DNA of 64,000 nt, from the NCBI RefSeq assembly GCF_032191465.1, contig NZ_JAQOUE010000001.1, positions 620,001-684,000 of the forward strand, given 5' to 3'. The notes below the pieces were generated by a model. It worked only from the letters and a program-made list of their open reading frames with translations, searched no databases and was not told where the DNA came from. This DNA comes from Candidatus Nitronereus thalassa. GTDB taxonomy: Bacteria > Nitrospirota > Nitrospiria > Nitrospirales > UBA8639. Below, one piece after another: positions 1-64,000 of the stretch (position 1 is the stretch's first letter; every line of letters starts with the position of its first letter). Both the position numbers and the translations under genes were made by a program.

Positions 1-26
1 GTAACATAACCATTTTCTGAGACCAA

Positions 27-1319
27 CTATGAAGTTTTGGAAAGAAACAACACACCCGCAGGCTGAATTTCAAGAAAACCCCCGTCATGGGATTCTGGAT
101 GATGTTGATCTGCCTTCGTCAGATCCCTCCAGGTAATCTTGCCATCAAGCTGAAGTTCATGGATTAACAACTGGGCAGAATGATCCCAATCCCTGTTCAA
201 CACAATCCACCCTCTCTGTCCTGGCGCATGCTCGCTTTCCCGAGCTAAGACTAATAACGATGGATGGTTTACAAAAAGACGATTCAAGGTTCCCTCTCCT
301 TGAAGCAAGGGGGTGTTCATTTTGATGTCATTCACGGCATGAATAAATTTTTGCAACTCCATGGTTCCGGACTCCCAATCTGACGGTTGAGTCTCTACCA
401 CATGCAGCCGTTTCTGAAATCCAAACTCATAGCCAATCGGCATCATGATCCCCGCAGAAAAAGTCGTGGCAAAGGCATAACGTTGACGTTGAATTTTTTC
501 CAATCCATGAGTCTCCTGAGCGAGACGATCGGTATCATGTGTTTCGGGAAATGAAATTGATGGCATATCCTCGAATTCTCGATGTTGTGCTAAACACCAG
601 TCGTCCTGAAAATTCCACCATTTTGAACTATTGCAAAAATATTGAAATCCTGCGGCACGCAAAGCCCGGGTTTGTTCCACGGTGCAACCCAAATTTTCTG
701 CCCAAAACACGGCATTCGGATTGACGTTTCGTGCCTCTTGGATCAACCGTTGCCACAATTTTGCCGGGACTTGATATGCGGCATCGCACCGAAAGCCCTG
801 AAAGCCCAGGGCTAAATAGTGGAGCACCAGCTCTGTCCAATATCTCCATAAGCCCTCTCGATCGCTGGATTCTTCATTATCCACGATTGCCAAGTCCCCC
901 CAAACCGTTTTCTTTGTTGGATCGTTGGGATCCACGGCACAAGGATTGATTACTTGCCCATCGGCATCCCTTTGAAACCAAGCTGGGTGCCGATGAATGA
1001 GTGGCGAATCGATAGCCGTATGATTTATCACTAAATCGATCATTGGATGAAGTCCTAGCTCCACCATGTGCTGAAGGGCTGGTTTGAGAACATCAAGTGA
1101 TTGACTGGCAGCGGTTGGTGGGACAAACGCTGTATTGAGTTGTTCATACTCCTTCGTGGAATATAAACTTCCGGAAAACCCTGGAGCATTCACAGGATTG
1201 ATATAGATCCAATTAAATCCCATCGAGACAGCACGTGCCGCATGCTCACCCCAGCGATCACATGATCCCGCCAAGCGAGGAAATAAATTATATATCAGAG
1301 GAGTTTGAAGGTAGTTCAA
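27..1319 (-). CDS. GH13 alpha-amylase-family glycosidase/transglycosidase (GlgE-like)
   Basis: A 430-residue (beta/alpha)8 alpha-glucan-active enzyme. All four GH13 regions are visible: DLVINH (95-100), GFRCDAAY with nucleophile D179, WAENLG with acid/base E208, and FPETHDTDR with H261-D262. The N-terminal PLIYNLFPRLAG and region IV resemble the GlgE-like maltosyltransferase subgroup more than secreted amylases, and there is no signal peptide, so a cytoplasmic role in glycogen or trehalose-type metabolism is inferred. The start is TTG with no clear Shine-Dalgarno sequence; no better start lies before the conserved N-terminus. It follows the molybdopterin-fold gene by 14 nt and is probably co-transcribed. 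The substrate cannot be assigned from sequence. Confidence 0.85.
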   Translation of the reverse strand: MNYLQTPLIYNLFPRLAGSCDRWGEHAARAVSMGFNWIYINPVNAPGFSGSLYSTKEYEQLNTAFVPPTAASQSLDVLKPALQHMVELGLHPMIDLVINHTAIDSPLIHRHPAWFQRDADGQVINPCAVDPNDPTKKTVWGDLAIVDNEESSDREGLWRYWTELVLHYLALGFQGFRCDAAYQVPAKLWQRLIQEARNVNPNAVFWAENLGCTVEQTRALRAAGFQYFCNSSKWWNFQDDWCLAQHREFEDMPSISFPETHDTDRLAQETHGLEKIQRQRYAFATTFSAGIMMPIGYEFGFQKRLHVVETQPSDWESGTMELQKFIHAVNDIKMNTPLLQGEGTLNRLFVNHPSLLVLARESEHAPGQRGWIVLNRDWDHSAQLLIHELQLDGKITWRDLTKADQHHPESHDGGFLEIQPAGVLFLSKTS

Positions 1320-1333
1320 CGATTTTCAAAGGT

Positions 1334-1774
1334 TTAACAGGACCGTTCTTCCGGTCTGGTATCCTTGCCCAAGCCCACAGTAACCGTAATTTGACCAACA
1401 TTTTTCACATTCGCGCATAAATCTCCAAGACCAGGGGTCACTAGCCGGAACGGACCTCCTTTGTCTGCAGGCAAAGGCGCCTTATCTACCTGATAGAGTA
1501 AAATACCGAATTTTTTTGCTTGATCAAGAGTCAGGCTGGCGGAATATTGCCCATCAGCAGAAGAAAACGTCACATGATCGCTACCTATGGGAAGAGCGGT
1601 TAATTCTAATAGCCCAGCAACTCTTATCCCCAGGCCACCCATACCCGGCATCAATACGCTGATTTCCTCTACATGAAATTCTGCACCAAGGTTTGAAATG
1701 GTTTCCGTATCCACACAAATTGGGTCCCCAATCCCAACTAGCTTCAACGAAGGATTTTCTGGCTTATTGAACAT
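1334..1774 (-). CDS. Small sulfite-oxidase-fold (molybdopterin-binding-like) protein
   Basis: A 146-residue protein with a C-terminal segment (about 95-115) reading LPADKGGPFRLVTPG, the pattern seen in the oxidoreductase molybdopterin-binding (SUOX-like) fold. It is about half the length of true sulfite oxidases and the usual cofactor-ligand cysteine is not obvious (cysteines lie at the N-terminal region, near residue 123 and at the C-terminus), so catalysis is doubtful. No signal peptide is visible. I take the ATG at 1774; a TTG directly upstream is also possible. It is the promoter-proximal gene of a two-gene leftward unit with the GH13 enzyme, an unexpected pairing. Fold assignment is moderately sure, function unknown. 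Confidence 0.6.
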   Translation of the reverse strand: MFNKPENPSLKLVGIGDPICVDTETISNLGAEFHVEEISVLMPGMGGLGIRVAGLLELTALPIGSDHVTFSSADGQYSASLTLDQAKKFGILLYQVDKAPLPADKGGPFRLVTPGLGDLCANVKNVGQITVTVGLGKDTRPEERSC

Positions 1775-2153
1775 CAACTCAGCATACCCACAAAATCTAA
1801 AAAAATAATAAATGGTCCCATTAGATTGCCTAAATATTACTAAAAAAAGAAAGGATGACCTTTACGGCCCTCAATTAATTTTTGTTTAAGTATATGATTT
1901 TTTGGAAAAAATACCTCTACATGATCTCAAAAAAATAAAGTCTTCCCCTAAGGTCTTTAGCCACTCAGATACGGCAACCGATAGATCAATAATGAAACAA
2001 ATTATGACGCAAGGCATCACAACGCTATGGAGAAAACAATATTGGGTACATCCCCTCGAAAGTACCCCTTGCGCCACGACTAAGATCCATGAGAACATAC
2101 ATCTTCGTCAACACCAAGCTACCGATACTAGCCAGCGAGTAGGAGTTGCCTTG

Positions 2154-2918
2154 ATGTTTACCAAGTTTTCTTATGCGAAAAGTATATTTTCCAGTCCCAC
2201 GATGGACACCTATAAAATCGTGGTACGGAATTTAGCTGCGTGCACTGTCCTTGTCGCTCCACTGCTGCTTTTTCTGGGTTCTACCCAGTGGCAAGATCCA
2301 ACCTCCGCCGCAAAAAAATCATCCCTTATCCCCAAACCACCCTCAGACCTTCCCTGGTATGACATTCAACGGTTTCAATACCATGTGCAAACTCGTCTAC
2401 CTTTGTACCGTGAACAGTTTGAACAGGCGGCTAAACAATATGGTGTCCCCTGGACACTCCTGGCCGCTCAAGCCTATCAGGAATCCAGGTGGGATCGCCA
2501 TGCCAAAAGCCCAACAGGGGTACGAGGGCTTATGATGTTAACTCGCAACACGGCATCTTCCTTAGGCATCAAAAACAGGCTTGATCCGGATAAAAGTATC
2601 GATGGCGGAGCCCGATACGTGGCGTACCTAAAAAAGCAAATCAACCAAAATATTTCCAAGCAGGATCGAACCTGGTTTGCTCTTGCCGCCTACAATGTAG
2701 GCTTGGGCCATGTCAGAGATGCCCAAAAACTCGCTGTAAAATTGGAAAAAAATCCACACTCCTGGAAAGAGTTAAAAACTGTACTACCCCTCCTTTCCAA
2801 CAAGACCTATTATCAAAACCTCCAATATGGGTACGCGCGGGGACGGGAACCGGTGCAATATGTGAAACGAATCCGCGCCTACCACGCACTCCTTGAACAC
2901 TACTTGCGCGAAATTTAA
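2154..2918 (+). CDS. Membrane-anchored lytic transglycosylase (SLT domain)
   Basis: Cleaves peptidoglycan between MurNAc and GlcNAc. The lysozyme-like SLT domain covers about residues 90-200: catalytic E110 in YQESRWD, a GVRGLMMLT motif at 122-130 and an AAYNVGLGHV motif further on. The C-terminal GREPVQYVKRIRAY block is like the end of MltF. A hydrophobic segment at about 26-42 is an uncleaved anchor or signal peptide. The frame stays open upstream to a TTG at 1902, but AGGAG eight bases before the ATG at 2154 and the membrane segment favour the shorter 254-residue form. It is a single gene with no partner. Murein remodelling or recycling is the inferred role. Confidence 0.85.
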   Translation: MFTKFSYAKSIFSSPTMDTYKIVVRNLAACTVLVAPLLLFLGSTQWQDPTSAAKKSSLIPKPPSDLPWYDIQRFQYHVQTRLPLYREQFEQAAKQYGVPWTLLAAQAYQESRWDRHAKSPTGVRGLMMLTRNTASSLGIKNRLDPDKSIDGGARYVAYLKKQINQNISKQDRTWFALAAYNVGLGHVRDAQKLAVKLEKNPHSWKELKTVLPLLSNKTYYQNLQYGYARGREPVQYVKRIRAYHALLEHYLREI

Positions 2919-3083
2919 TCTCAATCAAAACGTAAGATTTTAATTTCTCTTATCCAAAAGTTTTAGGAGAATAAAGTTCACCTAAAGGATAGGGAACTGT
3001 ATTGCTCAAACACACAGCTGTGAAGGGTGAGGTAATTCGTCCAGCAAATTAAAAAGGGAAAAAGACGTAGTACCTTAGGGGCC

Positions 3084-4433
3084 TCATTCGCGTATCTGGC
3101 CGGAACCAAATACTACGAACTTTGAGCAGGTTAAATCCTCCAACCCCATCGGTCCGCGGGCATGAATTCTTGTGGTGCTAATTCCAATTTCAGCACCTAG
3201 GCCAAATTGGTAGCCATCATTCAGCCTGGACGAAGCATTCACCATCACAGCCCCCGCATCTACTTCCCGCATAAACCGAAGAGCCCGTGAATAATCCTTT
3301 GTCACGATGACCTCGGTATGATGAGACCCGTATTGATGAATATGCTCCATCGCCTCATCCATGTCCTTGACGACTTTAATGGCCAAGGTCAGTGACAAAA
3401 ATTCTTGCCCATAATCTTGATCTGTCGCGGGAAGGGCTTCAGGAATATAACTACATGTTTTTTCACATCCACGAATTTCTACCTTTGCAGCAAGGAGTTC
3501 TTTCCCAAGTTTGGGAAGCAAGGTCCGGGCTGATTGGTGATGCACCAACAACGTTTCCATCGCATTGCACGTAGAGGGCCGCTGTACTTTGGCATTCATG
3601 GCAATATTCTGGGCCATATCCAAATCTGCATTCCCATCGACATACACATGACAGACCCCCTTATCATGCTTGATCACAGGGATGGCGGTATTTTCCGTGA
3701 CCGTTTTCATGAGAGATTCTCCACCACGAGGAATGATGAGATCAATGCAATCATCCCTTTTGAGAAGCTCAAGTACGACTTCACGTTCCGCTCGATCCAC
3801 AAATGATATGGCCCCATCAGGGATTCCTTCTTTTTTTGCAACCTCGGATAAAATTGCAGCAATCGCGGTATTGGAATGAATAGCTTCCGAGCCCCCCCGA
3901 AGAACACAAACATTGCCAGACTTCAAACACAGGGCGGCAGCGTCTGCGGTCACATTGGGACGAGACTCATAAATGATCCCAATCACCCCAATCGGCACAC
4001 GAACCTTTCCCACTTTCATTCCATTGGGACGCAAGCGCATCCCCAAGGATTCTCCAACGGGATCCCGGAGTTCGGCAATTTCCCGAAGTCCTGTGGCCAT
4101 ATCTTTGATGCGTTCTGGAGTCAGTCGCAAACGATCCGCCATGGCTTCGCGCCCCTGACTCGCATCAAAGGCCTCTAGATCCTTTTCATTAGCCTCCAGA
4201 ATCTCCTCTAAAGCATTTTCAAGCCCATCAGCCATGGCGACAAGGGCTTGATTTTTAACAGAGGCTGTCAGAATGGCCAGACGAGGCGCCGCAGTTTTGG
4301 CAGTCCTGAGGAGATTCGTAATATAGGTTGGCGTATCAACTTCTTCTAATTCCGGCTCGAGACCCTCACCTTCCGCCGGTTCTTCTATTTCATCCTTGTC
4401 TGTGTCTTTAGGTTGCACTTCGTCAGTTTTCAT
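3084..4433 (-). CDS. proA: Gamma-glutamyl phosphate reductase (glutamate-5-semialdehyde dehydrogenase)
   Basis: Catalyses the NADPH-dependent reduction of gamma-glutamyl phosphate, the second step of proline synthesis. The aldehyde-dehydrogenase-like fold is clear: GVIGIIYESRPNVT, the CLKSGNVCVLRGGSEA block, and QRPSTCNAMETLL with the catalytic cysteine. The protein is about 30 residues longer than usual because of an acidic N-terminal extension rich in Asp and Glu (roughly residues 5-35) before the conserved ITNLLRTAKTAAP start. I take the ATG at 4433; a TTG three codons upstream is possible. The usual partner proB is not adjacent. Confidence 0.96.
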   Translation of the reverse strand: MKTDEVQPKDTDKDEIEEPAEGEGLEPELEEVDTPTYITNLLRTAKTAAPRLAILTASVKNQALVAMADGLENALEEILEANEKDLEAFDASQGREAMADRLRLTPERIKDMATGLREIAELRDPVGESLGMRLRPNGMKVGKVRVPIGVIGIIYESRPNVTADAAALCLKSGNVCVLRGGSEAIHSNTAIAAILSEVAKKEGIPDGAISFVDRAEREVVLELLKRDDCIDLIIPRGGESLMKTVTENTAIPVIKHDKGVCHVYVDGNADLDMAQNIAMNAKVQRPSTCNAMETLLVHHQSARTLLPKLGKELLAAKVEIRGCEKTCSYIPEALPATDQDYGQEFLSLTLAIKVVKDMDEAMEHIHQYGSHHTEVIVTKDYSRALRFMREVDAGAVMVNASSRLNDGYQFGLGAEIGISTTRIHARGPMGLEDLTCSKFVVFGSGQIRE

Positions 4434-4875
4434 TATGGTCAAACTCCCACCCTATTGAATAATGCCAACCGGCAGACTGCCAAACTCATTGAAATCCTGA
4501 ATATCTAAGGTATTCACAAGACCACCTGCACCCATGCCGAAAAAGAAAACAGAATCAAAATTCTTAGAGATACGGAAAGGCAAGAACCCGCTCATGGAAA
4601 TTACCAGGAACCGACAAACGCCCTGGAAACATGATATTTTCGTAAGAAATTGAGAATACAGTTGCGTGCAGAAATCCGTCAAGCAAGCTAACAAGACATT
4701 TCACTTTGACGGTTCAGCCAATCGGCCAGTCAAAAACAACCAGCTCATCATCAGCCAAGGGAAGGATGAGAAAACTGAAAATGTTTGCCCCTCCTCTATC
4801 AGGCTCTGCTACAATAGAGATACCTTGCCCTAGAGGTAGGGAAAAACTCAGGTTCAGTGAGATTTTGCCTCAACC

Positions 4876-5550
4876 ATGAAAATGAAACGCGACCACCTCA
4901 AAACCATCCCCCTGTTTTCCGAACTCACCAATGCGGAACTTGATCTCATTCTTGAGAAAGCTAGAGAACAGCGGTACCCACGGGGTAGTATTGTGTTTTA
5001 CGAGGGTGACCCCGGCGACTTTCTCATGGTCGTCCTGACTGGAAAAGTCAAAGTCGTGTTGTTGGGTGAAGGGGGCCAAGAAATTATTCTCGCCATGTTA
5101 GGACCAGGAAATTTTTTCGGGGAAATGGCCATTCTCGAAGCAGCCCCGCGTTCGGCCACCGTCATGACGGCAGAACAGTCAGAATTTCTCATCCTGGAAC
5201 AACCAAGCTTTTCAGCCCTAATTGAACTTCATCCCTCCATCAGCCAGAAAATTCTGAAACATCTCTCCGAGCGGCTCCGACAAGCGGACGAGCAGATTCG
5301 GAGTCTGGCCATGTTTGATATATATGGGCGAATCGCTCAATGCCTTCTGCGGTTGGGCCAAACACAGGGCAAGCGGGTAGACGGAACACTCATCATCAGC
5401 GACCGACCGTCTTTTCAAGAACTCTCCCATATGATTGGATGTTCACGAGAAACCGTGAGCCGCGCCATGAAAGTGCTGCAAGAAGATGGCTACCTCAGCG
5501 TCACCCGCAAAGAGATTACCATCATGCGTCCCTGGCATCATCATAAATAG
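4876..5550 (+). CDS. Crp/Fnr-family transcriptional regulator
   Basis: A 224-residue regulator with an N-terminal cyclic-nucleotide-binding beta-roll (about 10-125) and a C-terminal winged helix (about 150-215). The roll has the PGNFFGEMAILEAAPRSATV block, which matches the phosphate-binding cassette of cAMP-binding members (GEM/L..., RSAT). No N-terminal cysteine cluster of the Fnr type is present, so it is not an oxygen-sensing [4Fe-4S] protein. The recognition helix lies in GCSRETVSRAMKVLQEDG, the canonical Crp form with R-E-T-V-S-R. It is a single gene divergent from proA. Targets are unknown; a TGTGA-N6-TCACG site at 59986-60001 is the kind of sequence such a protein would bind. Confidence 0.92.
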   Translation: MKMKRDHLKTIPLFSELTNAELDLILEKAREQRYPRGSIVFYEGDPGDFLMVVLTGKVKVVLLGEGGQEIILAMLGPGNFFGEMAILEAAPRSATVMTAEQSEFLILEQPSFSALIELHPSISQKILKHLSERLRQADEQIRSLAMFDIYGRIAQCLLRLGQTQGKRVDGTLIISDRPSFQELSHMIGCSRETVSRAMKVLQEDGYLSVTRKEITIMRPWHHHK

Positions 5551-5751
5551 AATTGTCCGCGAAGACGCTCAGCCTGACAGGTTGCCAGCCCATTATAAGA
5601 AGATGAGTCGAGGATTTTGGGCACAAGCGGGAAGAATGCTTGATTTTTTTCGAGGTTTCCTGATACACATCTCCCCTCATTTACGGGTTAGGCTCAAATC
5701 TCACGCCAGCCTGTTTTCCAGCAGAGTCACGAATCAATCCACTTGCCTCGT

Positions 5752-5827
5752 GCCGAGGTAGCTCAGTTGGCAGAGCACAGCCCTGAAAAGGCTGGTGTCG
5801 ACAGTTCGATTCTGTCCCTCGGCACCA
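5752..5827 (+). tRNA. tRNA-Phe (anticodon GAA)
   Basis: A complete 76-nt cloverleaf. The acceptor stem GCCGAGG pairs with CCTCGGC, the D arm is GCTC...GAGC, the anticodon stem CAGCC/GGCTG carries the loop CTGAAAA (anticodon GAA), and the T arm is GACAG-TTCGATT-CTGTC. The discriminator is A and the CCA end is encoded at 5825-5827. It stands alone between the Crp/Fnr gene and the tyrosine operon. No attachment-site duplication or integrase is visible nearby. Confidence 0.97.
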
Positions 5828-6278
5828 TAATTTCATCAACCTAAAGTTCAGATTTTTCTCGTACGACTTTACGGGAACATCCTCACTCCCCTCACCCCAT
5901 ACTAAACGCCTTCTTATCCTCCACGGATTACGCAAAATCTGTTCCTTCTGGTCCGTCACAGGCCGAAGGCGTTCGCCTATCGGCTGTTACATGTTCAAGT
6001 ATTCCAAGTGTGGCAGGAAATCATGTGTGGATGGAAGGTGGAAATACTCATCGGCAAATTCGTCGGATATTCTTTTCATCACCTTAGCTAGACAATACCC
6101 AACAATTTGACACTTTTTCGAGTAGAATAAAGTATATAGTGAAATGGATGTGATGATGGTGAAAGAAGAGGAACCCTTCCTTTGGAAAAAAGAGTTCTGG
6201 GATAGGGACTTAAGAAGTTTATCTTAAAAATGCGTCCCTAAATAGTATTAAGGTATGAGCAACGCCACAGAGAAAAAT
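5828..6278. other. Gene-free spacer between tRNA-Phe and the tyrosine operon
   Basis: About 450 bases with no credible reading frame and no integrase fragment or repeat that would mark a tRNA-associated insertion. The 3' end of the tRNA is not repeated within the stretch. The rightmost part becomes AT-rich and leads into the promoter proposed at 6279-6309. Confidence 0.5.
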
Positions 6279-6309
6279 ATGACAAATTTTAGAGACTCTC
6301 TTATATAAT
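6279..6309 (+). promoter_or_regulatory. Putative promoter with palindrome ahead of hpd
   Basis: A consensus -10 TATAAT lies at 6304-6309 with ATGACA at 6279-6284 as a possible -35 (19-nt spacer, longer than ideal). Between them sits the perfect palindrome AGAGA-C-TCTCT (6291-6301), well placed for a repressor or a spacer-binding activator. A start of transcription near 6316 would leave no leader for the TTG at 6321 and so supports translation from the ATG at 6384. This is inference from sequence only. Confidence 0.45.
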
Positions 6310-6383
6310 GGTTTTGGTGTTTGAAACACCAAACTGCTGCACCATCCTCAGCCACATTAACCTCTTATTTGAGGCACGAGGCC

Positions 6384-7514
6384 ATGGAATCACCCTCAGC
6401 ATTAGGCATTAAAAAAGTGTATTCGATCGAATTTGTGGTCGATTACTTTGACCGCAGTCGAGACTTCTACCGCAATAAAATGGGTTTACTGGAAACACAT
6501 CAGTCCACACGCGATTGGGAGGACAAATTCAAAAGCAAGGCCATCTATTTTACCGCCAATGACATCAAAATTATGGTGTCCTCTCCCCTGACCACGCATA
6601 GCTATACCGCCCAATATCTGAAAACCCTCTGTCCGGGAGTTTGTAAGGTCGTGCTCCAGGTAGAAAACCTCGACCGAACGATTGACTATTTACAAGATCA
6701 CTATGCGACGTTTGTTCATAGAGAAAAAGAAGTGTGTTCTCCAAATAGTCGCCATCACTTTATCACGATTGCCTCTCCGATCGGGTTTGTCGAGTTCACC
6801 TTCCTGGAAATCGAAGGCAATGAAGATGAAATCCCCATGTTTGAAACAATTTCTTCCCCACCGAATGAAGATTCACCGTTCAACAGTATCGACCACATCA
6901 CCATCAACGCTCGAACCATCTATCCAATTTACAACTTCTTCGAACAGGTCATGGACTTCAAAAAATTTTGGAGCGTGTCCTTTCACACCCCGGACTTCAA
7001 GTCCGGAAAAAAGGGAACCGGATTGTTTTCACAGGTCATGTATGATCCCGGATCGCACGTAAAGTTTGCATCCAACGAACCATTGAATCCCCATTTCAAT
7101 GACTCGCAAATTCAAACCTTCGTTTACAAAAATCATGGAGCGGGCATTCAGCACATTGCGTTGGGGGTAGATAACCTTGTGGACGCCGTCAAACATTTTC
7201 GATCAAGGGGCATTGAATTTCTTCCCACACCAGATACGTATTACGATATGTTGCCGGAACGCATGGCCCAACAACAGATCGGCAATCTCAGGGAAGACCT
7301 TGCCGACCTCAAAGAACAAGGCATATTGGTAGATGGGGAGAACGGAAAATACTTGCTACAAATTTTCCTGAAGGACGCGTCGCTGCTGTATCAGGATGAA
7401 AGCGCCGGTCCTTTCTTTTATGAAATAATTCAACGGTGCGGGCATGGGGGATTCGGGGAAGGAAACTTCCGGGCCTTATTTGAAGCCATCGAATTGCAGG
7501 AACCCGTGCGATGA
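6384..7514 (+). CDS. hpd: 4-hydroxyphenylpyruvate dioxygenase
   Basis: Converts 4-hydroxyphenylpyruvate plus O2 to homogentisate and CO2, the committed step of tyrosine breakdown. It has two vicinal-oxygen-chelate domains; the C-terminal one carries the Fe(II) ligands H171 (SIDHITIN), H257 (GIQHIAL) and E347 (FFYEIIQR). The C-terminal lid GHGGFGEGNFRALFEAIE is typical of the family. The 376-residue length from the ATG at 6384 is normal; the frame opens at a TTG at 6321 but that lies only a few bases after the predicted transcription start. It overlaps the next gene by 4 nt (ATGA), which indicates translational coupling. Confidence 0.96.
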   Translation: MESPSALGIKKVYSIEFVVDYFDRSRDFYRNKMGLLETHQSTRDWEDKFKSKAIYFTANDIKIMVSSPLTTHSYTAQYLKTLCPGVCKVVLQVENLDRTIDYLQDHYATFVHREKEVCSPNSRHHFITIASPIGFVEFTFLEIEGNEDEIPMFETISSPPNEDSPFNSIDHITINARTIYPIYNFFEQVMDFKKFWSVSFHTPDFKSGKKGTGLFSQVMYDPGSHVKFASNEPLNPHFNDSQIQTFVYKNHGAGIQHIALGVDNLVDAVKHFRSRGIEFLPTPDTYYDMLPERMAQQQIGNLREDLADLKEQGILVDGENGKYLLQIFLKDASLLYQDESAGPFFYEIIQRCGHGGFGEGNFRALFEAIELQEPVR

Positions 7515-8362
7515 AGCTGTTGCGGTATGAGACCACGTCCGGGTCGACGGCACATGGACTTCTGATCGAAAAGGACATTTTTCCTTTGATAGAAATGACC
7601 ACAACCGAAGCCTTAGGCAAACTCAAACAGGGCAACCCACACTGGAAAAAATGTGTCGCCCAAACGCCGGTCGCCTTATCCGAGGTGACGCTTCTCCCAC
7701 CCGTGGAACGTCCTGGAGCATTCTTGGATTTTTATACGTTTGAAGATCATGTCCGCACCGCACGAAAAAAACGTGGCCTGGATATCGTGCCCGAATGGTA
7801 TGAGTATCCTGTCTGGTACAATGGTTCCCCACGGTGTTTCAGCGGTGACGGGACCACGGTGCATTTTCCGAAACACGAACACAAAAAAGATTATGAACTG
7901 GAATTGGGCATCGTGATTCACAAGCCCTGTCATCGGATCAGCGTGGAGGAAGCAGCCGAGCATATCGGCGCGTATACGATCGTGAACGATTTTAGTGCCC
8001 GCCAACTCCAGGAAAAAATCATGAAGGTGGGCCTCGGTCCCGCCAAGGCCAAAGACTTCAATACGGGCCTGGGCCCCTGGCTGGTGACACCCGACGAAAT
8101 CCGCGATCCCAGAAACCTGAACATGCGGGCGTGGGTGAACGGGGAATTATGGTCGGAGGGCAATAGCGGATCGTCGCACTTCACCTTTGCGCAGATGATT
8201 GCCTTTGCTTCGGAAGATCAGACGCTGTATCCCGGAGACATTCTGGCTAGCGGCACGGTGGGTACTGGATGTGGCCTGGAGCTGGATCGATTTCTCCAGA
8301 GTGGGGACAAAGTGGAATTGGAAATTGAACACATTGGGAGGCTGACCCATTGGGTCGGATAA
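7511..8362 (+). CDS. Fumarylacetoacetate hydrolase family protein
   Basis: Probably hydrolyses fumarylacetoacetate to fumarate and acetoacetate as the last ring-derived step of the homogentisate route. The FAH fold is seen in DYELELGIVIH (metal-ligand acidic residues), TIVNDFSARQLQ, AKDFNTGLGPWLVTPDEI and the C-terminal LASGTVGTGCGLEL. At 283 residues it is of the short bacterial type rather than the 420-residue eukaryotic enzyme. The start overlaps hpd by 4 nt and the gene ends 3 nt before hmgA. Members of this fold also act as decarboxylases or isomerases, so the substrate rests on operon context. Confidence 0.9.
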   Translation: MKLLRYETTSGSTAHGLLIEKDIFPLIEMTTTEALGKLKQGNPHWKKCVAQTPVALSEVTLLPPVERPGAFLDFYTFEDHVRTARKKRGLDIVPEWYEYPVWYNGSPRCFSGDGTTVHFPKHEHKKDYELELGIVIHKPCHRISVEEAAEHIGAYTIVNDFSARQLQEKIMKVGLGPAKAKDFNTGLGPWLVTPDEIRDPRNLNMRAWVNGELWSEGNSGSSHFTFAQMIAFASEDQTLYPGDILASGTVGTGCGLELDRFLQSGDKVELEIEHIGRLTHWVG

Positions 8363-8365
8363 ATC

Positions 8366-9535
8366 ATGTTTAAATATTTGAAGATGGGAAACATGCCGCC
8401 AATGCACCACACGGCGTTTTATGTCAGGGAGCAGTTATTGAATGAATATTGTTTTACCCGTGAGGGGTTTGAAGCTCCCTACTCCACTCTGTATTTATAC
8501 CACCCTCCCACGAGTGAAGTGGAACGCAAGCCTTACAAAGAGGCCAGTTGGGGCGTTCTCGAAAAACGGGACAACCCCCTGTTGCAGCGACGACATTTTA
8601 GAAGCTCAAAAAATCACCCCCAGGGGAACTTTATCAACGGTCGAACCCCGCTGGCCTTCAACGATGATTTGACGTACGGCTTGTGCCATCCGGGAGAGGT
8701 CACGCCAGACTTTTTTGCCAACAACGATGCCGATGAATTGTTTTTTGTGGCGGCGGGTGAAGTCGAGATCCAAAGCCTGTTTGGAAAACTTCCCCTGGTG
8801 CCCGGAGATTATCTGATCGTCCCCCGGTCATGCCCGTACCGGTTCAAATTCTCCAATCCTCCGAAATTGATCTATGTCGAAGCGAAACAATCCCTGAGCA
8901 TCCCTATGGAATTCATCAACGACCATGGGCAATTGAAAATGGAGGCCCCGTATTCAGAGCGAAGTTTTACATGTCCCGAATGGGACGCGGAGTTGATGGA
9001 AGGCGACGCACCCGTGGCTATCGTCCGCAAACGGCAGGGCACGTTCACTCACACGTCGTATGCACAAAACTATTTTAAAATGACGGGCTGGGACGGCTAC
9101 GTCTATCCTTACGCCATTAACTTGAAGAACATCCAACCCAAAACCGGCAGGGTCCACTTGCCGCCGGTTTCACACTTAACGTTTGCCGGTGGAGGATTTG
9201 CCGTGATGAGTTTTCTCCCACGAGTGTTGGACTTCGACGAGAATGCTATTCCCTGTCCTTTCTACCATTCGTCCGTGGATTGTGACGAACTCCTGTTTTA
9301 CTATTCAGGTGATTTTACCAGTCGAAAGACCATCGAACGCGGGTCGATCAGCTATCACCCGTCGGGCATCCCGCACGGTCCGCATCCCGGCGCCTATCAG
9401 AAATCAATTGGGCTCAAACACACGAATGAACAGGCGGTAATGGTGGACACGTTCGCGCCGTTGTTTTTGACCCGGCAGAGTGAAGCGTTGGAGGATCTCG
9501 ACTATCCAACGAGCTGGCAGGAGAACCCGTCATGA
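8366..9535 (+). CDS. hmgA: Homogentisate 1,2-dioxygenase
   Basis: Opens the homogentisate ring to maleylacetoacetate using Fe(II) and O2. This is the roughly 390-residue bacterial form of the cupin-like enzyme: DELFFVAAGEVE in the N-terminal barrel, then FLPRVLDFDENAIPCPFYH and CDELLFYYSG in the C-terminal barrel, then the HPSGIPHGPHPG block. Likely iron ligands are H301, E308 and H337. An ATG at 8366 follows the FAH stop by 3 nt. It overlaps the next gene by 4 nt. Confidence 0.95.
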   Translation: MFKYLKMGNMPPMHHTAFYVREQLLNEYCFTREGFEAPYSTLYLYHPPTSEVERKPYKEASWGVLEKRDNPLLQRRHFRSSKNHPQGNFINGRTPLAFNDDLTYGLCHPGEVTPDFFANNDADELFFVAAGEVEIQSLFGKLPLVPGDYLIVPRSCPYRFKFSNPPKLIYVEAKQSLSIPMEFINDHGQLKMEAPYSERSFTCPEWDAELMEGDAPVAIVRKRQGTFTHTSYAQNYFKMTGWDGYVYPYAINLKNIQPKTGRVHLPPVSHLTFAGGGFAVMSFLPRVLDFDENAIPCPFYHSSVDCDELLFYYSGDFTSRKTIERGSISYHPSGIPHGPHPGAYQKSIGLKHTNEQAVMVDTFAPLFLTRQSEALEDLDYPTSWQENPS

Positions 9536-10176
9536 CCCTTCACACCGAGTTTTTCGACATTCACCCCACAAAGCATTTTTGGGTGGACATCTATCATTTG
9601 ATGAATTCCATCGTGCAACCGCGCCCGATCGCGTGGATTTCAAGTGTGTCGAAGACGGGAAAGGTGAACCTGGCGCCGTTCAGTTACTTTAACATTTGTT
9701 CCATGAACCCCCCGATTATTTCCAACTCGATTTTTTTTAACCGGGATGGGTCGGAAAAAGACACGTTAAAAAATATCAAAGCCACAGGCAAATATGTGGT
9801 GGGAACCGTTTCCTTCCAGGCTGCGAACAAAGCCAACACCTCATCGGCTCCCTACGATCATGGCATCAGCGAATTCCAGGAGGCCAACGTGCAACCCATT
9901 CTTCGCGGCCCGGGTGAACCGCCGTTTATCTCCGAAAGTCCGGTTCAGTTGGAGTGCGAACTTCACCAGACCATTCCACTGGGGGAAGGCGCAGGAGTCG
10001 GCACGTTGGTGCTGGGAAACGTGAAAACCATTCACCTTTCCACACAATTCAAAGATATCGAATGGCAAAAAGGCATAGCACCCGAAATGATGGGCAACGT
10101 CGGCCGGATGGGGGAAGACTTTTATGCGAAAACCACGGATGTGTTTCAGATGCCACGTGCCACGGTAAACAAATAA
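9532..10176 (+). CDS. Flavin reductase-like FMN-binding split-barrel protein
   Basis: A 214-residue protein of the flavin reductase-like family: PRPIAWISSVSKTGKVNLAPFSYFN is the conserved N-terminal flavin-binding strand pair, followed by the usual MNPPII and KDTLKNIKATGKYVV blocks. Such proteins bind FMN and reduce it or act on small electrophiles. It is translationally coupled to hmgA by an ATGA overlap, so it belongs to the tyrosine operon, but no step of the textbook pathway needs it. Supply of reduced flavin or removal of a quinone by-product are possibilities that the sequence cannot decide between. Confidence 0.88.
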   Translation: MTLHTEFFDIHPTKHFWVDIYHLMNSIVQPRPIAWISSVSKTGKVNLAPFSYFNICSMNPPIISNSIFFNRDGSEKDTLKNIKATGKYVVGTVSFQAANKANTSSAPYDHGISEFQEANVQPILRGPGEPPFISESPVQLECELHQTIPLGEGAGVGTLVLGNVKTIHLSTQFKDIEWQKGIAPEMMGNVGRMGEDFYAKTTDVFQMPRATVNK

Positions 10177-10229
10177 TGACGCGTTCGGGTTAGCATGAGC
10201 ACATAGGGATTTCTCAGTGCTGACTAAAT

Positions 10230-10352
10230 CCCCCTCCTTTGCAAGGAGGGGTTAGGGGAGGTAGAAGCGCGGATCAATACTATTCGTCAACTAGAGGAGC
10301 AGGTACCCTTTCATGACGCTACCCCACCTAGCCTCCCCTTACAAAGGGGAGG
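10230..10352. repeat. Paired GC-rich inverted repeats between flavin reductase and thiolase genes
   Basis: The left arm (10230-10262) contains CCCCTCCTTTGCAAGGAGGGG, itself a palindrome, followed by TTAGGGGAGGT. The right arm (10321-10352) is a diverged reverse complement, with ACCCCACCTAGCCTCCCC then TTACAAAGGGGAGG. The arms flank about 58 bases without a gene. The layout resembles a REP/BIME or a small MITE-like element. It interrupts an otherwise tightly packed operon and could act as an attenuator or an mRNA-stability element. Confidence 0.65.
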
Positions 10353-10391
10353 AACAATACGACAAATTGCTTTAACTGGGCGGTTCACCAA

Positions 10392-11570
10392 ATGACCTCG
10401 GCTAAAAAAGAAACCTTCATCTACAGCGCCGTGCGAACGCCCATCGGAAAGTTCAATGGGGCCTTGTCTTCTCTCACCGCGCCGGAACTCGGCTCCATCG
10501 TGATTGCCGAAGCGATCCAAAGAGCGGGAATTCAAAAGGACCAAATCGATGAAGTGATATTCGGCAATGTCATTTCCGCCGGCGTCGGCCAGGCCCCGGC
10601 CCGACAAGCGGCTCTGAAAAGCGGCCTTTCCGAAAAGGTAAGCGCTACCACCATCAACAAGGTCTGCGGCTCGGGCATGAAGGCCGTCATGATGGCCGAT
10701 CAAGCGATCCGGTTGAACCAAGCCCGATTCATCGTGGCCGGTGGAATGGAAAGCATGAGTCAGGCCCCTTTTTTGATTCCCCACATGCGCCGGGGCCGCA
10801 AATTGGGCAACGCCCAAATGATCGACAGCCTCATCCACGATGGGTTGTGGGATCAGCATGAAAATGGACACATGGGAGAACTGAGCGACAAAGTATCTCA
10901 ACAACACGGCATTTCCCGCGAGAGTCAGGATACCTACGCCGTCAACAGTTATGAGCGCGTGAAAAAAGCCCAAAAAGACGGCGTGTTGGCCGGAGAAATC
11001 GTGCCGGTCCGGGTAACCCAACGCGGACAGTCCTTCGGAGTGGACCATGATGAACAACCTGAGTGTGACGATCTCGCCCAATTTCCTGCGCTGCCCCCGG
11101 TCTTCGATTCACAACACGGAACCATTACCAAAGGCAACGGAGCCAAAATCAGCGACGGCGCAGCGGCTTTGGTAATAGGCGGGGAATTTTCAGACCTCAA
11201 CCCCGTCGCCAGAATCGTCGGGTACGCTACGCATGCACAAGCACCGGCTACGTTTGCGCTGGCGCCGATTGAGGCCGTGAAAAAGGTCCTTCAGCAATCC
11301 CGCCTTCAAGTGAGTGATATCGATCTGTTTGAAATCAACGAGGCGTTTGCCGCCATGTCCCTGATCGTGCATGAGGCGTTGGGGTTAGATTCCGACCAAG
11401 TGAATGTGCATGGAGGTTCGATCGCGCTCGGTCACCCCATTGGAGCAACCGGCGCGCGCATTCTTGTGACACTGATTAATGCGCTGAAAAGCACGGGACG
11501 ACGACGCGGGGTGGCCAGCTTATGTATCGGAGGCGGGGAGGCCACGGCCATGATCATAGAAATCGTGTAA
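10392..11570 (+). CDS. atoB: Acetyl-CoA C-acetyltransferase (thiolase)
   Basis: Cleaves acetoacetyl-CoA with CoA into two acetyl-CoA, or runs in reverse. The three thiolase signatures are present: the acyl-accepting cysteine in NKVCGSGMKAVM, the GGSIALGHPIGATGAR histidine loop, and the C-terminal CIGGGEATAM with the second catalytic cysteine. The 392-residue length is normal. It lies 215 nt after the flavin reductase gene and 25 nt before the acetoacetyl-CoA synthetase gene, so together they convert the acetoacetate released from tyrosine into acetyl-CoA. Confidence 0.95.
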   Translation: MTSAKKETFIYSAVRTPIGKFNGALSSLTAPELGSIVIAEAIQRAGIQKDQIDEVIFGNVISAGVGQAPARQAALKSGLSEKVSATTINKVCGSGMKAVMMADQAIRLNQARFIVAGGMESMSQAPFLIPHMRRGRKLGNAQMIDSLIHDGLWDQHENGHMGELSDKVSQQHGISRESQDTYAVNSYERVKKAQKDGVLAGEIVPVRVTQRGQSFGVDHDEQPECDDLAQFPALPPVFDSQHGTITKGNGAKISDGAAALVIGGEFSDLNPVARIVGYATHAQAPATFALAPIEAVKKVLQQSRLQVSDIDLFEINEAFAAMSLIVHEALGLDSDQVNVHGGSIALGHPIGATGARILVTLINALKSTGRRRGVASLCIGGGEATAMIIEIV

Positions 11571-11595
11571 CCGCACACCCGCACGGGGCGCATTC

Positions 11596-13566
11596 GTGAA
11601 CGAGATTCTCTGGCAGCCCAATCAACACCGTATCCAACGGTCGAAGATGTGGCAGTTCATGCGGGCCGTGAACAGGGAATTCTCGGAACACTTCACCACC
11701 TACGCGGAACTGCATCACTGGTCCGTCCAGCATCTCGAAACGTTCTGGGAGTTTTATCGAAGATATTCAGGCCTGCGGTTTTTGCGTCCGCCGGATGAAA
11801 CACTCTCGTCAGGCGCCATGCCCGGCGCCCGATGGTTCTCCGGCGCCGAACTGAATTATGCCGAAAACCTGCTGACCGCGCCTGCCGAAAAACCCGCCAT
11901 CCTCAGCAAAGTTGAAGGACAACCGCTTCAGTCGCTCACCTACGGCGAACTCACGACACAAGTCACAGGGTTCGCGGCAGCCCTGACACAGATCGGCGTC
12001 AAACCAGGGGATCGAGTGGCCGGCTATCTGCCTAACATCCCGGAAACCATCATTGCCATGCTGGGCACCGCAGCCATCGGGGCCACCTGGACCTCCTGCT
12101 CGCCAGATTTCGGCCCGCAAGGGGTCAGGGACCGATTTGGACAAGTGGCACCCAAGGTATTGGTATGCGTCGAAGGATATACCTACCACGGAAAACCGTA
12201 TTCCGTCATAGAAACATTGAGGGCCATCCTTCCTGATCTGCCCGGCCTGCAACAGATCGTCGTCGTTCCTCAGAACAACGCACCGGTAAAGCAAAAGCAG
12301 TTTCACTTTCCTTTCGTTTCCATCTGGGATCAATTTCTCGGCATGGCAGATCCAACAAAATTTGCATTTCGTCAGGTCCCGTTCGAGCATCCTCTGTTCA
12401 TCATGTATTCCTCGGGAACCACGGGGCTGCCTAAATGCATCGTCCACGGGACAGGCGGGACCTTACTCCAACATCACAAGGAACATGCACTGCACACGGA
12501 CATCGGACCGAAAGACGTGGTGATGTATTACACCACTTGCGGCTGGATGATGTGGAACTGGTTGGCGTCGGTGCTAGCCCAACAGGCTACCATTGTCCTA
12601 TACGAAGGATCTCCCGGGTATCCGGATTTACATGTGCTGTGGAATGTCATCGATGAGGCAGGCATTACCGTGTTCGGCACCAGCCCGAAATATCTATCCC
12701 AAAACATCAAACAGGGCATGAGCCCCGCACAATCCCACGATCTCTCTTCCCTTCGCACGATCTTATCGACAGGCGCACCCTTAGATAAAGAATGCTTCCA
12801 CTGGATCTATCACCACGTGAAACAGGACGTGCAACTCGCATCCATCTGCGGAGGCACGGACATCATCTCCTGCTTCATGCTCGGCAATCCCATGCTCCCC
12901 GTCCGCTCCGAAGAAATTCAATGTCTGGGATTAGGCATGGATGTCGTGGCCCTGGATGAGGTCCACCGCCCGGTAGTCAATCAAAAAGGGGAATTAGCCT
13001 GTCGCTCCCCCGCGCCCTCCATGCCAGTCGGCTTTTGGGAGGACCCGGGGGATGCTAAATATATAAACGCCTATTTCGACAAGGTCCCGGGCACCTGGAT
13101 ACATGGCGACTATATTGAAATCCGGGAACATGGGGGCGTTATTGTATATGGACGGAGCGACACCACCCTCAATCCGGGCGGCGTGCGAATCGGCACGGCA
13201 GAAATCTACCGGATCGTGGAGAGCATTGAAGAAGTCGTGGACAGTCTGGTCATCGGCATCGAAGAAGATGACGACATCCGAGTCATCCTGTTCGTGGTGG
13301 CCAACAAACAGGCCGAGGGCTCCCCCCTTCCAACAGAAAAAATCAAACAAAAAATTCGAAAAGAAGCCACCCCGCGGCATGTGCCCCATGAAATGTACGA
13401 AGTTCGAGAAGTGCCCAAAACCTTGAACGGCAAAAAAATGGAATCCGCGATTCGGGATCTCTTTCAAGGAAAATGTTTGGCCAACCAATCGTCCATAGCC
13501 AACCTGGACTGTTTGAAGGAATTTCAGGAAATTTATTACCGCCGATTGGAAGTCAAGAGCGGGTAA
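11596..13566 (+). CDS. aacS: Acetoacetate-CoA ligase (acetoacetyl-CoA synthetase)
   Basis: ATP-dependent activation of acetoacetate to acetoacetyl-CoA. An ANL-superfamily adenylating enzyme of 656 residues: MYSSGTTGLPKCIVHG is the P-loop, GRSDTTLNPGGVRIGTAEIYR the hinge region, and TLNGKKMESAIRDL carries the C-terminal catalytic lysine. The N-terminal FWEFYRRYSG and GARWFSGAELNYAENLL blocks are specific to the acetoacetyl-CoA synthetase subgroup. The start is GTG at 11596. It is the last gene of the tyrosine operon and completes the route to acetyl-CoA together with the upstream thiolase. Confidence 0.95.
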   Translation: MNEILWQPNQHRIQRSKMWQFMRAVNREFSEHFTTYAELHHWSVQHLETFWEFYRRYSGLRFLRPPDETLSSGAMPGARWFSGAELNYAENLLTAPAEKPAILSKVEGQPLQSLTYGELTTQVTGFAAALTQIGVKPGDRVAGYLPNIPETIIAMLGTAAIGATWTSCSPDFGPQGVRDRFGQVAPKVLVCVEGYTYHGKPYSVIETLRAILPDLPGLQQIVVVPQNNAPVKQKQFHFPFVSIWDQFLGMADPTKFAFRQVPFEHPLFIMYSSGTTGLPKCIVHGTGGTLLQHHKEHALHTDIGPKDVVMYYTTCGWMMWNWLASVLAQQATIVLYEGSPGYPDLHVLWNVIDEAGITVFGTSPKYLSQNIKQGMSPAQSHDLSSLRTILSTGAPLDKECFHWIYHHVKQDVQLASICGGTDIISCFMLGNPMLPVRSEEIQCLGLGMDVVALDEVHRPVVNQKGELACRSPAPSMPVGFWEDPGDAKYINAYFDKVPGTWIHGDYIEIREHGGVIVYGRSDTTLNPGGVRIGTAEIYRIVESIEEVVDSLVIGIEEDDDIRVILFVVANKQAEGSPLPTEKIKQKIRKEATPRHVPHEMYEVREVPKTLNGKKMESAIRDLFQGKCLANQSSIANLDCLKEFQEIYYRRLEVKSG

Positions 13567-13704
13567 TTAGGGAATGTGTTGCTTGGCAAAAAAGGAAATT
13601 GGGTATAGATAGTCCTGGATTATCCAGTATTGGTTCAGAGGAAGCTGCTGAGGCAAAAACGGCAAATACAATTCAAGAAATTTCAGGTCTACTGCCCTGT
13701 CCTC

Positions 13705-14553
13705 TCAAGAATGCTGTTCGATAAGATCACGGTTTTCCAAAGGAGGGACTTTTTTTACTTCTTTCCGCGAGTGATCCAACCCGACCCAGAACGTGTGGAT
13801 GGCATGTAATGCCTTCACCCCGGCCTCGATAAATTTTTTGCCATCGAAGTCCGGCTTGGCAAACGATTCGCTCAGTTCCTCCAGAACGTTATCGCCGTGG
13901 CCTTTTTCACTGTTAAAATGAAAGAGGAAAAATTTTAAGGGAATTGCTGCCTTACCCTCGAGGTTGTTTTTTCGGTTATACCCCTCGATCCCGGTGATTA
14001 ATTCTTTCCAAAAATTATGGGCTTCGGCTGCCTCCCCTTTTCCAATGCCCCAGGCCGCCCAGGTTTCGATGGCATAACTGGCCCCCCGGCCCACTTCGCC
14101 ATCCTTATTGCCATACGTGTCTTCCAGCCCTTTGATAAAGGCGCGGGTCGACGGAGAGGCCGAATCCCAGCTCCCAAGTGTTTCCGGGTCTAAGTGAAGG
14201 GGACGGGCCGTATCTCTTAACCAATTGATATGCGCCCATTGTGTTTTAAATGTTTGATTTTCGGTAGACCCGTCTGGACTGAGTCTCACCCCCAATTCAT
14301 TCGCCAAAATATAGCGGGCATGGGCTTCCGCTTCCAGGTCCGAGGCATTTAACACCCGCATCAATTGAGCCAGCAAAAACCATTTGGAAAAGACGGCAAA
14401 TTGTTCAAACAGGTCAACCAACTGCTCTTTCGTCGCCTCTCCTTGTTTGAACCATTTGCAATACGGATTATTAACAATGACCGGATGGCTGTGGATCTTC
14501 TCCTCCACTTCTACCCAAAAATCTTCAAATCGTGGTTGTGTTGGAGCCTTCAT
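13705..14553 (-). CDS. Heme-oxygenase-like diiron oxidase-type protein (TenA/PqqC-like fold)
   Basis: A 282-residue all-helical protein of the iron-containing redox enzyme / TenA-PqqC-like superfamily. Candidate metal ligands can be read in order: E86 (ANELG), H108, E163 (AIETWA), then H212-x3-E216-x2-H219 in FHFNSEKGH. The H-x3-D/E-x2-H spacing is that of heme-oxygenase-like diiron oxidases such as CADD. The first E to H spacing is wider (22 residues) than in CADD. No neighbour names a substrate: it stands alone, convergent with aacS. Oxidation of an amino acid or cofactor precursor is possible but not shown. Confidence 0.78.
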   Translation of the reverse strand: MKAPTQPRFEDFWVEVEEKIHSHPVIVNNPYCKWFKQGEATKEQLVDLFEQFAVFSKWFLLAQLMRVLNASDLEAEAHARYILANELGVRLSPDGSTENQTFKTQWAHINWLRDTARPLHLDPETLGSWDSASPSTRAFIKGLEDTYGNKDGEVGRGASYAIETWAAWGIGKGEAAEAHNFWKELITGIEGYNRKNNLEGKAAIPLKFFLFHFNSEKGHGDNVLEELSESFAKPDFDGKKFIEAGVKALHAIHTFWVGLDHSRKEVKKVPPLENRDLIEQHS

Positions 14554-14739
14554 GATGACCCTCCTGCACGAGTCTTGGTGAGACCGAGGTTCCCGGGATC
14601 TCCAGTGTTCTTCCTCTTTATATCATGCACCCCCTCATGCCGCTTATCAAATTTTCCACCGCAAGATAGCTCCCTGACCAAGCATGGAGAAAAACAGGCT
14701 CAAGGGTTTCTGAGAACACTAAGATACTTGGAGGCGACC

Positions 14740-14886
14740 ATGAAGGGACGTGAGATCTTGCTCGGGACCTACCGGGAGGACAATGCGGGTGGAATTAATG
14801 CCATCGTAGGTGATGTAATTTTGGGGTGTAAAAGGCCTGCCGGACGGTCCATTGAGCCAAGCAGCTATTTAGATTTGATCGTTTGA
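14740..14886 (+). CDS. Possible small protein (48 residues)
   Basis: A short frame starting MKGREILLGTYREDNAGG, preceded by GGAGG with a spacing of about six bases, which is among the better Shine-Dalgarno matches in the region. I recognise no family, and there is no membrane segment or cysteine pattern. It is isolated between the diiron-type gene and the hypothetical gene at 15146. It could be a real microprotein or a chance frame; the ribosome-binding site is the only support. Confidence 0.3.
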   Translation: MKGREILLGTYREDNAGGINAIVGDVILGCKRPAGRSIEPSSYLDLIV

Positions 14887-15092
14887 AACTTTTTGGCGAC
14901 GTTATCATAATCTCCTGATCCTTCACCGCACCCGGGGTAAACTTTCCCCAAAGTTCATTTTCCTTGGCATTTCCCAAACCTGCTCGCCTTGGCAAAAAAA
15001 TCCAGGACTCACTCACCCTTAGGCCCTACCATTTCTACCCTATTGAAAATTCATGGCATTTTAGGTCATAAATGGTGGCATTAAAAACTATT

Positions 15093-15109
15093 ATGACATT
15101 TACCGTCAT
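15093..15109. promoter_or_regulatory. Inverted repeat ATGAC-N7-GTCAT upstream of 15146
   Basis: A perfect 5-bp dyad separated by 7 bases ends 36 bases before the ATG of the hypothetical gene. A related GTCAT lies at about 15065-15069 and another GTCAT at about 15140, so the motif may recur through the leader. The position is suitable for a repressor or autoregulatory site. No experimental or family support. Confidence 0.3.
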
Positions 15110-15145
15110 GGTCAACTAAACTTCAAGGCAACTTAAAGTCATTCG

Positions 15146-15736
15146 ATGGACAAGTTAAAGTTGAGAATAAAAGTCAGTGAAAATGAATTCGAAGCAGAAG
15201 GAACTCCACGTGCGGTCACCGAGCAATTTGCTTTATTTCGCGACCTTGTCAAAGAGTTGACCAATAATACGTTTCCGTCACAGATTAAGGCGAAGGAAAA
15301 TCCAGCGGGCAACGCCCAAGAGCCAGGCCCTCCCCTTCCAGGTCGTTCGCCCCAAAAACTAAATTCAGCACCGAACCTCCCTCTTCACAAACTTTTCACC
15401 CATGACCCCACCACCTCCCAACTGACGCCACGAGTCATATCACCTGGTAGGGCTAATGCCGAAGAGACCATTCTCCTTCTCCTGCTGGGATGTCGAGAGC
15501 TGAAGAATCAACTGGAGGTTCCAGCCTTACAATTAAACCGGATTTTGAAACTCATAGGCGGCACCCAATCCCGGCTGGATCGTGTATTGGCAGACTCATT
15601 AAAAAAACAGTGGTTATTGAAATCAGGAAGAGGAAAAGGCGGGAAATACCGACTCACAACCCTGGGAATTGAAAAAGCCCAATCCAAGGCCCAGGAACTC
15701 GCAGCACTCATTCCCGACGAACAACCCGGGGATTAA
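15146..15736 (+). CDS. Hypothetical protein with proline-rich linker and winged-helix-like C-terminus
   Basis: A 196-residue protein I do not recognise. The N-terminus (1-45) reads like a small beta-alpha module, LKIRIKVSE-type with KVSENEFEAEGT followed by an amphipathic helix. A Pro-rich linker spans about 50-95. The C-terminal 90 residues contain helices and a GRGKGGKYRLTTLGIEKA segment that looks like the wing of a DNA-binding winged helix. A role in DNA binding is therefore possible. It is a single gene with a dyad in its leader at 15093-15109. Confidence 0.6.
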   Translation: MDKLKLRIKVSENEFEAEGTPRAVTEQFALFRDLVKELTNNTFPSQIKAKENPAGNAQEPGPPLPGRSPQKLNSAPNLPLHKLFTHDPTTSQLTPRVISPGRANAEETILLLLLGCRELKNQLEVPALQLNRILKLIGGTQSRLDRVLADSLKKQWLLKSGRGKGGKYRLTTLGIEKAQSKAQELAALIPDEQPGD

Positions 15737-15800
15737 AATGCCAGCAAAGCCCTAGTATCAGCCAGGAAACAACACGTGCCCCCACTTTATGACCAGCAGA

Positions 15801-16715
15801 CTATTCCAGACTTTTCAGCAGTGCACGCAACCCATTTTCCAGAGTCGATTTGGGGGTATACCCCAGCACCTCACGAAGTCGATCATTGTAGGCCGCCGAA
15901 TGCATAATATCACCATCACGAGGAGCCTTATGCTCAACCTTCAGAGACTGCTTCACACACGTCGATAGCGTCTCGATCACCTGAAGGAGGGTCCAGGTTT
16001 TTCCGGTGGCAATGTTACAAGCGCCAGTTCCCGTGCCCTCCAAGGCTGCCCGATTGGCCTGAGCAATATCTTTGACATAAATAAAGTCCCGCGTTTGCAA
16101 GCCATCCCCAAAGACGAGCAACGGTTGCTTGGCGGAAATCCGCTCGATGAACTTGCTGATCACCCCCGCATAGGGAGATTTCGGGTCCTGCCGTGGCCCA
16201 AACACATTAAAATAGCGTAGGCCCATCGACCGGAACCCATATAGCGACTCAAACAGGGTCGCATATTGTTCATTCACATACTTCTCCAACCCATAGGGCG
16301 AAATCGGCGCGAGCCGGCTCTCTTCGGATAAAGGCACCTGCTCCGGCACTCCATACACCGCCGCGCTGGAGGCATACACAAACCGTTGCACTTTATTTTG
16401 ACAAGCCGCATGCATCACATTCACAAACCCATAAATGTTTTGCGTGCACGACGTGGGCGGATCTTCCACCGAAGCCTGTACCGACACCTGGGCCGCCAAA
16501 TGCAACACATGGGACACCCCCTGCATCACCGCATTGACCTCCTGCGGATTCCGAATATCCCCCTCCTGCAACTCCACCTTCGGATGGTCCGGCACATTCC
16601 CGCGCTTCCCGGTAGAGAGATTATCAAAGACCCGGACCCATGCCCCCGCCTCCAACAAGGCCTCCACCGTATGCGACCCAATAAACCCCGCACCTCCTGT
16701 GACTAAAACCCTCAT
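15801..16715 (-). CDS. NAD-dependent sugar-nucleotide epimerase (GalE-like SDR)
   Basis: An extended short-chain dehydrogenase of 304 residues. The Rossmann motif is TGGAGFIGSH near the N-terminus, the catalytic site is SPYGLEKYVNEQY (Y-x3-K), and RYFNVFGPRQDPKSPYAGV is the substrate-binding block of UDP-glucose 4-epimerase-like enzymes. It probably interconverts UDP-hexoses for cell-surface polysaccharide. Substrate choice between UDP-Glc, UDP-GlcNAc and UDP-uronic acids is not readable. It has no glycosyltransferase neighbours. The phased operator array at 16848-16885 lies about 130 bases upstream of its ATG. Confidence 0.9.
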   Translation of the reverse strand: MRVLVTGGAGFIGSHTVEALLEAGAWVRVFDNLSTGKRGNVPDHPKVELQEGDIRNPQEVNAVMQGVSHVLHLAAQVSVQASVEDPPTSCTQNIYGFVNVMHAACQNKVQRFVYASSAAVYGVPEQVPLSEESRLAPISPYGLEKYVNEQYATLFESLYGFRSMGLRYFNVFGPRQDPKSPYAGVISKFIERISAKQPLLVFGDGLQTRDFIYVKDIAQANRAALEGTGTGACNIATGKTWTLLQVIETLSTCVKQSLKVEHKAPRDGDIMHSAAYNDRLREVLGYTPKSTLENGLRALLKSLE

Positions 16716-16847
16716 TTAAAACCCCTTTGTTAATCAAAAACTGAAAAATCCTGAAGAACGCAAAATCTGAATATTGGGAGCCATCAGCTCAACCATGCCC
16801 CTCCTATATTAAATCGGAAACCATCCAGCAAAAACTAAGAGAAAACT

Positions 16848-16885
16848 GTATCCAAACAGATACGACGATGTATCTGATCAGATAC
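16848..16885. promoter_or_regulatory. Four-half-site operator array, 11-bp phased
   Basis: GTATC and GATAC alternate exactly four times as GTATC-N6-GATAC-N6-GTATC-N6-GATAC, so each half-site begins 11 bases after the last. The right-hand unit GTATCTGATCAGATAC is a perfect 16-bp palindrome. The 5-N6-5 geometry is that of Crp/Fnr-type sites and the 11-bp period puts all half-sites on one face of the helix. It sits between the epimerase gene (leftward) and a possible rightward promoter with TATAAT at 16920-16925, so it could govern either side. Confidence 0.6.
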
Positions 16886-17374
16886 GAAGAAAGCCCTTCT
16901 TCTTCACATTGTATTTACGTATAATAACTTAATTCATATGTAATCCTCCAAACAGAACACATCTGGAAGCACCTGATGGTACTTGGAAAAAAGGCCTTTC
17001 TAATTCAAAAAAAAGTTAGAACCAAAAATAAACTACACTCGGCCCAAGTTTTGCTTTCTGATAGTGAAAGAGGAGACCTGAAATGGGTAAGTTGGACTCA
17101 TTAGTAATTCAGAACATTTGAAACGCATTGTAGATTCAACACCGTGCCCCCGAACAAATCCGAAACTCTGGTCGTGGGCACCCAACCAATTATGTGTAGA
17201 CCTTCTGTCATTATGAGGCTGGCAGCGTCGGAACCCAGGATGTTTGGACTAAGTTTAATCATGGCCTGTAATCATGGAGTAATTTTGATAGGTTGGAACG
17301 ATGATTTCCCAAAGAACCAGATTGAAACCTACGGCTGCTCCCTACTTTTGACAAAGAATCTCTAGGAGGCGACG
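16886..17374. other. Gene-free leader-like stretch
   Basis: No convincing gene. TATAAT at 16920-16925 could be a rightward -10 element, although no good -35 box lies at the right distance. A strong Shine-Dalgarno (AGGAG) precedes an ATG at 17083 that opens only a 12-codon frame, MGKLDSLVIQNI. A frame from a GTG at 17144 has no recognisable content. The stretch leads into the hairpin pair at 17375-17444. Confidence 0.4.
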
Positions 17375-17444
17375 AGCCAGGTGGTACAGACCACCGCTCT
17401 GGATGGAACACGGAGACCCAAATGTCAGGATGACTGGGTCTCCG
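17375..17444. ncRNA. Two strong adjacent hairpins, possible structured RNA
   Basis: Hairpin 1 (17375-17400) has GGTGGT-ACAG-ACCACC closed by an outer GAGC/GCTC pair with a two-base bulge. Hairpin 2 (17411-17444) has a perfect 10-bp stem, CGGAGACCCA pairing with TGGGTCTCCG, around a 14-base loop. Neither is followed by a T-run on the plus strand, so they do not look like simple terminators. They lie in a 1.2 kb region without a gene and could be part of an untranslated RNA. No known RNA family is recognised. Confidence 0.35.
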
Positions 17445-17813
17445 CAACCATCAGTACTATTAATCAAAAAAAATCCTCATATGCGTAATGCCTAGGGCCA
17501 CTTGGTAAAAAAGCAGGCGGGAAGGAAGAGGTTTCTTGCAACACCCACCATCAATTGAAAATCTATTATATTTTCTGCAGACAAACATCTTCCTTCTTAG
17601 TGGTGGGGGAGGCGGAAAATTAAACCGATAAAAAAATACATTATTGAAAGACCTTCCCTTTTTTCTGGCCCCACAAACACGCCTACGAGCTAGACTGGAT
17701 TTGCCGGAAGTGACCCAGGCTCAGCGTCGAGGGCCACTTAAATCGTTAGCAGTTTATTCGCAAAAATCGGGAGCGCGACGGGTAGCTCCCCTGCAGCGGG
17801 GAGGTCCACGAAA

Positions 17814-17892
17814 CGAGTCTGAATAATTCGAGTCTGACCCTAATTTTTAACCCGCGAAGCGACCAGGATTAAATCGAGTCTGACCCTAATTT
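17814..17892. repeat. Direct repeats TCGAGTCTGACCCTAATTT
   Basis: Two identical 19-base copies lie at 17828-17846 and 17874-17892, with a partial third copy (CGAGTCTGA) starting at 17814. Similar GTCTGACCC-type strings are often found beside transposase genes in environmental bacteria, which suggests a decayed mobile-element end. No transposase frame is left here. The repeats end 18 bases before the 3' end of purQ. Confidence 0.55.
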
Positions 17893-17910
17893 ACTAATTC
17901 AACAATTTTT

Positions 17911-18615
17911 TTAGGCCGAACGAACTTCGGTGAAGGCATTTACCATCGATTGAAATAAGAGAAGGCCATCCTGATTGCCGAGCACGGATTCGGCGCAGCG
18001 TTCGGGGTGCGGCATGAGGCCTAGGACATTGCCCTCGGCATTCCGAATGCCGGCGATGTTATTGAGTGAGCCATTGGGGTTGGCTGCTGGAGTGACTTTT
18101 CCCTCAGCAGTACTATAGCGAAACACCACTTGAGCATTCGCTTGAAGGGAAGAGAGGGTGACGGGATCGGTGTAATAATTGCCTTCCGCATGGGCAATGG
18201 GCAGCTTCAAGACTTGGCCGGATTCACAGGCATTAGTAAACGGGGTCGCGGCATTTTCGACTTTGACATATACGTCTTCGCAAATAAAGGAGAGGTCCCG
18301 GTTTCGCATCATCACTCCAGGCAGTAACCCTACTTCGAGCAGTATCTGAAATCCATTGCAAATGCCGAGAACGATTCCACCTTTGGTGGCAAACTTTTTA
18401 AGGGCCTCCATGATTGGTGAAAATTGGGCGATGGCTCCGGTGCGAAGATAATCCCCGTAGGAAAACCCACCTGGCACAATCACGGCATCGACGCCAGCTA
18501 ATGACGTTTCCTGATGCCAGACCATTTGCACGTCTTGCCCCAAGCCTTCTGACACGGCATGGGCGCAATCATGATCGCAGTTGGATCCTGGAAATACGAT
18601 GACGGCAAATTTCAT
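17911..18615 (-). CDS. purQ: Phosphoribosylformylglycinamidine synthase, glutaminase subunit
   Basis: Supplies ammonia from glutamine to PurL in the fourth step of purine synthesis. A class I glutamine amidotransferase of 234 residues: nucleophile C86 in GICNGFQ, H203 and E205 in LMPHPER. The N-terminal [13 protein letters not shown] is typical of PurQ. It is the last gene of the ribBA-ribH-nusB-purB-purS-purQ series, 81 nt after purS; purL is not in the window. Confidence 0.97.
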
Positions 18616-18696
18616 AGGATTACAATTTTCACCTAGTTTTTTAAATGGATTCCCGATGACTCACGTCGAGAATGACGACAGAACAAAAGAAGTCCT

Positions 18697-18939
18697 CTAC
18701 CCCACTAGTTCATACCGATAATCTTCAATCACTGTATTGGCCAACAGCTTTTCGCACATGGCCTTCAATTGAGATTCCGCTTGCGATTGATCGGTTTCTC
18801 CCAACTCCACCTCCAGGAACTTTCCCACCCGCACATCATTGACGGTGGAAAATCCCAGCGTGGCGAGGGATTGCTGAATCGCACGTCCTTGTGGATCTAA
18901 AATTCCTGACTTCAATGTCACATGAATTTTGGCTTTCAT
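18697..18939 (-). CDS. purS: Phosphoribosylformylglycinamidine synthase subunit PurS
   Basis: An 80-residue subunit that bridges PurL and PurQ in the three-part FGAM synthetase of bacteria with small PurL. Family features are the AKIHVTLKSGILDPQGRAIQQSL N-terminus, the VRVGKFLEVEL strand and the LLANTVIEDYRYEL end. It is 3 nt from purB, so it is co-translated. Its presence predicts a small-type PurL elsewhere in the genome. Confidence 0.96.
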   Translation of the reverse strand: MKAKIHVTLKSGILDPQGRAIQQSLATLGFSTVNDVRVGKFLEVELGETDQSQAESQLKAMCEKLLANTVIEDYRYELVG

Positions 18940-18942
18940 GAT

Positions 18943-20292
18943 TTATGCACGTCCTTTTTTGCGCGTGGCCCCAGCACTCTTTTTTTTCGTTTTTGCCGAA
19001 CTTCCAAACACTCGCCGATAGACCTGGGGCAAGTTCTTCAAGTACGCATGAGGGTCAAAACACGTTTGGATTTCTGATCCGCGGAGTTTTTGAGTGATCA
19101 ACTTATCCTTCATCACCAGCTCTTGGAAATTCCCATTCCCTTGCCAAGCGGCCATGGCATTTCGTTGCACGGCTTCATAGGCGGCCTTTCGTTCCGCGCC
19201 TCGATCCACTAATGCGAGCAACAACCGCTGGGAATAGACCAGCCCACCCGTCAGATTTAAATTCTTGAGCATTCGATCCGGGTACACTACCAAATTATCC
19301 AAGAGCTTGGTCAGCCGAACGAGCATGTAATCCATCAAAATGTTGCTGTCCGGCATAATGATGCGTTCCACGGAGGAATGACTGATATCGCGCTCGTGCC
19401 ACAGCGCCACATTTTCCATGGCGGCCACACTATTACTGCGAATCAGGCGTGCGAGGCCACAGAGATTTTCCGACCCCACAGGATTGCGTTTGTGCGGCAT
19501 GGCCGAAGACCCTTTTTGTCCTGGACTAAAATACTCCTCGGCTTCAAGGACCTCGGTTCGTTGCAGATGCCGAATCTCCGTCGCGACTTTTTCGATACTG
19601 GCGGCGACTAACGCCAAGGCGGTTAAATAGGCCGCATGCCGATCCCGTTGCACGATTTGATTGGAAACCGGGGCCGGCTTGAGTCCAAGTTTTTTGCACA
19701 CGACCGATTCAATTCGCGGAGGAAGGTGGGCAAAGGTTCCCATGGCCCCGGACAATTTGCCGACAGCGATATCCTCGCCGGCAGCGACCACTCGTGTACG
19801 GTGGCGTTTAAATTCTTCAAACCAGAGTGCGAATTTTATACCGAGTGAAATGGGTTCCCCGTGGATACCATGCGATCGGCCTACCATGATCGTCTCTTGG
19901 TGTTCGAGTGCCTTGGCCTTCAACACCTCCAAAAGACGATCAATGTCTTCAAGAATAATCCCGACCGAGTCTACGAGTTGAAGAGCCAATCCGGTATCCA
20001 GCACATCTGAGGATGTGAGCCCGGCATGAATATGACGGGCCTTCGGCCCGGCCTGCTCCGCCAGGGATTCCAAAAAGGCAATCACATCATGCTTCGTCAC
20101 TTGTTCGATGGCATCAATACGATCCGGGTCAATCATCACCCTCCGCCGAACATGGGCGGCGATGCCTTTGGGAACTTTCCCCTCCTCTTCAAGGGCTTCA
20201 CAGGCAGCTAATTCGACCTGAAGCCATGCCTCATATTTTCGGTGTTGGGTCCACAGCGCACCCATGCGGGGCAAGGTGTATCGTTCAATCAT
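18943..20292 (-). CDS. purB: Adenylosuccinate lyase
   Basis: Cleaves SAICAR to AICAR and adenylosuccinate to AMP, releasing fumarate in each case. A fumarase/aspartase-superfamily protein of 449 residues with the signature loop GSSAMPHKRNPVGSEN, the GRSHGIHGEP histidine motif and TSSDVLDTGLALQL. The last 20 residues form a Lys/Arg-rich tail (KTKKKSAGATRKKGRA) beyond the usual end, whose purpose is unclear. It lies between nusB (60 nt upstream) and purS (3 nt downstream). Confidence 0.97.
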   Translation of the reverse strand: MIERYTLPRMGALWTQHRKYEAWLQVELAACEALEEEGKVPKGIAAHVRRRVMIDPDRIDAIEQVTKHDVIAFLESLAEQAGPKARHIHAGLTSSDVLDTGLALQLVDSVGIILEDIDRLLEVLKAKALEHQETIMVGRSHGIHGEPISLGIKFALWFEEFKRHRTRVVAAGEDIAVGKLSGAMGTFAHLPPRIESVVCKKLGLKPAPVSNQIVQRDRHAAYLTALALVAASIEKVATEIRHLQRTEVLEAEEYFSPGQKGSSAMPHKRNPVGSENLCGLARLIRSNSVAAMENVALWHERDISHSSVERIIMPDSNILMDYMLVRLTKLLDNLVVYPDRMLKNLNLTGGLVYSQRLLLALVDRGAERKAAYEAVQRNAMAAWQGNGNFQELVMKDKLITQKLRGSEIQTCFDPHAYLKNLPQVYRRVFGSSAKTKKKSAGATRKKGRA

Positions 20293-20352
20293 GTCGAGGT
20301 CCGTTGACTATGGTTGGGAAGGAAAATTATGACGACAAAGGCTGACCATCGG

Positions 20353-20847
20353 TTAATTCATCGCGACACGTTTTTCTTGCAATCGTGGATCTTGTTTCAC
20401 AATTCTATCGAGAATGCCATTGATGAATCGTTTGGCATCATCATCCGCAAAACTTTTGGCCAATTGTAGGGCTTCATCCACGGTCACTTTTGCGGGAATA
20501 TCTGGAATCCATACCAATTCATAAATGGATTGCCGAAGGATATTCCGATCAACAATGGGCATTCGATCCAACGACCAATGTTCGGCGGACTCTTGAATGA
20601 GTCGATCGAGTTCGAACTTTTCCGTCTGCACCCCGGAAACTAGTTTGTTGGCAAATTCTCGAACTGGCCTGGATGACCGCTGCTGTTCCCAAAACTCCTC
20701 AAGCCACCCATCCGTGGTGCCATGAAAATCAATTTGAAAAAGGATTTGCAACGCCAATTCTCTGGCGCTGTGCCGGGTCAACGCCGGCGCAGAGGGAAAC
20801 TCCGGCATGTCATTCACTGGTTCGGCCACGGGATTCCAGACTTTCAT
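20353..20847 (-). CDS. nusB: Transcription antitermination protein NusB
   Basis: Binds boxA RNA together with NusE (S10) in rRNA antitermination. A 164-residue all-helical protein with SARELALQILFQIDF at the start of the domain and VDRNILRQSIYELVWIPDIPAKVTVDEALQLAKSF, the most conserved NusB block. It has about 25 extra N-terminal residues, so the true start could be the ATG 13 codons in. It lies 19 nt after ribH, the common ribH-nusB arrangement. Confidence 0.95.
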   Translation of the reverse strand: MKVWNPVAEPVNDMPEFPSAPALTRHSARELALQILFQIDFHGTTDGWLEEFWEQQRSSRPVREFANKLVSGVQTEKFELDRLIQESAEHWSLDRMPIVDRNILRQSIYELVWIPDIPAKVTVDEALQLAKSFADDDAKRFINGILDRIVKQDPRLQEKRVAMN

Positions 20848-20866
20848 GAATAGGTTAAGCGATGAA

Positions 20867-21367
20867 TTAGGATGAAAGGAACCCTGTCGTGTTCCGTCCG
20901 ATGGTTTGTAATTCTTTCATTAACGTGACCATTTCGATTGCCGTTCGTGCCGCATCCGCTCCCCGATTTTTTTCAGGCGCTCCTGACCGTTCTACCGCTT
21001 GTTCGGCAGTATTGGTCGTGAGCACCCCAAACACGATGGGAATACCCGTTTCCCAGGAGGCCTCTGCAATGCCTCGGCTCATTTCTGTGCTGATGTAATC
21101 GAAGTGAGGCGTCTCTCCACGAATCACCGCCCCTAAACAAATGATGGCATCATACCGTTTTGATCTGGCTAATTGTCGTGCCACCAAGGGAATTTCGAAC
21201 GCTCCAGGCACACGCACGGTTTCAATACTTTCCTCATCCACACCCTGCTGTTGAAGCGTTTCCAGCGTGCTCGTCATGAGTCGGCTCGTGACAAATTCAT
21301 TAAACTTGCTTACCACCAGGGCAAACCGACATCCTTTTCCATCAAGCGTACCTTCTTTAATTTTCAT
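20867..21367 (-). CDS. ribH: 6,7-dimethyl-8-ribityllumazine synthase
   Basis: Condenses the RibA-pathway pyrimidine with the RibB product to form lumazine, the riboflavin precursor. A 166-residue subunit of an icosahedral or pentameric enzyme: ALVVSKFNEFVT, VPGAFEIPLVARQLA, and CLGAVIRGETPHFDYI with the catalytic histidine are all present. Its substrate comes from RibBA, encoded 88 nt upstream; ribE and ribD are not in the window. Confidence 0.97.
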   Translation of the reverse strand: MKIKEGTLDGKGCRFALVVSKFNEFVTSRLMTSTLETLQQQGVDEESIETVRVPGAFEIPLVARQLARSKRYDAIICLGAVIRGETPHFDYISTEMSRGIAEASWETGIPIVFGVLTTNTAEQAVERSGAPEKNRGADAARTAIEMVTLMKELQTIGRNTTGFLSS

Positions 21368-21455
21368 AGTATCGACAAACCTAAAGGTTACTGCGGGTTA
21401 TCGGCGAGACTTCAAGGGACACATTATCATTCACGGCACAACACACGTGGCCACC

Positions 21456-22676
21456 TCAAACATTGTTGAGTAAGTGCCCGAGCTTAGCTTTTTTCGTGCG
21501 GAGGTATTTTACATTGGTGTCCTTGGGATCAATTTCAATGGGGATGCGCTCCACGACCTTCAGCCCATAACCTTCAATCCCAACAATCTTTCGTGGATTA
21601 TTGGTAATCAGGCGAATTTGCTTCAAGCCCAAACTCACAAGAATTTGTGCACCGATCCCATAATTCCGGAGATCCGGCTTAAACCCTAATTGGAGATTCG
21701 CCTCGACCGTATCACTTCCCTGGTCTTGAAGATGATACGCCCGAATCTTATTGAGCAACCCAATCCCCCTCCCCTCTTGATTCAAATACAGCAGAACGCC
21801 TTTGCCCTCCTTCTCAATCATTTCCATGGCGCGATGCAATTGATCTCGGCAATCACACCGAAGAGAGCCAAACACATCAGAGGTCAAACAGCCGGAATGT
21901 ACGCGAACGAGTGTGGGAGACTCGTCGATCGGCCCTTTGACCAAAGCAATATGAGTCCCGCTGTCTAGCTCATTTTCAAAAACTTGCGCTTCAAAGTTTC
22001 CGAATATCGTCGGCATCTGTGCATTCACCGAGGGTTTGACAAATTTCTCACGTAATAAGCGGTATTGAATTAAATCTTTGATGGTGATGAGTTTTAGCTG
22101 ATGGTGCTTGGCAAATTCCACCAGGTCCGGAACTCGGGCCATCGTGCCATCATCGTTCATGATTTCACAGATGACCGCGGCAGGAATCAACCCGGCCAGT
22201 CGAGCCAAATCCACCGAGCCCTCAGTTTGTCCGGCCCGTTTTAAGACCCCCCCATCATGGGCACGAAGTGGAAAAATGTGACCAGGCTTGGTGAAGTCTG
22301 AAGCATGGCATGTGGGATCCACTGCCATGCGAATGGTGGTAGCCCGATCCGACGCCGAGATACCTGTTGTCACATCCCTCGCTGCATCGATCGATACCGT
22401 AAAGGCTGTCCCAAATGGTGCAGTATTTTCTATGGATTGGGGATGCAGTTGAAGTTCATCCGCCCGAGCCGACGTCAAGGCCAAACAGATTAAACCTCTC
22501 GCGTATTTGGCCATGAAATTTATGGCTTCCGGCGTGACGCTTTCGGCCGCCATGACCAAATCCCCTTCATTTTCTCGGTCTTCGTCATCTACGAGAATGA
22601 CGCATTTGCCATCCCGGATATCTTGAAGGGCTTCTTCAATTGTATGAAAAGATTCCATGCTCCCGACATTCCCCAT
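21456..22676 (-). CDS. ribBA: Bifunctional DHBP synthase / GTP cyclohydrolase II
   Basis: A 406-residue fusion that makes both riboflavin precursors. Residues 1-205 are RibB (ribulose 5-phosphate to DHBP): [16 protein letters not shown] metal site, [28 protein letters not shown]. The remainder is RibA (GTP to the pyrimidine): [20 protein letters not shown] with the three zinc cysteines, [16 protein letters not shown]. It heads the rib-nus-pur series; the 53-nt gap to the transporter gene upstream leaves no room for an FMN riboswitch. Confidence 0.97.
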
Positions 22677-22729
22677 TTGGCTTCAGCTTATATGGAGTTT
22701 ACCACGCCCTGTCAATCGGAACCTTCAGG

Positions 22730-23932
22730 CTATTTGGGCACCGACGGGGCATTCAACGACACCCGGCCCCATCGTTGCATATACAGAACACTTGTGGCTG
22801 CCAGCCCCGAACAAAGCCCAAAAACTAGAAATCCACTCGCATAGCTTCCTGTGGCATCCTTAAGCACCCCAAACCAGGACGGAAGTAAAAACCCTCCAAT
22901 ACCCCCAGCAGCCCCTACAAAACCTGAAGCCGTTCCCATTATTCCCTGGAAGCGTAGGGAAACAATTTGAAATACCACCCCATTTCCAAATCCAAGAAAC
23001 AATAGCATGATGATGGTCAAGGGTAAGGCAAATTTGAGGGGTAATAGTCCTGACAATAACACGCTCAGTATGGCCGTGACCAAAAAACACGTTAGCAGCA
23101 GCCCAATCCCCCCAAGGCGATCTGCCAAATGCCCACCCACTGGTCTCGCTAAACTCCCAGCAAGCCCGCATATGGCCGTTATCGTCCCAGCCGTCACCAT
23201 ATCCAACTGGTACTGATCGTGGAAATAGATGGGCAAAAAACTCGAAAATCCGACAAACCCACCAAAGGTCACTCCGTATAAAAAACACAACCAGTACATG
23301 AAGGGCTGTTGGAGAGCAGACCGGACCGAGAACGTTGCTCCGGACTTTCGGAAAACCTGGCCGGAATGATCAGGCACTAACAAATAAAACAGGATGGCCG
23401 TCATGACCACAGGAATGATCATAACCCCGAAGGTATTTTGCCATCCTATGGATTCGGCAATTCGAGGACCAAAGAAGGTCGCTAATAACACTCCACTATT
23501 GCCAATTGCCGCCACTCCCATGGCTAACCCTTGACGTTCTGGCGGATACGCCAAACTGGCAATGGGTAACGCAATCGCAAAACTCGCCCCTGCAAATCCT
23601 AGGAGAAAGCCCACCCCTAACATGTGGAAATATGAGGCTCCAAACAGCCATCCTAAAAGGAGGGCGACGACTTCCAGAGCTAAAATCCCTAGGCCCACCT
23701 GCTTAGCACCAAAAAGATCCGCAAAGGGCCCCACCACGATTCGAAGGAGTGCCCCACCAAGCAAGGGAACACCAACAAGAAATCCTTTTTGTGTGGCGCT
23801 TAAATCAAATTCTTGAGCAATGGCCACCCCTAGCGCCCCAATCAAGAGCCATACCATGAAACTCACTTCAAAATGCAGCCAGGCTCCTAACAGCGAGGGC
23901 CAATGTCCATCTTTCAAGGCTTTCAGTCTCAT
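22730..23932 (-). CDS. NarK-type nitrate/nitrite MFS transporter
   Basis: A 12-helix major facilitator of the nitrate/nitrite porter (NNP) family. The family signature is in the fifth-helix region: GFAGASFAIALPIASLAYPPERQGLAMGVAAIGNSG, and a matching Gly-rich block in the second half (FQGIMGTASGFVGAAGGIGGFLLP). It moves nitrate or nitrite across the inner membrane; in a nitrite oxidiser it could import substrate or export product. I chose the ATG at 23932, preceded by GAGGA, over an ATG at 23956 with no ribosome-binding site. An inverted repeat at 23968-23989 lies just upstream. Confidence 0.9.
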   Translation of the reverse strand: MRLKALKDGHWPSLLGAWLHFEVSFMVWLLIGALGVAIAQEFDLSATQKGFLVGVPLLGGALLRIVVGPFADLFGAKQVGLGILALEVVALLLGWLFGASYFHMLGVGFLLGFAGASFAIALPIASLAYPPERQGLAMGVAAIGNSGVLLATFFGPRIAESIGWQNTFGVMIIPVVMTAILFYLLVPDHSGQVFRKSGATFSVRSALQQPFMYWLCFLYGVTFGGFVGFSSFLPIYFHDQYQLDMVTAGTITAICGLAGSLARPVGGHLADRLGGIGLLLTCFLVTAILSVLLSGLLPLKFALPLTIIMLLFLGFGNGVVFQIVSLRFQGIMGTASGFVGAAGGIGGFLLPSWFGVLKDATGSYASGFLVFGLCSGLAATSVLYMQRWGRVSLNAPSVPK

Positions 23933-23967
23933 TTTCCTCAGTACTACACAAGTCATGCGAAGGTGAG

Positions 23968-23989
23968 CCAGTTACCAATTGCTTACTGG
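23968..23989. promoter_or_regulatory. Inverted repeat CCAGT-N12-ACTGG before the NarK-type gene
   Basis: A 5-bp dyad around a central CAATTG palindrome lies 36-57 bases upstream of the ATG. The position fits an operator overlapping the promoter of the transporter and, possibly, of the rib-pur genes behind it. The regulator is unknown. Confidence 0.3.
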
Positions 23990-24226
23990 GCGTCTCGTCA
24001 ATCGAAAACACCTCTGACGCCAAAATTAGGCATCTTCACTAATGACACCGCTTTATTTATCGCAGCCAGTCACTATAGAAGATCCCATTTTACCCCCGCA
24101 ATTCACCCAATCCATCGAAAAGGGTCAACTCAATTCCTCTTTGTCATTCTCTTGTTGGGATGTTTATAATTCCCCGCGATTCCAGTACATTTCCGGTTTA
24201 TTCTGACAACACAATTGCTTTACTGA

Positions 24227-25243
24227 ATGGACAACTCGCCAAACTCTCCACAGAAAGACCCCGATAAACCAGAAGCCGAAGAAGACGTTCTGGACGTCGA
24301 ATTTTCTTTGGATGAAATCAATATCGACTATCCTCGTGAGGCTCCCTCTATTGAGGCCGGAGACCAGGAATCGACTGCAAGCGCCAGTTCGCTTATTCCC
24401 AGCACTCCCCTCAATCGATATTTGGCCGAGGTCCGGAGATACCCCTTTTTATCCAAAGAAGAGGAAATCGCCTTATTCCATGAATATCAAACCCTGGGCA
24501 GCCGAGAAGCCGCGGTCAAACTCATCCTAGCCAATCTACGAGTCTGCGTAGCCATTGCTTCGGAATACGCTCATACCGGTGCCGATCAAATGGATTTGAT
24601 CCAGGAGGGCAACGTTGGACTCATGCAGGCCATTAAGAAATTCGATGTGAGCCGAAATGTACGCTTTTATGCGTATGCCGCCTGGTGGGTCCGTGCGTTT
24701 ATTTTACGGTATCTCCTGAATTCACACCGCCTCGTGAAAATTGGTACCACCCAGGAGCAACGCAAGCTTTTTTATAATTTAAAAAAGGAAAAAGCCAAAC
24801 TCGAACGTCAAGGGTTCGTTCCTGATTCCAAGTTAATCGCCGATCGGCTTCAGGTGCGTGAACGGGACGTCGTGGAAATGGATCAGCGGCTCGGTGGGTG
24901 GGAATTATCCCTCGATCAACCCATCAATAGCGAAGAGGGAGAGGGGACCTTCCTTGACCTTCTTCCTTCTCAATCTCCCAGAATTGACGATAGTTTAGCC
25001 GAAGACCAACTTCGGGTCCTGTTTCGAAAAAAATTGGGAGAATTTGCCAAAACCCTTAATGAACGGGAAGAGGATATTCTTAGAAATCGCCTCCTTTCTG
25101 AGACACCCCTCACTTTGGAGGAATTAGGGCAAAAATACTCTATTACTAAAGAGCGTTCCCGGCAGCTTGAGGCAAAAATCATTAAAAAATTAAGGGATTT
25201 CATGAAGTCTGAACTCAAGGATTTCGAAGACCTCCAATTTTAG
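24227..25243 (+). CDS. rpoH: RpoH-like alternative sigma factor
   Basis: A sigma-70-family protein of 338 residues. Region 1.2 starts at LNRYLAEVRRYPFLSKEEEI, region 2 is DQMDLIQEGNVGLMQAIKKFD and FYAYAAWWVRAFILRYLL, and region 4 is NEREEDILRNRLLSETPLTLEELGQKYSITKERSRQLE. The segment QEQRKLFYNLKKEK closely matches the RpoH box (QRKLFFNLR) that binds core polymerase in heat-shock sigma factors. The first 60 residues are an acidic extension. Placement just ahead of groES-groEL supports a heat-shock role. Confidence 0.9.
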   Translation: MDNSPNSPQKDPDKPEAEEDVLDVEFSLDEINIDYPREAPSIEAGDQESTASASSLIPSTPLNRYLAEVRRYPFLSKEEEIALFHEYQTLGSREAAVKLILANLRVCVAIASEYAHTGADQMDLIQEGNVGLMQAIKKFDVSRNVRFYAYAAWWVRAFILRYLLNSHRLVKIGTTQEQRKLFYNLKKEKAKLERQGFVPDSKLIADRLQVRERDVVEMDQRLGGWELSLDQPINSEEGEGTFLDLLPSQSPRIDDSLAEDQLRVLFRKKLGEFAKTLNEREEDILRNRLLSETPLTLEELGQKYSITKERSRQLEAKIIKKLRDFMKSELKDFEDLQF

Positions 25244-25322
25244 GGCCTGCTGGAAATATCACACGCCTAGGCCCCCTCCCCCCATCGCAAAAAAAAACGA
25301 GGCTTTTCTTTTGTAAAGGGTC

Positions 25323-25350
25323 TTGACTTTCAATATCGCCGATTTATCTA
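25323..25350 (+). promoter_or_regulatory. groES: Candidate promoter of groES-groEL
   Basis: TTGACT (25323-25328) and TATCTA (25345-25350) are separated by 16 bases, a housekeeping-type arrangement; the preceding C also gives CTTGAC, near the sigma-32 -35 element CTTGAA. A CCCCAT-like sigma-32 -10 is not seen. No CIRCE element (TTAGCACTC-N9-GAGTGCTAA) is present between rpoH and groES, so HrcA control is unlikely. Confidence 0.45.
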
Positions 25351-25464
25351 AAGGGCTGCATGACCTAATTTTAGAGATTCTGTTTATTTCAACCACTGAA
25401 TGACACAACCTGAGCAATCACTAACAGATCACGTCATTTTTCAACAAAAGGAGGCAGTTTTCAT

Positions 25465-25782
25465 ATGGCTACCAAGGAAAAAGAAGAAAAGAAGGAAGGT
25501 AAAGGAACCGCGGCTAAGGGCTTTCTGCCATTAGGCGACCGGGTATTTGTGACCTATACCGAAGAACTTGAGCGTACGGCGGGAGGCATTTACGTCCCAG
25601 ACTCAGCTAGAGAAAAACCACAACGGGGCACCGTTGAAGGCGCTGGGCAAGACGTCAAAACCCTGAAAGTCGGCGATCAAGTGTTGTTTGATAAGTATTC
25701 CGGCACCAAAATTAAAATTGAAAACGATGATTGCCTGATTCTTCGGGAAGAGGATATCTTGGGCATCTTTGTTGATAAATAA
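25465..25782 (+). CDS. groES: Co-chaperonin GroES (Hsp10)
   Basis: Forms the heptameric lid of the GroEL chamber. The 105-residue sequence has [36 protein letters not shown], including the mobile loop (TAGGIYVPD), and the closing [17 protein letters not shown]. The first 18 residues are a Lys/Glu-rich extension not found in E. coli GroES. AGGAGG about 10 nt before the ATG gives strong translation. It lies 79 nt before groEL. Confidence 0.97.
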
Positions 25783-25861
25783 AACGCATCTAAATTAATG
25801 ACTTTAACCACTACCTATCTGAATATTGAAGTTTCACTTAAAATTTTGACGGAGGAATATT

Positions 25862-27520
25862 ATGGCGAAGCAGTTACTGTATAGCGATCAAGCCCGAGCG
25901 GCCATACTCTCTGGAGTAAACCAATTGGCCAATGCCGTGAAAGCCACCTTGGGTCCCAAAGGCCGAAATGCCATTTTAGACAAAAAATTTGGCGCACCCA
26001 CCATTACCAAGGACGGTGTGACCGTCGCTAAAGAAATTGAGTTACATGATCCCTACCAAAACATGGGCGCCCAACTGGTGAAGGAAGTTGCGAGCAAAAC
26101 GAGTGACGTCGCTGGTGATGGAACGACGACCGCCACCGTGTTAGCCCAAGCCATTTATCGTGAAGGTGTGCGGCATCTTAGTGCTGGTGCCAACCCTATG
26201 GAATTAAAGCGCGGGATCGATAAGGCTGTTGATGTCGCTATTGAAGAATTGAAGAAACTTAGTAAACCCTGCCAAACCAAGAAAGAAATTGGTCAAATTG
26301 GGTCCATTTCCGCAAATAACGATTCCACTATTGGTGATCTCATTGCCGAAGCCATGGATAAAGTCGGTAAAGATGGCGTGATCACTGTGGAAGAAGCCAA
26401 GTCCATGAGCACCTCATTGGACGTGGTGGAAGGTATGCAATTTGACCGTGGCTACATTTCCCCATATTTCGTCACCAATGCCGAGCGCATGGAAGCGGTG
26501 ATGGAAGATGCGTTCATTCTCATCAATGAGAAAAAAGTGAGCGCCATGAAAGACTTACTCCCGATTTTGGAGCAAGTCGCAAAGATGGGTAAACCCCTTG
26601 TCATTTTGGCGGAAGACGTGGAAGGCGAAGCCTTGGCTACCCTCGTGGTCAATAAACTCCGTGGAACCTTGAATATCGCTGCGGTGAAGGCCCCTGGCTT
26701 CGGCGATCGTCGCAAAGCCATGCTCGAAGACATTGCCATTTTGACCGGTGGCCAAGTCATTTCAGAAGAAGTTGGTTTGAAATTAGAAAACGTGAAGCTC
26801 ACCGATCTTGGCCGAGCCAAACGTGTGACCATCGACAAAGACAATACCACCATTGTCGAAGGGGCTGGAGACTCCAAGAAGATCGAGGGCCGCGTGAAGC
26901 AAATCAAAGCCCAAATCGAAGAAACCACATCTGAATACGATCGTGAAAAGCTGCAAGAGCGGTTGGCCAAAATCGTGGGTGGCGTGGCCGTGATCAATGT
27001 CGGAGCGGCAACCGAAACCGAAATGAAGGAAAAGAAAGCCCGCGTCGAAGACGCCCTTCATGCAACCAAAGCCGCCGTGGAAGAAGGCATCGTACCCGGT
27101 GGTGGCGTGGCACTGCTTCGCTGCATTCCCGCATTAGAAAAATTGAAATGCCCAGGCGACCAACAATTTGGTGTCAATATTGTTCGGCGCGCTTGCGAAG
27201 AGCCAATCAGACTGATTTCTGAAAATGCCGGTGTGGAAGGGTCCATTGTTGTTGATAAAGTCCGCAATGCCCAACCTACCCATGGGTATAATGCCGGAAC
27301 TGATGAATACGTCGACATGGTAGAAGCTGGCGTGATCGATCCAACCAAAGTCACTCGCTGTGCCTTACAAAATGCCGCGAGTGTTTCTGGATTATTGCTC
27401 ACCACTGAGGTGACGATTACCGATCTGCCGGAAGAGAAAAAAGATGGCGGCGGCCATGGCGGTCATGACCACGGTATGGGTGGTATGGGCGGTATGGGTG
27501 GAATGGGCGGAATGATGTAA
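25862..27520 (+). CDS. groEL: Chaperonin GroEL (Hsp60)
   Basis: A 552-residue ATP-dependent chaperonin subunit. The equatorial ATP site is [25 protein letters not shown] and [12 protein letters not shown], the intermediate domain [14 protein letters not shown], and the end is the usual GGM repeat with a His-rich insertion ([16 protein letters not shown]). The His-rich stretch just before the GGM tail is less common and may bind metal. GGAGG precedes the ATG. An intrinsic terminator follows at 27550-27588. Confidence 0.98.
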
Positions 27521-27549
27521 TTTCGGCCCCTGCCATTTATTGGGTTAAC

Positions 27550-27588
27550 AAAGGCTCCAGAAGGATAACTTCTGGGGCCTTTGTTTTT
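27550..27588 (+). terminator. Intrinsic terminator after groEL
   Basis: AAAGGCTCCAGAAG pairs with CTTCTGGGGCCTTT (one T-G wobble) around a 5-base loop, then GTTTTT. It lies 29 bases after the groEL stop and ends the groES-groEL transcript. Confidence 0.9.
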
Positions 27589-27715
27589 ACTATTGAGCTA
27601 GGTCTGCAGTAAGAAATCCTCGGGTTGCTAGCCTGGCCAAAGGATTCTGTGTTATATACCAATAGGTACGAGAAAGACCAAAATAAACCACGGTTTTGCG
27701 GAAAGGAACAGGGAT

Positions 27716-28099
27716 ATGAAGTATCTGGGTAAAATCATGATGTTGGGACTCTTCACAGGAACAATTATTGGGCCAACGTCATGGGCTATAGCCGCGCCTC
27801 AGACTGAATCCGTGTGTACCATCGGCATGGCCAAGGGCGAACAAGGTCGCTCGTGCGAAGTGCCCATACCAGATGGCTGCACCATGGCCAAAGTTCCTGG
27901 CTATGATCAGCCCTGGGCCGATGTATCAAAAGGGGGTGGTACCCAATGCCAGTTTGACAAAACAAAAACCGATTGGACCTCAGTCATCACTGGTTCTTGT
28001 GGCCCATGCACCACGGATAACTGTTCCGCTCAATTCATCGTGAAATTCAACTGCGCGGGGAATGCCGACTATAAAGCCCAACCTCGCACTAAACATTAA
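27716..28099 (+). CDS. Small secreted Cys-rich protein
   Basis: A 127-residue protein with a clear signal peptide (GKIMMLGLFTGTIIGPTSWAIA, likely cut after about residue 27) and eight cysteines in the mature part, including a CGPC pair in a GSCGPCTTDNC context. The even number of cysteines suggests disulfide-bonded folding in the periplasm. CGPC is a thioredoxin-like active-site string, but the surrounding sequence is not thioredoxin. I recognise no family. AGGAA precedes the ATG; the gene is monocistronic. Confidence 0.75.
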   Translation: MKYLGKIMMLGLFTGTIIGPTSWAIAAPQTESVCTIGMAKGEQGRSCEVPIPDGCTMAKVPGYDQPWADVSKGGGTQCQFDKTKTDWTSVITGSCGPCTTDNCSAQFIVKFNCAGNADYKAQPRTKH

Positions 28100-28144
28100 T
28101 ACTCTCCTGGGGCTACATAGTTTTCCTCGATCCTACCACCTCCG

Positions 28145-29173
28145 GTGACCAACTTGTCTTTAACAGACTTGATTAAGCAGGCTGCCATCTCCGAAGGATT
28201 TGATGTAGTGGGAATCAGTCGTCTCTCCCCACTAGAATCCATTACAAATACCCAGCCCTCCAGCACTGCCCCCTTGCAGACCAAGTCCCTTCTCCAACAC
28301 CTACAGGACTGGCTATCCTTTGGATACCACGGGACCATGCAATGGATGGCCAAAGATCCAGACCGTCGAACAGATCCCAGAAAAATTCTTCTAGGATGCG
28401 AAACCATTATCAGCGTTGGGGTAAATTATTGGACGGAACGGGACCCAAACGAAGGGCCTGGGAATGGCCGGATTGCGCGATATGCCTGGGGAAAAGATTA
28501 TCATCGCCTAATAAAAAAAAGGCTCAAACACCTTGAGCAATCAATTTTACAGCTTGCTCCTGATTCGAGGACCCGCAGCTACGTAGACACGGGACCCGTC
28601 ATGGAAAAAGTATGGGCGCAACGTGCGGGACTAGGGTGGATTGGAAAGCACTCAAATCTCGTTTCCACCACATTTGGATCATGGCTACTTTTGGGAGAAA
28701 TTCTGACGACACTGGAATTAACACCCGACGAACCTGGAACAGATCTCTGCGGGACCTGTACATTATGCCTTGAAGCCTGTCCGACCCAAGCGATTGTCGA
28801 ACCCTATGTGGTGGACGCCACAAAATGCATTTCCTATCTGACTATCGAGCATCGTGGAGACTTGGATTCAATTCCCAAAAGTCTTCGTTCAAAAATGGGG
28901 AATCGAATTTTTGGGTGTGATGATTGCCTCGATGTCTGCCCTTATAATGTCAACTCCCGGCCAACTCTCGAAGGGGCATTTCTTCCCACACCAATCACTC
29001 AAAGCCCAAATCTTACTCAGCTTTCCCAAATGACCGAGGCCGTGTTTGCCAGCACATTCGAGGGAACGCCCATTCGCCGCCCAAAACATACCGGGTTTCA
29101 ACGCAACGTAGATATCGCCATATCCAACGATCGCACCATGAACAATAAAGCTAGCGCAATTCCGCAACTGTAA
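28145..29173 (+). CDS. queG: Epoxyqueuosine reductase
   Basis: Reduces epoxyqueuosine to queuosine in tRNA, the last step of queuosine synthesis, using cobalamin and two [4Fe-4S] clusters. The ferredoxin-like part has CGTCTLCLEACPTQAI and CDDCLDVCPYN, eight cluster cysteines in all, and the N-terminal part has the YWTERDPN and YVDTGPVMEKVWAQRAGLGWIGKH blocks of the family. The 342-residue length is normal, though the C-terminal HEAT-like extension is absent, as in many short QueG. The start is GTG. The 3' end overlaps that of mutS2 by 23 nt in convergent orientation. Confidence 0.94.
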   Translation: MTNLSLTDLIKQAAISEGFDVVGISRLSPLESITNTQPSSTAPLQTKSLLQHLQDWLSFGYHGTMQWMAKDPDRRTDPRKILLGCETIISVGVNYWTERDPNEGPGNGRIARYAWGKDYHRLIKKRLKHLEQSILQLAPDSRTRSYVDTGPVMEKVWAQRAGLGWIGKHSNLVSTTFGSWLLLGEILTTLELTPDEPGTDLCGTCTLCLEACPTQAIVEPYVVDATKCISYLTIEHRGDLDSIPKSLRSKMGNRIFGCDDCLDVCPYNVNSRPTLEGAFLPTPITQSPNLTQLSQMTEAVFASTFEGTPIRRPKHTGFQRNVDIAISNDRTMNNKASAIPQL

Positions 29174-31574
29174 CCCCGTCTCCGCCCTCCCCCTGCTCTC
29201 CCGGTCGATAGGATTCCACATAAGAGGCGTTTGCTAAAAACTTCCTGGTCGCCATTTTCAACTTTCCTGTTCCATGCCCATGAATGATATGAACGGTTTT
29301 GGCCACAGTCAGTAATGCCTCATCAAGACGTGAGACCAGACTTTCCAATGCATCCTCAACTGTTTGCCCCCGAAGGTCTATCGTCAGCAACCCAGAGGTA
29401 CTCGGTGACGTAAAGGTCTTTTCGGCAAATCCCTTAGGGAAGGATTTTTTTCTAGGGGCTTTAGAAACAGGAGGTTTCGGGAAAGATCCTTCTCCCACAA
29501 GCACCCGACCAACAAGTAAATCCACTCCTACTGACAGCTCAGTTTCCCCAACTCGTACACGAACGCGTTTTTTCCCTTGAGGCGCTTCGATTAAAGTTCC
29601 CAACGCCCCTAAATTTGATATTTCGACCAATGCCCCAACCTGCAAATTTTCAAGAGGGACGGTCTCGCTATCATCTTGGGTCCGTCGATCAAGGTCCTCT
29701 GCAATTTCATGGACACGCACTTTGGCCTCTTGTGCCTTTACGAGGGTTTTATCCTGTTTGAGGGAGGCAACAGTTTCCCGGATTTCTGTTCTAGCTCGCC
29801 CAAGCTCCTCTTTTAATTTCTTTTTAATTTTTTGGAGCTCGTCGCGCTCTGTTCCCCGAATTCGATCAAGTCGTTCTTGGGCTTCCATGGCCGCTTCTTC
29901 GGTACGACGTCGGTGCATCTCTACAGATTCTAATTCTTGTCGAAGGCGATGATGCATGCTTTGCAAATCGGAAAAAATGTGATCGAGTTCACGATCTTGT
30001 TGGTCAAGGACCTTAGTGGCATGTTCCAAAATACTTGGAGCCATGCCTAATCGACCCGCAATATCTAAGGCCGAAGATCCGCCCGGGACACCCTGAATGA
30101 GACGATAGGTAGGGGTCAGGGTTGCAACATCAAATTCAAGGCTTGCATTGAGAAACCCTGGAGTCGAAAGAGCTAACGTCTTCAATGAATTGTAATGTGT
30201 GGTCACTACGACCTTAAAACCCAGATCAGCAAAATGAAGTAGCAAGGCCTCAGCCAACGCAGCACCTTCCGCTGGATCTGTTGAGCTAATGACTTCATCG
30301 AGTAACACCAAGATTGGACCAAATGGGGTGGAGGGTTGAGCATGTCCAACATCTAACAGTTGAATAATTTTGGTTAGGTGGGCGGAAAAACTGGAGAGAT
30401 CCTTGGCTAAATCTTGTGTATCACCGATATCCGCAAAAGTGTCGGTAAAAAATCCCATTTGGGAGCCTTCCGCACAAGGTAGATGTAATCCCGCCCGAAC
30501 CATGAGACTATACAACCCCAGTAATTTTAGATTGACGGTTTTCCCTCCAGTATTGGGACCAGAAATCACCAATACCTTTTGGTCTTTTTCCATCGTAATG
30601 TCGTTTGGAATAACCTCAGCTCGGGCAAGTACCAATAAGGGATGACGCGCCTGATGTAGGCGAATCTGTCCATCCTCCGATAATTCTACGGGGTAGGCAT
30701 CCATACGTTGACTCAACCGGGCCTTGGCCCCAATGCTATCCAAGATAGCAAGCACTTCAAGATACCGCTGAATGGTAGAAATGTGCCCAACAACCATGGA
30801 GGATAGTTCAGTCAATATTCGGCGAATTTCCCGGTCCACCTCCAAATCAGCCACCTTGATTCGATTGTTAAGTTCAATCAACTCACGAGGCTCAAGAAAC
30901 ACCGTCAACCCGCTCGACGACACATCGTGCACAATGCCCTGAACCTGGTGTTGCATGTCCACCTTAATAGGCAACACATATCGATTTTCTCGTTGATCAA
31001 AATAGAGCTCCTGCAAGGCATCGCGATACGTGGCCGAAGTCATCATGGATTCTAACCGTTGCCGCATTCTCGACTTTAATCCCTGTGCGTCCTGCACTGC
31101 GTCATACAAGGCCGAAGAAGCATGATCCAACACCTCCCCTTCTTCGCTAATACATTGATCAATTTCAGACTGCAGAAAAGAAAGATCGTCCAGATGATCA
31201 AGATACCGAAATAAATGAGGAGCAAGGTCTTTCTGCGCTGTAAGACAACGCCGAACTTGGACTAGGAGATTTATGACATTGGCAAGGCGTCGCAACTCCT
31301 TGGCATCTAATGTCGCGCCTTTTTCAGCACGAAGAAGCCCGCTTCTAGTATCGTGAAATGGCAAGGAAGGAAAGGGAAGAGGCCCATCAGACAAAGCAAT
31401 CATTTCAGTGGTCTCCTGAAGACGACTTTGGGCCGCGGAATAACTGTCAGCCAAGGGAAGGGATTGGCAAAAGGCTGCGCCTAGAGAAGAATGGGCCTGT
31501 GATGCCAGCACGTCTAAAAGGCTGGGCCATTCTAAGGCATGTTGTGACTGTTGAAATAAAGGTTCCCGAGACAT
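29151..31574 (-). CDS. mutS2: MutS2 family ATPase/endonuclease with Smr domain
   Basis: A MutS paralogue without mismatch-recognition domain I, linked to suppression of recombination and to rescue of collided ribosomes. The ATPase core has ISGPNTGGKTVNLKLLG (Walker A, about 333-349) and LLDEVISSTDPAEG (Walker B); a long charged coiled coil follows, and the end is the Smr domain with DLRGQTVEDALE and IHGHGTGKLK. I start at the ATG at 31574 (MSREP), which fits family N-termini; a GTG at 31625 is the alternative and has a weak AGGT. It is convergent with queG. Confidence 0.94.
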   Translation of the reverse strand: MSREPLFQQSQHALEWPSLLDVLASQAHSSLGAAFCQSLPLADSYSAAQSRLQETTEMIALSDGPLPFPSLPFHDTRSGLLRAEKGATLDAKELRRLANVINLLVQVRRCLTAQKDLAPHLFRYLDHLDDLSFLQSEIDQCISEEGEVLDHASSALYDAVQDAQGLKSRMRQRLESMMTSATYRDALQELYFDQRENRYVLPIKVDMQHQVQGIVHDVSSSGLTVFLEPRELIELNNRIKVADLEVDREIRRILTELSSMVVGHISTIQRYLEVLAILDSIGAKARLSQRMDAYPVELSEDGQIRLHQARHPLLVLARAEVIPNDITMEKDQKVLVISGPNTGGKTVNLKLLGLYSLMVRAGLHLPCAEGSQMGFFTDTFADIGDTQDLAKDLSSFSAHLTKIIQLLDVGHAQPSTPFGPILVLLDEVISSTDPAEGAALAEALLLHFADLGFKVVVTTHYNSLKTLALSTPGFLNASLEFDVATLTPTYRLIQGVPGGSSALDIAGRLGMAPSILEHATKVLDQQDRELDHIFSDLQSMHHRLRQELESVEMHRRRTEEAAMEAQERLDRIRGTERDELQKIKKKLKEELGRARTEIRETVASLKQDKTLVKAQEAKVRVHEIAEDLDRRTQDDSETVPLENLQVGALVEISNLGALGTLIEAPQGKKRVRVRVGETELSVGVDLLVGRVLVGEGSFPKPPVSKAPRKKSFPKGFAEKTFTSPSTSGLLTIDLRGQTVEDALESLVSRLDEALLTVAKTVHIIHGHGTGKLKMATRKFLANASYVESYRPGEQGEGGDGVTVAELR

Positions 31575-31737
31575 ACCAGCTATGAAACGAATGTGTTGAA
31601 GGTGCAGACAAATGTCAGGTTCCACATACTACCTGATGACCACAACCGATGAAAGAATAGCGAAGTCTAAGGACAAACGGAAGTAAAGAAACTCTGTGAT
31701 AAAATAGAGTTTGTGGGAACGAAGAAGGAAGGAAATT

Positions 31738-32217
31738 TTAAAAGAAATTCGATGCAGCCTGCTTTAAGCCTACTTTCAGATCAGTCACGGCTCGGTCTAA
31801 GCCGCCTTTAATGTCCTCCCAAGCCGCCTCACTTGAACGGGTGGCTTTTTCAATTTTTGGAAGAAGCTGATTTTTTTCTACTTGTAACTGTTCAAGGCGT
31901 TCAAGAAACTTGCCTCTCGCCTTCTCTCGAAGCGCCTCACTTTGAGATTTGAGCTGCTCTAATTGCATATCGAACTCATCAAGCTGCCGTTGCAACTTTC
32001 GATAAAATTCCTCTTTCTTTTGCTCACCGGCATTACTAGATTCATTTATGACCATTTGCGTTTGTTGGGTAATGACTGGCCCCAAACTGGCTTGGCCTGC
32101 TAAGGCCATTTGAGAAGTAAATAACCCTCCCAGCACAAGAGACCCACTAATCCAAAGAGGTAAAATTTTTGAACTGACCGCCTTTGTTCCATTTAATCTG
32201 AGGTTATTATTTTTCAT
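31738..32217 (-). CDS. Exported coiled-coil protein
   Basis: A 159-residue protein with a signal peptide (hydrophobic ILPLWISGSLVLGGLFTSQ, cut likely after ALA at about residue 40) and a mature part that is nearly all predicted coiled coil (about 65-155, rich in Glu, Lys, Gln, Leu). It resembles apolipoprotein-like periplasmic helical proteins but I cannot name a family. A weak dyad AAACTCT/AGAGTTT at 31689-31712 with a short T-rich tail could end its transcript before mutS2. Confidence 0.65.
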   Translation of the reverse strand: MKNNNLRLNGTKAVSSKILPLWISGSLVLGGLFTSQMALAGQASLGPVITQQTQMVINESSNAGEQKKEEFYRKLQRQLDEFDMQLEQLKSQSEALREKARGKFLERLEQLQVEKNQLLPKIEKATRSSEAAWEDIKGGLDRAVTDLKVGLKQAASNFF

Positions 32218-32362
32218 CTCTTCCGCCTTTTGTAATCCCCAGCGAGGGGATGTTACCCAGAATACAATCTCTTCTCCCTATCTCCGCCAAAAAGATCCCG
32301 CCTTATATTCGGCACTTGTCCCACCGGTAATTGTTTCCTTAGAATGGCCGGAGGATAATGTT

Positions 32363-33589
32363 ATGACACAAGATGAAGCTAGGGCCTATCTCAACTACCT
32401 GTTAACTTTAAGCCTCCGCCGGGAAGATGCCTTTGGCCCCTTGGCCCTCACCTTTATTCGGGAACAGGATTTTGACCAATTAGGTATCCTCCCCGAAGAA
32501 CAATTCAGTTTACTGCTGGCCACCATCCAGGCCTTTGCTTCTGAACCGAAACGCTATTCTCACAAACTCGAATTACTTCAGAAAGCATACCAACTTCTTC
32601 CCAACACCCGATATTTTGATCCTGAACTCGCGCATCAACTTGATCATGACATAAAAAAAACCAGCGCTGAGTTAGGAATTTATAACGAGGCTATGAAGGG
32701 TCCTCGAACCCAACCTCTTGATAAGCAGCGCCTGATCGTCGAATCCGATATTCCAGAATATTTTTTGGATTTGGCCCAAAAACGTGCAGCCGCCTACTAT
32801 CAAACCAAATACCGCCTTTCCAAAGAAGCCAAAACGGCCCAACATTTTGGCGGAACTCCCCGTCGATTTGAACCAGACAACGAAGCCGTTCAAAAAGAAT
32901 TTCCAGGAGCATGTGCTCCGTTTATGTCTGCTCGAACCAACGCCTTTCATCTGATGCTTCCCTTTGACTTAAAAATTAGTCGAAGCCCAGAAGACCCTCT
33001 AGATGCTGGGATTCGAATTTTCTATGCGAAAATGGGCTACTCCTATCCTCTTCGGTATGAAATGGGAAAGCTTTGCAGCTACCATGACGGGCAAGTCCAC
33101 GATATTGCACTGGATGACCCTAATCTCCTGTTTGTTTCCATGTCAGGGGTAAGGGATCCTGAATTCCCCCTTCCGGTAGATGCCGGTTCATCTGAAGTCC
33201 CACCCGAATATGCGTATCCCATGGCAGTGTTGGAACATACCGGAAGTTTGGGTCCATTCATCCAAGTTAGTTGTAATTTCAAGGTTTGGTTCGATGCCTC
33301 TATGGTATCCATTTTAATCCAGGGCTCCCCCGACTTACACGAATATGGCTTGCAAGGAGGATCAGGGCTGATGACCCGGTCCTATGCTTCGGATAAGGTG
33401 CATACTTATGCAGAAGCTCAAGCCGAACCATGGCAGGAAGGTCTGAGTTTTAACTTTGTGAATCTTCATTTATCTCTCAGTCCCGGACATGATTCGGCAT
33501 TGATCCCTCATAGCACTCCAATATTTTCCGTCTATCCTGTTCTGAGTCGGCAATGCTACAAATTCGAGGCCCGCAGTTCGGCAAGATAA
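32363..33589 (+). CDS. Conserved-looking hypothetical protein
   Basis: A 408-residue protein I do not recognise. The first 150 residues are helical, with a possible repeat-like helical pair; the rest has alternating strands and several Gly/Pro turns suggestive of a beta-rich domain. No signal peptide, transmembrane helix or nucleotide-binding motif is visible, so it is probably cytoplasmic. GGAGG eight bases before the ATG and uniform codon use make it a real gene. It is monocistronic, divergent from the coiled-coil gene. Confidence 0.7.
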   Translation: MTQDEARAYLNYLLTLSLRREDAFGPLALTFIREQDFDQLGILPEEQFSLLLATIQAFASEPKRYSHKLELLQKAYQLLPNTRYFDPELAHQLDHDIKKTSAELGIYNEAMKGPRTQPLDKQRLIVESDIPEYFLDLAQKRAAAYYQTKYRLSKEAKTAQHFGGTPRRFEPDNEAVQKEFPGACAPFMSARTNAFHLMLPFDLKISRSPEDPLDAGIRIFYAKMGYSYPLRYEMGKLCSYHDGQVHDIALDDPNLLFVSMSGVRDPEFPLPVDAGSSEVPPEYAYPMAVLEHTGSLGPFIQVSCNFKVWFDASMVSILIQGSPDLHEYGLQGGSGLMTRSYASDKVHTYAEAQAEPWQEGLSFNFVNLHLSLSPGHDSALIPHSTPIFSVYPVLSRQCYKFEARSSAR

Positions 33590-33935
33590 ATTCTTGGTTT
33601 TCCAGAGGACTAATATTCGAATATTTTCTCAAACATTTCAGCAAGTTACATATTACACCTTGGCGTAACGCTAAAGAATTCAACGAGAACACTTTCCCTT
33701 TTAGTAAAGGATTTTTCGGTTGCATGGGACTTGGCCGTATGCTAGTCTCGTTAGATCGATGGATGACGACGGTCCTAGACGATGTTCTCGTCACCAACTT
33801 AATGACCTTCACCCACTTCTCCGGCTACACTTCTACATTTTTTCCAAAACATGGACCCCATTAACCGTAGGGCTTGGTTTTTTCAACCATTTCGGCCCAC
33901 CTGCCTCTAATTCACCCCGCCTTTAATTTGAATTT
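33590..33935. other. Gene-free stretch before the CorC/CNNM gene
   Basis: Frames on both strands cross this stretch but none has a ribosome-binding site or recognisable content. A perfect 14-base palindrome, AATATTCGAATATT, is at 33612-33625, shortly after the preceding stop codon, and may be a regulatory site or the relic of a terminator. Confidence 0.4.
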
Positions 33936-35219
33936 ATGGAATTTATCGCCATATTGATTTGCTTAATTCTTTCTGGGTTGTTCTCAGGAGCGGAAATTGC
34001 CTTTTTCTCCATCACGGAAAGCCGTTTGCAAACCATGGTGGAAGAAAAAAAACGAGCGGCTAAATTGGCTCTTTTTCTCCGCCACAACCCCCAAAGACTC
34101 CTTTCGACAATTTTAATCGGGAATAATGTCGTAAATCTCACAGCAGCGTCATTAGTCTCTATTGTATCTTTTCAGTATTTTGGGTCGGAAGGCGTAGCCG
34201 TTGCCACGGGGCTGCTCACGATCATTGTCCTACTTTTTGGGGAAATCATCCCCAAAACTCTTTGCGCCAAACATTCGGACACTGCGGTTCAATTCTTCTC
34301 CCACCCTATCTATTGGATGGGACAATTGCTGTCTCCCGTTCTTTATGTGCTCGAGCCACTAATCTTGAAGTTAACCGGAGGTCGAGGCCTCACCGTGCCC
34401 TTTGTCACGGAAGAAGAACTCATGATCATGCTGGAAGCCGGTGGAAAAGCCGGCGTATTAGAAACTGATGAAGTACGGATGATCAAAAATGTTTTTGAAT
34501 TTACCGATCTGACCGCCGAAGATGTAATGACGCCCAGGAATTATATGTTTGGTTTGAGTGCCGAACTCAGTCTTGGCGAGGCTAAAGAAGAAATTTTCAA
34601 AGCAACCAATTCCCGAATCCCGGTGTATGAAGACAACCTCGACAACATTATTGGCATATTATACCGTCACCACGCCTTGAAAGAATTGGCCCAAGGCAAT
34701 CAAGAATCATTGCTGAAAGATCTTTGTCGACCAGCCCTCTTTGTCCCGGAAGCCAAACCTGCGGATGACCTTCTTAAACAATTCCAGCAGGAAAAACGGC
34801 ATATCGCTATTGTGGTGAATGAATTTGGGGGGGTGGTTGGTCTCGTGACCACGGAAGACCTGTTGGAGGAGGTGGTTGGAGAAATTCTTGATGAAACCGA
34901 CATCACCGAAGAACTGATCAAGCGAATCGGAAAAAATCAGATCTTGGTAAGTGGTCGGACCGAAGTTCGAAAAATCAACGAGTTTCTCAAAGTAGAACTC
35001 GATGAGGAAGAACAAAACACTATCAGTGGGTTAATCCAACAAGAATTAGGACACATCCCGTCTGTCGGCGAAGAACTTCGAGCCCATGGATGCCTGTTGA
35101 TTGTCCGAGATGCCGATGAAAAATCAATCAAAAGTGTGCAAATCCAAAAATTCGACGAGCCCATGGCTGAAACTCAGGAAGAAGCCACCCAATCTTCACC
35201 TGCCCTCCCTAAGGAATAA
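33936..35219 (+). CDS. CNNM/CorC-type membrane protein with CBS pair
   Basis: A 427-residue protein with the DUF21 (CNNM) membrane domain (about 1-135; [18 protein letters not shown] and [11 protein letters not shown]), two CBS domains (about 200-330; [11 protein letters not shown] and [25 protein letters not shown]) and a C-terminal CorC_HlyC domain (about 340-410). The family moves or senses Mg2+ or Na+; the older name hemolysin C is misleading. It is convergent with ligA (24-nt gap) and has no partner gene. Confidence 0.93.
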
Positions 35220-35242
35220 GGCCCCTGACAACTTTTCAGATT

Positions 35243-37276
<2,034 letters not shown>

Positions 37277-37300
37277 TTACCTTTGATTCATCAGCACTCG

Positions 37301-39196
37301 TTACCCTTGAATAAACTGGGAGGCAAAGCTTCGAATCTCATGGCCATTTAACACATGAAAATGTCGAAGCCGATGAACGGTTTGCCCAGAGAATCTAGAC
37401 AGCGGGATGGGAATCAGCTTTCGATCGAACTTCCTAGCAATCTTTTTCCAGCGAGCCAGTGGCGGAATGGGGCTCACAAGCGCCACATGTTTTTCCTGAG
37501 AATGCATTGCCGCACCTGCAATCAGCCGATCTTCTATTGACTCGGCAAAATCCAATCGCGGATCCTCCCACACATTGGGAAGCGGCCTCGGAGGAAATTG
37601 AAAGAACGTTCCTCCATATTGCGATTGCCCTATTCCCGGTCCAACCATGTTTTCTAAAAATGGTGTGGCATAAAAACATAAGGTTGATTCCTGCGCATGC
37701 TCGGCATACCAAGTCGCTTGCCAAGAAAATTGTGCAGGATCGGCTGGCACTTCGAACAAAAACACAACAATCTCTACATTACCCCTGGAGGGAGGAATGT
37801 CTTTCACGTAAATATCGGAAAGACGATTCCCCTGTTTTGGATTCCAATGCCGAAGGGTTTCTCTCATGTCGATGCCATCACGAATTGAGGTTGTAAATTT
37901 ATCAACTTGGGCCAAGTCCGCCCCCAACACGGCTTTCGCTTGTTCCCGAACATGGGCAGTGAAACCTTCAATGCGATCATCTTCCGGCGGCCAAGAACAT
38001 TGCCCAAAAGGATTCCAACGATAAGCCCATCGTTGCTTCTTTTGTGGCGTCGGCGCAGGCTTAAGCGATAAGGATCGCCAGGCTAAGGCCGATCCCTGCA
38101 ATCGGTTTTTTGCCCGAGAAACCTGCCCATCTGGTGATTCCAGCTGTTCAATGCCAACCTTATAGTTAGGCATTCCATATCCCGTAGCCTGATCTTCTTG
38201 ATACACATAGGTCTTAGCTGTGTCTAACAGTGTGATGGCAAAATCATCGCCGGCCATTTGTTTAGCCGCGAGCACAAGGGTATAGAGATCCGGCGTCAGG
38301 CGGTGTTCAAGCAGGGTCAAGTTTCGAACATATTGCAAAAACATTTGGAGCAATTGCGGGGTTACCCAATTGCCTTCCTGGTCTCGAGTCGGAGCTCTTT
38401 TTGCGAGCCATCGAGTACGGGTTTCAAGCAGCAATTCTTTGATCCCATCGAGTGAAAGATGCTCGTCAGAACGAGCCTCCATCCGACGTTGTTCGAATAA
38501 TTCTGTGAGAAACGGTAATTCACAGAGGGTAAAGTATAAGGTTGACGGCTCGACCGTACACAAAAATGGCCGTTGTTCTGATGGTTCATGAGGAGTGTAG
38601 GCCCATCGTTGTTGATACGCATCGCGCAGCCAGGGCCAATCTTCGATGGGACATAAGCAGACAATCGAGGAGTAATCAAGTTCCAACTCATGCAGCTTAA
38701 ACGCCATCCATTTAATTCGTTCCCAGCGCTGGCTCTCAGGTTTAGGATACGGCATAAAAGGCAGCATGGCTCCCGCAAAGATTGGCAGAGAGATCTGCTT
38801 CAGGGCATACGAATCAGGAAAAGGAAAAGACCAGGGCTTGAAGATGATGACCTCTCGATCAATAAAGGCACGATCGATCCCCTCACCCATGGCAACTCGA
38901 AGGGCCATAATTATCGGTTGACAGGGATCAATAGGGATATAGCTGCAGGTTCCCTCTTCGTCCTGGACTGGTTCTGGAAGGACCACGAGGCTAATCTGAG
39001 GGAGTCGCTCAATTCCTTCTTCGACCAAGGATTCAACCGAAGGCGGCAACCCAACAGCTAGACAATCCACGCGTTGAGACAACAACAGATCGCGAATTTC
39101 CTGTGCGACATCGCTACTACCATTCCGGATAGGAAGGATGAGAATACGGGAAGATAAAGAGAGAAGGGACTCAGCAGTTGGAGAAAGGTGTTTCAT
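37301..39196 (-). CDS. TraB/ChaN-like (DUF5682-like) protein paired with a MoxR ATPase
   Basis: A 631-residue protein of unknown activity. The N-terminal 120 residues have the layout of the TraB/ChaN-like DUF5682 family: a first strand ILPIRNGSSD, a helix, then CLAVGLP, later IIMALRVAMGEGIDRAFID, matching the family pattern of a helix that ends in FID. The usual HH and EGP motifs are replaced here (RNGSS, VGLPPS), so catalytic residues may be lost. DUF5682 proteins commonly occur with MoxR and vWA proteins; here the MoxR-type gene lies 152 nt upstream and no vWA gene is visible. Family assignment is tentative. Confidence 0.55.
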   Translation of the reverse strand: MKHLSPTAESLLSLSSRILILPIRNGSSDVAQEIRDLLLSQRVDCLAVGLPPSVESLVEEGIERLPQISLVVLPEPVQDEEGTCSYIPIDPCQPIIMALRVAMGEGIDRAFIDREVIIFKPWSFPFPDSYALKQISLPIFAGAMLPFMPYPKPESQRWERIKWMAFKLHELELDYSSIVCLCPIEDWPWLRDAYQQRWAYTPHEPSEQRPFLCTVEPSTLYFTLCELPFLTELFEQRRMEARSDEHLSLDGIKELLLETRTRWLAKRAPTRDQEGNWVTPQLLQMFLQYVRNLTLLEHRLTPDLYTLVLAAKQMAGDDFAITLLDTAKTYVYQEDQATGYGMPNYKVGIEQLESPDGQVSRAKNRLQGSALAWRSLSLKPAPTPQKKQRWAYRWNPFGQCSWPPEDDRIEGFTAHVREQAKAVLGADLAQVDKFTTSIRDGIDMRETLRHWNPKQGNRLSDIYVKDIPPSRGNVEIVVFLFEVPADPAQFSWQATWYAEHAQESTLCFYATPFLENMVGPGIGQSQYGGTFFQFPPRPLPNVWEDPRLDFAESIEDRLIAGAAMHSQEKHVALVSPIPPLARWKKIARKFDRKLIPIPLSRFSGQTVHRLRHFHVLNGHEIRSFASQFIQG

Positions 39197-39348
39197 GGAA
39201 GAGCATAAAATTCAAAACAGAAAATCTTAAACAAATTCAAAATTCGACTATCCCAAATGCAAAACCATCGTGAGGAAATTTAGGACATTGGGATTTGGAT
39301 TATTCGAATGTATTTAGAGTTTTGAAATTCCCACTTGAAATTTCTCCA

Positions 39349-40299
39349 CTATCGATCCGGATGCAAAGGGTCATCCGACTCAAAAAAGAAATCTCCCAAT
39401 CCACGAGGCAACAACTGCTCCCCGATTGCCCGTTTTCGCTGCCGAGAAAGACCCTCCAAATCCAAGGCCTCTTCCCCAAGCACTTTAATCAACGCTTCTC
39501 GCCACACATCGTCGCGCGAAATTGGATGCGAAGGGTCTTGCGCCAAACGTTTAAGGGCATATTGAAGAAGATGAATGCCATCCCGTGGTGAAAAACCTAA
39601 ATCAAGCTGGTGTGATTTCTGTAAAAATTCGACAGTGAGTAGAAGTATATCTTGTGCGGCAAAGGGCAAATGATACTGCAAGATCGCCAATTCATGTTCC
39701 CGATTCGGAAATTCCAATTTCAAGCTCGGTTGCAATCGGGAAAGGATATAATCCGGGACTTCATAGGTAGAGGCATCTTCGTTCATTGTGACACAACATC
39801 GGAAATCAAGATGGGCTTGGATTTTGATACCAGCAATCACCGACTCCACGCATCGTCGATGGTCGAGTAACGGCGCCAAAGAGGCCCAACTCTTCTCATT
39901 CATCCGATTGCCTTCATCCAGCAAGCACACGCTGCCAGTCAGCATGGCGGTCACTAAAGGTGAGGCTTGATAGGTAATGGTTCCTCCTCCGGCGATAACC
40001 GGAGTAATAAGCAAATCCTCGGGGCGTGTATCAGCCGTACATTGATAAATGTACAGGACCTGTTTCCGTTCACGTGCCGCTGACATGGCCAAGGTGGTCT
40101 TGCCAATACCAGGCTGCCCGATCACCCGAGGGCATAGGGGAAGGTCTTTGTCGGCAATTACCAGCCAACATGCCAGAAGTTGCTGCAGGACCTCCCGGTC
40201 TCCGATCCATTCTTGATCAGAATAATGTGGTTGTGCCAACCGTAGGGAAATGCCTTCAACATCGAGGGTTCTGGGAGGTTGGGGTTGGGATTTCATCAT
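39349..40299 (-). CDS. MoxR-type AAA+ ATPase
   Basis: A 316-residue single-domain AAA+ protein of the MoxR/CbbQ kind. Walker A is GQPGIGKTT (61-69), Walker B VCLLDEGN (D128, E129), sensor 1 lies in CVTMNED and sensor 2 in [10 protein letters not shown]. These ATPases usually remodel or activate a partner that holds a vWA domain. The next gene (37301-39196) is TraB/ChaN-like, so the pair may be a reduced MoxR-based module; ligA follows in the same direction. Confidence 0.85.
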
Positions 40300-40531
40300 A
40301 TCACCAGGTCTATTTGTGGAATTTTTTCACAGGTTCATTGTAAGATGATGAAGGTAGCATAGCCTCTACAGGTGGTCAATTCAGCAGACAAGAGCTAGGA
40401 GATCAGGCTTTGTGATACCATTTGACATTCATGATTTCTCGATCTATTCTTCCGATCCAAAGTATTCTTCGCGCGCACGTGGTTACCACAATTTTTGCAA
40501 ACTCATGTACATCGGTGGAGGGAATTTGAAT

Positions 40532-41170
40532 ATGGCTAAGTCTGAGCATGCAGATATTCTACAGCACACTCACTCGTGGCAGGCCAAGCCCAGCATCCGC
40601 TTGGCACTCCTCTGCATCCTCGCAAGCGGTATTTTGGGAGGCTGTGTCAGCTCAGAAAAATACGAAAGTGAAAAGGCGAGAGCTTTAAACTTCCAGCGCC
40701 TACTCGCCCAAGAAGAAAAACGAACCGGCGAGTTGAATTCTCAGGTTCAAGCCACCAAACGTCAGTTAGCCTCTATCGAATCTCAAAATAAAGACCTGAC
40801 GATTGAGCTTGAAGCCTTGCGAGATCAAATGAGTCGACAAGAAAGCCAAATGGGCAGCATGGCCCCCGACTCAAGCTCACCTGGTCTCTCTTCGTCCCAG
40901 GATCTCTCCCTATCCGAACCTTCACTCTCTGAATTTGGGTTAAGTGATTTATCCTTTAATGAATCAGATTTCAAAGATTTCGGGGAAATTGGTGGCGGAA
41001 GTGGGGATAGTATGGGAGGGGAACCCACCTACTACACTGTCGTGCGCGGCGATACCCTCTACCGCATTTCTCGGGAATATGGGGTAACCGTCAATCAACT
41101 CAAAGAATGGAATAATCTGACGAGTAATGATATTTCCGTGGGTCAAAAGCTTGCGGTGAGCCGACCATAA
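40532..41170 (+). CDS. LysM-domain lipoprotein with coiled coil
   Basis: A 212-residue lipoprotein. The signal peptide ends in the lipobox LGGC (cysteine about 40 residues in); then come a coiled coil (about 45-105), a Ser-rich linker and a C-terminal LysM domain (YYTVVRGDTLYRISREYGVTVNQL, about 168-211) that binds peptidoglycan. GGAGG lies 11 bases before the ATG at 40532; the frame runs on to a GTG at 40412, but that would put 40 residues before the signal peptide. It probably tethers the outer membrane to murein or guides amidases. Confidence 0.88.
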   Translation: MAKSEHADILQHTHSWQAKPSIRLALLCILASGILGGCVSSEKYESEKARALNFQRLLAQEEKRTGELNSQVQATKRQLASIESQNKDLTIELEALRDQMSRQESQMGSMAPDSSSPGLSSSQDLSLSEPSLSEFGLSDLSFNESDFKDFGEIGGGSGDSMGGEPTYYTVVRGDTLYRISREYGVTVNQLKEWNNLTSNDISVGQKLAVSRP

Positions 41171-41263
41171 CCACATATCGATCGCCATCAAGAATTGCGC
41201 GCATCCCTCGACTTCCACTGATCAAAGAGCAAGTATTTTTTGATGTCATGGTCAGATCGATTC

Positions 41264-41473
41264 CTAAGGCGTCATGGGCATGAATTTCGCTGCATCGATA
41301 ACCGACCATAGGTGAATTACCCAGCCAAGCCATACAAACCATAAGGCTGCTGCTAGTGCAAACATCATGGCGGCACGCAATAATCGCCCTTGCAACAATT
41401 GCCCCAGCCCCGGGATAAAAAAACTACACAAGGCCGCCAGCACATTCCCCCCAGACCCTTGACCCGGCATCAT
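41264..41473 (-). CDS. Small TM2-like membrane protein
   Basis: A 69-residue protein with two hydrophobic helices: VLAALCSFFIPGLGQLLQGR, the typical TM2-like first part with a GLGQ turn, and AAMMFALAAALWFVWLGWVIHLWSVIDAAKF. Proteins of this kind are common in bacteria, with unknown roles. The ATG at 41473 has GGGAGGG before it; the frame continues upstream without a ribosome-binding site. Confidence 0.75.
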   Translation of the reverse strand: MMPGQGSGGNVLAALCSFFIPGLGQLLQGRLLRAAMMFALAAALWFVWLGWVIHLWSVIDAAKFMPMTP

Positions 41474-41646
41474 TTCCCTCCCTATTGTTTCAGTTCGCTG
41501 TTCAAAATTACGAAGAATCAGCCTTTTCGGCACTATCGCATGTTTCAGCAAAAAAACTCTAGTCTAGGCTACAATCGAACAATACTTGGTACCACGGCCA
41601 CTTTCTATTGCTGCGAAATTTCCTATATCAAGGACCATACGGATAC

Positions 41647-42582
41647 ATGATTACCCAATTTGTCATTACACCAGGGGAAAAACCTAAACGGCTTGATGTT
41701 TTTCTTCGCCATCGAGAGCCAGATATTTCACGGACATGCATTCAACGACTCATTGAGTTGGGTAGAATTCGCCTCAATACTGCAGTAGTCAAACCTAGCC
41801 ATACCGTCAAACCTGGTGATCGCATCACTATAGACACCCCACAACCCGAAACCTTGTCTCTTGCAGGCAAGACCGTTCCCCTTGACGTGCTTTATGAAGA
41901 TGAATGTCACTTGGTACTCAATAAACCAGCAGGCATTGTCGTTCACCCTACCTCCGGACATTGGTCAGGAACCCTGCTGAACGCCATTCTTTCTCACTTT
42001 CAATTACAGCCGACACCTCATCACGATTCGATAGATACTCCGAAACCACGGTTTGTGCATCGGTTAGACAAAAATACGTCAGGTGTGATGGTGGTAGCCA
42101 AAACGCGAGAAGCCCATCGCGCACTCGCATGGCAATTTGAACAGCACACGATCACGCGAGTATATGAAGCTTTAATTTGGGACATTCCTGCGGATTCACA
42201 GGGCGTGATTAATCTCCCAATCGGGCGAGATAGAAAAAACAGGAAACTGGTTTCCGCTCAGACCAATGAACCGAAACCCGCCACCACTGAATATCGGATG
42301 GTGCAACGGTTTGGAAAGAAGGCATCACACGTGCAGCTGGTCCCCAAAACAGGAAGAACTCACCAAATACGGGCCCACATGGGATCGATTGGATGCCCCA
42401 TTTTGGGAGATACGACCTACGGTGGGCAGAAAGTAAACTCCATTGAAAAGCGAATGATTCCTCGTGTCATGCTCCACGCACGAACATTAGGCTTTCGACA
42501 CCCGAAGACTGGAAAATTTCAGGAATATTCCACAACCCTACCTTCTGATATGCAGAGCACCGTTCAGGCCTTGAAAAATTAA
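41647..42582 (+). CDS. RluA/RluD-family pseudouridine synthase
   Basis: Isomerises uridine to pseudouridine in RNA, probably 23S rRNA. An N-terminal S4 domain (KRLDVFLRHREPDISRTCIQRLIELGRIRLN) is followed by the catalytic domain with VVHPTSGHWSGTLLN, HRLDKNTSGVMVVAKT (catalytic D141) and GRTHQIRAHM. The 311 residues from the ATG at 41647 match RluD-type enzymes. It is monocistronic. The exact position modified cannot be told from sequence. Confidence 0.93.
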   Translation: MITQFVITPGEKPKRLDVFLRHREPDISRTCIQRLIELGRIRLNTAVVKPSHTVKPGDRITIDTPQPETLSLAGKTVPLDVLYEDECHLVLNKPAGIVVHPTSGHWSGTLLNAILSHFQLQPTPHHDSIDTPKPRFVHRLDKNTSGVMVVAKTREAHRALAWQFEQHTITRVYEALIWDIPADSQGVINLPIGRDRKNRKLVSAQTNEPKPATTEYRMVQRFGKKASHVQLVPKTGRTHQIRAHMGSIGCPILGDTTYGGQKVNSIEKRMIPRVMLHARTLGFRHPKTGKFQEYSTTLPSDMQSTVQALKN

Positions 42583-42634
42583 CACGAAGGGCAAGAGGTT
42601 ATTGTAACGGATTACGCATCACTCATTTCCCCCA

Positions 42635-42991
42635 CTACTCATCACGATGCACGTTATCAGGAGAGAAGGCAGGGATACACACGGCTACATATTCCGCGCC
42701 TTCAGCTTCTGGAGTACTGTAACGCACCCATTCTCCACGAAAGGCCAGTACCGCCTCGCCGGCCTTGACCTCGGTGACACCGGACTTCGTCTCCACTTGC
42801 AAGCTGCCCTTCAACACGAGCGTATATTCGTCGAACTCTGGGGTTTGTCCGGGTTCTAGCCATCCCCCAGGACTCATCATCTTCGCGATACTGACAGTTT
42901 CAGTTTTTGAATTCACACGGCCAAAAAACTCTTCGATCAGTTTGGGTTTGTTACCCGCAGGTTTGATCACCGTTGGTTTCTTGATATGCAT
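42635..42991 (-). CDS. Cupin-domain protein (EutQ-like)
   Basis: A 118-residue single cupin: the first motif is GGWLEPGQTPEFDEYTLVLKGSLQVE and the second GEAVLAFRGEWVRYSTPE. The sequence resembles small EutQ-like cupins of ethanolamine metabolism, but the first motif has only partial metal ligands (E and no HxH). No eut genes are nearby. It is monocistronic and convergent with the pseudouridine synthase. Confidence 0.7.
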   Translation of the reverse strand: MHIKKPTVIKPAGNKPKLIEEFFGRVNSKTETVSIAKMMSPGGWLEPGQTPEFDEYTLVLKGSLQVETKSGVTEVKAGEAVLAFRGEWVRYSTPEAEGAEYVAVCIPAFSPDNVHRDE

Positions 42992-43083
42992 ACCATCAGC
43001 TCCTTCTAGAAATGATTGTATTCCTTAAATCCACCAACGAAAATGAAGCAGAATCAAAATAGGAAAATGACAAGTGCGAAGGC

Positions 43084-44037
43084 TTAGGCACCTTGAGGTT
43101 TAGGATGGTTTGAGAAACTATGAGGAGACCCATGCAATGTGGAATGCTCAAAATGCTGCCCATTGACATCAACTTTCCAATGCCAGTTTTCACCATTCCC
43201 GGTTGAAGAAAATTCACAAAGAATACGATTCCCTCGATCCACCGTCACCGGTTTTTCTATTGGGAAAAATGCCACGCCCCAGTGAGAATCTTTATCTCTC
43301 GGATCATTCGATATTCTGAGTCCAGGCATGAGGTCCGCATTGAACCATCCTGCGAAACCATGACAACGCCCACGACGAGAAGCATACACCGAAACCTTTG
43401 TGTCAATTTCGACCATTTTTGTTTCCGCAAATACAATAGGTTCTACCCGCGTCGGTTCTGCCAAAAAAGTTCCTTCGTGTAATTTCAAGATATGAAAATT
43501 GTTCACTGTCAATTTTCTGATTGGCGAGAAATCAAATCCTTGGCAACCATTCACCCAAAAATCAACTACATGTTCGTAAAACTGGGGCATCTCGACCGGG
43601 ACAAGAATCAATTCCACACTATGAGGAATCAGTCTGCCACCAGGCTTAAGATAGCGGTCACGCGCATCTGTCAAAGAACCTAAAATGCCTTCCTCAAATC
43701 CAAAAGTGCCCATGGTCTCAGTGACAATCACATCGGCTTTTTCTGGCAATTCCACATTAAAGGACATGTCATGGAAAAAAGAAATTTTTTCCTGATACCC
43801 ATTTTGGGCAGCCGCAAGTTTTGCCATCTCAATGACCGGCTCGCTTTCGATGCCATACACATGCTTGGCCCCGGCACGTCGAGCCAGTAAGGAGAGAATA
43901 CCCGACCCACAACCCACATCCACCACCACATCCCCGGCCTTCACGACCCGTGAGATCGCCTGACGATAGGCCCCAGTCCGGGCATCATCCATCAGCATAG
44001 AGAGGTGATAATTAATGAAATCGGTATATTTCGTCAT
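43084..44037 (-). CDS. PRMT-like class I SAM methyltransferase
   Basis: A 317-residue methyltransferase related to protein arginine methyltransferases. Motif I is VDVGCGSGILSLLARRAGA (40-57), the acidic strand end YGIESEP follows, and the segment TETMGTFGFEEG (106-117) resembles the double-E loop (SExMGYxLxxE) with E107 and E115/E116. The start also has the PRMT-like D...MLMDDARTGAY pattern. Bacterial PRMT-like enzymes are uncommon and few have known substrates. It lies between the cupin and kynU genes and is not clearly in either operon. Confidence 0.75.
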   Translation of the reverse strand: MTKYTDFINYHLSMLMDDARTGAYRQAISRVVKAGDVVVDVGCGSGILSLLARRAGAKHVYGIESEPVIEMAKLAAAQNGYQEKISFFHDMSFNVELPEKADVIVTETMGTFGFEEGILGSLTDARDRYLKPGGRLIPHSVELILVPVEMPQFYEHVVDFWVNGCQGFDFSPIRKLTVNNFHILKLHEGTFLAEPTRVEPIVFAETKMVEIDTKVSVYASRRGRCHGFAGWFNADLMPGLRISNDPRDKDSHWGVAFFPIEKPVTVDRGNRILCEFSSTGNGENWHWKVDVNGQHFEHSTLHGSPHSFSNHPKPQGA

Positions 44038-44156
44038 GGGGTTTCCAATTCGCGCATAAGAGAATTCTTAGGTTCCTGACTCAAATGCCTAAGCCTACAA
44101 TCTACTTTAACGCGATAGCAAGGTAGGTTTTACGGGGAAGTATGAGGGGCAATAGG

Positions 44157-45383
44157 TCAGTTATCCCTCCTGCCATAGGCGGCAAGTTTTCCAACAGCCT
44201 CTCCAAGTTCTTCTTCCGTGGTTAAAATATCCGGACATATTCGGAGGAGGCCGTTTCTGGCGTCGACGATGATCTTTTGGGCCCTTAGCTGTGAAGCTAT
44301 CGCATCTGCCGAATTGACGGCAATGGCCAAAAATGCACCTCTCCGGTCTGGATGGCCTATCGGTTGAAGGTCGTGCTGTGCAAGAAGTTTTGAAAGCCGA
44401 GCCTGCAGTTTGAGTGAATAGGCTCTGAGCCGATCGACCCCCATCGACAAAGTAAACATCAATCCGGCTTTGGCTTGGTAATATGGAAGGATAGGTGGTG
44501 TGGATTCGAGAAATGCATTGCCTCCCTCAGAAAGATATGGGGTGTCAGGTCGTTGGAAGGCAAATGGCTTAGGCTGAGCAAACCAGCCGGTATCAAGAGT
44601 GTTTAGGGAACCGTTTAAATGACAGGGGTGCACGTACAACCAACAGGCCCCTGGGCCACCTCTCAAATATTTATAACACCCACCGATAGCGAAGTCGGCG
44701 CCTAAATCTTCCATATTCGCGGGTAACACACCCACAGCATGGTACAGGTCAACTAACACCCTTACGCCACGTGTTTGGGCCTCGCTAATTAATTTTCTCA
44801 ATCCAGTTAAATACTGCCCTGTGATGAATAACACCATGGATACCACGATAAGGTCGGCGCCCTTTCCAATTGCATCCAGGATATCTTCTTCATGATAGAC
44901 ACCTTGGTCATCAGGGCCAACTTGTATTAAATCAATCCTGTCACGTTGGGCATAGACTTTAAGAATATGGTCGACAGAGCCGAATTCGGCCGTCGTCGTG
45001 ACGACTCGAATTTTCTTGTCGAAACAATTCAGGATGGCGCGTAAGCCTTGGCCAGCACTGGTTTTTGGAATGATACAGTCTTCACGTGGAGCATGAATCA
45101 GTTGAGCTATCCGTCCACGAAAGGCCTGAATTTCGGCCAGCCAGCCATCCCAAGCTCCGTCCATGTCTTGGTACCACAGGTCTAAGGCTTGCTGAACATC
45201 GATAGCCATCTGATCAAGTGGGCGGCCTAACGAATGATTGGCGAGATAGATTTCTTTGCGTTGTAGCACGCGCGAAAAAAGGGGATGGATTGAACGAACA
45301 AGGGAACTTTCCTTTAAAGGACCCGTGCCAAGTTCCGCCACGGCTTCCAGTATTGCATTATCCGTCGATTTCTGTACGGACAT
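44157..45383 (-). CDS. kynU: Kynureninase
   Basis: A PLP enzyme of aminotransferase class V that cleaves kynurenine to anthranilate and alanine. Recognisable features are [13 protein letters not shown] near the start, [20 protein letters not shown], and [20 protein letters not shown] with the PLP lysine. The start at 45383 has GGAG eight bases before it and gives 408 residues, close to the usual length. It overlaps the end of kynA by 26 nt, so the two are translated together. Kynurenine formamidase, needed between them, is not in the window. Confidence 0.92.
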
Positions 45384-46215
45384 CGAAAAGCTCCGGAAAG
45401 AACGTGAGATCAAGAGCATGTTTGAGATACCCCACCCCTGATGACCCGCCTGTCCCTCGTTTGTAACCGATAATCCGTTCCACGGTTTTCAAATGCCGAA
45501 AGCGCCAGAGATGAAAGTTTTCTTCGACATCGACTAACTTCTCACACATTTCATACGCGTTCCATTGGGATTCGGGATGGTCATAGATCTGTTTAAATAT
45601 TGGAATGAGGTTTGGGTTCCGGACATGCGGTTTGGACCAATCTCGCTCAAGGCATTCTGCAGGGATCGGATACCCACACCGAGCCAGGTATCGGAGAAAT
45701 TCATCGTACAAACTGGGCGCATGCAGGATCTTGGTAATCTCCTGGTACAACTGCTCACTATATTGGAACACCTCAGTTACTGCTGCATTTTTATTGCCGA
45801 GAATAAATTCAATCTCCCGGTATTGCACCGACTGGAATCCTGAAGCATTGGCTAACACCTTTCGGAACTGGGCATATTCATTGGGCGTCAGCGTCTCCAA
45901 TACTGCCCATTGTTCGAATAACTGTCGTTGAATTTGTTTGACGCGGGACAGGATTTTAAAACACGGATTCAGATGATCTTGTTGAATATGTACAACAGCC
46001 GCCTGCAACTCATGCAGGATCAGCTTCATCCACAATTCTGAAGTTTGATGCTGAATAATAAAGAGCAGTTCATCGTGATGGGGCGGATCACTCAGCGGAT
46101 TTTGCGCAGACAGCAATCGATCTAATTTGAGATATTCTTCATAGGTCAGTTTGCCACGGAGATCAAGCTTGATCCCCTTTTCGAGTTCTGAGCCATATTT
46201 TTGAGAATCGCTCAT
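45358..46215 (-). CDS. kynA: Tryptophan 2,3-dioxygenase
   Basis: A heme enzyme that opens the indole ring of tryptophan to N-formylkynurenine. The 285-residue length and the motifs [25 protein letters not shown] (heme and substrate contacts), [25 protein letters not shown] and [18 protein letters not shown] are all typical. It is the first gene of the kynA-kynU pair. The 147-nt spacer to the RmlD-like gene is the likely site of its promoter. Confidence 0.95.
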
Positions 46216-46362
46216 AAGTTCTTACGATGGAGAACCCACGGTGAGAGCAGCCAAGCCTTCACTTTTAGGATACTCCAGGTGTCGTCATAAACCAATAAAA
46301 TACCCGGAGTATGTCATTTTCGCCCTAATAGGAAAAAGAAACAATCCCGAGAAAATTATTGA

Positions 46363-47196
46363 TTAACCATCGCACACGCTGGATAAGGGATGGGACAAAT
46401 CACCCTCATAGACTGTGGCGAGCTCGATGCGGCCCAAATGAGGATGTGTTTGTTGATGGCGAGTTTCGATCTTAAAAGTGACGGGAATGCTAAACTTGCC
46501 AATCAAAAAGTTGGCTAACTCTACACGTGACATGGGACGGGTCGCAGAGACATGGCGAATCCCTGTTTCACTACTTTGAGCAAGCTGCATCACGCGGGTG
46601 GCTAAGTCGTGTTGCCAGACGACAGAGCGGGATTCATCTTCAATGATGGTGATAGGCAAATTTTGTTTTGTCCGATAGCGCAGCCAATCCAAGTGACCGG
46701 TTCGTCCATCTGGGGATTCCCCGATTCCAAGCCCCGCACGAATCACCAATGTCCCCATCCGTGTTAACGCCAATTGTTCTGCTGCCACACGGGTATTTCC
46801 ATACACACTAATGGGGGATGGACTGACGTGTTCGGTGTACCTACCATCACCACCAAACACATGGTCGGAAGACACGTAGACTAATCGAGTACCCTCTGGC
46901 ATTGCCTTCATGACCCGGCCGAGCTGTTGCACATTCATCTCATACGCCCACTCCGGCGAAGCCTCACACTTCGGCACATCACACACCGCATGACAATACA
47001 CTAAAAGGTTCGGCTGAGTGCGCCGAAAGACATCCGCCACCCAGGCAGAATTATGAAGTTGAAGGGCGGGCCACTGCCGAACGGCTTTGGCCTTATTTCC
47101 GGGAGAAGCAAACGGCAACACGCTCTTGGGGAACATCGTAGCAAGATGAAAACCCAACAACGACGTCGCGCCAAATACTAGGATCGGAGGGAGCAT
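46363..47196 (-). CDS. RmlD-like NAD(P)-dependent sugar-nucleotide reductase
   Basis: A 277-residue extended SDR of the RmlD/dTDP-4-dehydrorhamnose reductase type. The nucleotide motif is ILVFGATSLLGFHLA and the catalytic motif SVYGNTRVAAEQLAL has Y-x3, but an arginine/valine stands where the usual lysine would be (Y-G-N-T-R), so activity may differ. The LVYVSSDHVFGGDG strand is well conserved. No other dTDP-rhamnose genes are nearby. The family also includes MAT2B-like regulatory proteins. Confidence 0.75.
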   Translation of the reverse strand: MLPPILVFGATSLLGFHLATMFPKSVLPFASPGNKAKAVRQWPALQLHNSAWVADVFRRTQPNLLVYCHAVCDVPKCEASPEWAYEMNVQQLGRVMKAMPEGTRLVYVSSDHVFGGDGRYTEHVSPSPISVYGNTRVAAEQLALTRMGTLVIRAGLGIGESPDGRTGHLDWLRYRTKQNLPITIIEDESRSVVWQHDLATRVMQLAQSSETGIRHVSATRPMSRVELANFLIGKFSIPVTFKIETRHQQTHPHLGRIELATVYEGDLSHPLSSVCDG

Positions 47197-47431
47197 CAGA
47201 GTTTAAAAACGCTAAACAAATCACGACCAAAGGTACAAAGGTTCACGACCAAAGAGTATAGGCCTATCACCTCATTAGCAACCTGTTTGTATAAATGGGG
47301 GCAACGAGCCCCAAAGTAATTAAGATTTCTAAGTTTCTACCGACGGATTTTAGTAAAGACATACATATTTTAACTAGCGAATATTAGCGGATCACAAGAG
47401 GTCCTTTTCGCAAAGAACAGCCAGGCCCCTT

Positions 47432-48120
47432 ATGTTACTACCCATCATTGTCGGTATCATCCTTGTACTCGCTATCGCCACATTTTTGCGATTCCGATAT
47501 CCAGCTCCATCGACCGGAAATTCCTCGAATGAAGAACAAGAGAACTTCATTGAAACCTATGTGTTTCCGCGAAGAATCGAGCAGAAAGTCAAAGAACAAT
47601 ATTCCCACCTCACCGAGCAGCAAATTTCTCAGGTACTCACCGGTTTACAGGATTTTTTTCATGCCTGCCAACAAGCAAGTCGCATCATAATCGGAATGCC
47701 CTCGCAAGTCGTGGATGTGGCCTGGCATGAGTTCATTCTGGATACTCGGGAATATCAATATTTTTGCGAGCGTGCATTTGATCGATTCCTTCACCATACC
47801 CCGGCAGAAGCCATGCCCTCAGAAGGGGCTAACCAAGAAGGACTGAGGCGCGCTTGGCAACTCACTTGTAGGCGAGAGGGGATCGACCCAAAGTCTCCGA
47901 CCCGACTCCCCTTGCTGTTTGCGCTGGATTCTACTATAGCCTCGATCCCCAGGAAGACGAAGATGCGCCTTACTGCGCGAAACAGATCGGCTGTACATGG
48001 ATCCCCAATCGCAAAGATCCCCCAAAGCGTTTGGAAACTACCTCCTCCTTTGGGAGACGAGACACCAGTAGCTGTGGAGGATGCGCAGGTAGTTGTGGAG
48101 GTGGATGCGGAGGTGATTAA
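47432..48120 (+). pseudogene. Gly/Cys-rich domain protein gene with a -1 frameshift
   Basis: The first 166 codons (membrane anchor at 3-19, then VVDVAWHEFILDTREYQYFCERAF and GIDPKSPTRLPLLFALD) are the start of the glycine-rich domain family. Near 47926 the frame moves by one base: read from GGA at 47926, a 64-codon tail follows that fits the family, GFYYSLDPQEDEDAPYCAKQ, then IGCTWIPNRKD, and ends SSCGGCAGSCGGGCGGD-stop at 48120. In the original frame the tail is unlike any protein and runs to 48208. It is a real lesion, a sequencing error or a programmed shift; a slippery heptamer is not evident. Confidence 0.8.
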
Positions 48121-48591
48121 AAAATTTTCAAGGGATAACCCGGGTATTTTAGTTTGGGGCTTTCCAAGTGGAAGTCTTAAGGTCAGTTGCCTACACCGTG
48201 TTTTCTAAAAGCAAAGACAAGTTGTCCCGACTCAGACAGATTGTCCAGCCCACCTGCCAACAATACAGGATTCAGCGACAAATAACTTAATGAGTAAGCA
48301 AGCTATCATGAGTATTTTTCTTTGATAGACCACTCTTTAGGCACACACCTAATTGGCACAAAGTTTGCGTAAAGTCCGAAGGAAACAAACGTGGCAGCAC
48401 CTGTTCGACAGGATCGTCGCTTTCCAACACGACTGACGGCACTTGGTTAAGCAATGCTCGCATTCGATTTCTCACCATCAAAAACTCACGTAATCTCTAT
48501 CGAGGCCAATGCTCCTTCGCCGCTATCATAACTTTCAGGGTATAAAACTTGCCTAACATCCCATTACCGGAAATTTTTCCAGGCCATAGTT
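48121..48591. other. Gene-free stretch before the NhaD/ArsB-type gene
   Basis: No convincing gene. A minus-strand frame at 48287-48481 (64 codons) has no ribosome-binding site and no recognisable family. A weak dyad CTATCA/TGATAG lies near 48303-48330. The right end leads into the promoter region of the transporter gene. Confidence 0.4.
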
Positions 48592-49920
48592 ATGTCTGAA
48601 ACTGGTGGGTCCCACCTCCTTCTGGCCACCAGTATCCTGCTGGTCACCTATGCGGTCATAATTTCCGAGCGTTTTAACCGTGCCATTGTCGCACTTATTG
48701 GCGCTTCCTTAGTCATAGGACTCGGTGTCCTCTCCCAAGAAGAAGCTATTCGCGGCATTGATTTCAACACCCTTGGATTGCTCGTTGGCATGATGGTGTT
48801 AGTAGGCATCACAAAAGAATCAGGGGTGTTTCAATTTCTCGCTATTAGAGCAGCCAAATTCGCCAGAGGAAAACCCTGGGGCATTTTGGTGATGTTATCA
48901 ATCGTCACGGCGATCCTCTCGGCGTTTCTGGATAATGTCACCACCGTCCTCCTTGTGGCACCCGTCACCTTACTTATCGCCGACGAATTAAAAATCAATC
49001 CCTACCCCCTCCTTTTTGCTGAGATCAACGCATCTAATACAGGAGGAACCGCCACTTTGATCGGAGACCCTCCTAATATTATGATTGGCTCGGCCACAGG
49101 TTTGACGTTTAATGAATTCGCGATAAATCTGTCCCCTGTGGCCTTGATGGTGTTTGGAGCAACTCTTATACCGCTATGGTGGATTTATGGAAAAACCTTG
49201 ACCGCATCCCCCGAGGCGCAAAACCGGATCATGGCTTTTGATGAATATCAAGCCATTCGAGACGTGTTTCTTCTCAAGCAATGCTTAGCCGTATTTGGGC
49301 TTGTGATTATTGGATTTATCTTCGCCCACCCCCTGCATTTAGAACCGGCAACTATCGCACTGGGCGGCGCAGCGCTTCTATTACTGTTGGTGACTTTTCC
49401 CTTAGACCCCGAAAAGGCTGGCCATAAAGTTCATTTATTGTTTGGCCAAGTAGAGTGGATAACGATCTTCTTTTTCTGTGGTTTATTCATTATTGTCGCC
49501 GGGGTGGAGCATGCCGGGCTTCTCAAAAAATTGGCTGACTGGACGTTAGCCTTAACCTCTGGGGACTTTACTGTGACCCTGTTGGCGATTCTCTGGGTCT
49601 CGGCGGTCTTATCCGCCATCGTGGATAACATTCCGTTTGTGGCGACCATGATTCCCATGATTAAAGACATGCTTCCGATATTCGAACAAAGTGGGGTTTC
49701 TGCAGATCAGGTCGTCGGACTTTGGTGGGCCTTGTCGCTAGGAGCCTGCCTGGGGGGAAATGGATCACTCATCGGGGCATCCGCAAACCTGATCGTCGCC
49801 GGAATTGCCGAACGAAACGGCGTACCATTCCGCTTTATGGCTTTTTTGAGAGTCGCGTTTCCTTTAATGATACTCCAGGTTTTAATTGCCAGTGTCTATG
49901 TTTGGTGGAGGTATGCATGA
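48592..49920 (+). CDS. NhaD/ArsB-type (ion transporter superfamily) membrane transporter
   Basis: A 442-residue protein with about 11-12 membrane helices in two inverted halves. The paired signatures are AFLDNVTTVLLVAPVTLLIADELKINPYPLL...INASNTGGTATLIGDPPN in the first half and AIVDNIPFVATMIPMIKDML...GACLGGNGSLIGASANLI in the second, as in NhaD Na+/H+ antiporters and ArsB. No arsenic genes are near, and a CPA2 antiporter gene is next door, so Na+/H+ exchange is the better guess. It overlaps the CBS gene by 4 nt. Confidence 0.88.
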   Translation: MSETGGSHLLLATSILLVTYAVIISERFNRAIVALIGASLVIGLGVLSQEEAIRGIDFNTLGLLVGMMVLVGITKESGVFQFLAIRAAKFARGKPWGILVMLSIVTAILSAFLDNVTTVLLVAPVTLLIADELKINPYPLLFAEINASNTGGTATLIGDPPNIMIGSATGLTFNEFAINLSPVALMVFGATLIPLWWIYGKTLTASPEAQNRIMAFDEYQAIRDVFLLKQCLAVFGLVIIGFIFAHPLHLEPATIALGGAALLLLLVTFPLDPEKAGHKVHLLFGQVEWITIFFFCGLFIIVAGVEHAGLLKKLADWTLALTSGDFTVTLLAILWVSAVLSAIVDNIPFVATMIPMIKDMLPIFEQSGVSADQVVGLWWALSLGACLGGNGSLIGASANLIVAGIAERNGVPFRFMAFLRVAFPLMILQVLIASVYVWWRYA

Positions 49921-50366
49921 ACGCCAGGGATATCATGACTCAAGAGGTGCGTACACTCTCTCCCGAATGCACGATCGGCGAGGCGGTACGCCAATTCGCA
50001 CAGGAAAAAATTCAATCGTTTCCCATTATTGATGCCAATCGGAAACTTCTGGGAACGTTGAATCTATGGAAAATTCTTGAACACGTACTGCCGGATTACC
50101 TGTTATCCGGAGAGCTTCGAGAGGTGGGCTATGCTCCAGATCTCAAACAAATTCACGAACGGTTAGTTGCTGCAAAGCATGAGGCGGTCTCGTCTCTGAT
50201 GACGGTTAATCCACCAGTCGTGAGCCCAGATGATTCCGTATTGGCCTGCGCCACCCTCATCATGAACACTCCAAAAACGGTATACTTACTCCCAGTGGTT
50301 GATACCTCACAACACCTTCTGGGTATCATTGCCCCTTGGGATATCATTAAAGAAATTGCCCAGTAG
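49917..50366 (+). CDS. Two-CBS-domain protein
   Basis: A 149-residue protein made of a pair of CBS domains: ARDIMTQEVRTLSPECTIGEAVRQF...FPIIDANRKLLGTLNLWKILE and SSLMTVNPPVVSPDDSVLACATLI...LLPVVDTSQHLLGIIAPWDIIKE. Such pairs bind adenosine nucleotides. The ATG overlaps the stop codon of the NhaD/ArsB-type gene (ATGA), so it most likely regulates that transporter in response to energy state. Confidence 0.9.
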   Translation: MNARDIMTQEVRTLSPECTIGEAVRQFAQEKIQSFPIIDANRKLLGTLNLWKILEHVLPDYLLSGELREVGYAPDLKQIHERLVAAKHEAVSSLMTVNPPVVSPDDSVLACATLIMNTPKTVYLLPVVDTSQHLLGIIAPWDIIKEIAQ

Positions 50367-50400
50367 GCAGGTCCCAAAGGATAGCCCAACTTATCTTTGG

Positions 50401-51621
50401 TTACCCAGCCGTGGGGTTTGGCAGATGATGCTGGTAGTTCTTGTATAGCCACTTGACGGCAAACGGAGGGAACATGGTGGTAAGCGCAATCACAATCACC
50501 ATTCCGGCATAAATTTCATTCGTAAAAATTTCACTCACCCGACCCAATTCAGCAAAAATGAGACCCACTTCTCCGCGTGGAATCATGGCGGTTCCAATGA
50601 TGAGGCGAGCAGGCCAAGGTTCATCAAGCAAAAGCGCCCCAACCATTTTTCCAGCAATCGCCACGACAAAAAGACACAATGAAAAAATCCAAATAAACGG
50701 GGAACTCCAATTGACATCTTGCAAATTTAAGGACAATCCAACCATCACAAAAAATATTGGAGTAAATAAAAAAATAATCGGATTCATTTGCGCCTCAATA
50801 CGTTCGGCAAACGCAGGATCGTAATGCAGGGCCACCCCAAAGGGAAGAAAGAACCGTCGAGAAAGCGCCAAGCCCGCGGCAAACCCCCCAAGCAATTCTG
50901 GGGCCCCCACTTCGTGGGCCAACCATGCAAAAAACAGCACCAGTGAGACCACAGAGGTTGGAATTAATCCTGAAATGGTTGTGACTTGTTCGAAACGATG
51001 AATGATCTGAGAAATCAATTTTGCGGCGATAGGGGCAAGGATAAAAAACGCGGCTAAAAACGCAAGGACCTTGCTGGCATTAAACAAGTTGATTCCGCCT
51101 CCAATGGAAAATTCGTACAGGAGGGCAAGCAAGACTACCCCCAAGACATCGTCCAGAACCGCCGCTCCTAAAATGATCTGGCCTTCTCGATTTTGATGAC
51201 GATTCAGATCCATCAATACCCTGACCGTAATCCCAATGCTGGTGGCGGTTAAAGTCCCCCCAACAAACAATGAAACCAGGAGAGACAAACCAAATACCCA
51301 ATACCCTAGAGCAAATCCCAGAATAAAAGGCACCACAAACCCCCCTGCTGCGACTATGAAAGAGGCCAGTCCCGTACGTACCAGACGCTTGACATCGGTT
51401 CCTAACCCGACTTCGAATAACAATAAGATGATGCCGATCTCCGCGAGCAACTTGATGACCTCGCCCGGCTCAATCCAACCCAGCAGACTTGGTCCTAAAA
51501 CCACGCCTGCGCAGAGTTCCCCCATTACCCGTGGCGCATGCATGCGTTCCGCAATCTCTGCAAAAATTCTTGCCGTCAGGAGAATAATGAGTAGGTGCAG
51601 GAAAAAGGTATGAACTTCCAC
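50401..51621 (-). CDS. CPA2-family cation:proton antiporter
   Basis: A 406-residue membrane protein with about 12 helices of the Kef/NapA type. It has RVMGELCAGVVLGPSLLGWI in the first helix pair, a conserved LLLFEVGLGTD, and the ion-binding AVLDDVLGVVLLALL with the double aspartate. The end PRGEVGLIFAELG is also typical. No TrkA-N (RCK) domain is fused, so it resembles NapA/NhaS3 Na+/H+ antiporters rather than KefB/C. It is convergent with the CBS gene. Confidence 0.92.
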   Translation of the reverse strand: MEVHTFFLHLLIILLTARIFAEIAERMHAPRVMGELCAGVVLGPSLLGWIEPGEVIKLLAEIGIILLLFEVGLGTDVKRLVRTGLASFIVAAGGFVVPFILGFALGYWVFGLSLLVSLFVGGTLTATSIGITVRVLMDLNRHQNREGQIILGAAVLDDVLGVVLLALLYEFSIGGGINLFNASKVLAFLAAFFILAPIAAKLISQIIHRFEQVTTISGLIPTSVVSLVLFFAWLAHEVGAPELLGGFAAGLALSRRFFLPFGVALHYDPAFAERIEAQMNPIIFLFTPIFFVMVGLSLNLQDVNWSSPFIWIFSLCLFVVAIAGKMVGALLLDEPWPARLIIGTAMIPRGEVGLIFAELGRVSEIFTNEIYAGMVIVIALTTMFPPFAVKWLYKNYQHHLPNPTAG

Positions 51622-51840
51622 AGTTACCCCATACGTAAGTGGAATTAAACTCAGGTAAGCAGCGACTTACACAACAAACCCAATATGCCTCAGGGTCTCA
51701 ATAAATGCTACCCCTTAAATACACGTATGAAAGGAAGGTGCGATCCAGGAGGGAGCGGATTGTCATATCTAGAAGAAAGCGGGAAAGTAATGTAATCTTA
51801 AGAAAGAAAGTGGACCCTTTGGCATGTTTAATGGAGACTA

Positions 51841-52173
51841 ATGATGAGTGGATCCTACAAGGGTCGTCACAAATTACAACGGCTCCAAAAACCTCAAAGC
51901 AACCGTCCCGTGGAAGACGTAGTCAAAGAATTACAACAAAAACAACCACGCCACCCACCCTACCGAGAACAGTCATTTAAAATTCATGGTTTGATTTGCG
52001 CCAAATGCGCCAGGGAGTTTGATGAAAGCAATAAACATCTGCTCACCGTCCATCATAAAGACGGTAATCATCACAATAATCCTTCTAATGGGTCAAATTG
52101 GGAAAATCTCTGCGTCTACTGCCACGATGACGAACACAGCCGAGGAATGCTTGGCGACTATTTGAGCTCTTAA
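51841..52173 (+). CDS. yajD: YajD-type HNH nuclease-like protein
   Basis: A 110-residue HNH protein very close to E. coli YajD. The zinc-binding and active site reads CAKCAREF, then LTVHHKDGNHHNNPSNGSNWENLCVYCHDDEHS: two CxxC pairs, the HH dyad and an Asn as in the HNH fold. The N-terminal 45 residues are basic and without a known domain. GGAG precedes the ATG. It lies 287 nt before the HD-HSP90-like gene on the same strand and may or may not share its transcript. Confidence 0.88.
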   Translation: MMSGSYKGRHKLQRLQKPQSNRPVEDVVKELQQKQPRHPPYREQSFKIHGLICAKCAREFDESNKHLLTVHHKDGNHHNNPSNGSNWENLCVYCHDDEHSRGMLGDYLSS

Positions 52174-52460
52174 GCCAGGGAATTTCGATTTTTGACTGAG
52201 ACCATTAACCGTGTGCAGACTGGATCCAATTCTACCCAATCTCCCAAAAACCAAGCTCGTCATTGAAGTTTAATAGTATTGTGGTGTACTTTTGAATCTA
52301 TAATCATCGGTTCTATTTGTCCCTGATTTTTTTAAGTGTTCTGTATCATTAGTCCCAGGCATCTGAATCATTTGGCTATTTGCCAGGTGAAATATTCTCA
52401 TGCACGAGTTGAGATAACTCTTCCATAATGAAATAACGGCGTGCCCGGAGCCATTCTAAT

Positions 52461-55430
52461 ATGAGATTAGACCCTCAAAACACACCTTTATTTAATTACT
52501 TATACCAAAAAAGCTCCGTTTATCATGGTAAGGCCTTAGAACTTCGAGAAGCGATTCAAGATTGGTTAGCCTACATTCCCGAAACCTTTCCACATTACAC
52601 CAGACATACTGTTCAACATAGTGATGAAATCATTTTGCAGATATCAAAAATTCTTTTCTTCGACGATGATCCAAACAAGGGGTCCATTCAGCTTTCAGCG
52701 GTTGAGGCATATATATTAATTGCCGCAGCCTATCTACATGATGCTGGAATGGTCACTTCAAATAAGGAAAAAGAGAATATATTACAATCGGAAGATTGGA
52801 AAATTTGGACTACTTCTGGTGGCGGAAAAAAAAGATGGGAAGAAATAATTCAACTTCGAGCTAATAATCGTCCACCTGATGAAACGCTTCGAAATTTCCT
52901 AGCTGATCTACAAATTCGCTTCTTAGTAGCAGAATATATCCGTCGTTATCATCATATTAGAGCCATGAATGTAATTAGTGAGCACCAAGCATCATTAGGC
53001 CGATTTGCTTTTGATGATCCAATTTTGTCCCGCACCATAGCGGATGTCTGTGTTGCACATGGATATAATCTTCATGAACTTGAAGATAGAGAGCGCTATC
53101 CCGACCAAAGAGATATTCGAGGAGAAAAAGTCAATGTCCGATTAATGGCAATTCTTCTTCGGCTGGGAGACCTACTGGATATGACCTCGGACCGTGCCTG
53201 TCCTTTATTGTTGAATGTAGCTTGTCCTTTACCTGCGGATAGCCTGGCTCATTGGACACAATATCGACGAATTAGTCATAGGCTTTCTAGCCCAGACTGT
53301 ATAGAAATTCGAGCAGACTGTCATACACAGGATGAACACACAATATTACAGGATTGGTGTCATTGGATCGTTAACGAAGTCCAAAATTCCTCTGCAGTTG
53401 CAGCACGGTTTACTAGGCACAAGGAGTGGAACCCGCCACAGGCAATTCTGAATGGAGAAAATGCCACTATCCACATTCGTCCAGCATCAACAGCAAGTTA
53501 CGTGCCTTCTAAGTGGACATTTGAATTAGATCATGAAGTCGTTTTCCAACGGCTGGTAAATGACGTTTATGATCACCCTGCAGTGTTTATCAGAGAGTTA
53601 ATTCAAAATGCACTGGATGCATCACGTTCTCAAATGTACGCAGACATAATAATGGAAGGGAAAGCTCCACCGGAATATCCCACACAAGTTCAAAAAGAAT
53701 ATAGAAAGCGATATCCGATTGATATAAGCATCGAATGTAAACAAATTACAAATGCCCTTTCAGAAGAGTTAGAGGAACGGCAAATTTTTAAAATTAATGA
53801 TTGGGGCATTGGAATGGACACAGAAATTATCGAAAGATATTTTCTTCAAGTCGGTCGGTCCTACTATACGACTGATGAATTTCGGCGAAAATTCAGTTTC
53901 GTGCCAACAAGCCGTTTTGGAATTGGGTTCCTTTCTGTCTTCGCCGTGAGCGACCTAGTAATTGTTGATACATATAAACCAACCAGTCCTAACCATGATG
54001 GTGCCATACGAATTAGTCTTTCGGGTCCCAGGAATTATTTGCTTAGGGAAAAATCACAGAGAAGAAAAACCGGAACAAAAATCGAAGTCCTTTTACGAGA
54101 GAATATAGAGCGAGGACAAATTACAAACCTCATATCCAAATGGTGTCGAAGAGTAGAATTTCCGATTGTAGTGAACGACTTCGGAACAAAAACCATAATA
54201 GAAGCTGAACGTCCAGAAGAATTCATAAGTGAAATACCAGATGTAACTGAGGAAGGCGCAACGTTTCGAATACGTTCCTTTCCAATCAATCGTCCTGGTA
54301 TTGAAGGAGAGTTGTATGTTTTTGCTCACATAAATGCTGGCGGAGAATCTTGGGATAAGCTCTATTGGGCGAGACATATCTATCCGTTAAAAGATCCCAG
54401 AGCCACACCCCCTGAATACGTTGAGGATTTAATTTGCACCCATGGAATTGCAGTTGGTGCCCTTAGGCATTGGTTTGGGCATGGTTATTCATCTGCGATG
54501 AGGGCACGTCTGGATTATCGTTCAAATACTCAAGAATTAAACTTATCTAGAAGCACTATCCATAATCGAAGAGAATTGACGGAAAGAGGAGATCCAATGG
54601 TTATTTCCAGATGGGAGGAAATTCTACAGGAGCATTTAAATGGATCATCTTACGCAAATCGAGAAGACGGATGGAAATATAAACAGAGACTTGTCAATCG
54701 CTTTCCACTTCACACCTTTTGGGCTTCGCAACCTGAAACCATACCAATCTATCTGGACAATAAATTCTCAAAACTATCTCTGAAGCAAATTAAACAATTC
54801 GGTTTGATAACTTATGTGATTCCTGCAGGAGCTATTCATAGACATTCTCTTTATGGAGAGGATACGGTAAAAGAAATTCAAATTTCAGATTTGGATAACA
54901 ATGCTCCCACTATTTCGGATAATGACCTGTCTTTTACTTCAGATGAACACATTACCGAAATTTTCGGAAATAGAATTGCAAGCAATGTACGATGGCTAGA
55001 AAGTGGGGACTTTGCTATAGATTGGGAGCTCGGAATTAACGAGCCTGAATATTCACCATTTTATATGACCAGATTTCCTAATTCGGAAATCATTGGATCA
55101 GGCATAATTAGAAAAAGTAGTAAATATTTTGGATCTTACCTATTACTGAATCTCAATAACGAATTTGTACAATGGTTTTTAAGGATTAAACTTGCTTCTA
55201 AGGAACCGCAAAGTCCAGTTACCATGACGCATGCCAATCAAACAAGTCATTTAATTGAAGAATGCATAAAATACCACGGAGGAAAGCTCCATGATCTGTC
55301 TGGCTATTTAAAAGGTTGGGGAAATATCAAAAGTCTAACGGCCGAACTTTGCCCACCAGAAATCGAGTTAAAAAGAAAAATGTTTGTTCTATGCAGAGAT
55401 GAAAATGTAGAAGAGGACTGGCCCTCTTAG
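52461..55430 (+). CDS. HD-domain plus HSP90-like (GHKL) ATPase protein
   Basis: A 989-residue cytosolic protein with two recognisable parts. The HD phosphohydrolase-like part (about 40-330) has H49 and H53 (HTVQHSDE), H93-D94 (AYLHDAGM), H164-H165 and D237 (LGDLLD). The GHKL ATPase (about 360-560) has the N box FIRELIQNALDA, the G1 box INDWGIGMD (D447) and the G2 box SRFGIGFLSVF, arranged as in HSP90. The remaining 400 residues match nothing I know. Codon use is markedly richer in A and T than in neighbours, which suggests horizontal transfer. A role in stress or phage defence is inferred, not shown. Confidence 0.85.
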   Translation: MRLDPQNTPLFNYLYQKSSVYHGKALELREAIQDWLAYIPETFPHYTRHTVQHSDEIILQISKILFFDDDPNKGSIQLSAVEAYILIAAAYLHDAGMVTSNKEKENILQSEDWKIWTTSGGGKKRWEEIIQLRANNRPPDETLRNFLADLQIRFLVAEYIRRYHHIRAMNVISEHQASLGRFAFDDPILSRTIADVCVAHGYNLHELEDRERYPDQRDIRGEKVNVRLMAILLRLGDLLDMTSDRACPLLLNVACPLPADSLAHWTQYRRISHRLSSPDCIEIRADCHTQDEHTILQDWCHWIVNEVQNSSAVAARFTRHKEWNPPQAILNGENATIHIRPASTASYVPSKWTFELDHEVVFQRLVNDVYDHPAVFIRELIQNALDASRSQMYADIIMEGKAPPEYPTQVQKEYRKRYPIDISIECKQITNALSEELEERQIFKINDWGIGMDTEIIERYFLQVGRSYYTTDEFRRKFSFVPTSRFGIGFLSVFAVSDLVIVDTYKPTSPNHDGAIRISLSGPRNYLLREKSQRRKTGTKIEVLLRENIERGQITNLISKWCRRVEFPIVVNDFGTKTIIEAERPEEFISEIPDVTEEGATFRIRSFPINRPGIEGELYVFAHINAGGESWDKLYWARHIYPLKDPRATPPEYVEDLICTHGIAVGALRHWFGHGYSSAMRARLDYRSNTQELNLSRSTIHNRRELTERGDPMVISRWEEILQEHLNGSSYANREDGWKYKQRLVNRFPLHTFWASQPETIPIYLDNKFSKLSLKQIKQFGLITYVIPAGAIHRHSLYGEDTVKEIQISDLDNNAPTISDNDLSFTSDEHITEIFGNRIASNVRWLESGDFAIDWELGINEPEYSPFYMTRFPNSEIIGSGIIRKSSKYFGSYLLLNLNNEFVQWFLRIKLASKEPQSPVTMTHANQTSHLIEECIKYHGGKLHDLSGYLKGWGNIKSLTAELCPPEIELKRKMFVLCRDENVEEDWPS

Positions 55431-55509
55431 TAGTAGTAAGGATAAATCCGAAATAAAATAGATGTCAGTTTTGCATAACAATTTCAAATATTCTCATTGG
55501 TCTGCCAAT

Positions 55510-57342
55510 TTAAAATGGCAGCTTAAAACCACCGGGGAGTTTGTCTGGAAGTCCTTCAGGTAGACCTTTGGGTAGGGCATTCTTGGGCAAGCCTTGTTCG
55601 AGCAATCCTTTTAAAAGATCGTTTTCTTTGGCTAAGCGATTGGTGAGTTCGCCGCCGATGGAATCCAAACCGCCGAGTGAACCGGTCAACGCCTTGAGTG
55701 GCTCAGAGACTTTGGCTGAAATCGCCGATTGTAAATCCTTGCCAAAACTTGCCGCGAGGTTCTTCACCATTTTTCCTGCAGCCTCTTTTAAGATCCGATC
55801 AAGTTCCGATTGAATACGCACGTCATACTGTTGGACCGTTCCCGTGATTTCGGCTTGAACCGACAGCGTCGAAATATCCGAAACCGCCCCACTTAAGGCG
55901 TTGGTCAGCGGATTAGCATCCCCGGGTTTCCCGGCCACTACCTGCAGAGATGACAAATCGGTGCTGCCGATCGCTGTAATGGCTTGACCCCGAAGTTGGG
56001 CATTAACTGTCACATCAGCAACCCCATTCTTAAGGACGACAGGCCACTCGGGTTGGGTAGACAAGGCCACCGGTTGAAGTTGGTACTCCTTCGCTTGAAA
56101 TTGGATGGTATCCTGAGGTTGTTCCGGATTACGATGATCCAATGTCCCCTGAATGGTTACACTTTGAACATCCTTCAATTGTTTCCCGGCAAAGGCAAAG
56201 GTGAGGGGAAGGTCTAGAATGTGTGGCTCTGGAGTGATATTTTTGATTTGTCCCTGTATTTGACCGATATCCAAAAGGAAGGACACTTTCGCCAATCGAA
56301 TCAAAAATTCCGGCACCGGTTGATATTCGGTAAAATGGACGTCTATTCCCTCACCCCTTTCAGGTGCTGGCCGATCCTCCGTTGAAGAATCCCCAGACTC
56401 TATTCCTCCAAGATAGGGTTGGACCATTTCATACCACCCCACACCTTCCTGAAGTTTCTCTCCAATTTGTTTTCCCAATAAGGATTCCCCAAGATTCGCG
56501 AGCCCTTTGGGAGACAAGCTATATTTCTCCTTCAACCGATTCAGGTCACGCTGCGGTGCTGACTGAACCTGTGCAATACGCTGCTTAAGTAACGCAATTT
56601 TTTCGTTAAACTCTTTTCGAGCGGACTTCAGATTTTCAAGGTCTTGTTCTATTTCCTGCTTGATGGTTTTGAGTTCTTCGACACCACCAAGCACATCACC
56701 GACGCCTTTTTTGGTCGATGATCTCAACTCTTCAATGCGCTTTTGATATTTGGCGAATTCCGCTTGCCCAGGCAAAGTCTTCAGTCGTTGCTTCCACACC
56801 TCTTGTTCTCGGTGAATGTCGTTCTGAATGGTTCGGACAAGTTTTAGGGTTTCCAGATCTTCCTGCTCCAGGATCTGTTCCACATTTGGGACCTTCAGCG
56901 GAGGAAGCGTAAAAGACAATTCCTCTTGGGGTGGTCCTTCCGTCAATTTTTGACTTCGAACCTCAATAGCTCCTGATGTGGCGCGGGCCGTCCCAAACTG
57001 CACATCTTCAACAGTCATCTCAGAAATAAGGACCTTGCGCCGCAACAACTGCAGACCATCCAAGCTCATGACCAAATTGGCGATTTCCACCATATTTGTC
57101 ATGGGCTTCTCAGGATTTGTGACTTGGAAACGCGTTAGCCTTAGGCCTGCGGGAATTAACGTCAGATCCGCAGACCCAAGCTCCACTTTCGCGCCAACCG
57201 CCTTTGTTCCTTCCTCCTCAATAAGGGCTTTCACCAAACCATCCACCACCAACAGCCACAGCGCGGCAATAGCACACACTAATACGACGAAGGCACCCAA
57301 CCCCCACCAGCGAATAACGCCAGTTTTTGGCTGAGTCATCAA
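55510..57342 (-). CDS. TIGR03545-family membrane protein (AsmA-like)
   Basis: A 610-residue protein: one N-terminal transmembrane helix (about 11-33), then VKALIEEEGTKAVGAKVELGSADLTLIPAGLRLTRFQV, the start of an AsmA/DUF748-like beta-rich periplasmic part, then a long coiled coil (about 165-265) and a Gly/Pro/Lys-rich end. These features match TIGR03545, which is normally paired with TIGR03546 as here. The ATG overlaps the TIGR03546 stop by 4 nt. The role is unknown; an envelope or lipid-transport function is a guess from AsmA similarity. Confidence 0.85.
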   Translation of the reverse strand: MMTQPKTGVIRWWGLGAFVVLVCAIAALWLLVVDGLVKALIEEEGTKAVGAKVELGSADLTLIPAGLRLTRFQVTNPEKPMTNMVEIANLVMSLDGLQLLRRKVLISEMTVEDVQFGTARATSGAIEVRSQKLTEGPPQEELSFTLPPLKVPNVEQILEQEDLETLKLVRTIQNDIHREQEVWKQRLKTLPGQAEFAKYQKRIEELRSSTKKGVGDVLGGVEELKTIKQEIEQDLENLKSARKEFNEKIALLKQRIAQVQSAPQRDLNRLKEKYSLSPKGLANLGESLLGKQIGEKLQEGVGWYEMVQPYLGGIESGDSSTEDRPAPERGEGIDVHFTEYQPVPEFLIRLAKVSFLLDIGQIQGQIKNITPEPHILDLPLTFAFAGKQLKDVQSVTIQGTLDHRNPEQPQDTIQFQAKEYQLQPVALSTQPEWPVVLKNGVADVTVNAQLRGQAITAIGSTDLSSLQVVAGKPGDANPLTNALSGAVSDISTLSVQAEITGTVQQYDVRIQSELDRILKEAAGKMVKNLAASFGKDLQSAISAKVSEPLKALTGSLGGLDSIGGELTNRLAKENDLLKGLLEQGLPKNALPKGLPEGLPDKLPGGFKLPF

Positions 57343-57857
57343 TGACCTCCAAATTGTGGAAGGGATTGATACATCTGGTACACTTTGCTGGCTTTAAAAA
57401 ATTGCATCAGCCGCGTTTTTTCAACCCACGCTAATACATGCGCTCGGTACCGAAGGATGAGTACATTGGAGAGAAAGTAGAGAGGAAAAAACAATGCCAA
57501 AGAAAACACCAGACTGCCAATCACCACCGTGTTGTTAAATCTGGTGAACCGCCAAGGGGTCGAGTTATATAACGAGGTCCAAAGTCCTTCCAGTGAAGGA
57601 GCATTCAGCATTTGCATTCCGTTCCAGTGGAAAACCGGATCCAGGAGAAACGCGAATCCGGAAAATACGGCTAACCCAATTAAAAATGCCGACAGGTTGA
57701 CCCGCAAGATCAACACCAACAAAAGTACCACCAGGTTATGCACATTCCACAACGGGGTGAATCCTGCCACCATCGCGAAACAAAACCCCAGGGAAACCTG
57801 GCCTGGATTAGTTTCAGAGTTTAGCACCCTGAGTAATCGTGCAATTAGCCGCAACAT
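57339..57857 (-). CDS. TIGR03546-family membrane protein
   Basis: A 172-residue membrane protein with about four helices and the family features NSETNPGQVSLGFCFAMVAGFTPLWNVHNLVVLLLVLILRVNLSAF and FHWNGMQMLNAPSL. It also resembles DUF2062. It is the first gene of the pair with the TIGR03545 protein, with a 4-nt overlap that points to a shared complex. Confidence 0.85.
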   Translation of the reverse strand: MLRLIARLLRVLNSETNPGQVSLGFCFAMVAGFTPLWNVHNLVVLLLVLILRVNLSAFLIGLAVFSGFAFLLDPVFHWNGMQMLNAPSLEGLWTSLYNSTPWRFTRFNNTVVIGSLVFSLALFFPLYFLSNVLILRYRAHVLAWVEKTRLMQFFKASKVYQMYQSLPQFGGH

Positions 57858-58060
57858 AGTTCACTGTAATTGATCAACAATACGGGGGAGGAGTAAGGCC
57901 TTATTGCTCTCCACGATACCTTAACGTTCTGAACCAAAATGTCAAGAATTTAAGAACCATCCAAGAACTGGAGAGGCGATTTTTTCTATCATAATCCCTG
58001 CTTCCTCTGTATGTTCACCTAGCCAGAGTCTGCGCCCTCAGTTATTCTATAGAACAATTC

Positions 58061-59614
58061 ATGGATACGGCTTCCAAACAACGCTGGCAGGAATCTTTTC
58101 AGGCCTTTCTTCACCCCCGGGTCATCACCATGTTGTTTCTTGGCTTCTCAGCCGGGATTCCCATTTTACTGATTTTTTCCTCGCTCTCTCTGTGGTTACG
58201 TGAAGCAGGAGTCGAACGTTCGGCGGTCACGTTTTTTAGTTGGGCCGCATTGGGCTACTCCTTTAAGTTTGTCTGGGCGCCATTAGTTGACCAATTGCCC
58301 CTTCCCTTCCTGACACAAAAATTCGGTCGGCGACGGGGATGGATGTTGCTCGCGCAATGTTCCATTATTGCGGCTATCACAGGCATGGCCCTCATAGATC
58401 CCTCCAATGGTCCATCCAGCCTCACCTACATGGCGATTGCAGCCGTACTGCTCGGGTTTTCTTCCGCAACACAAGACATTGTGATCGATGCCTATAGAAT
58501 TGAGTCCGCAGAAATTTCACTCCAAGCCATGATGTCTTCCACATATATCGCAGGCTATCGTATCGGAATGTTGGTAGCTGGAGCCGGCGCATTGTTCCTC
58601 GCCAGCGCCTTTGGTTCGACAAAGGATACCTATGATTACCAAGCCTGGCAGGGAGCATATTTTATCATGGCTTTGGCTATGCTCGTGGGAGTGTTCACCA
58701 CACTGGCGATTCAAGAACCAATTTCTAATCGAACAGCCATCGTCTCACGATCAACGAGGGAGCATTTCGGATTTTTGTTTATGTTCGCGGTCGCTGCCAC
58801 CGGCTTTATCCTGACCTTTTATCATACGGCTGAAGTGGCAACCTCGATGACAAAAACGCTTTCCGCACGATTCGACTCATTCCCGGTAGGTGGATTTTTG
58901 GTAGAAACATTTCGACTCGGACTAGGGATCGGCATAGCCTGGCTGGCGGCCACACTGGTCATTTGGTCTGGAATTGTGAGCCAAAACATGATGCAGGAAA
59001 CCTACATCGCCCCAGCCCAAGATTTTTTAAAGCGCTATGGCCTGAGCACGGCCCTGTTACTTTTGGTATTGGTCGGGGTGTATCGCATCTCCGACATCGT
59101 GCTTGGCGTGATTGCCAATGTGTTCTACCAGGACATGGGATTCACAAAAGTGGAGATTGCGAGCGTGGTCAAAACATTTGGCTTGTTTATGACCATTGCG
59201 GGAGGGTTCTTGGGAGGAATTCTTTCGGTGAGGTATGGGGTGATCCGCATCCTCTTCCTGGGTGCGGTCCTATCTGCTGCCACCAATTTACTGTTTATGG
59301 TGTTGGCATCGATGGGACACAATCTGGAAATGCTGTACCTGGTGATTTCGGTGGATAATCTTTCAGCGGGTCTGGCGAGTGCCGCGTTTGTGGCATTCCT
59401 TTCCAGCCTCACGAATATTCAATTCACCGCGATGCAGTATGCTATTTTCAGTTCCCTGATGACGTTATTTCCGAAAATTTTAGGAGGATACTCAGGAACG
59501 ATCGTGGACGGCATCGGCTATTCAAATTTTTTCATTCTCACTGCGTTACTAGGACTTCCTGTGTTGTATTTGGTATGGCAGGCTGGAGGGTTGCTCAAAA
59601 ATCATCAGCCATGA
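58061..59614 (+). CDS. AmpG-like PAT-family permease
   Basis: A 517-residue major facilitator of the AmpG/PAT type, with about 14 helices. The N-terminal block LGFSAGIPILLIFSSLSLWLREAGVERSAVTFFSWAALGYSFKFVWAPLVDQLPLPFLTQKFGRRRGW is diagnostic, with the WAPLVD and GRRRGW motifs, and DIVIDAYRIE is the next conserved motif. AmpG imports anhydromuropeptides for murein recycling, which would fit the lytic transglycosylase gene at 2154-2918. It is monocistronic. Confidence 0.92.
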   Translation: MDTASKQRWQESFQAFLHPRVITMLFLGFSAGIPILLIFSSLSLWLREAGVERSAVTFFSWAALGYSFKFVWAPLVDQLPLPFLTQKFGRRRGWMLLAQCSIIAAITGMALIDPSNGPSSLTYMAIAAVLLGFSSATQDIVIDAYRIESAEISLQAMMSSTYIAGYRIGMLVAGAGALFLASAFGSTKDTYDYQAWQGAYFIMALAMLVGVFTTLAIQEPISNRTAIVSRSTREHFGFLFMFAVAATGFILTFYHTAEVATSMTKTLSARFDSFPVGGFLVETFRLGLGIGIAWLAATLVIWSGIVSQNMMQETYIAPAQDFLKRYGLSTALLLLVLVGVYRISDIVLGVIANVFYQDMGFTKVEIASVVKTFGLFMTIAGGFLGGILSVRYGVIRILFLGAVLSAATNLLFMVLASMGHNLEMLYLVISVDNLSAGLASAAFVAFLSSLTNIQFTAMQYAIFSSLMTLFPKILGGYSGTIVDGIGYSNFFILTALLGLPVLYLVWQAGGLLKNHQP

Positions 59615-59649
59615 CGGGTTTACTGGCAATTCGTCTACACATAGATTTC

Positions 59650-59847
59650 TCACCCGAACACCCGCAGGTGGTTGTCAGACATAACATTCTCCTGCCCAAC
59701 GACTTCCCAGTCTTGATTGGAATAAGTGATAAATAAATCGTCCGACATTTCTGAGAAAATTGGGACAAGCCAACCCTGTTCGGTGCGAACTGAATTGTTG
59801 GCTAAAGACAGAACCTTACTCGGATCGTCTCTTCGGCGAATTTTCAC
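59650..59847 (-). CDS. Small hypothetical protein
   Basis: A 65-residue frame starting at a GTG that has GGAGGAG five bases upstream, a strong ribosome-binding site. The sequence starts VKIRRRDDPSKVLSLANN and has a mixed-strand character, with no membrane helix or cysteines. I recognise no family. A Crp-type site lies about 140 bases upstream at 59986-60001. An upstream ATG frame exists but lacks a ribosome-binding site. Confidence 0.5.
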   Translation of the reverse strand: MKIRRRDDPSKVLSLANNSVRTEQGWLVPIFSEMSDDLFITYSNQDWEVVGQENVMSDNHLRVFG

Positions 59848-59985
59848 GTACTCTCCTCCCTTTGAGAGTAAAGAAATTCTACAACTGCGAAAATGAAACC
59901 GTATCACGGAAGGGGAATTTTTTAAATCCAAGAATTCTCCCCATGAGATTTAGGCCCCTTTATCTCAAATTCGGTTCGGCCACGA

Positions 59986-60001
59986 TGTGACAGAGGTCAC
60001 G
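59986..60001. promoter_or_regulatory. Crp-type site TGTGA-N6-TCACG
   Basis: A 16-bp dyad that differs at one base from the Crp consensus TGTGA-N6-TCACA. It lies in a spacer between the small gene at 59847 (leftward) and the 3' end of the FAH-family gene. It is a good candidate target for the Crp/Fnr regulator encoded at 4876-5550, whose recognition helix keeps the canonical R-E-T-V-S-R residues. Confidence 0.45.
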
Positions 60002-60144
60002 TAATTTTGTCTATCTCGCGCGATATTCAGAGAATTTCTGACTTTACGGGGAGAAAAACACGACACCCCTGAAATTGAAACTTCATTTTAGTCATCTCAC
60101 CTCAAGACCACTTGATGCTTTAGTAAAAGCCATCAGGAGAAATC

Positions 60145-60945
60145 CTATTTTTCTTCTTGGACAGGATTTCGAAGAACACCAATATCTTCAATTTCAATTT
60201 CGACCTCATCTCCGGCCTTCAGGAAAATTGGAGGATTCCTGGCAAAACCAACACCTTGAGGTGTGCCAGTCAAAATGACCGTCCCCGGCAAAAGGGTAGT
60301 CCCCTCGCTCAAAAAACTGATGAGGGTAGGAACATCAAAAATCATGTCAGACGTAGAAGAATCCTGCATCACCACTCCGTTGATTGTGGTACAAATCCTC
60401 AACTTATTGGGATTGGGAATATCCTCTGGAGTCACGAGACACGGCCCGAGGGGACAGAATGTGTCAAAAGACTTTCCCCGACACCATTGTTTTGCACCAC
60501 CCTCCTTTTGCCAGCGACGCGCACTGACATCGTTGGCACAGGTATATCCGAGAACATAATCCAGCGCTTCATTCTTTGAGACATTTTTTGCCGGCTTTTT
60601 GATGACCACTGCCAATTCACATTCGTAATCTACCTGGCCCGGCGCAATTTTTGGAATATCAATGGGCGCACCCGGATGGTTAAGAGCATTCACGGCTTTA
60701 ATAAATAATACTGGATTCTCCGGAAGCTTGGCTCCTGTTTCTTCGGCATGCTGACGGTAATTCAAACCAATGCATAAAATATTTTTTGGTTCGACCGGAG
60801 CAAGCAATTGGCTCACGACCATACGACGATTGGTCACCTCAAAGTCATGAAAAATATCCCCCTCGAGAAGATGGGCTGTTTGGTCATCAACATACTCCCC
60901 ATAGTGAACCACACCGTCAGAATCTTGAAAGCGAATGATTTTCAT
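60145..60945 (-). CDS. Fumarylacetoacetate hydrolase family protein (FAHD-like)
   Basis: A 266-residue FAH-fold enzyme: CIGLNYRQHAEETGAKLPENPVLFIKA, VDYECELAVVI with metal-binding acids, GYTCANDVSARRWQ and GTPQGVGFARNP. This is the FAHD1/FAHD2-like group, which includes acylpyruvases and oxaloacetate decarboxylases. It is 29 nt after def on the same strand. It is distinct from the FAH-family gene at 7511-8362 and need not act in tyrosine breakdown. Confidence 0.92.
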   Translation of the reverse strand: MKIIRFQDSDGVVHYGEYVDDQTAHLLEGDIFHDFEVTNRRMVVSQLLAPVEPKNILCIGLNYRQHAEETGAKLPENPVLFIKAVNALNHPGAPIDIPKIAPGQVDYECELAVVIKKPAKNVSKNEALDYVLGYTCANDVSARRWQKEGGAKQWCRGKSFDTFCPLGPCLVTPEDIPNPNKLRICTTINGVVMQDSSTSDMIFDVPTLISFLSEGTTLLPGTVILTGTPQGVGFARNPPIFLKAGDEVEIEIEDIGVLRNPVQEEK

Positions 60946-60974
60946 TGAATGTCTTTCAATCCCTCAGCACTATT

Positions 60975-61511
60975 TTACTTTTTCCAATACAGTTCATATT
61001 CTCGCAGATGGGTCAGCGTTTTCAGATCCAGCAATCGATCCAAAAATACATAACCATGTAAATGATCAATTTCATGTTGAAGAACCCGTGCAAAAAACCC
61101 TCGGGCTTCCAAAGTTACTGGTTGGCCTTTCCTGTTTAGTCCCTCCACCTTCACAGACAACCAGCGAGATACTCGACCACGAAGGTCTGGCACACTGAGG
61201 CATCCCTCCCACTGTTCATCAGTACGGTCATCATGCTCAACAATTTTGGGATTTACTACCACCGTTAATGGGACAGGCACTTGATTGGGATAGCGCGGGT
61301 TATCCGGCAAGACCTCAACGGCAATAATTTGCTGGGACACATGCACTTGTGGCGCGGCAATGCCAACGCCATGGGCATCCCGCATCGTCTCGACCAATTG
61401 GTCAATGAATTGCTGAACTGCCGACGATGCTAATTGATCAGGAGAAACCGTTACAGAATTTTCACGAATCGTTGGATGTCCCAGCCGGGCGATTTTCAGC
61501 AAGGAGGTCAT
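60975..61511 (-). CDS. def: Peptide deformylase
   Basis: Removes the formyl group from nascent N-terminal methionine. The three motifs are HGVGIAAPQV, EGCLSVPDLRG (metal-ligand cysteine) and QHEIDHLHGYVFLDRL (two metal-ligand histidines and the catalytic Glu). I start at the ATG at 61511 (MTSLLKIARLGHP); a TTG four codons upstream is possible. The usual fmt partner is missing; a FAH-family gene follows 29 nt downstream. Confidence 0.96.
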   Translation of the reverse strand: MTSLLKIARLGHPTIRENSVTVSPDQLASSAVQQFIDQLVETMRDAHGVGIAAPQVHVSQQIIAVEVLPDNPRYPNQVPVPLTVVVNPKIVEHDDRTDEQWEGCLSVPDLRGRVSRWLSVKVEGLNRKGQPVTLEARGFFARVLQHEIDHLHGYVFLDRLLDLKTLTHLREYELYWKK

Positions 61512-61706
61512 CGGCTCTTGCAACTCATAAGGTTAGGGTTGGGACAAAAGGTATATATTACCATGTCTCCATGATTTTTAAATCCCCTCCCACTCAGAAT
61601 ATTTGCATTACTCAACTCCCACTTTTGATTTTTAAAAAACTTGATGGTACAACCCCAAACATCCATAAATATCCTTTGTTACATAGTTTTTCTGAGGAGC
61701 ATTGTC

Positions 61707-61997
61707 ATGAAGTTTCTTGTGACCTACTCTATTCATCCCGACAAACGGCACCAGGCTTTGCAAGCCTTCTCTCGGATGACACAAGCCGATGACTTAGCAG
61801 ATATCGGCAAGCAAATCACCGTCATCGGGCGATGGCATATCGTAGATGGGGGAAGCGGTTTGGCCATTGTTGAGACCTCTGATGCCCAAGCCCTCGCCCG
61901 GTGGGCACTGAACTGGAATCACATAATGGATCTGGAAATGAAACCGGTCATTGATGACCAGGAAGCCCGTTCCATCGGTATCCAGAAATTTAAATAG
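61707..61997 (+). CDS. DUF3303-like small protein
   Basis: A 96-residue protein starting MKFLVTYSIHPDKRHQALQAF, with ITVIGRWHIVDGGSGLAIVET and ALARWALNWNHIMDLEMKPVID: the pattern of the ferredoxin-like, dimeric alpha-beta DUF3303 family. GAGGAG seven bases before the ATG at 61707 supports this start over longer frames. The function is unknown. It is monocistronic. Confidence 0.8.
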   Translation: MKFLVTYSIHPDKRHQALQAFSRMTQADDLADIGKQITVIGRWHIVDGGSGLAIVETSDAQALARWALNWNHIMDLEMKPVIDDQEARSIGIQKFK

Positions 61998-62100
61998 TGG
62001 GAGTGGCTACCTTCCCTATTTCGCCGAACACTTTCCTCTTCAGTCATTTCCAGATGTCCCCTCCAAATTTTTTTCCGCCTAAAAGTTAATGAACGCACTC

Positions 62101-62118
62101 CCCCTTTTACCAAAGGGG
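62101..62118 (+). other. Short hairpin upstream of trpE
   Basis: CCCCTTT-TACC-AAAGGGG forms a 7-bp stem about 75 bases before the trpE start. No T-run follows and no Trp-rich leader peptide is near, so it is not a typical attenuator. It might affect the leader RNA or be the end of the preceding transcript. Confidence 0.3.
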
Positions 62119-62190
62119 AGCTCCTGTATCATGGCCGAAAACCCATTGATTTTATTGACTTGTTTTGAACCCACATGATACCGTGCAACC

Positions 62191-63687
62191 ATGAAAAAAC
62201 CTTGTTATTCAGTGGGTTTTGACGATTTCTGCCAACTCGCCACTCAGGGAAATTTGGTCCCGGTGTATCGAGAAATTTTGGCAGACTTGGAAACCCCAGT
62301 CAGCGCCTTTTCTAAAATCAATACTGGGGATACGGCTTTTCTGTTTGAAAGCATAGAAGGCGGCGAAAACTGGGCGCGATATTCTTTTTTGGGTAGCAGT
62401 GTCACCCAGGTCATTTGGGAGGAGAAGGGAAAGCTCATGACCCAAAAGGGTCGGAAGATTCAATCTCAACCATTTGGAACCAATCCCCTGCAACATGTTC
62501 AGGAAATGCTGAAAGAATTTCAACCGGTCTCCGTTCCTGGGTTACCTCGGTTTGTCGGCGGGGCCGTGGGGTACCTGGGGTATGACGTGGTTCGCTACTT
62601 CGAGCCCATTCCCTCGCGCCCCAAGGATTCGGAATATCTGCCGTTGATGGCTTTTATGCTCACGGACACGTTGCTTGTTTTTGACAACGTCGCCCATACC
62701 ATCAAAGTCGTTGCGAATGCCCCCATTGCCTCACATGCCAAGTCGGCCCTAAAAAAAACCTATTCCGACGCAACGGCCAAGATTGAAAAAATCATTGCCA
62801 AACTAAGAAAACCTCTATCACGGTGCTCGCCGACTCACCGCTCACAGCCGGTTAAATTTACATCCAACATGACTCAGCCGACCTTTGAAAAAATGGTGCG
62901 TCGCACAAAGGAATACATCCAAGCCGGGGATATCGTCCAAGCCGTGGTGTCGCAACGGTGGAAGACTAAAATTCGGACCACCCCATTGGAGATTTACCGC
63001 GCCCTTCGGGTGATTAATCCCTCTCCGTACATGTTCTATCTACGCATCGCCGGAGTGGAATTGGTCGGATCCTCCCCTGAAATCTTGGTACGGTGTGAAG
63101 AAGACCAGATTGTGGTTCGCCCCATTGCCGGCACCCGCAAGCGCGGAGCCACTTCCTCGCAAGACCAGGCACTCGCCGAAGAACTCCTCGCCGACGAAAA
63201 GGAACGGGCTGAACATGTGATGCTCGTGGATCTAGGAAGAAATGACGTCGGGCGTGTCGCGAAATATCAAACCGTGACGCTTGATCCATTTATGACAGTC
63301 GAGCGATATTCCCATGTGATGCATATTGTCTCGCAAGTCACAGGCACTCTTCTACCCGACCATACGGCCTATGACGTGATGGAGGCGTGTTTTCCTGCGG
63401 GAACTGTTTCCGGCGCGCCGAAAATCCGTGCCATGCAAATCATTGAAGAATTGGAACCGACGAAACGTGGACCATACGCCGGAGCAGTCGGCTATTTCAG
63501 CTTTTCAGGCAACATGGATACCTGTATTAATATTCGCACGATCGTCATCAAGGGTAACCAGGCCTTTGTCCAAGCCGGTGCCGGAATCGTGGCCGACTCC
63601 GACCCAACAACCGAATATGAAGAGACGTGTAATAAAGCACGCGCGATGATGCGTGGAATCGAAATGGCCGAACAGGGGTTGGAATAG
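62191..63687 (+). CDS. trpE: Anthranilate synthase component I
   Basis: Converts chorismate and ammonia to anthranilate, the first committed step of tryptophan synthesis. A 498-residue chorismate-binding enzyme: the C-terminal half has the [52 protein letters not shown] and [22 protein letters not shown] motifs; the N-terminal part has the Trp-feedback-type region (SFLGSS). trpG follows 99 nt downstream. Confidence 0.97.
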
Positions 63688-63786
63688 TTTTCGCGCTACC
63701 TAATGAGTGATGGATAAAACATTTCAAAAGCATTTCTCTCTTATTGACGCGTTGCGCTTCACCCTTCACGCTTCACGGTAATAATT

Positions 63787-64000
63787 ATGTTACTCATGAT
63801 CGACAATTATGACTCCTTCACCTACAACCTGGTCCAGTACTTTGGGGAATTGGGCGCAGACATTCACGTATACAGGAATGATAAGATCTCAATTGAAGAA
63901 ATTGAGCGTTTAAATCCTGAACGCATCGTCATTTCTCCCGGCCCATGTACCCCAAAAGAAGCCGGAGTCTCGATCAAAGTCATCAAGCATTTTGCTGGGC
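63787..64000 (+). CDS. trpG: Anthranilate synthase component II, glutaminase (partial)
   Basis: The first 71 codons of a class I glutamine amidotransferase that supplies ammonia to TrpE; the gene is cut by the window end. It starts [19 protein letters not shown] and includes [16 protein letters not shown], the oxyanion-strand block typical of TrpG/PabA. The catalytic Cys and His lie beyond the window. The same protein may serve PabB in folate synthesis. Confidence 0.95.

Follow-up and report, generated by a model that had tools for sequence, protein, structure and literature searches.

What does the most AT-rich gene of the window encode, and how did it come to stand among ordinary neighbours? 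The window is the whole stretch of DNA that we analysed, 64,000 nucleotides of Candidatus Nitronereus thalassa (contig NZ_JAQOUE010000001.1, positions 620,001–684,000). A preliminary description had proposed a protein of 989 residues in which an HD phosphohydrolase-like domain is joined to an Hsp90-type ATPase, encoded by an acquired accessory gene. The open reading frame runs on the forward strand from an ATG at 52461 to a stop codon at 55428–55430 without internal stops, and both domains were identified by independent libraries (Table 1). A chance reading frame or a decayed gene is ruled out by the conservation of residues among relatives. We consider the product a probable immune protein, hitherto uncharacterised, with a switch of the Hsp90 type.

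The gene is single-copy in its own genome. Its codon use is richer in A and T than that of its neighbours, as had been claimed: the GC content is 0.397 versus 0.492 ± 0.026 in 43 other window genes, and GC3 is 0.304 versus 0.508 ± 0.062, both values being the lowest of the 44. Promoter-like sites were below chance expectation and terminator-like sites only slightly above it (4 versus a shuffle mean of 2.5, s.d. 1.5), and both were left unused. One of 45 other window proteins matches the TIR/PycTIR models of PADLOC (1e-13 to 1e-14).

Table 1. Features of the locus, in window positions
Feature	Position	Strand	Basis
HNH (YajD-like) gene, ancestral flank outside the insertion	51841..52173	+	NCBIfam PRK11295 3.3e-29
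Insertion relative to sister genome G002, 3,336 bp versus 25 bp	52174..55509		HNH stop to stop of the downstream gene
CDS, HD-CE / Hsp90-N / Hsp90-M / variable C-terminal protein	52461..55430	+	989 aa
HD-CE domain, residues 43–308	52587..53384	+	Pfam PF24391 8e-47; conservation; VIA Z ~12 to class I PDEs
Hsp90-type GHKL ATPase domain, about residues 352–575	53514..54185	+	NCBIfam HtpG 6.7e-21, PDB phmmer, conservation in 66 sequences
Hsp90 middle domain, about residues 600–756, catalytic-Arg motif ELNLSR (R697)	54258..54728	+	VIA alignment; R697 65/65
Fast-evolving C-terminus, about residues 757–989, candidate sensor	54729..55427	+	pLDDT, no match, low identity
Conserved 610-aa gene, ancestral downstream flank	55510..57342	-	75% identical in G002; 27/49 family genomes

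The HD-CE domain

The N-terminal domain belongs to the Pfam family HD-CE (PF24391), which it matches with 160.6 bits against a gathering cut-off of 27 and over profile positions 1–262 of 263. In the alignment of 66 sequences at about 20% identity, residues H49, H53, H93, D94, R161, H164, H200, R234, D237, and R245 are invariant, or nearly so, where aligned. They include H53, H93-D94, and D237, which the preliminary description had named. In all complete relatives the metal ligands of the H...HD...D pattern (H53, H93, D94, and D237) are invariant, as are H49, H164, and H200.

The HD domain modelled alone reached a pLDDT of 88. This model superposes on class I phosphodiesterases with a VIA Z-score of 12.3 (4.7 Å over 231 residues) and on PPX/GppA also with Z of about 12, a value within the tool's warning range for helical folds, and it has no Foldseek match with E below 0.1. 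When a profile of 59 HD-CE domains was compared with PDB sequences, phosphodiesterases came top (E 9e-4), aligned over H49-x3-H53 and H93-D94. Chains of the dGTPase type and MIOX are not among the best 50 of the HD fold search, a result that excludes neither, and dGTPase family models gave no match to the window protein in the Pfam and NCBIfam scans. The class I phosphodiesterases (PDE1–PDE11, TbrPDEB1) share with the window protein the HD superfamily, the aligned HxxxH...HD motif, and, with a match that is only moderate and counts against the phosphodiesterase-like reading, probably the overall fold, whereas the identity is about 12%, and the window protein has two further invariant histidines (H164, H200) and the fusion to Hsp90. 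From the motif and the model, we read the HD domain as having a phosphodiesterase-like metal site. The HxxxH...HD motif is similar to the one in cyclic-nucleotide phosphodiesterases, and the likely target of HD-CE is therefore a phosphodiester or phosphoanhydride bond of nucleotides (or nucleic acid).

The Hsp90 module

The HD-CE domain is followed by an Hsp90/HtpG ATPase match at residues 352–598, with HtpG as the NCBIfam hit and Grp94 (1e-9) as the PDB hit. The ATPase motifs are E379, N383, D386, D447-x-G449-x-G451, and F486-G487-x-G489, and the N, G1, and G2 boxes are present as the preliminary description had it. Residues R378, E379, Q382, N383, D386, D447, G449, G451, G487, and G489 are invariant or nearly so where aligned in the 66 sequences. 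The nine catalytic-site residues tested are all kept in the 64 complete relatives (64/64). The match scores 74.4 bits in NCBIfam and fails the HtpG equivalog cut-off of 371.

Modelled with AlphaFold2 from 66 relatives, the protein has a mean pLDDT of 77, with mostly confident prediction up to about residue 740. Its residues 355 to about 756 align with closed-state human HSP90B with a VIA Z-score of 26.6 (4.3 Å over 329 residues), and with HtpG and TRAP1 with Z-scores of 22–26. Because the alignment with these structures spans residues 355–756, the Hsp90 middle domain is present as well as the ATPase domain. The segment QELNLSR ends with R697, which is found in all 65 relatives that reach that position and which we take to correspond to the catalytic arginine of Hsp90, R380 in yeast. 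The combined N and M module carries all residues required for ATP binding and hydrolysis, the middle-domain arginine included. The ATPase and HD sites are both intact, also in the 64 complete relatives. That both sites are kept at about 20% identity across phyla implies selection on both activities.

The C-terminus

The C-terminus stands where Hsp90 carries its C-terminal dimerisation domain. Beyond about residue 756, the last 230–240 residues of the model have a pLDDT mostly under 50. The C-terminal 240 residues or so have no Pfam or PDB match, and the dimerisation domain of Hsp90 was not detected in them by sequence; the model confidence after residue 756 is too low for a fold to be assigned. 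The preliminary description had left about 400 residues at this end without assignment; the Hsp90 middle domain, which reaches about residue 756 (Z 26.6), accounts for the first part of them, and about 240 residues without a match remain.

The C-terminus is only 20% identical to that of the closest relative that possesses one. Among moderately close pairs, the ATPase domain has a mean identity of 0.60, HD of 0.53, the middle domain of 0.39, and the C-terminus of 0.23, the lowest of the four, which makes the C-terminus the fastest-evolving part. From its fast divergence and its position we propose the C-terminus as a candidate sensor. A subfamily of about 800 amino acids consists of HD, N, and M and lacks this extension, so that sensing in these proteins would have to fall to the Hsp90 middle domain or to a partner. 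The closest relative of all (L024, 51% identical) ends near residue 750, where an apparent IS transposase start follows (10298–10429), and a piece matching residues 818–984 lies on another contig of the same genome.

Insertion into an ancestral gene pair

In the sister genome G002, the HNH gene (84% identical) adjoins the downstream 610-aa gene (75% identical) at a distance of 25 bp. The insertion between them in the window holds the HD-CE–Hsp90 gene alone, and neither of its junctions has a clear target-site duplication or att site. The HNH gene had been suggested to belong to the same cargo. This is rejected: the gene is ancestral in sister genomes, is present in 26 of the 49 genomes of the family, and abuts the downstream gene in G002, which lacks the insert. 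The neighbours of the window gene are ordinary, non-defence genes, and the gene is solitary and outside any defence island, which counts against a defence reading.

On the other side of the HNH gene, a segment of 3.7 kb (48122–51843; an ArsB/NhaD-like transporter, a CBS gene, and a CPA-type antiporter, named by sequence reading) is missing in G002 and G001. As it adjoins the HNH gene, genes are gained or lost at this spot on either side of that gene.

Distribution and horizontal transfer

The gene is absent from two congeners, one of which is only 64% complete. The fusion occurs in three of the 270 genomes of the class, on separate tree branches, and the remaining matches in the class are plain HtpG-like genes. 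A pattern scan of the contigs of one genome per species gave 321 confirmed relatives, with 79 loci kept, from many bacterial phyla and archaea; the figure of more than 300 relatives counts matches to a single search pattern. Relatives are also found on plasmids and on 18 IMG/VR contigs, several of which have terminase, portal, integrase, and baseplate genes close by. E. coli genomes gave no DNA match to two relatives from enterobacterial or viral contigs.

A tree built from 96 relatives places the window gene together with sequences from a proteobacterial and an actinobacterial metagenome-assembled genome (support 100), and the two kin of the gene from the class lie far away, one of them beside an alphaproteobacterial sequence; such single placements are soft, as bins may be contaminated, and the overall mixing of phyla is not. 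The phylum labels require 32 changes on this tree against a minimum of 11. Vertical inheritance of the whole gene is rejected by the insertion relative to G002, the absence in congeners, the presence in only 3/270 genomes, and the phylum-mixing tree. The gene arrived by horizontal transfer. The preliminary description had taken it for an acquired accessory gene, and the insertion, the odd codon use, the sporadic distribution, and the tree agree with this; the opposite picture that it had named, of homologues that form a vertically inherited, syntenic gene with a housekeeping association, or else of broken HD and ATPase sites, is not what the analysis showed.

Neighbourhood of the relatives

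The preliminary description had raised phage defence, with enrichment in defence islands as a check, and such enrichment is seen around the relatives. In 27 genomes, 149 neighbour proteins match 237 PADLOC models, versus 24 for 146 control proteins from the same genomes (1e-10); the models are redundant and the ratio overstates the numbers of proteins, the direction is clear, and generic ATPases occur in both sets. The neighbours were the three genes on each side, and the controls were genes of the same contig tens of kilobases away, mostly 70–100 kb. Strong matches among the neighbours are Gabija GajA/GajB, Hachiman HamA/HamB, ZacB/ZacC, PARIS AriA, and PDC-S06. On inspection by eye, the Aliarcobacter copy has Shedu and a Type I S subunit beside it, the Lachnospira copy an Abi family gene, and the Hymenobacter copy AbiEii and recombinases; a BsuBI-like restriction gene and a serine recombinase, assigned by sequence reading, adjoin the copy in G255. 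The carriage on plasmids and in prophages points the same way as the neighbour counts.

In some relatives, genes on the same strand lie 15–100 bp away. They encode OLD-like AAA_15 ATPases (L054, L058), AAA_13 ATPases (L033, L039), an AAA_23/SMC ATPase (L023), SLATT/DUF4231-type membrane proteins (L096, L050, L102), and a weakly matching TIR_2 protein (L054). These operon-like AAA ATPase, SLATT, or TIR partners of several relatives may be the true effectors.

Comparison with known systems

NLR-like conflict proteins combine an effector, an NTPase switch, and a sensor (PMC7159879, PMC8195603), and "the nucleotide phosphodiesterase HD domain" is listed among the potential effectors of such proteins (PMC8195603). 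Other HD-CE proteins of the same phylum have this layout, with fusions to NACHT plus FGE-sulfatase, AAA/STAND-like, and AAA plus TPR plus SEC-C modules. The HD-CE domain is what the window protein has in common with the HD-CE family at large, namely the proteins in which HD-CE is joined to NACHT or STAND-like modules and the C-terminal part of RT UG24; the difference lies in the NTPase, which in the window protein is a GHKL/Hsp90 module and not a P-loop STAND/NACHT NTPase or a reverse transcriptase. The loci of the same-phylum fusions (L200, 8864–12070; L197, 990–4226; L196; L198) encode further uncharacterised NLR-like proteins.

The likeness to Hsp90, HtpG, and TRAP1 comprises the ATPase and middle domains, the catalytic glutamate, the Mg-binding asparagine, the G1 and G2 boxes, and the catalytic arginine. 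In contrast to these chaperones, the window protein has no detected dimerisation domain, carries a 310-residue HD enzyme in front, has a transferred distribution, and fails the HtpG cut-off.

VcSduA, a GHKL-ATPase Shedu protein, provides a GHKL ATPase within a tested anti-phage protein, and its authors propose that the ATPase controls the nuclease (PMC12137116). The proposed gating of an effector enzyme by a GHKL ATPase is shared with the window protein, whereas VcSduA has a PD-(D/E)xK DUF4263 nuclease as its effector and carries its domains in the opposite order; a Pfam scan found no DUF4263 nuclease domain in the window protein. In Clover CloA and SpdGTPase, an HD enzyme is the anti-phage effector and acts on nucleotides (PMC12265719). 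Both lack an Hsp90 module, and CloA is paired with the nucleotidyltransferase CloB; the window neighbours are the HNH gene and the conserved 610-aa gene, with no CloB-type function assigned, and there is no match to a dGTPase model.

No known PADLOC system accounts for the protein, as no model covers the fusion: RT_UG24 matches the HD part only, and TmtA of Tiamat, rejected as a candidate, matches with 14.9 bits over 30 of 1302 model positions, at the N box of the ATPase only. We found no description or test of the HD-CE–Hsp90 fusion in the openly available literature, and PADLOC 2023 has no model of it. HD-CE is already a known, curated Pfam family; the novelty would be that the NTPase gating the proposed immune effector is of the unusual Hsp90 type.

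Proposed function and alternatives

A defence role of the family is well supported by context, and phage defence is the function that we infer from it. We give about an even chance to the reading that the window protein is a stand-alone, horizontally acquired, NLR-like immune effector, in which an Hsp90 clamp gates a phosphodiesterase-like HD effector and the C-terminus senses. The mechanism (an HD effector, activation by ATP-driven closure, and sensing by the C-terminus) is inferred in all three steps by analogy with the NLR-like HD-CE proteins, VcSduA, and Clover. HD-CE, as a metal-dependent hydrolase of the HD superfamily, would be the enzyme that does the killing or depletion. The Hsp90 N and M domains would act as an ATP-driven clamp that holds HD off and switches it on upon closing, in place of the NACHT or STAND NTPases of other HD-CE proteins, and the fast-evolving C-terminus would sense the phage. 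The wider proposal, that a large class of bacterial and archaeal immune receptors replaces the STAND NTPase by an Hsp90 N and M clamp whose closure, set off by a sensor signal from the Hsp90 side, activates a nucleotide-destroying, phosphodiesterase-like HD effector, is tentative, and we would lean slightly against it.

The partners of some relatives suggest a different division of labour, in which the protein would not be the effector but a sensor or regulator of defence: Hsp90 would recognise misfolded or foreign proteins, and HD would make or destroy a nucleotide signal for effectors nearby (SLATT, TIR, OLD- or Rad50-like ATPases). The same-strand ATPase, SLATT/DUF4231-type, and weak TIR_2 neighbours of several relatives agree with this, and SLATT proteins have been reported beside nucleotide-related effectors in conflict systems (PMC7159879). 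However, the window gene is the sole gene of its insertion and has no such partner, and the partners vary among relatives, many of which have none; we regard this reading as rather unlikely. The relatives on plasmids and on the 18 IMG/VR contigs, several near terminase, portal, and integrase genes, could also speak for a weapon or anti-defence factor with which prophages and plasmids exclude competitors or protect themselves. Most copies, however, are in bacterial genome assemblies beside classical defence systems, and many prophage-borne genes of such a kind are anti-phage systems themselves, which leaves the mobile-element role quite improbable.

We rank lowest, as very improbable, a role in general stress or in proteostasis, in which the protein would be an Hsp90 paralogue and HD would adjust an alarmone or nucleotide pool. 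The full catalytic apparatus of Hsp90 N and M would suit a chaperone, and the ordinary HtpG-like genes of the class kin are a possible source of it. Against this stand the scattered, transferred, AT-rich, and inserted gene, the hypervariable C-terminus, the defensive neighbours of the relatives, and a score (74 of 371 bits) far under the HtpG equivalog cut-off.

If the preferred reading of an Hsp90-gated immune effector is correct, a widespread family of more than 300 matches, whose plasmid members are annotated as "ATP-binding protein" or "hypothetical protein", would be an immune family. The conformational cycle of Hsp90 would then regulate an enzyme fused to it and not a folding client, a chaperone engine turned into an immune switch, and bacteria would have a counterpart of the connection that NLR maturation and sacsin make between immunity and Hsp90-like modules. 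It would be a one-gene system in which the ATPase and effector residues are both predicted and can be mutated at once.

Additional observations on relatives

In two relatives, the HD-CE–Hsp90 gene lies in a row with an OLD-like ATPase gene and, in L054 (8090–13053), with a small TIR-like gene, with gaps of 15–80 bp; the layout of L054 and L058 is possibly that of a three-gene system in Flavobacteriia. The plasmid copies from Aliarcobacter (L019, 8905–11726) and Lysinibacillus (L020, 8762–9894) are split into at least two reading frames and are apparently broken. Clostridium uliginosum (L044, 2332–13831) has three diverged HD-CE–Hsp90 genes of 809, 874, and 1298 amino acids within 12 kb, the first and third of which belong to distant parts of the tree.
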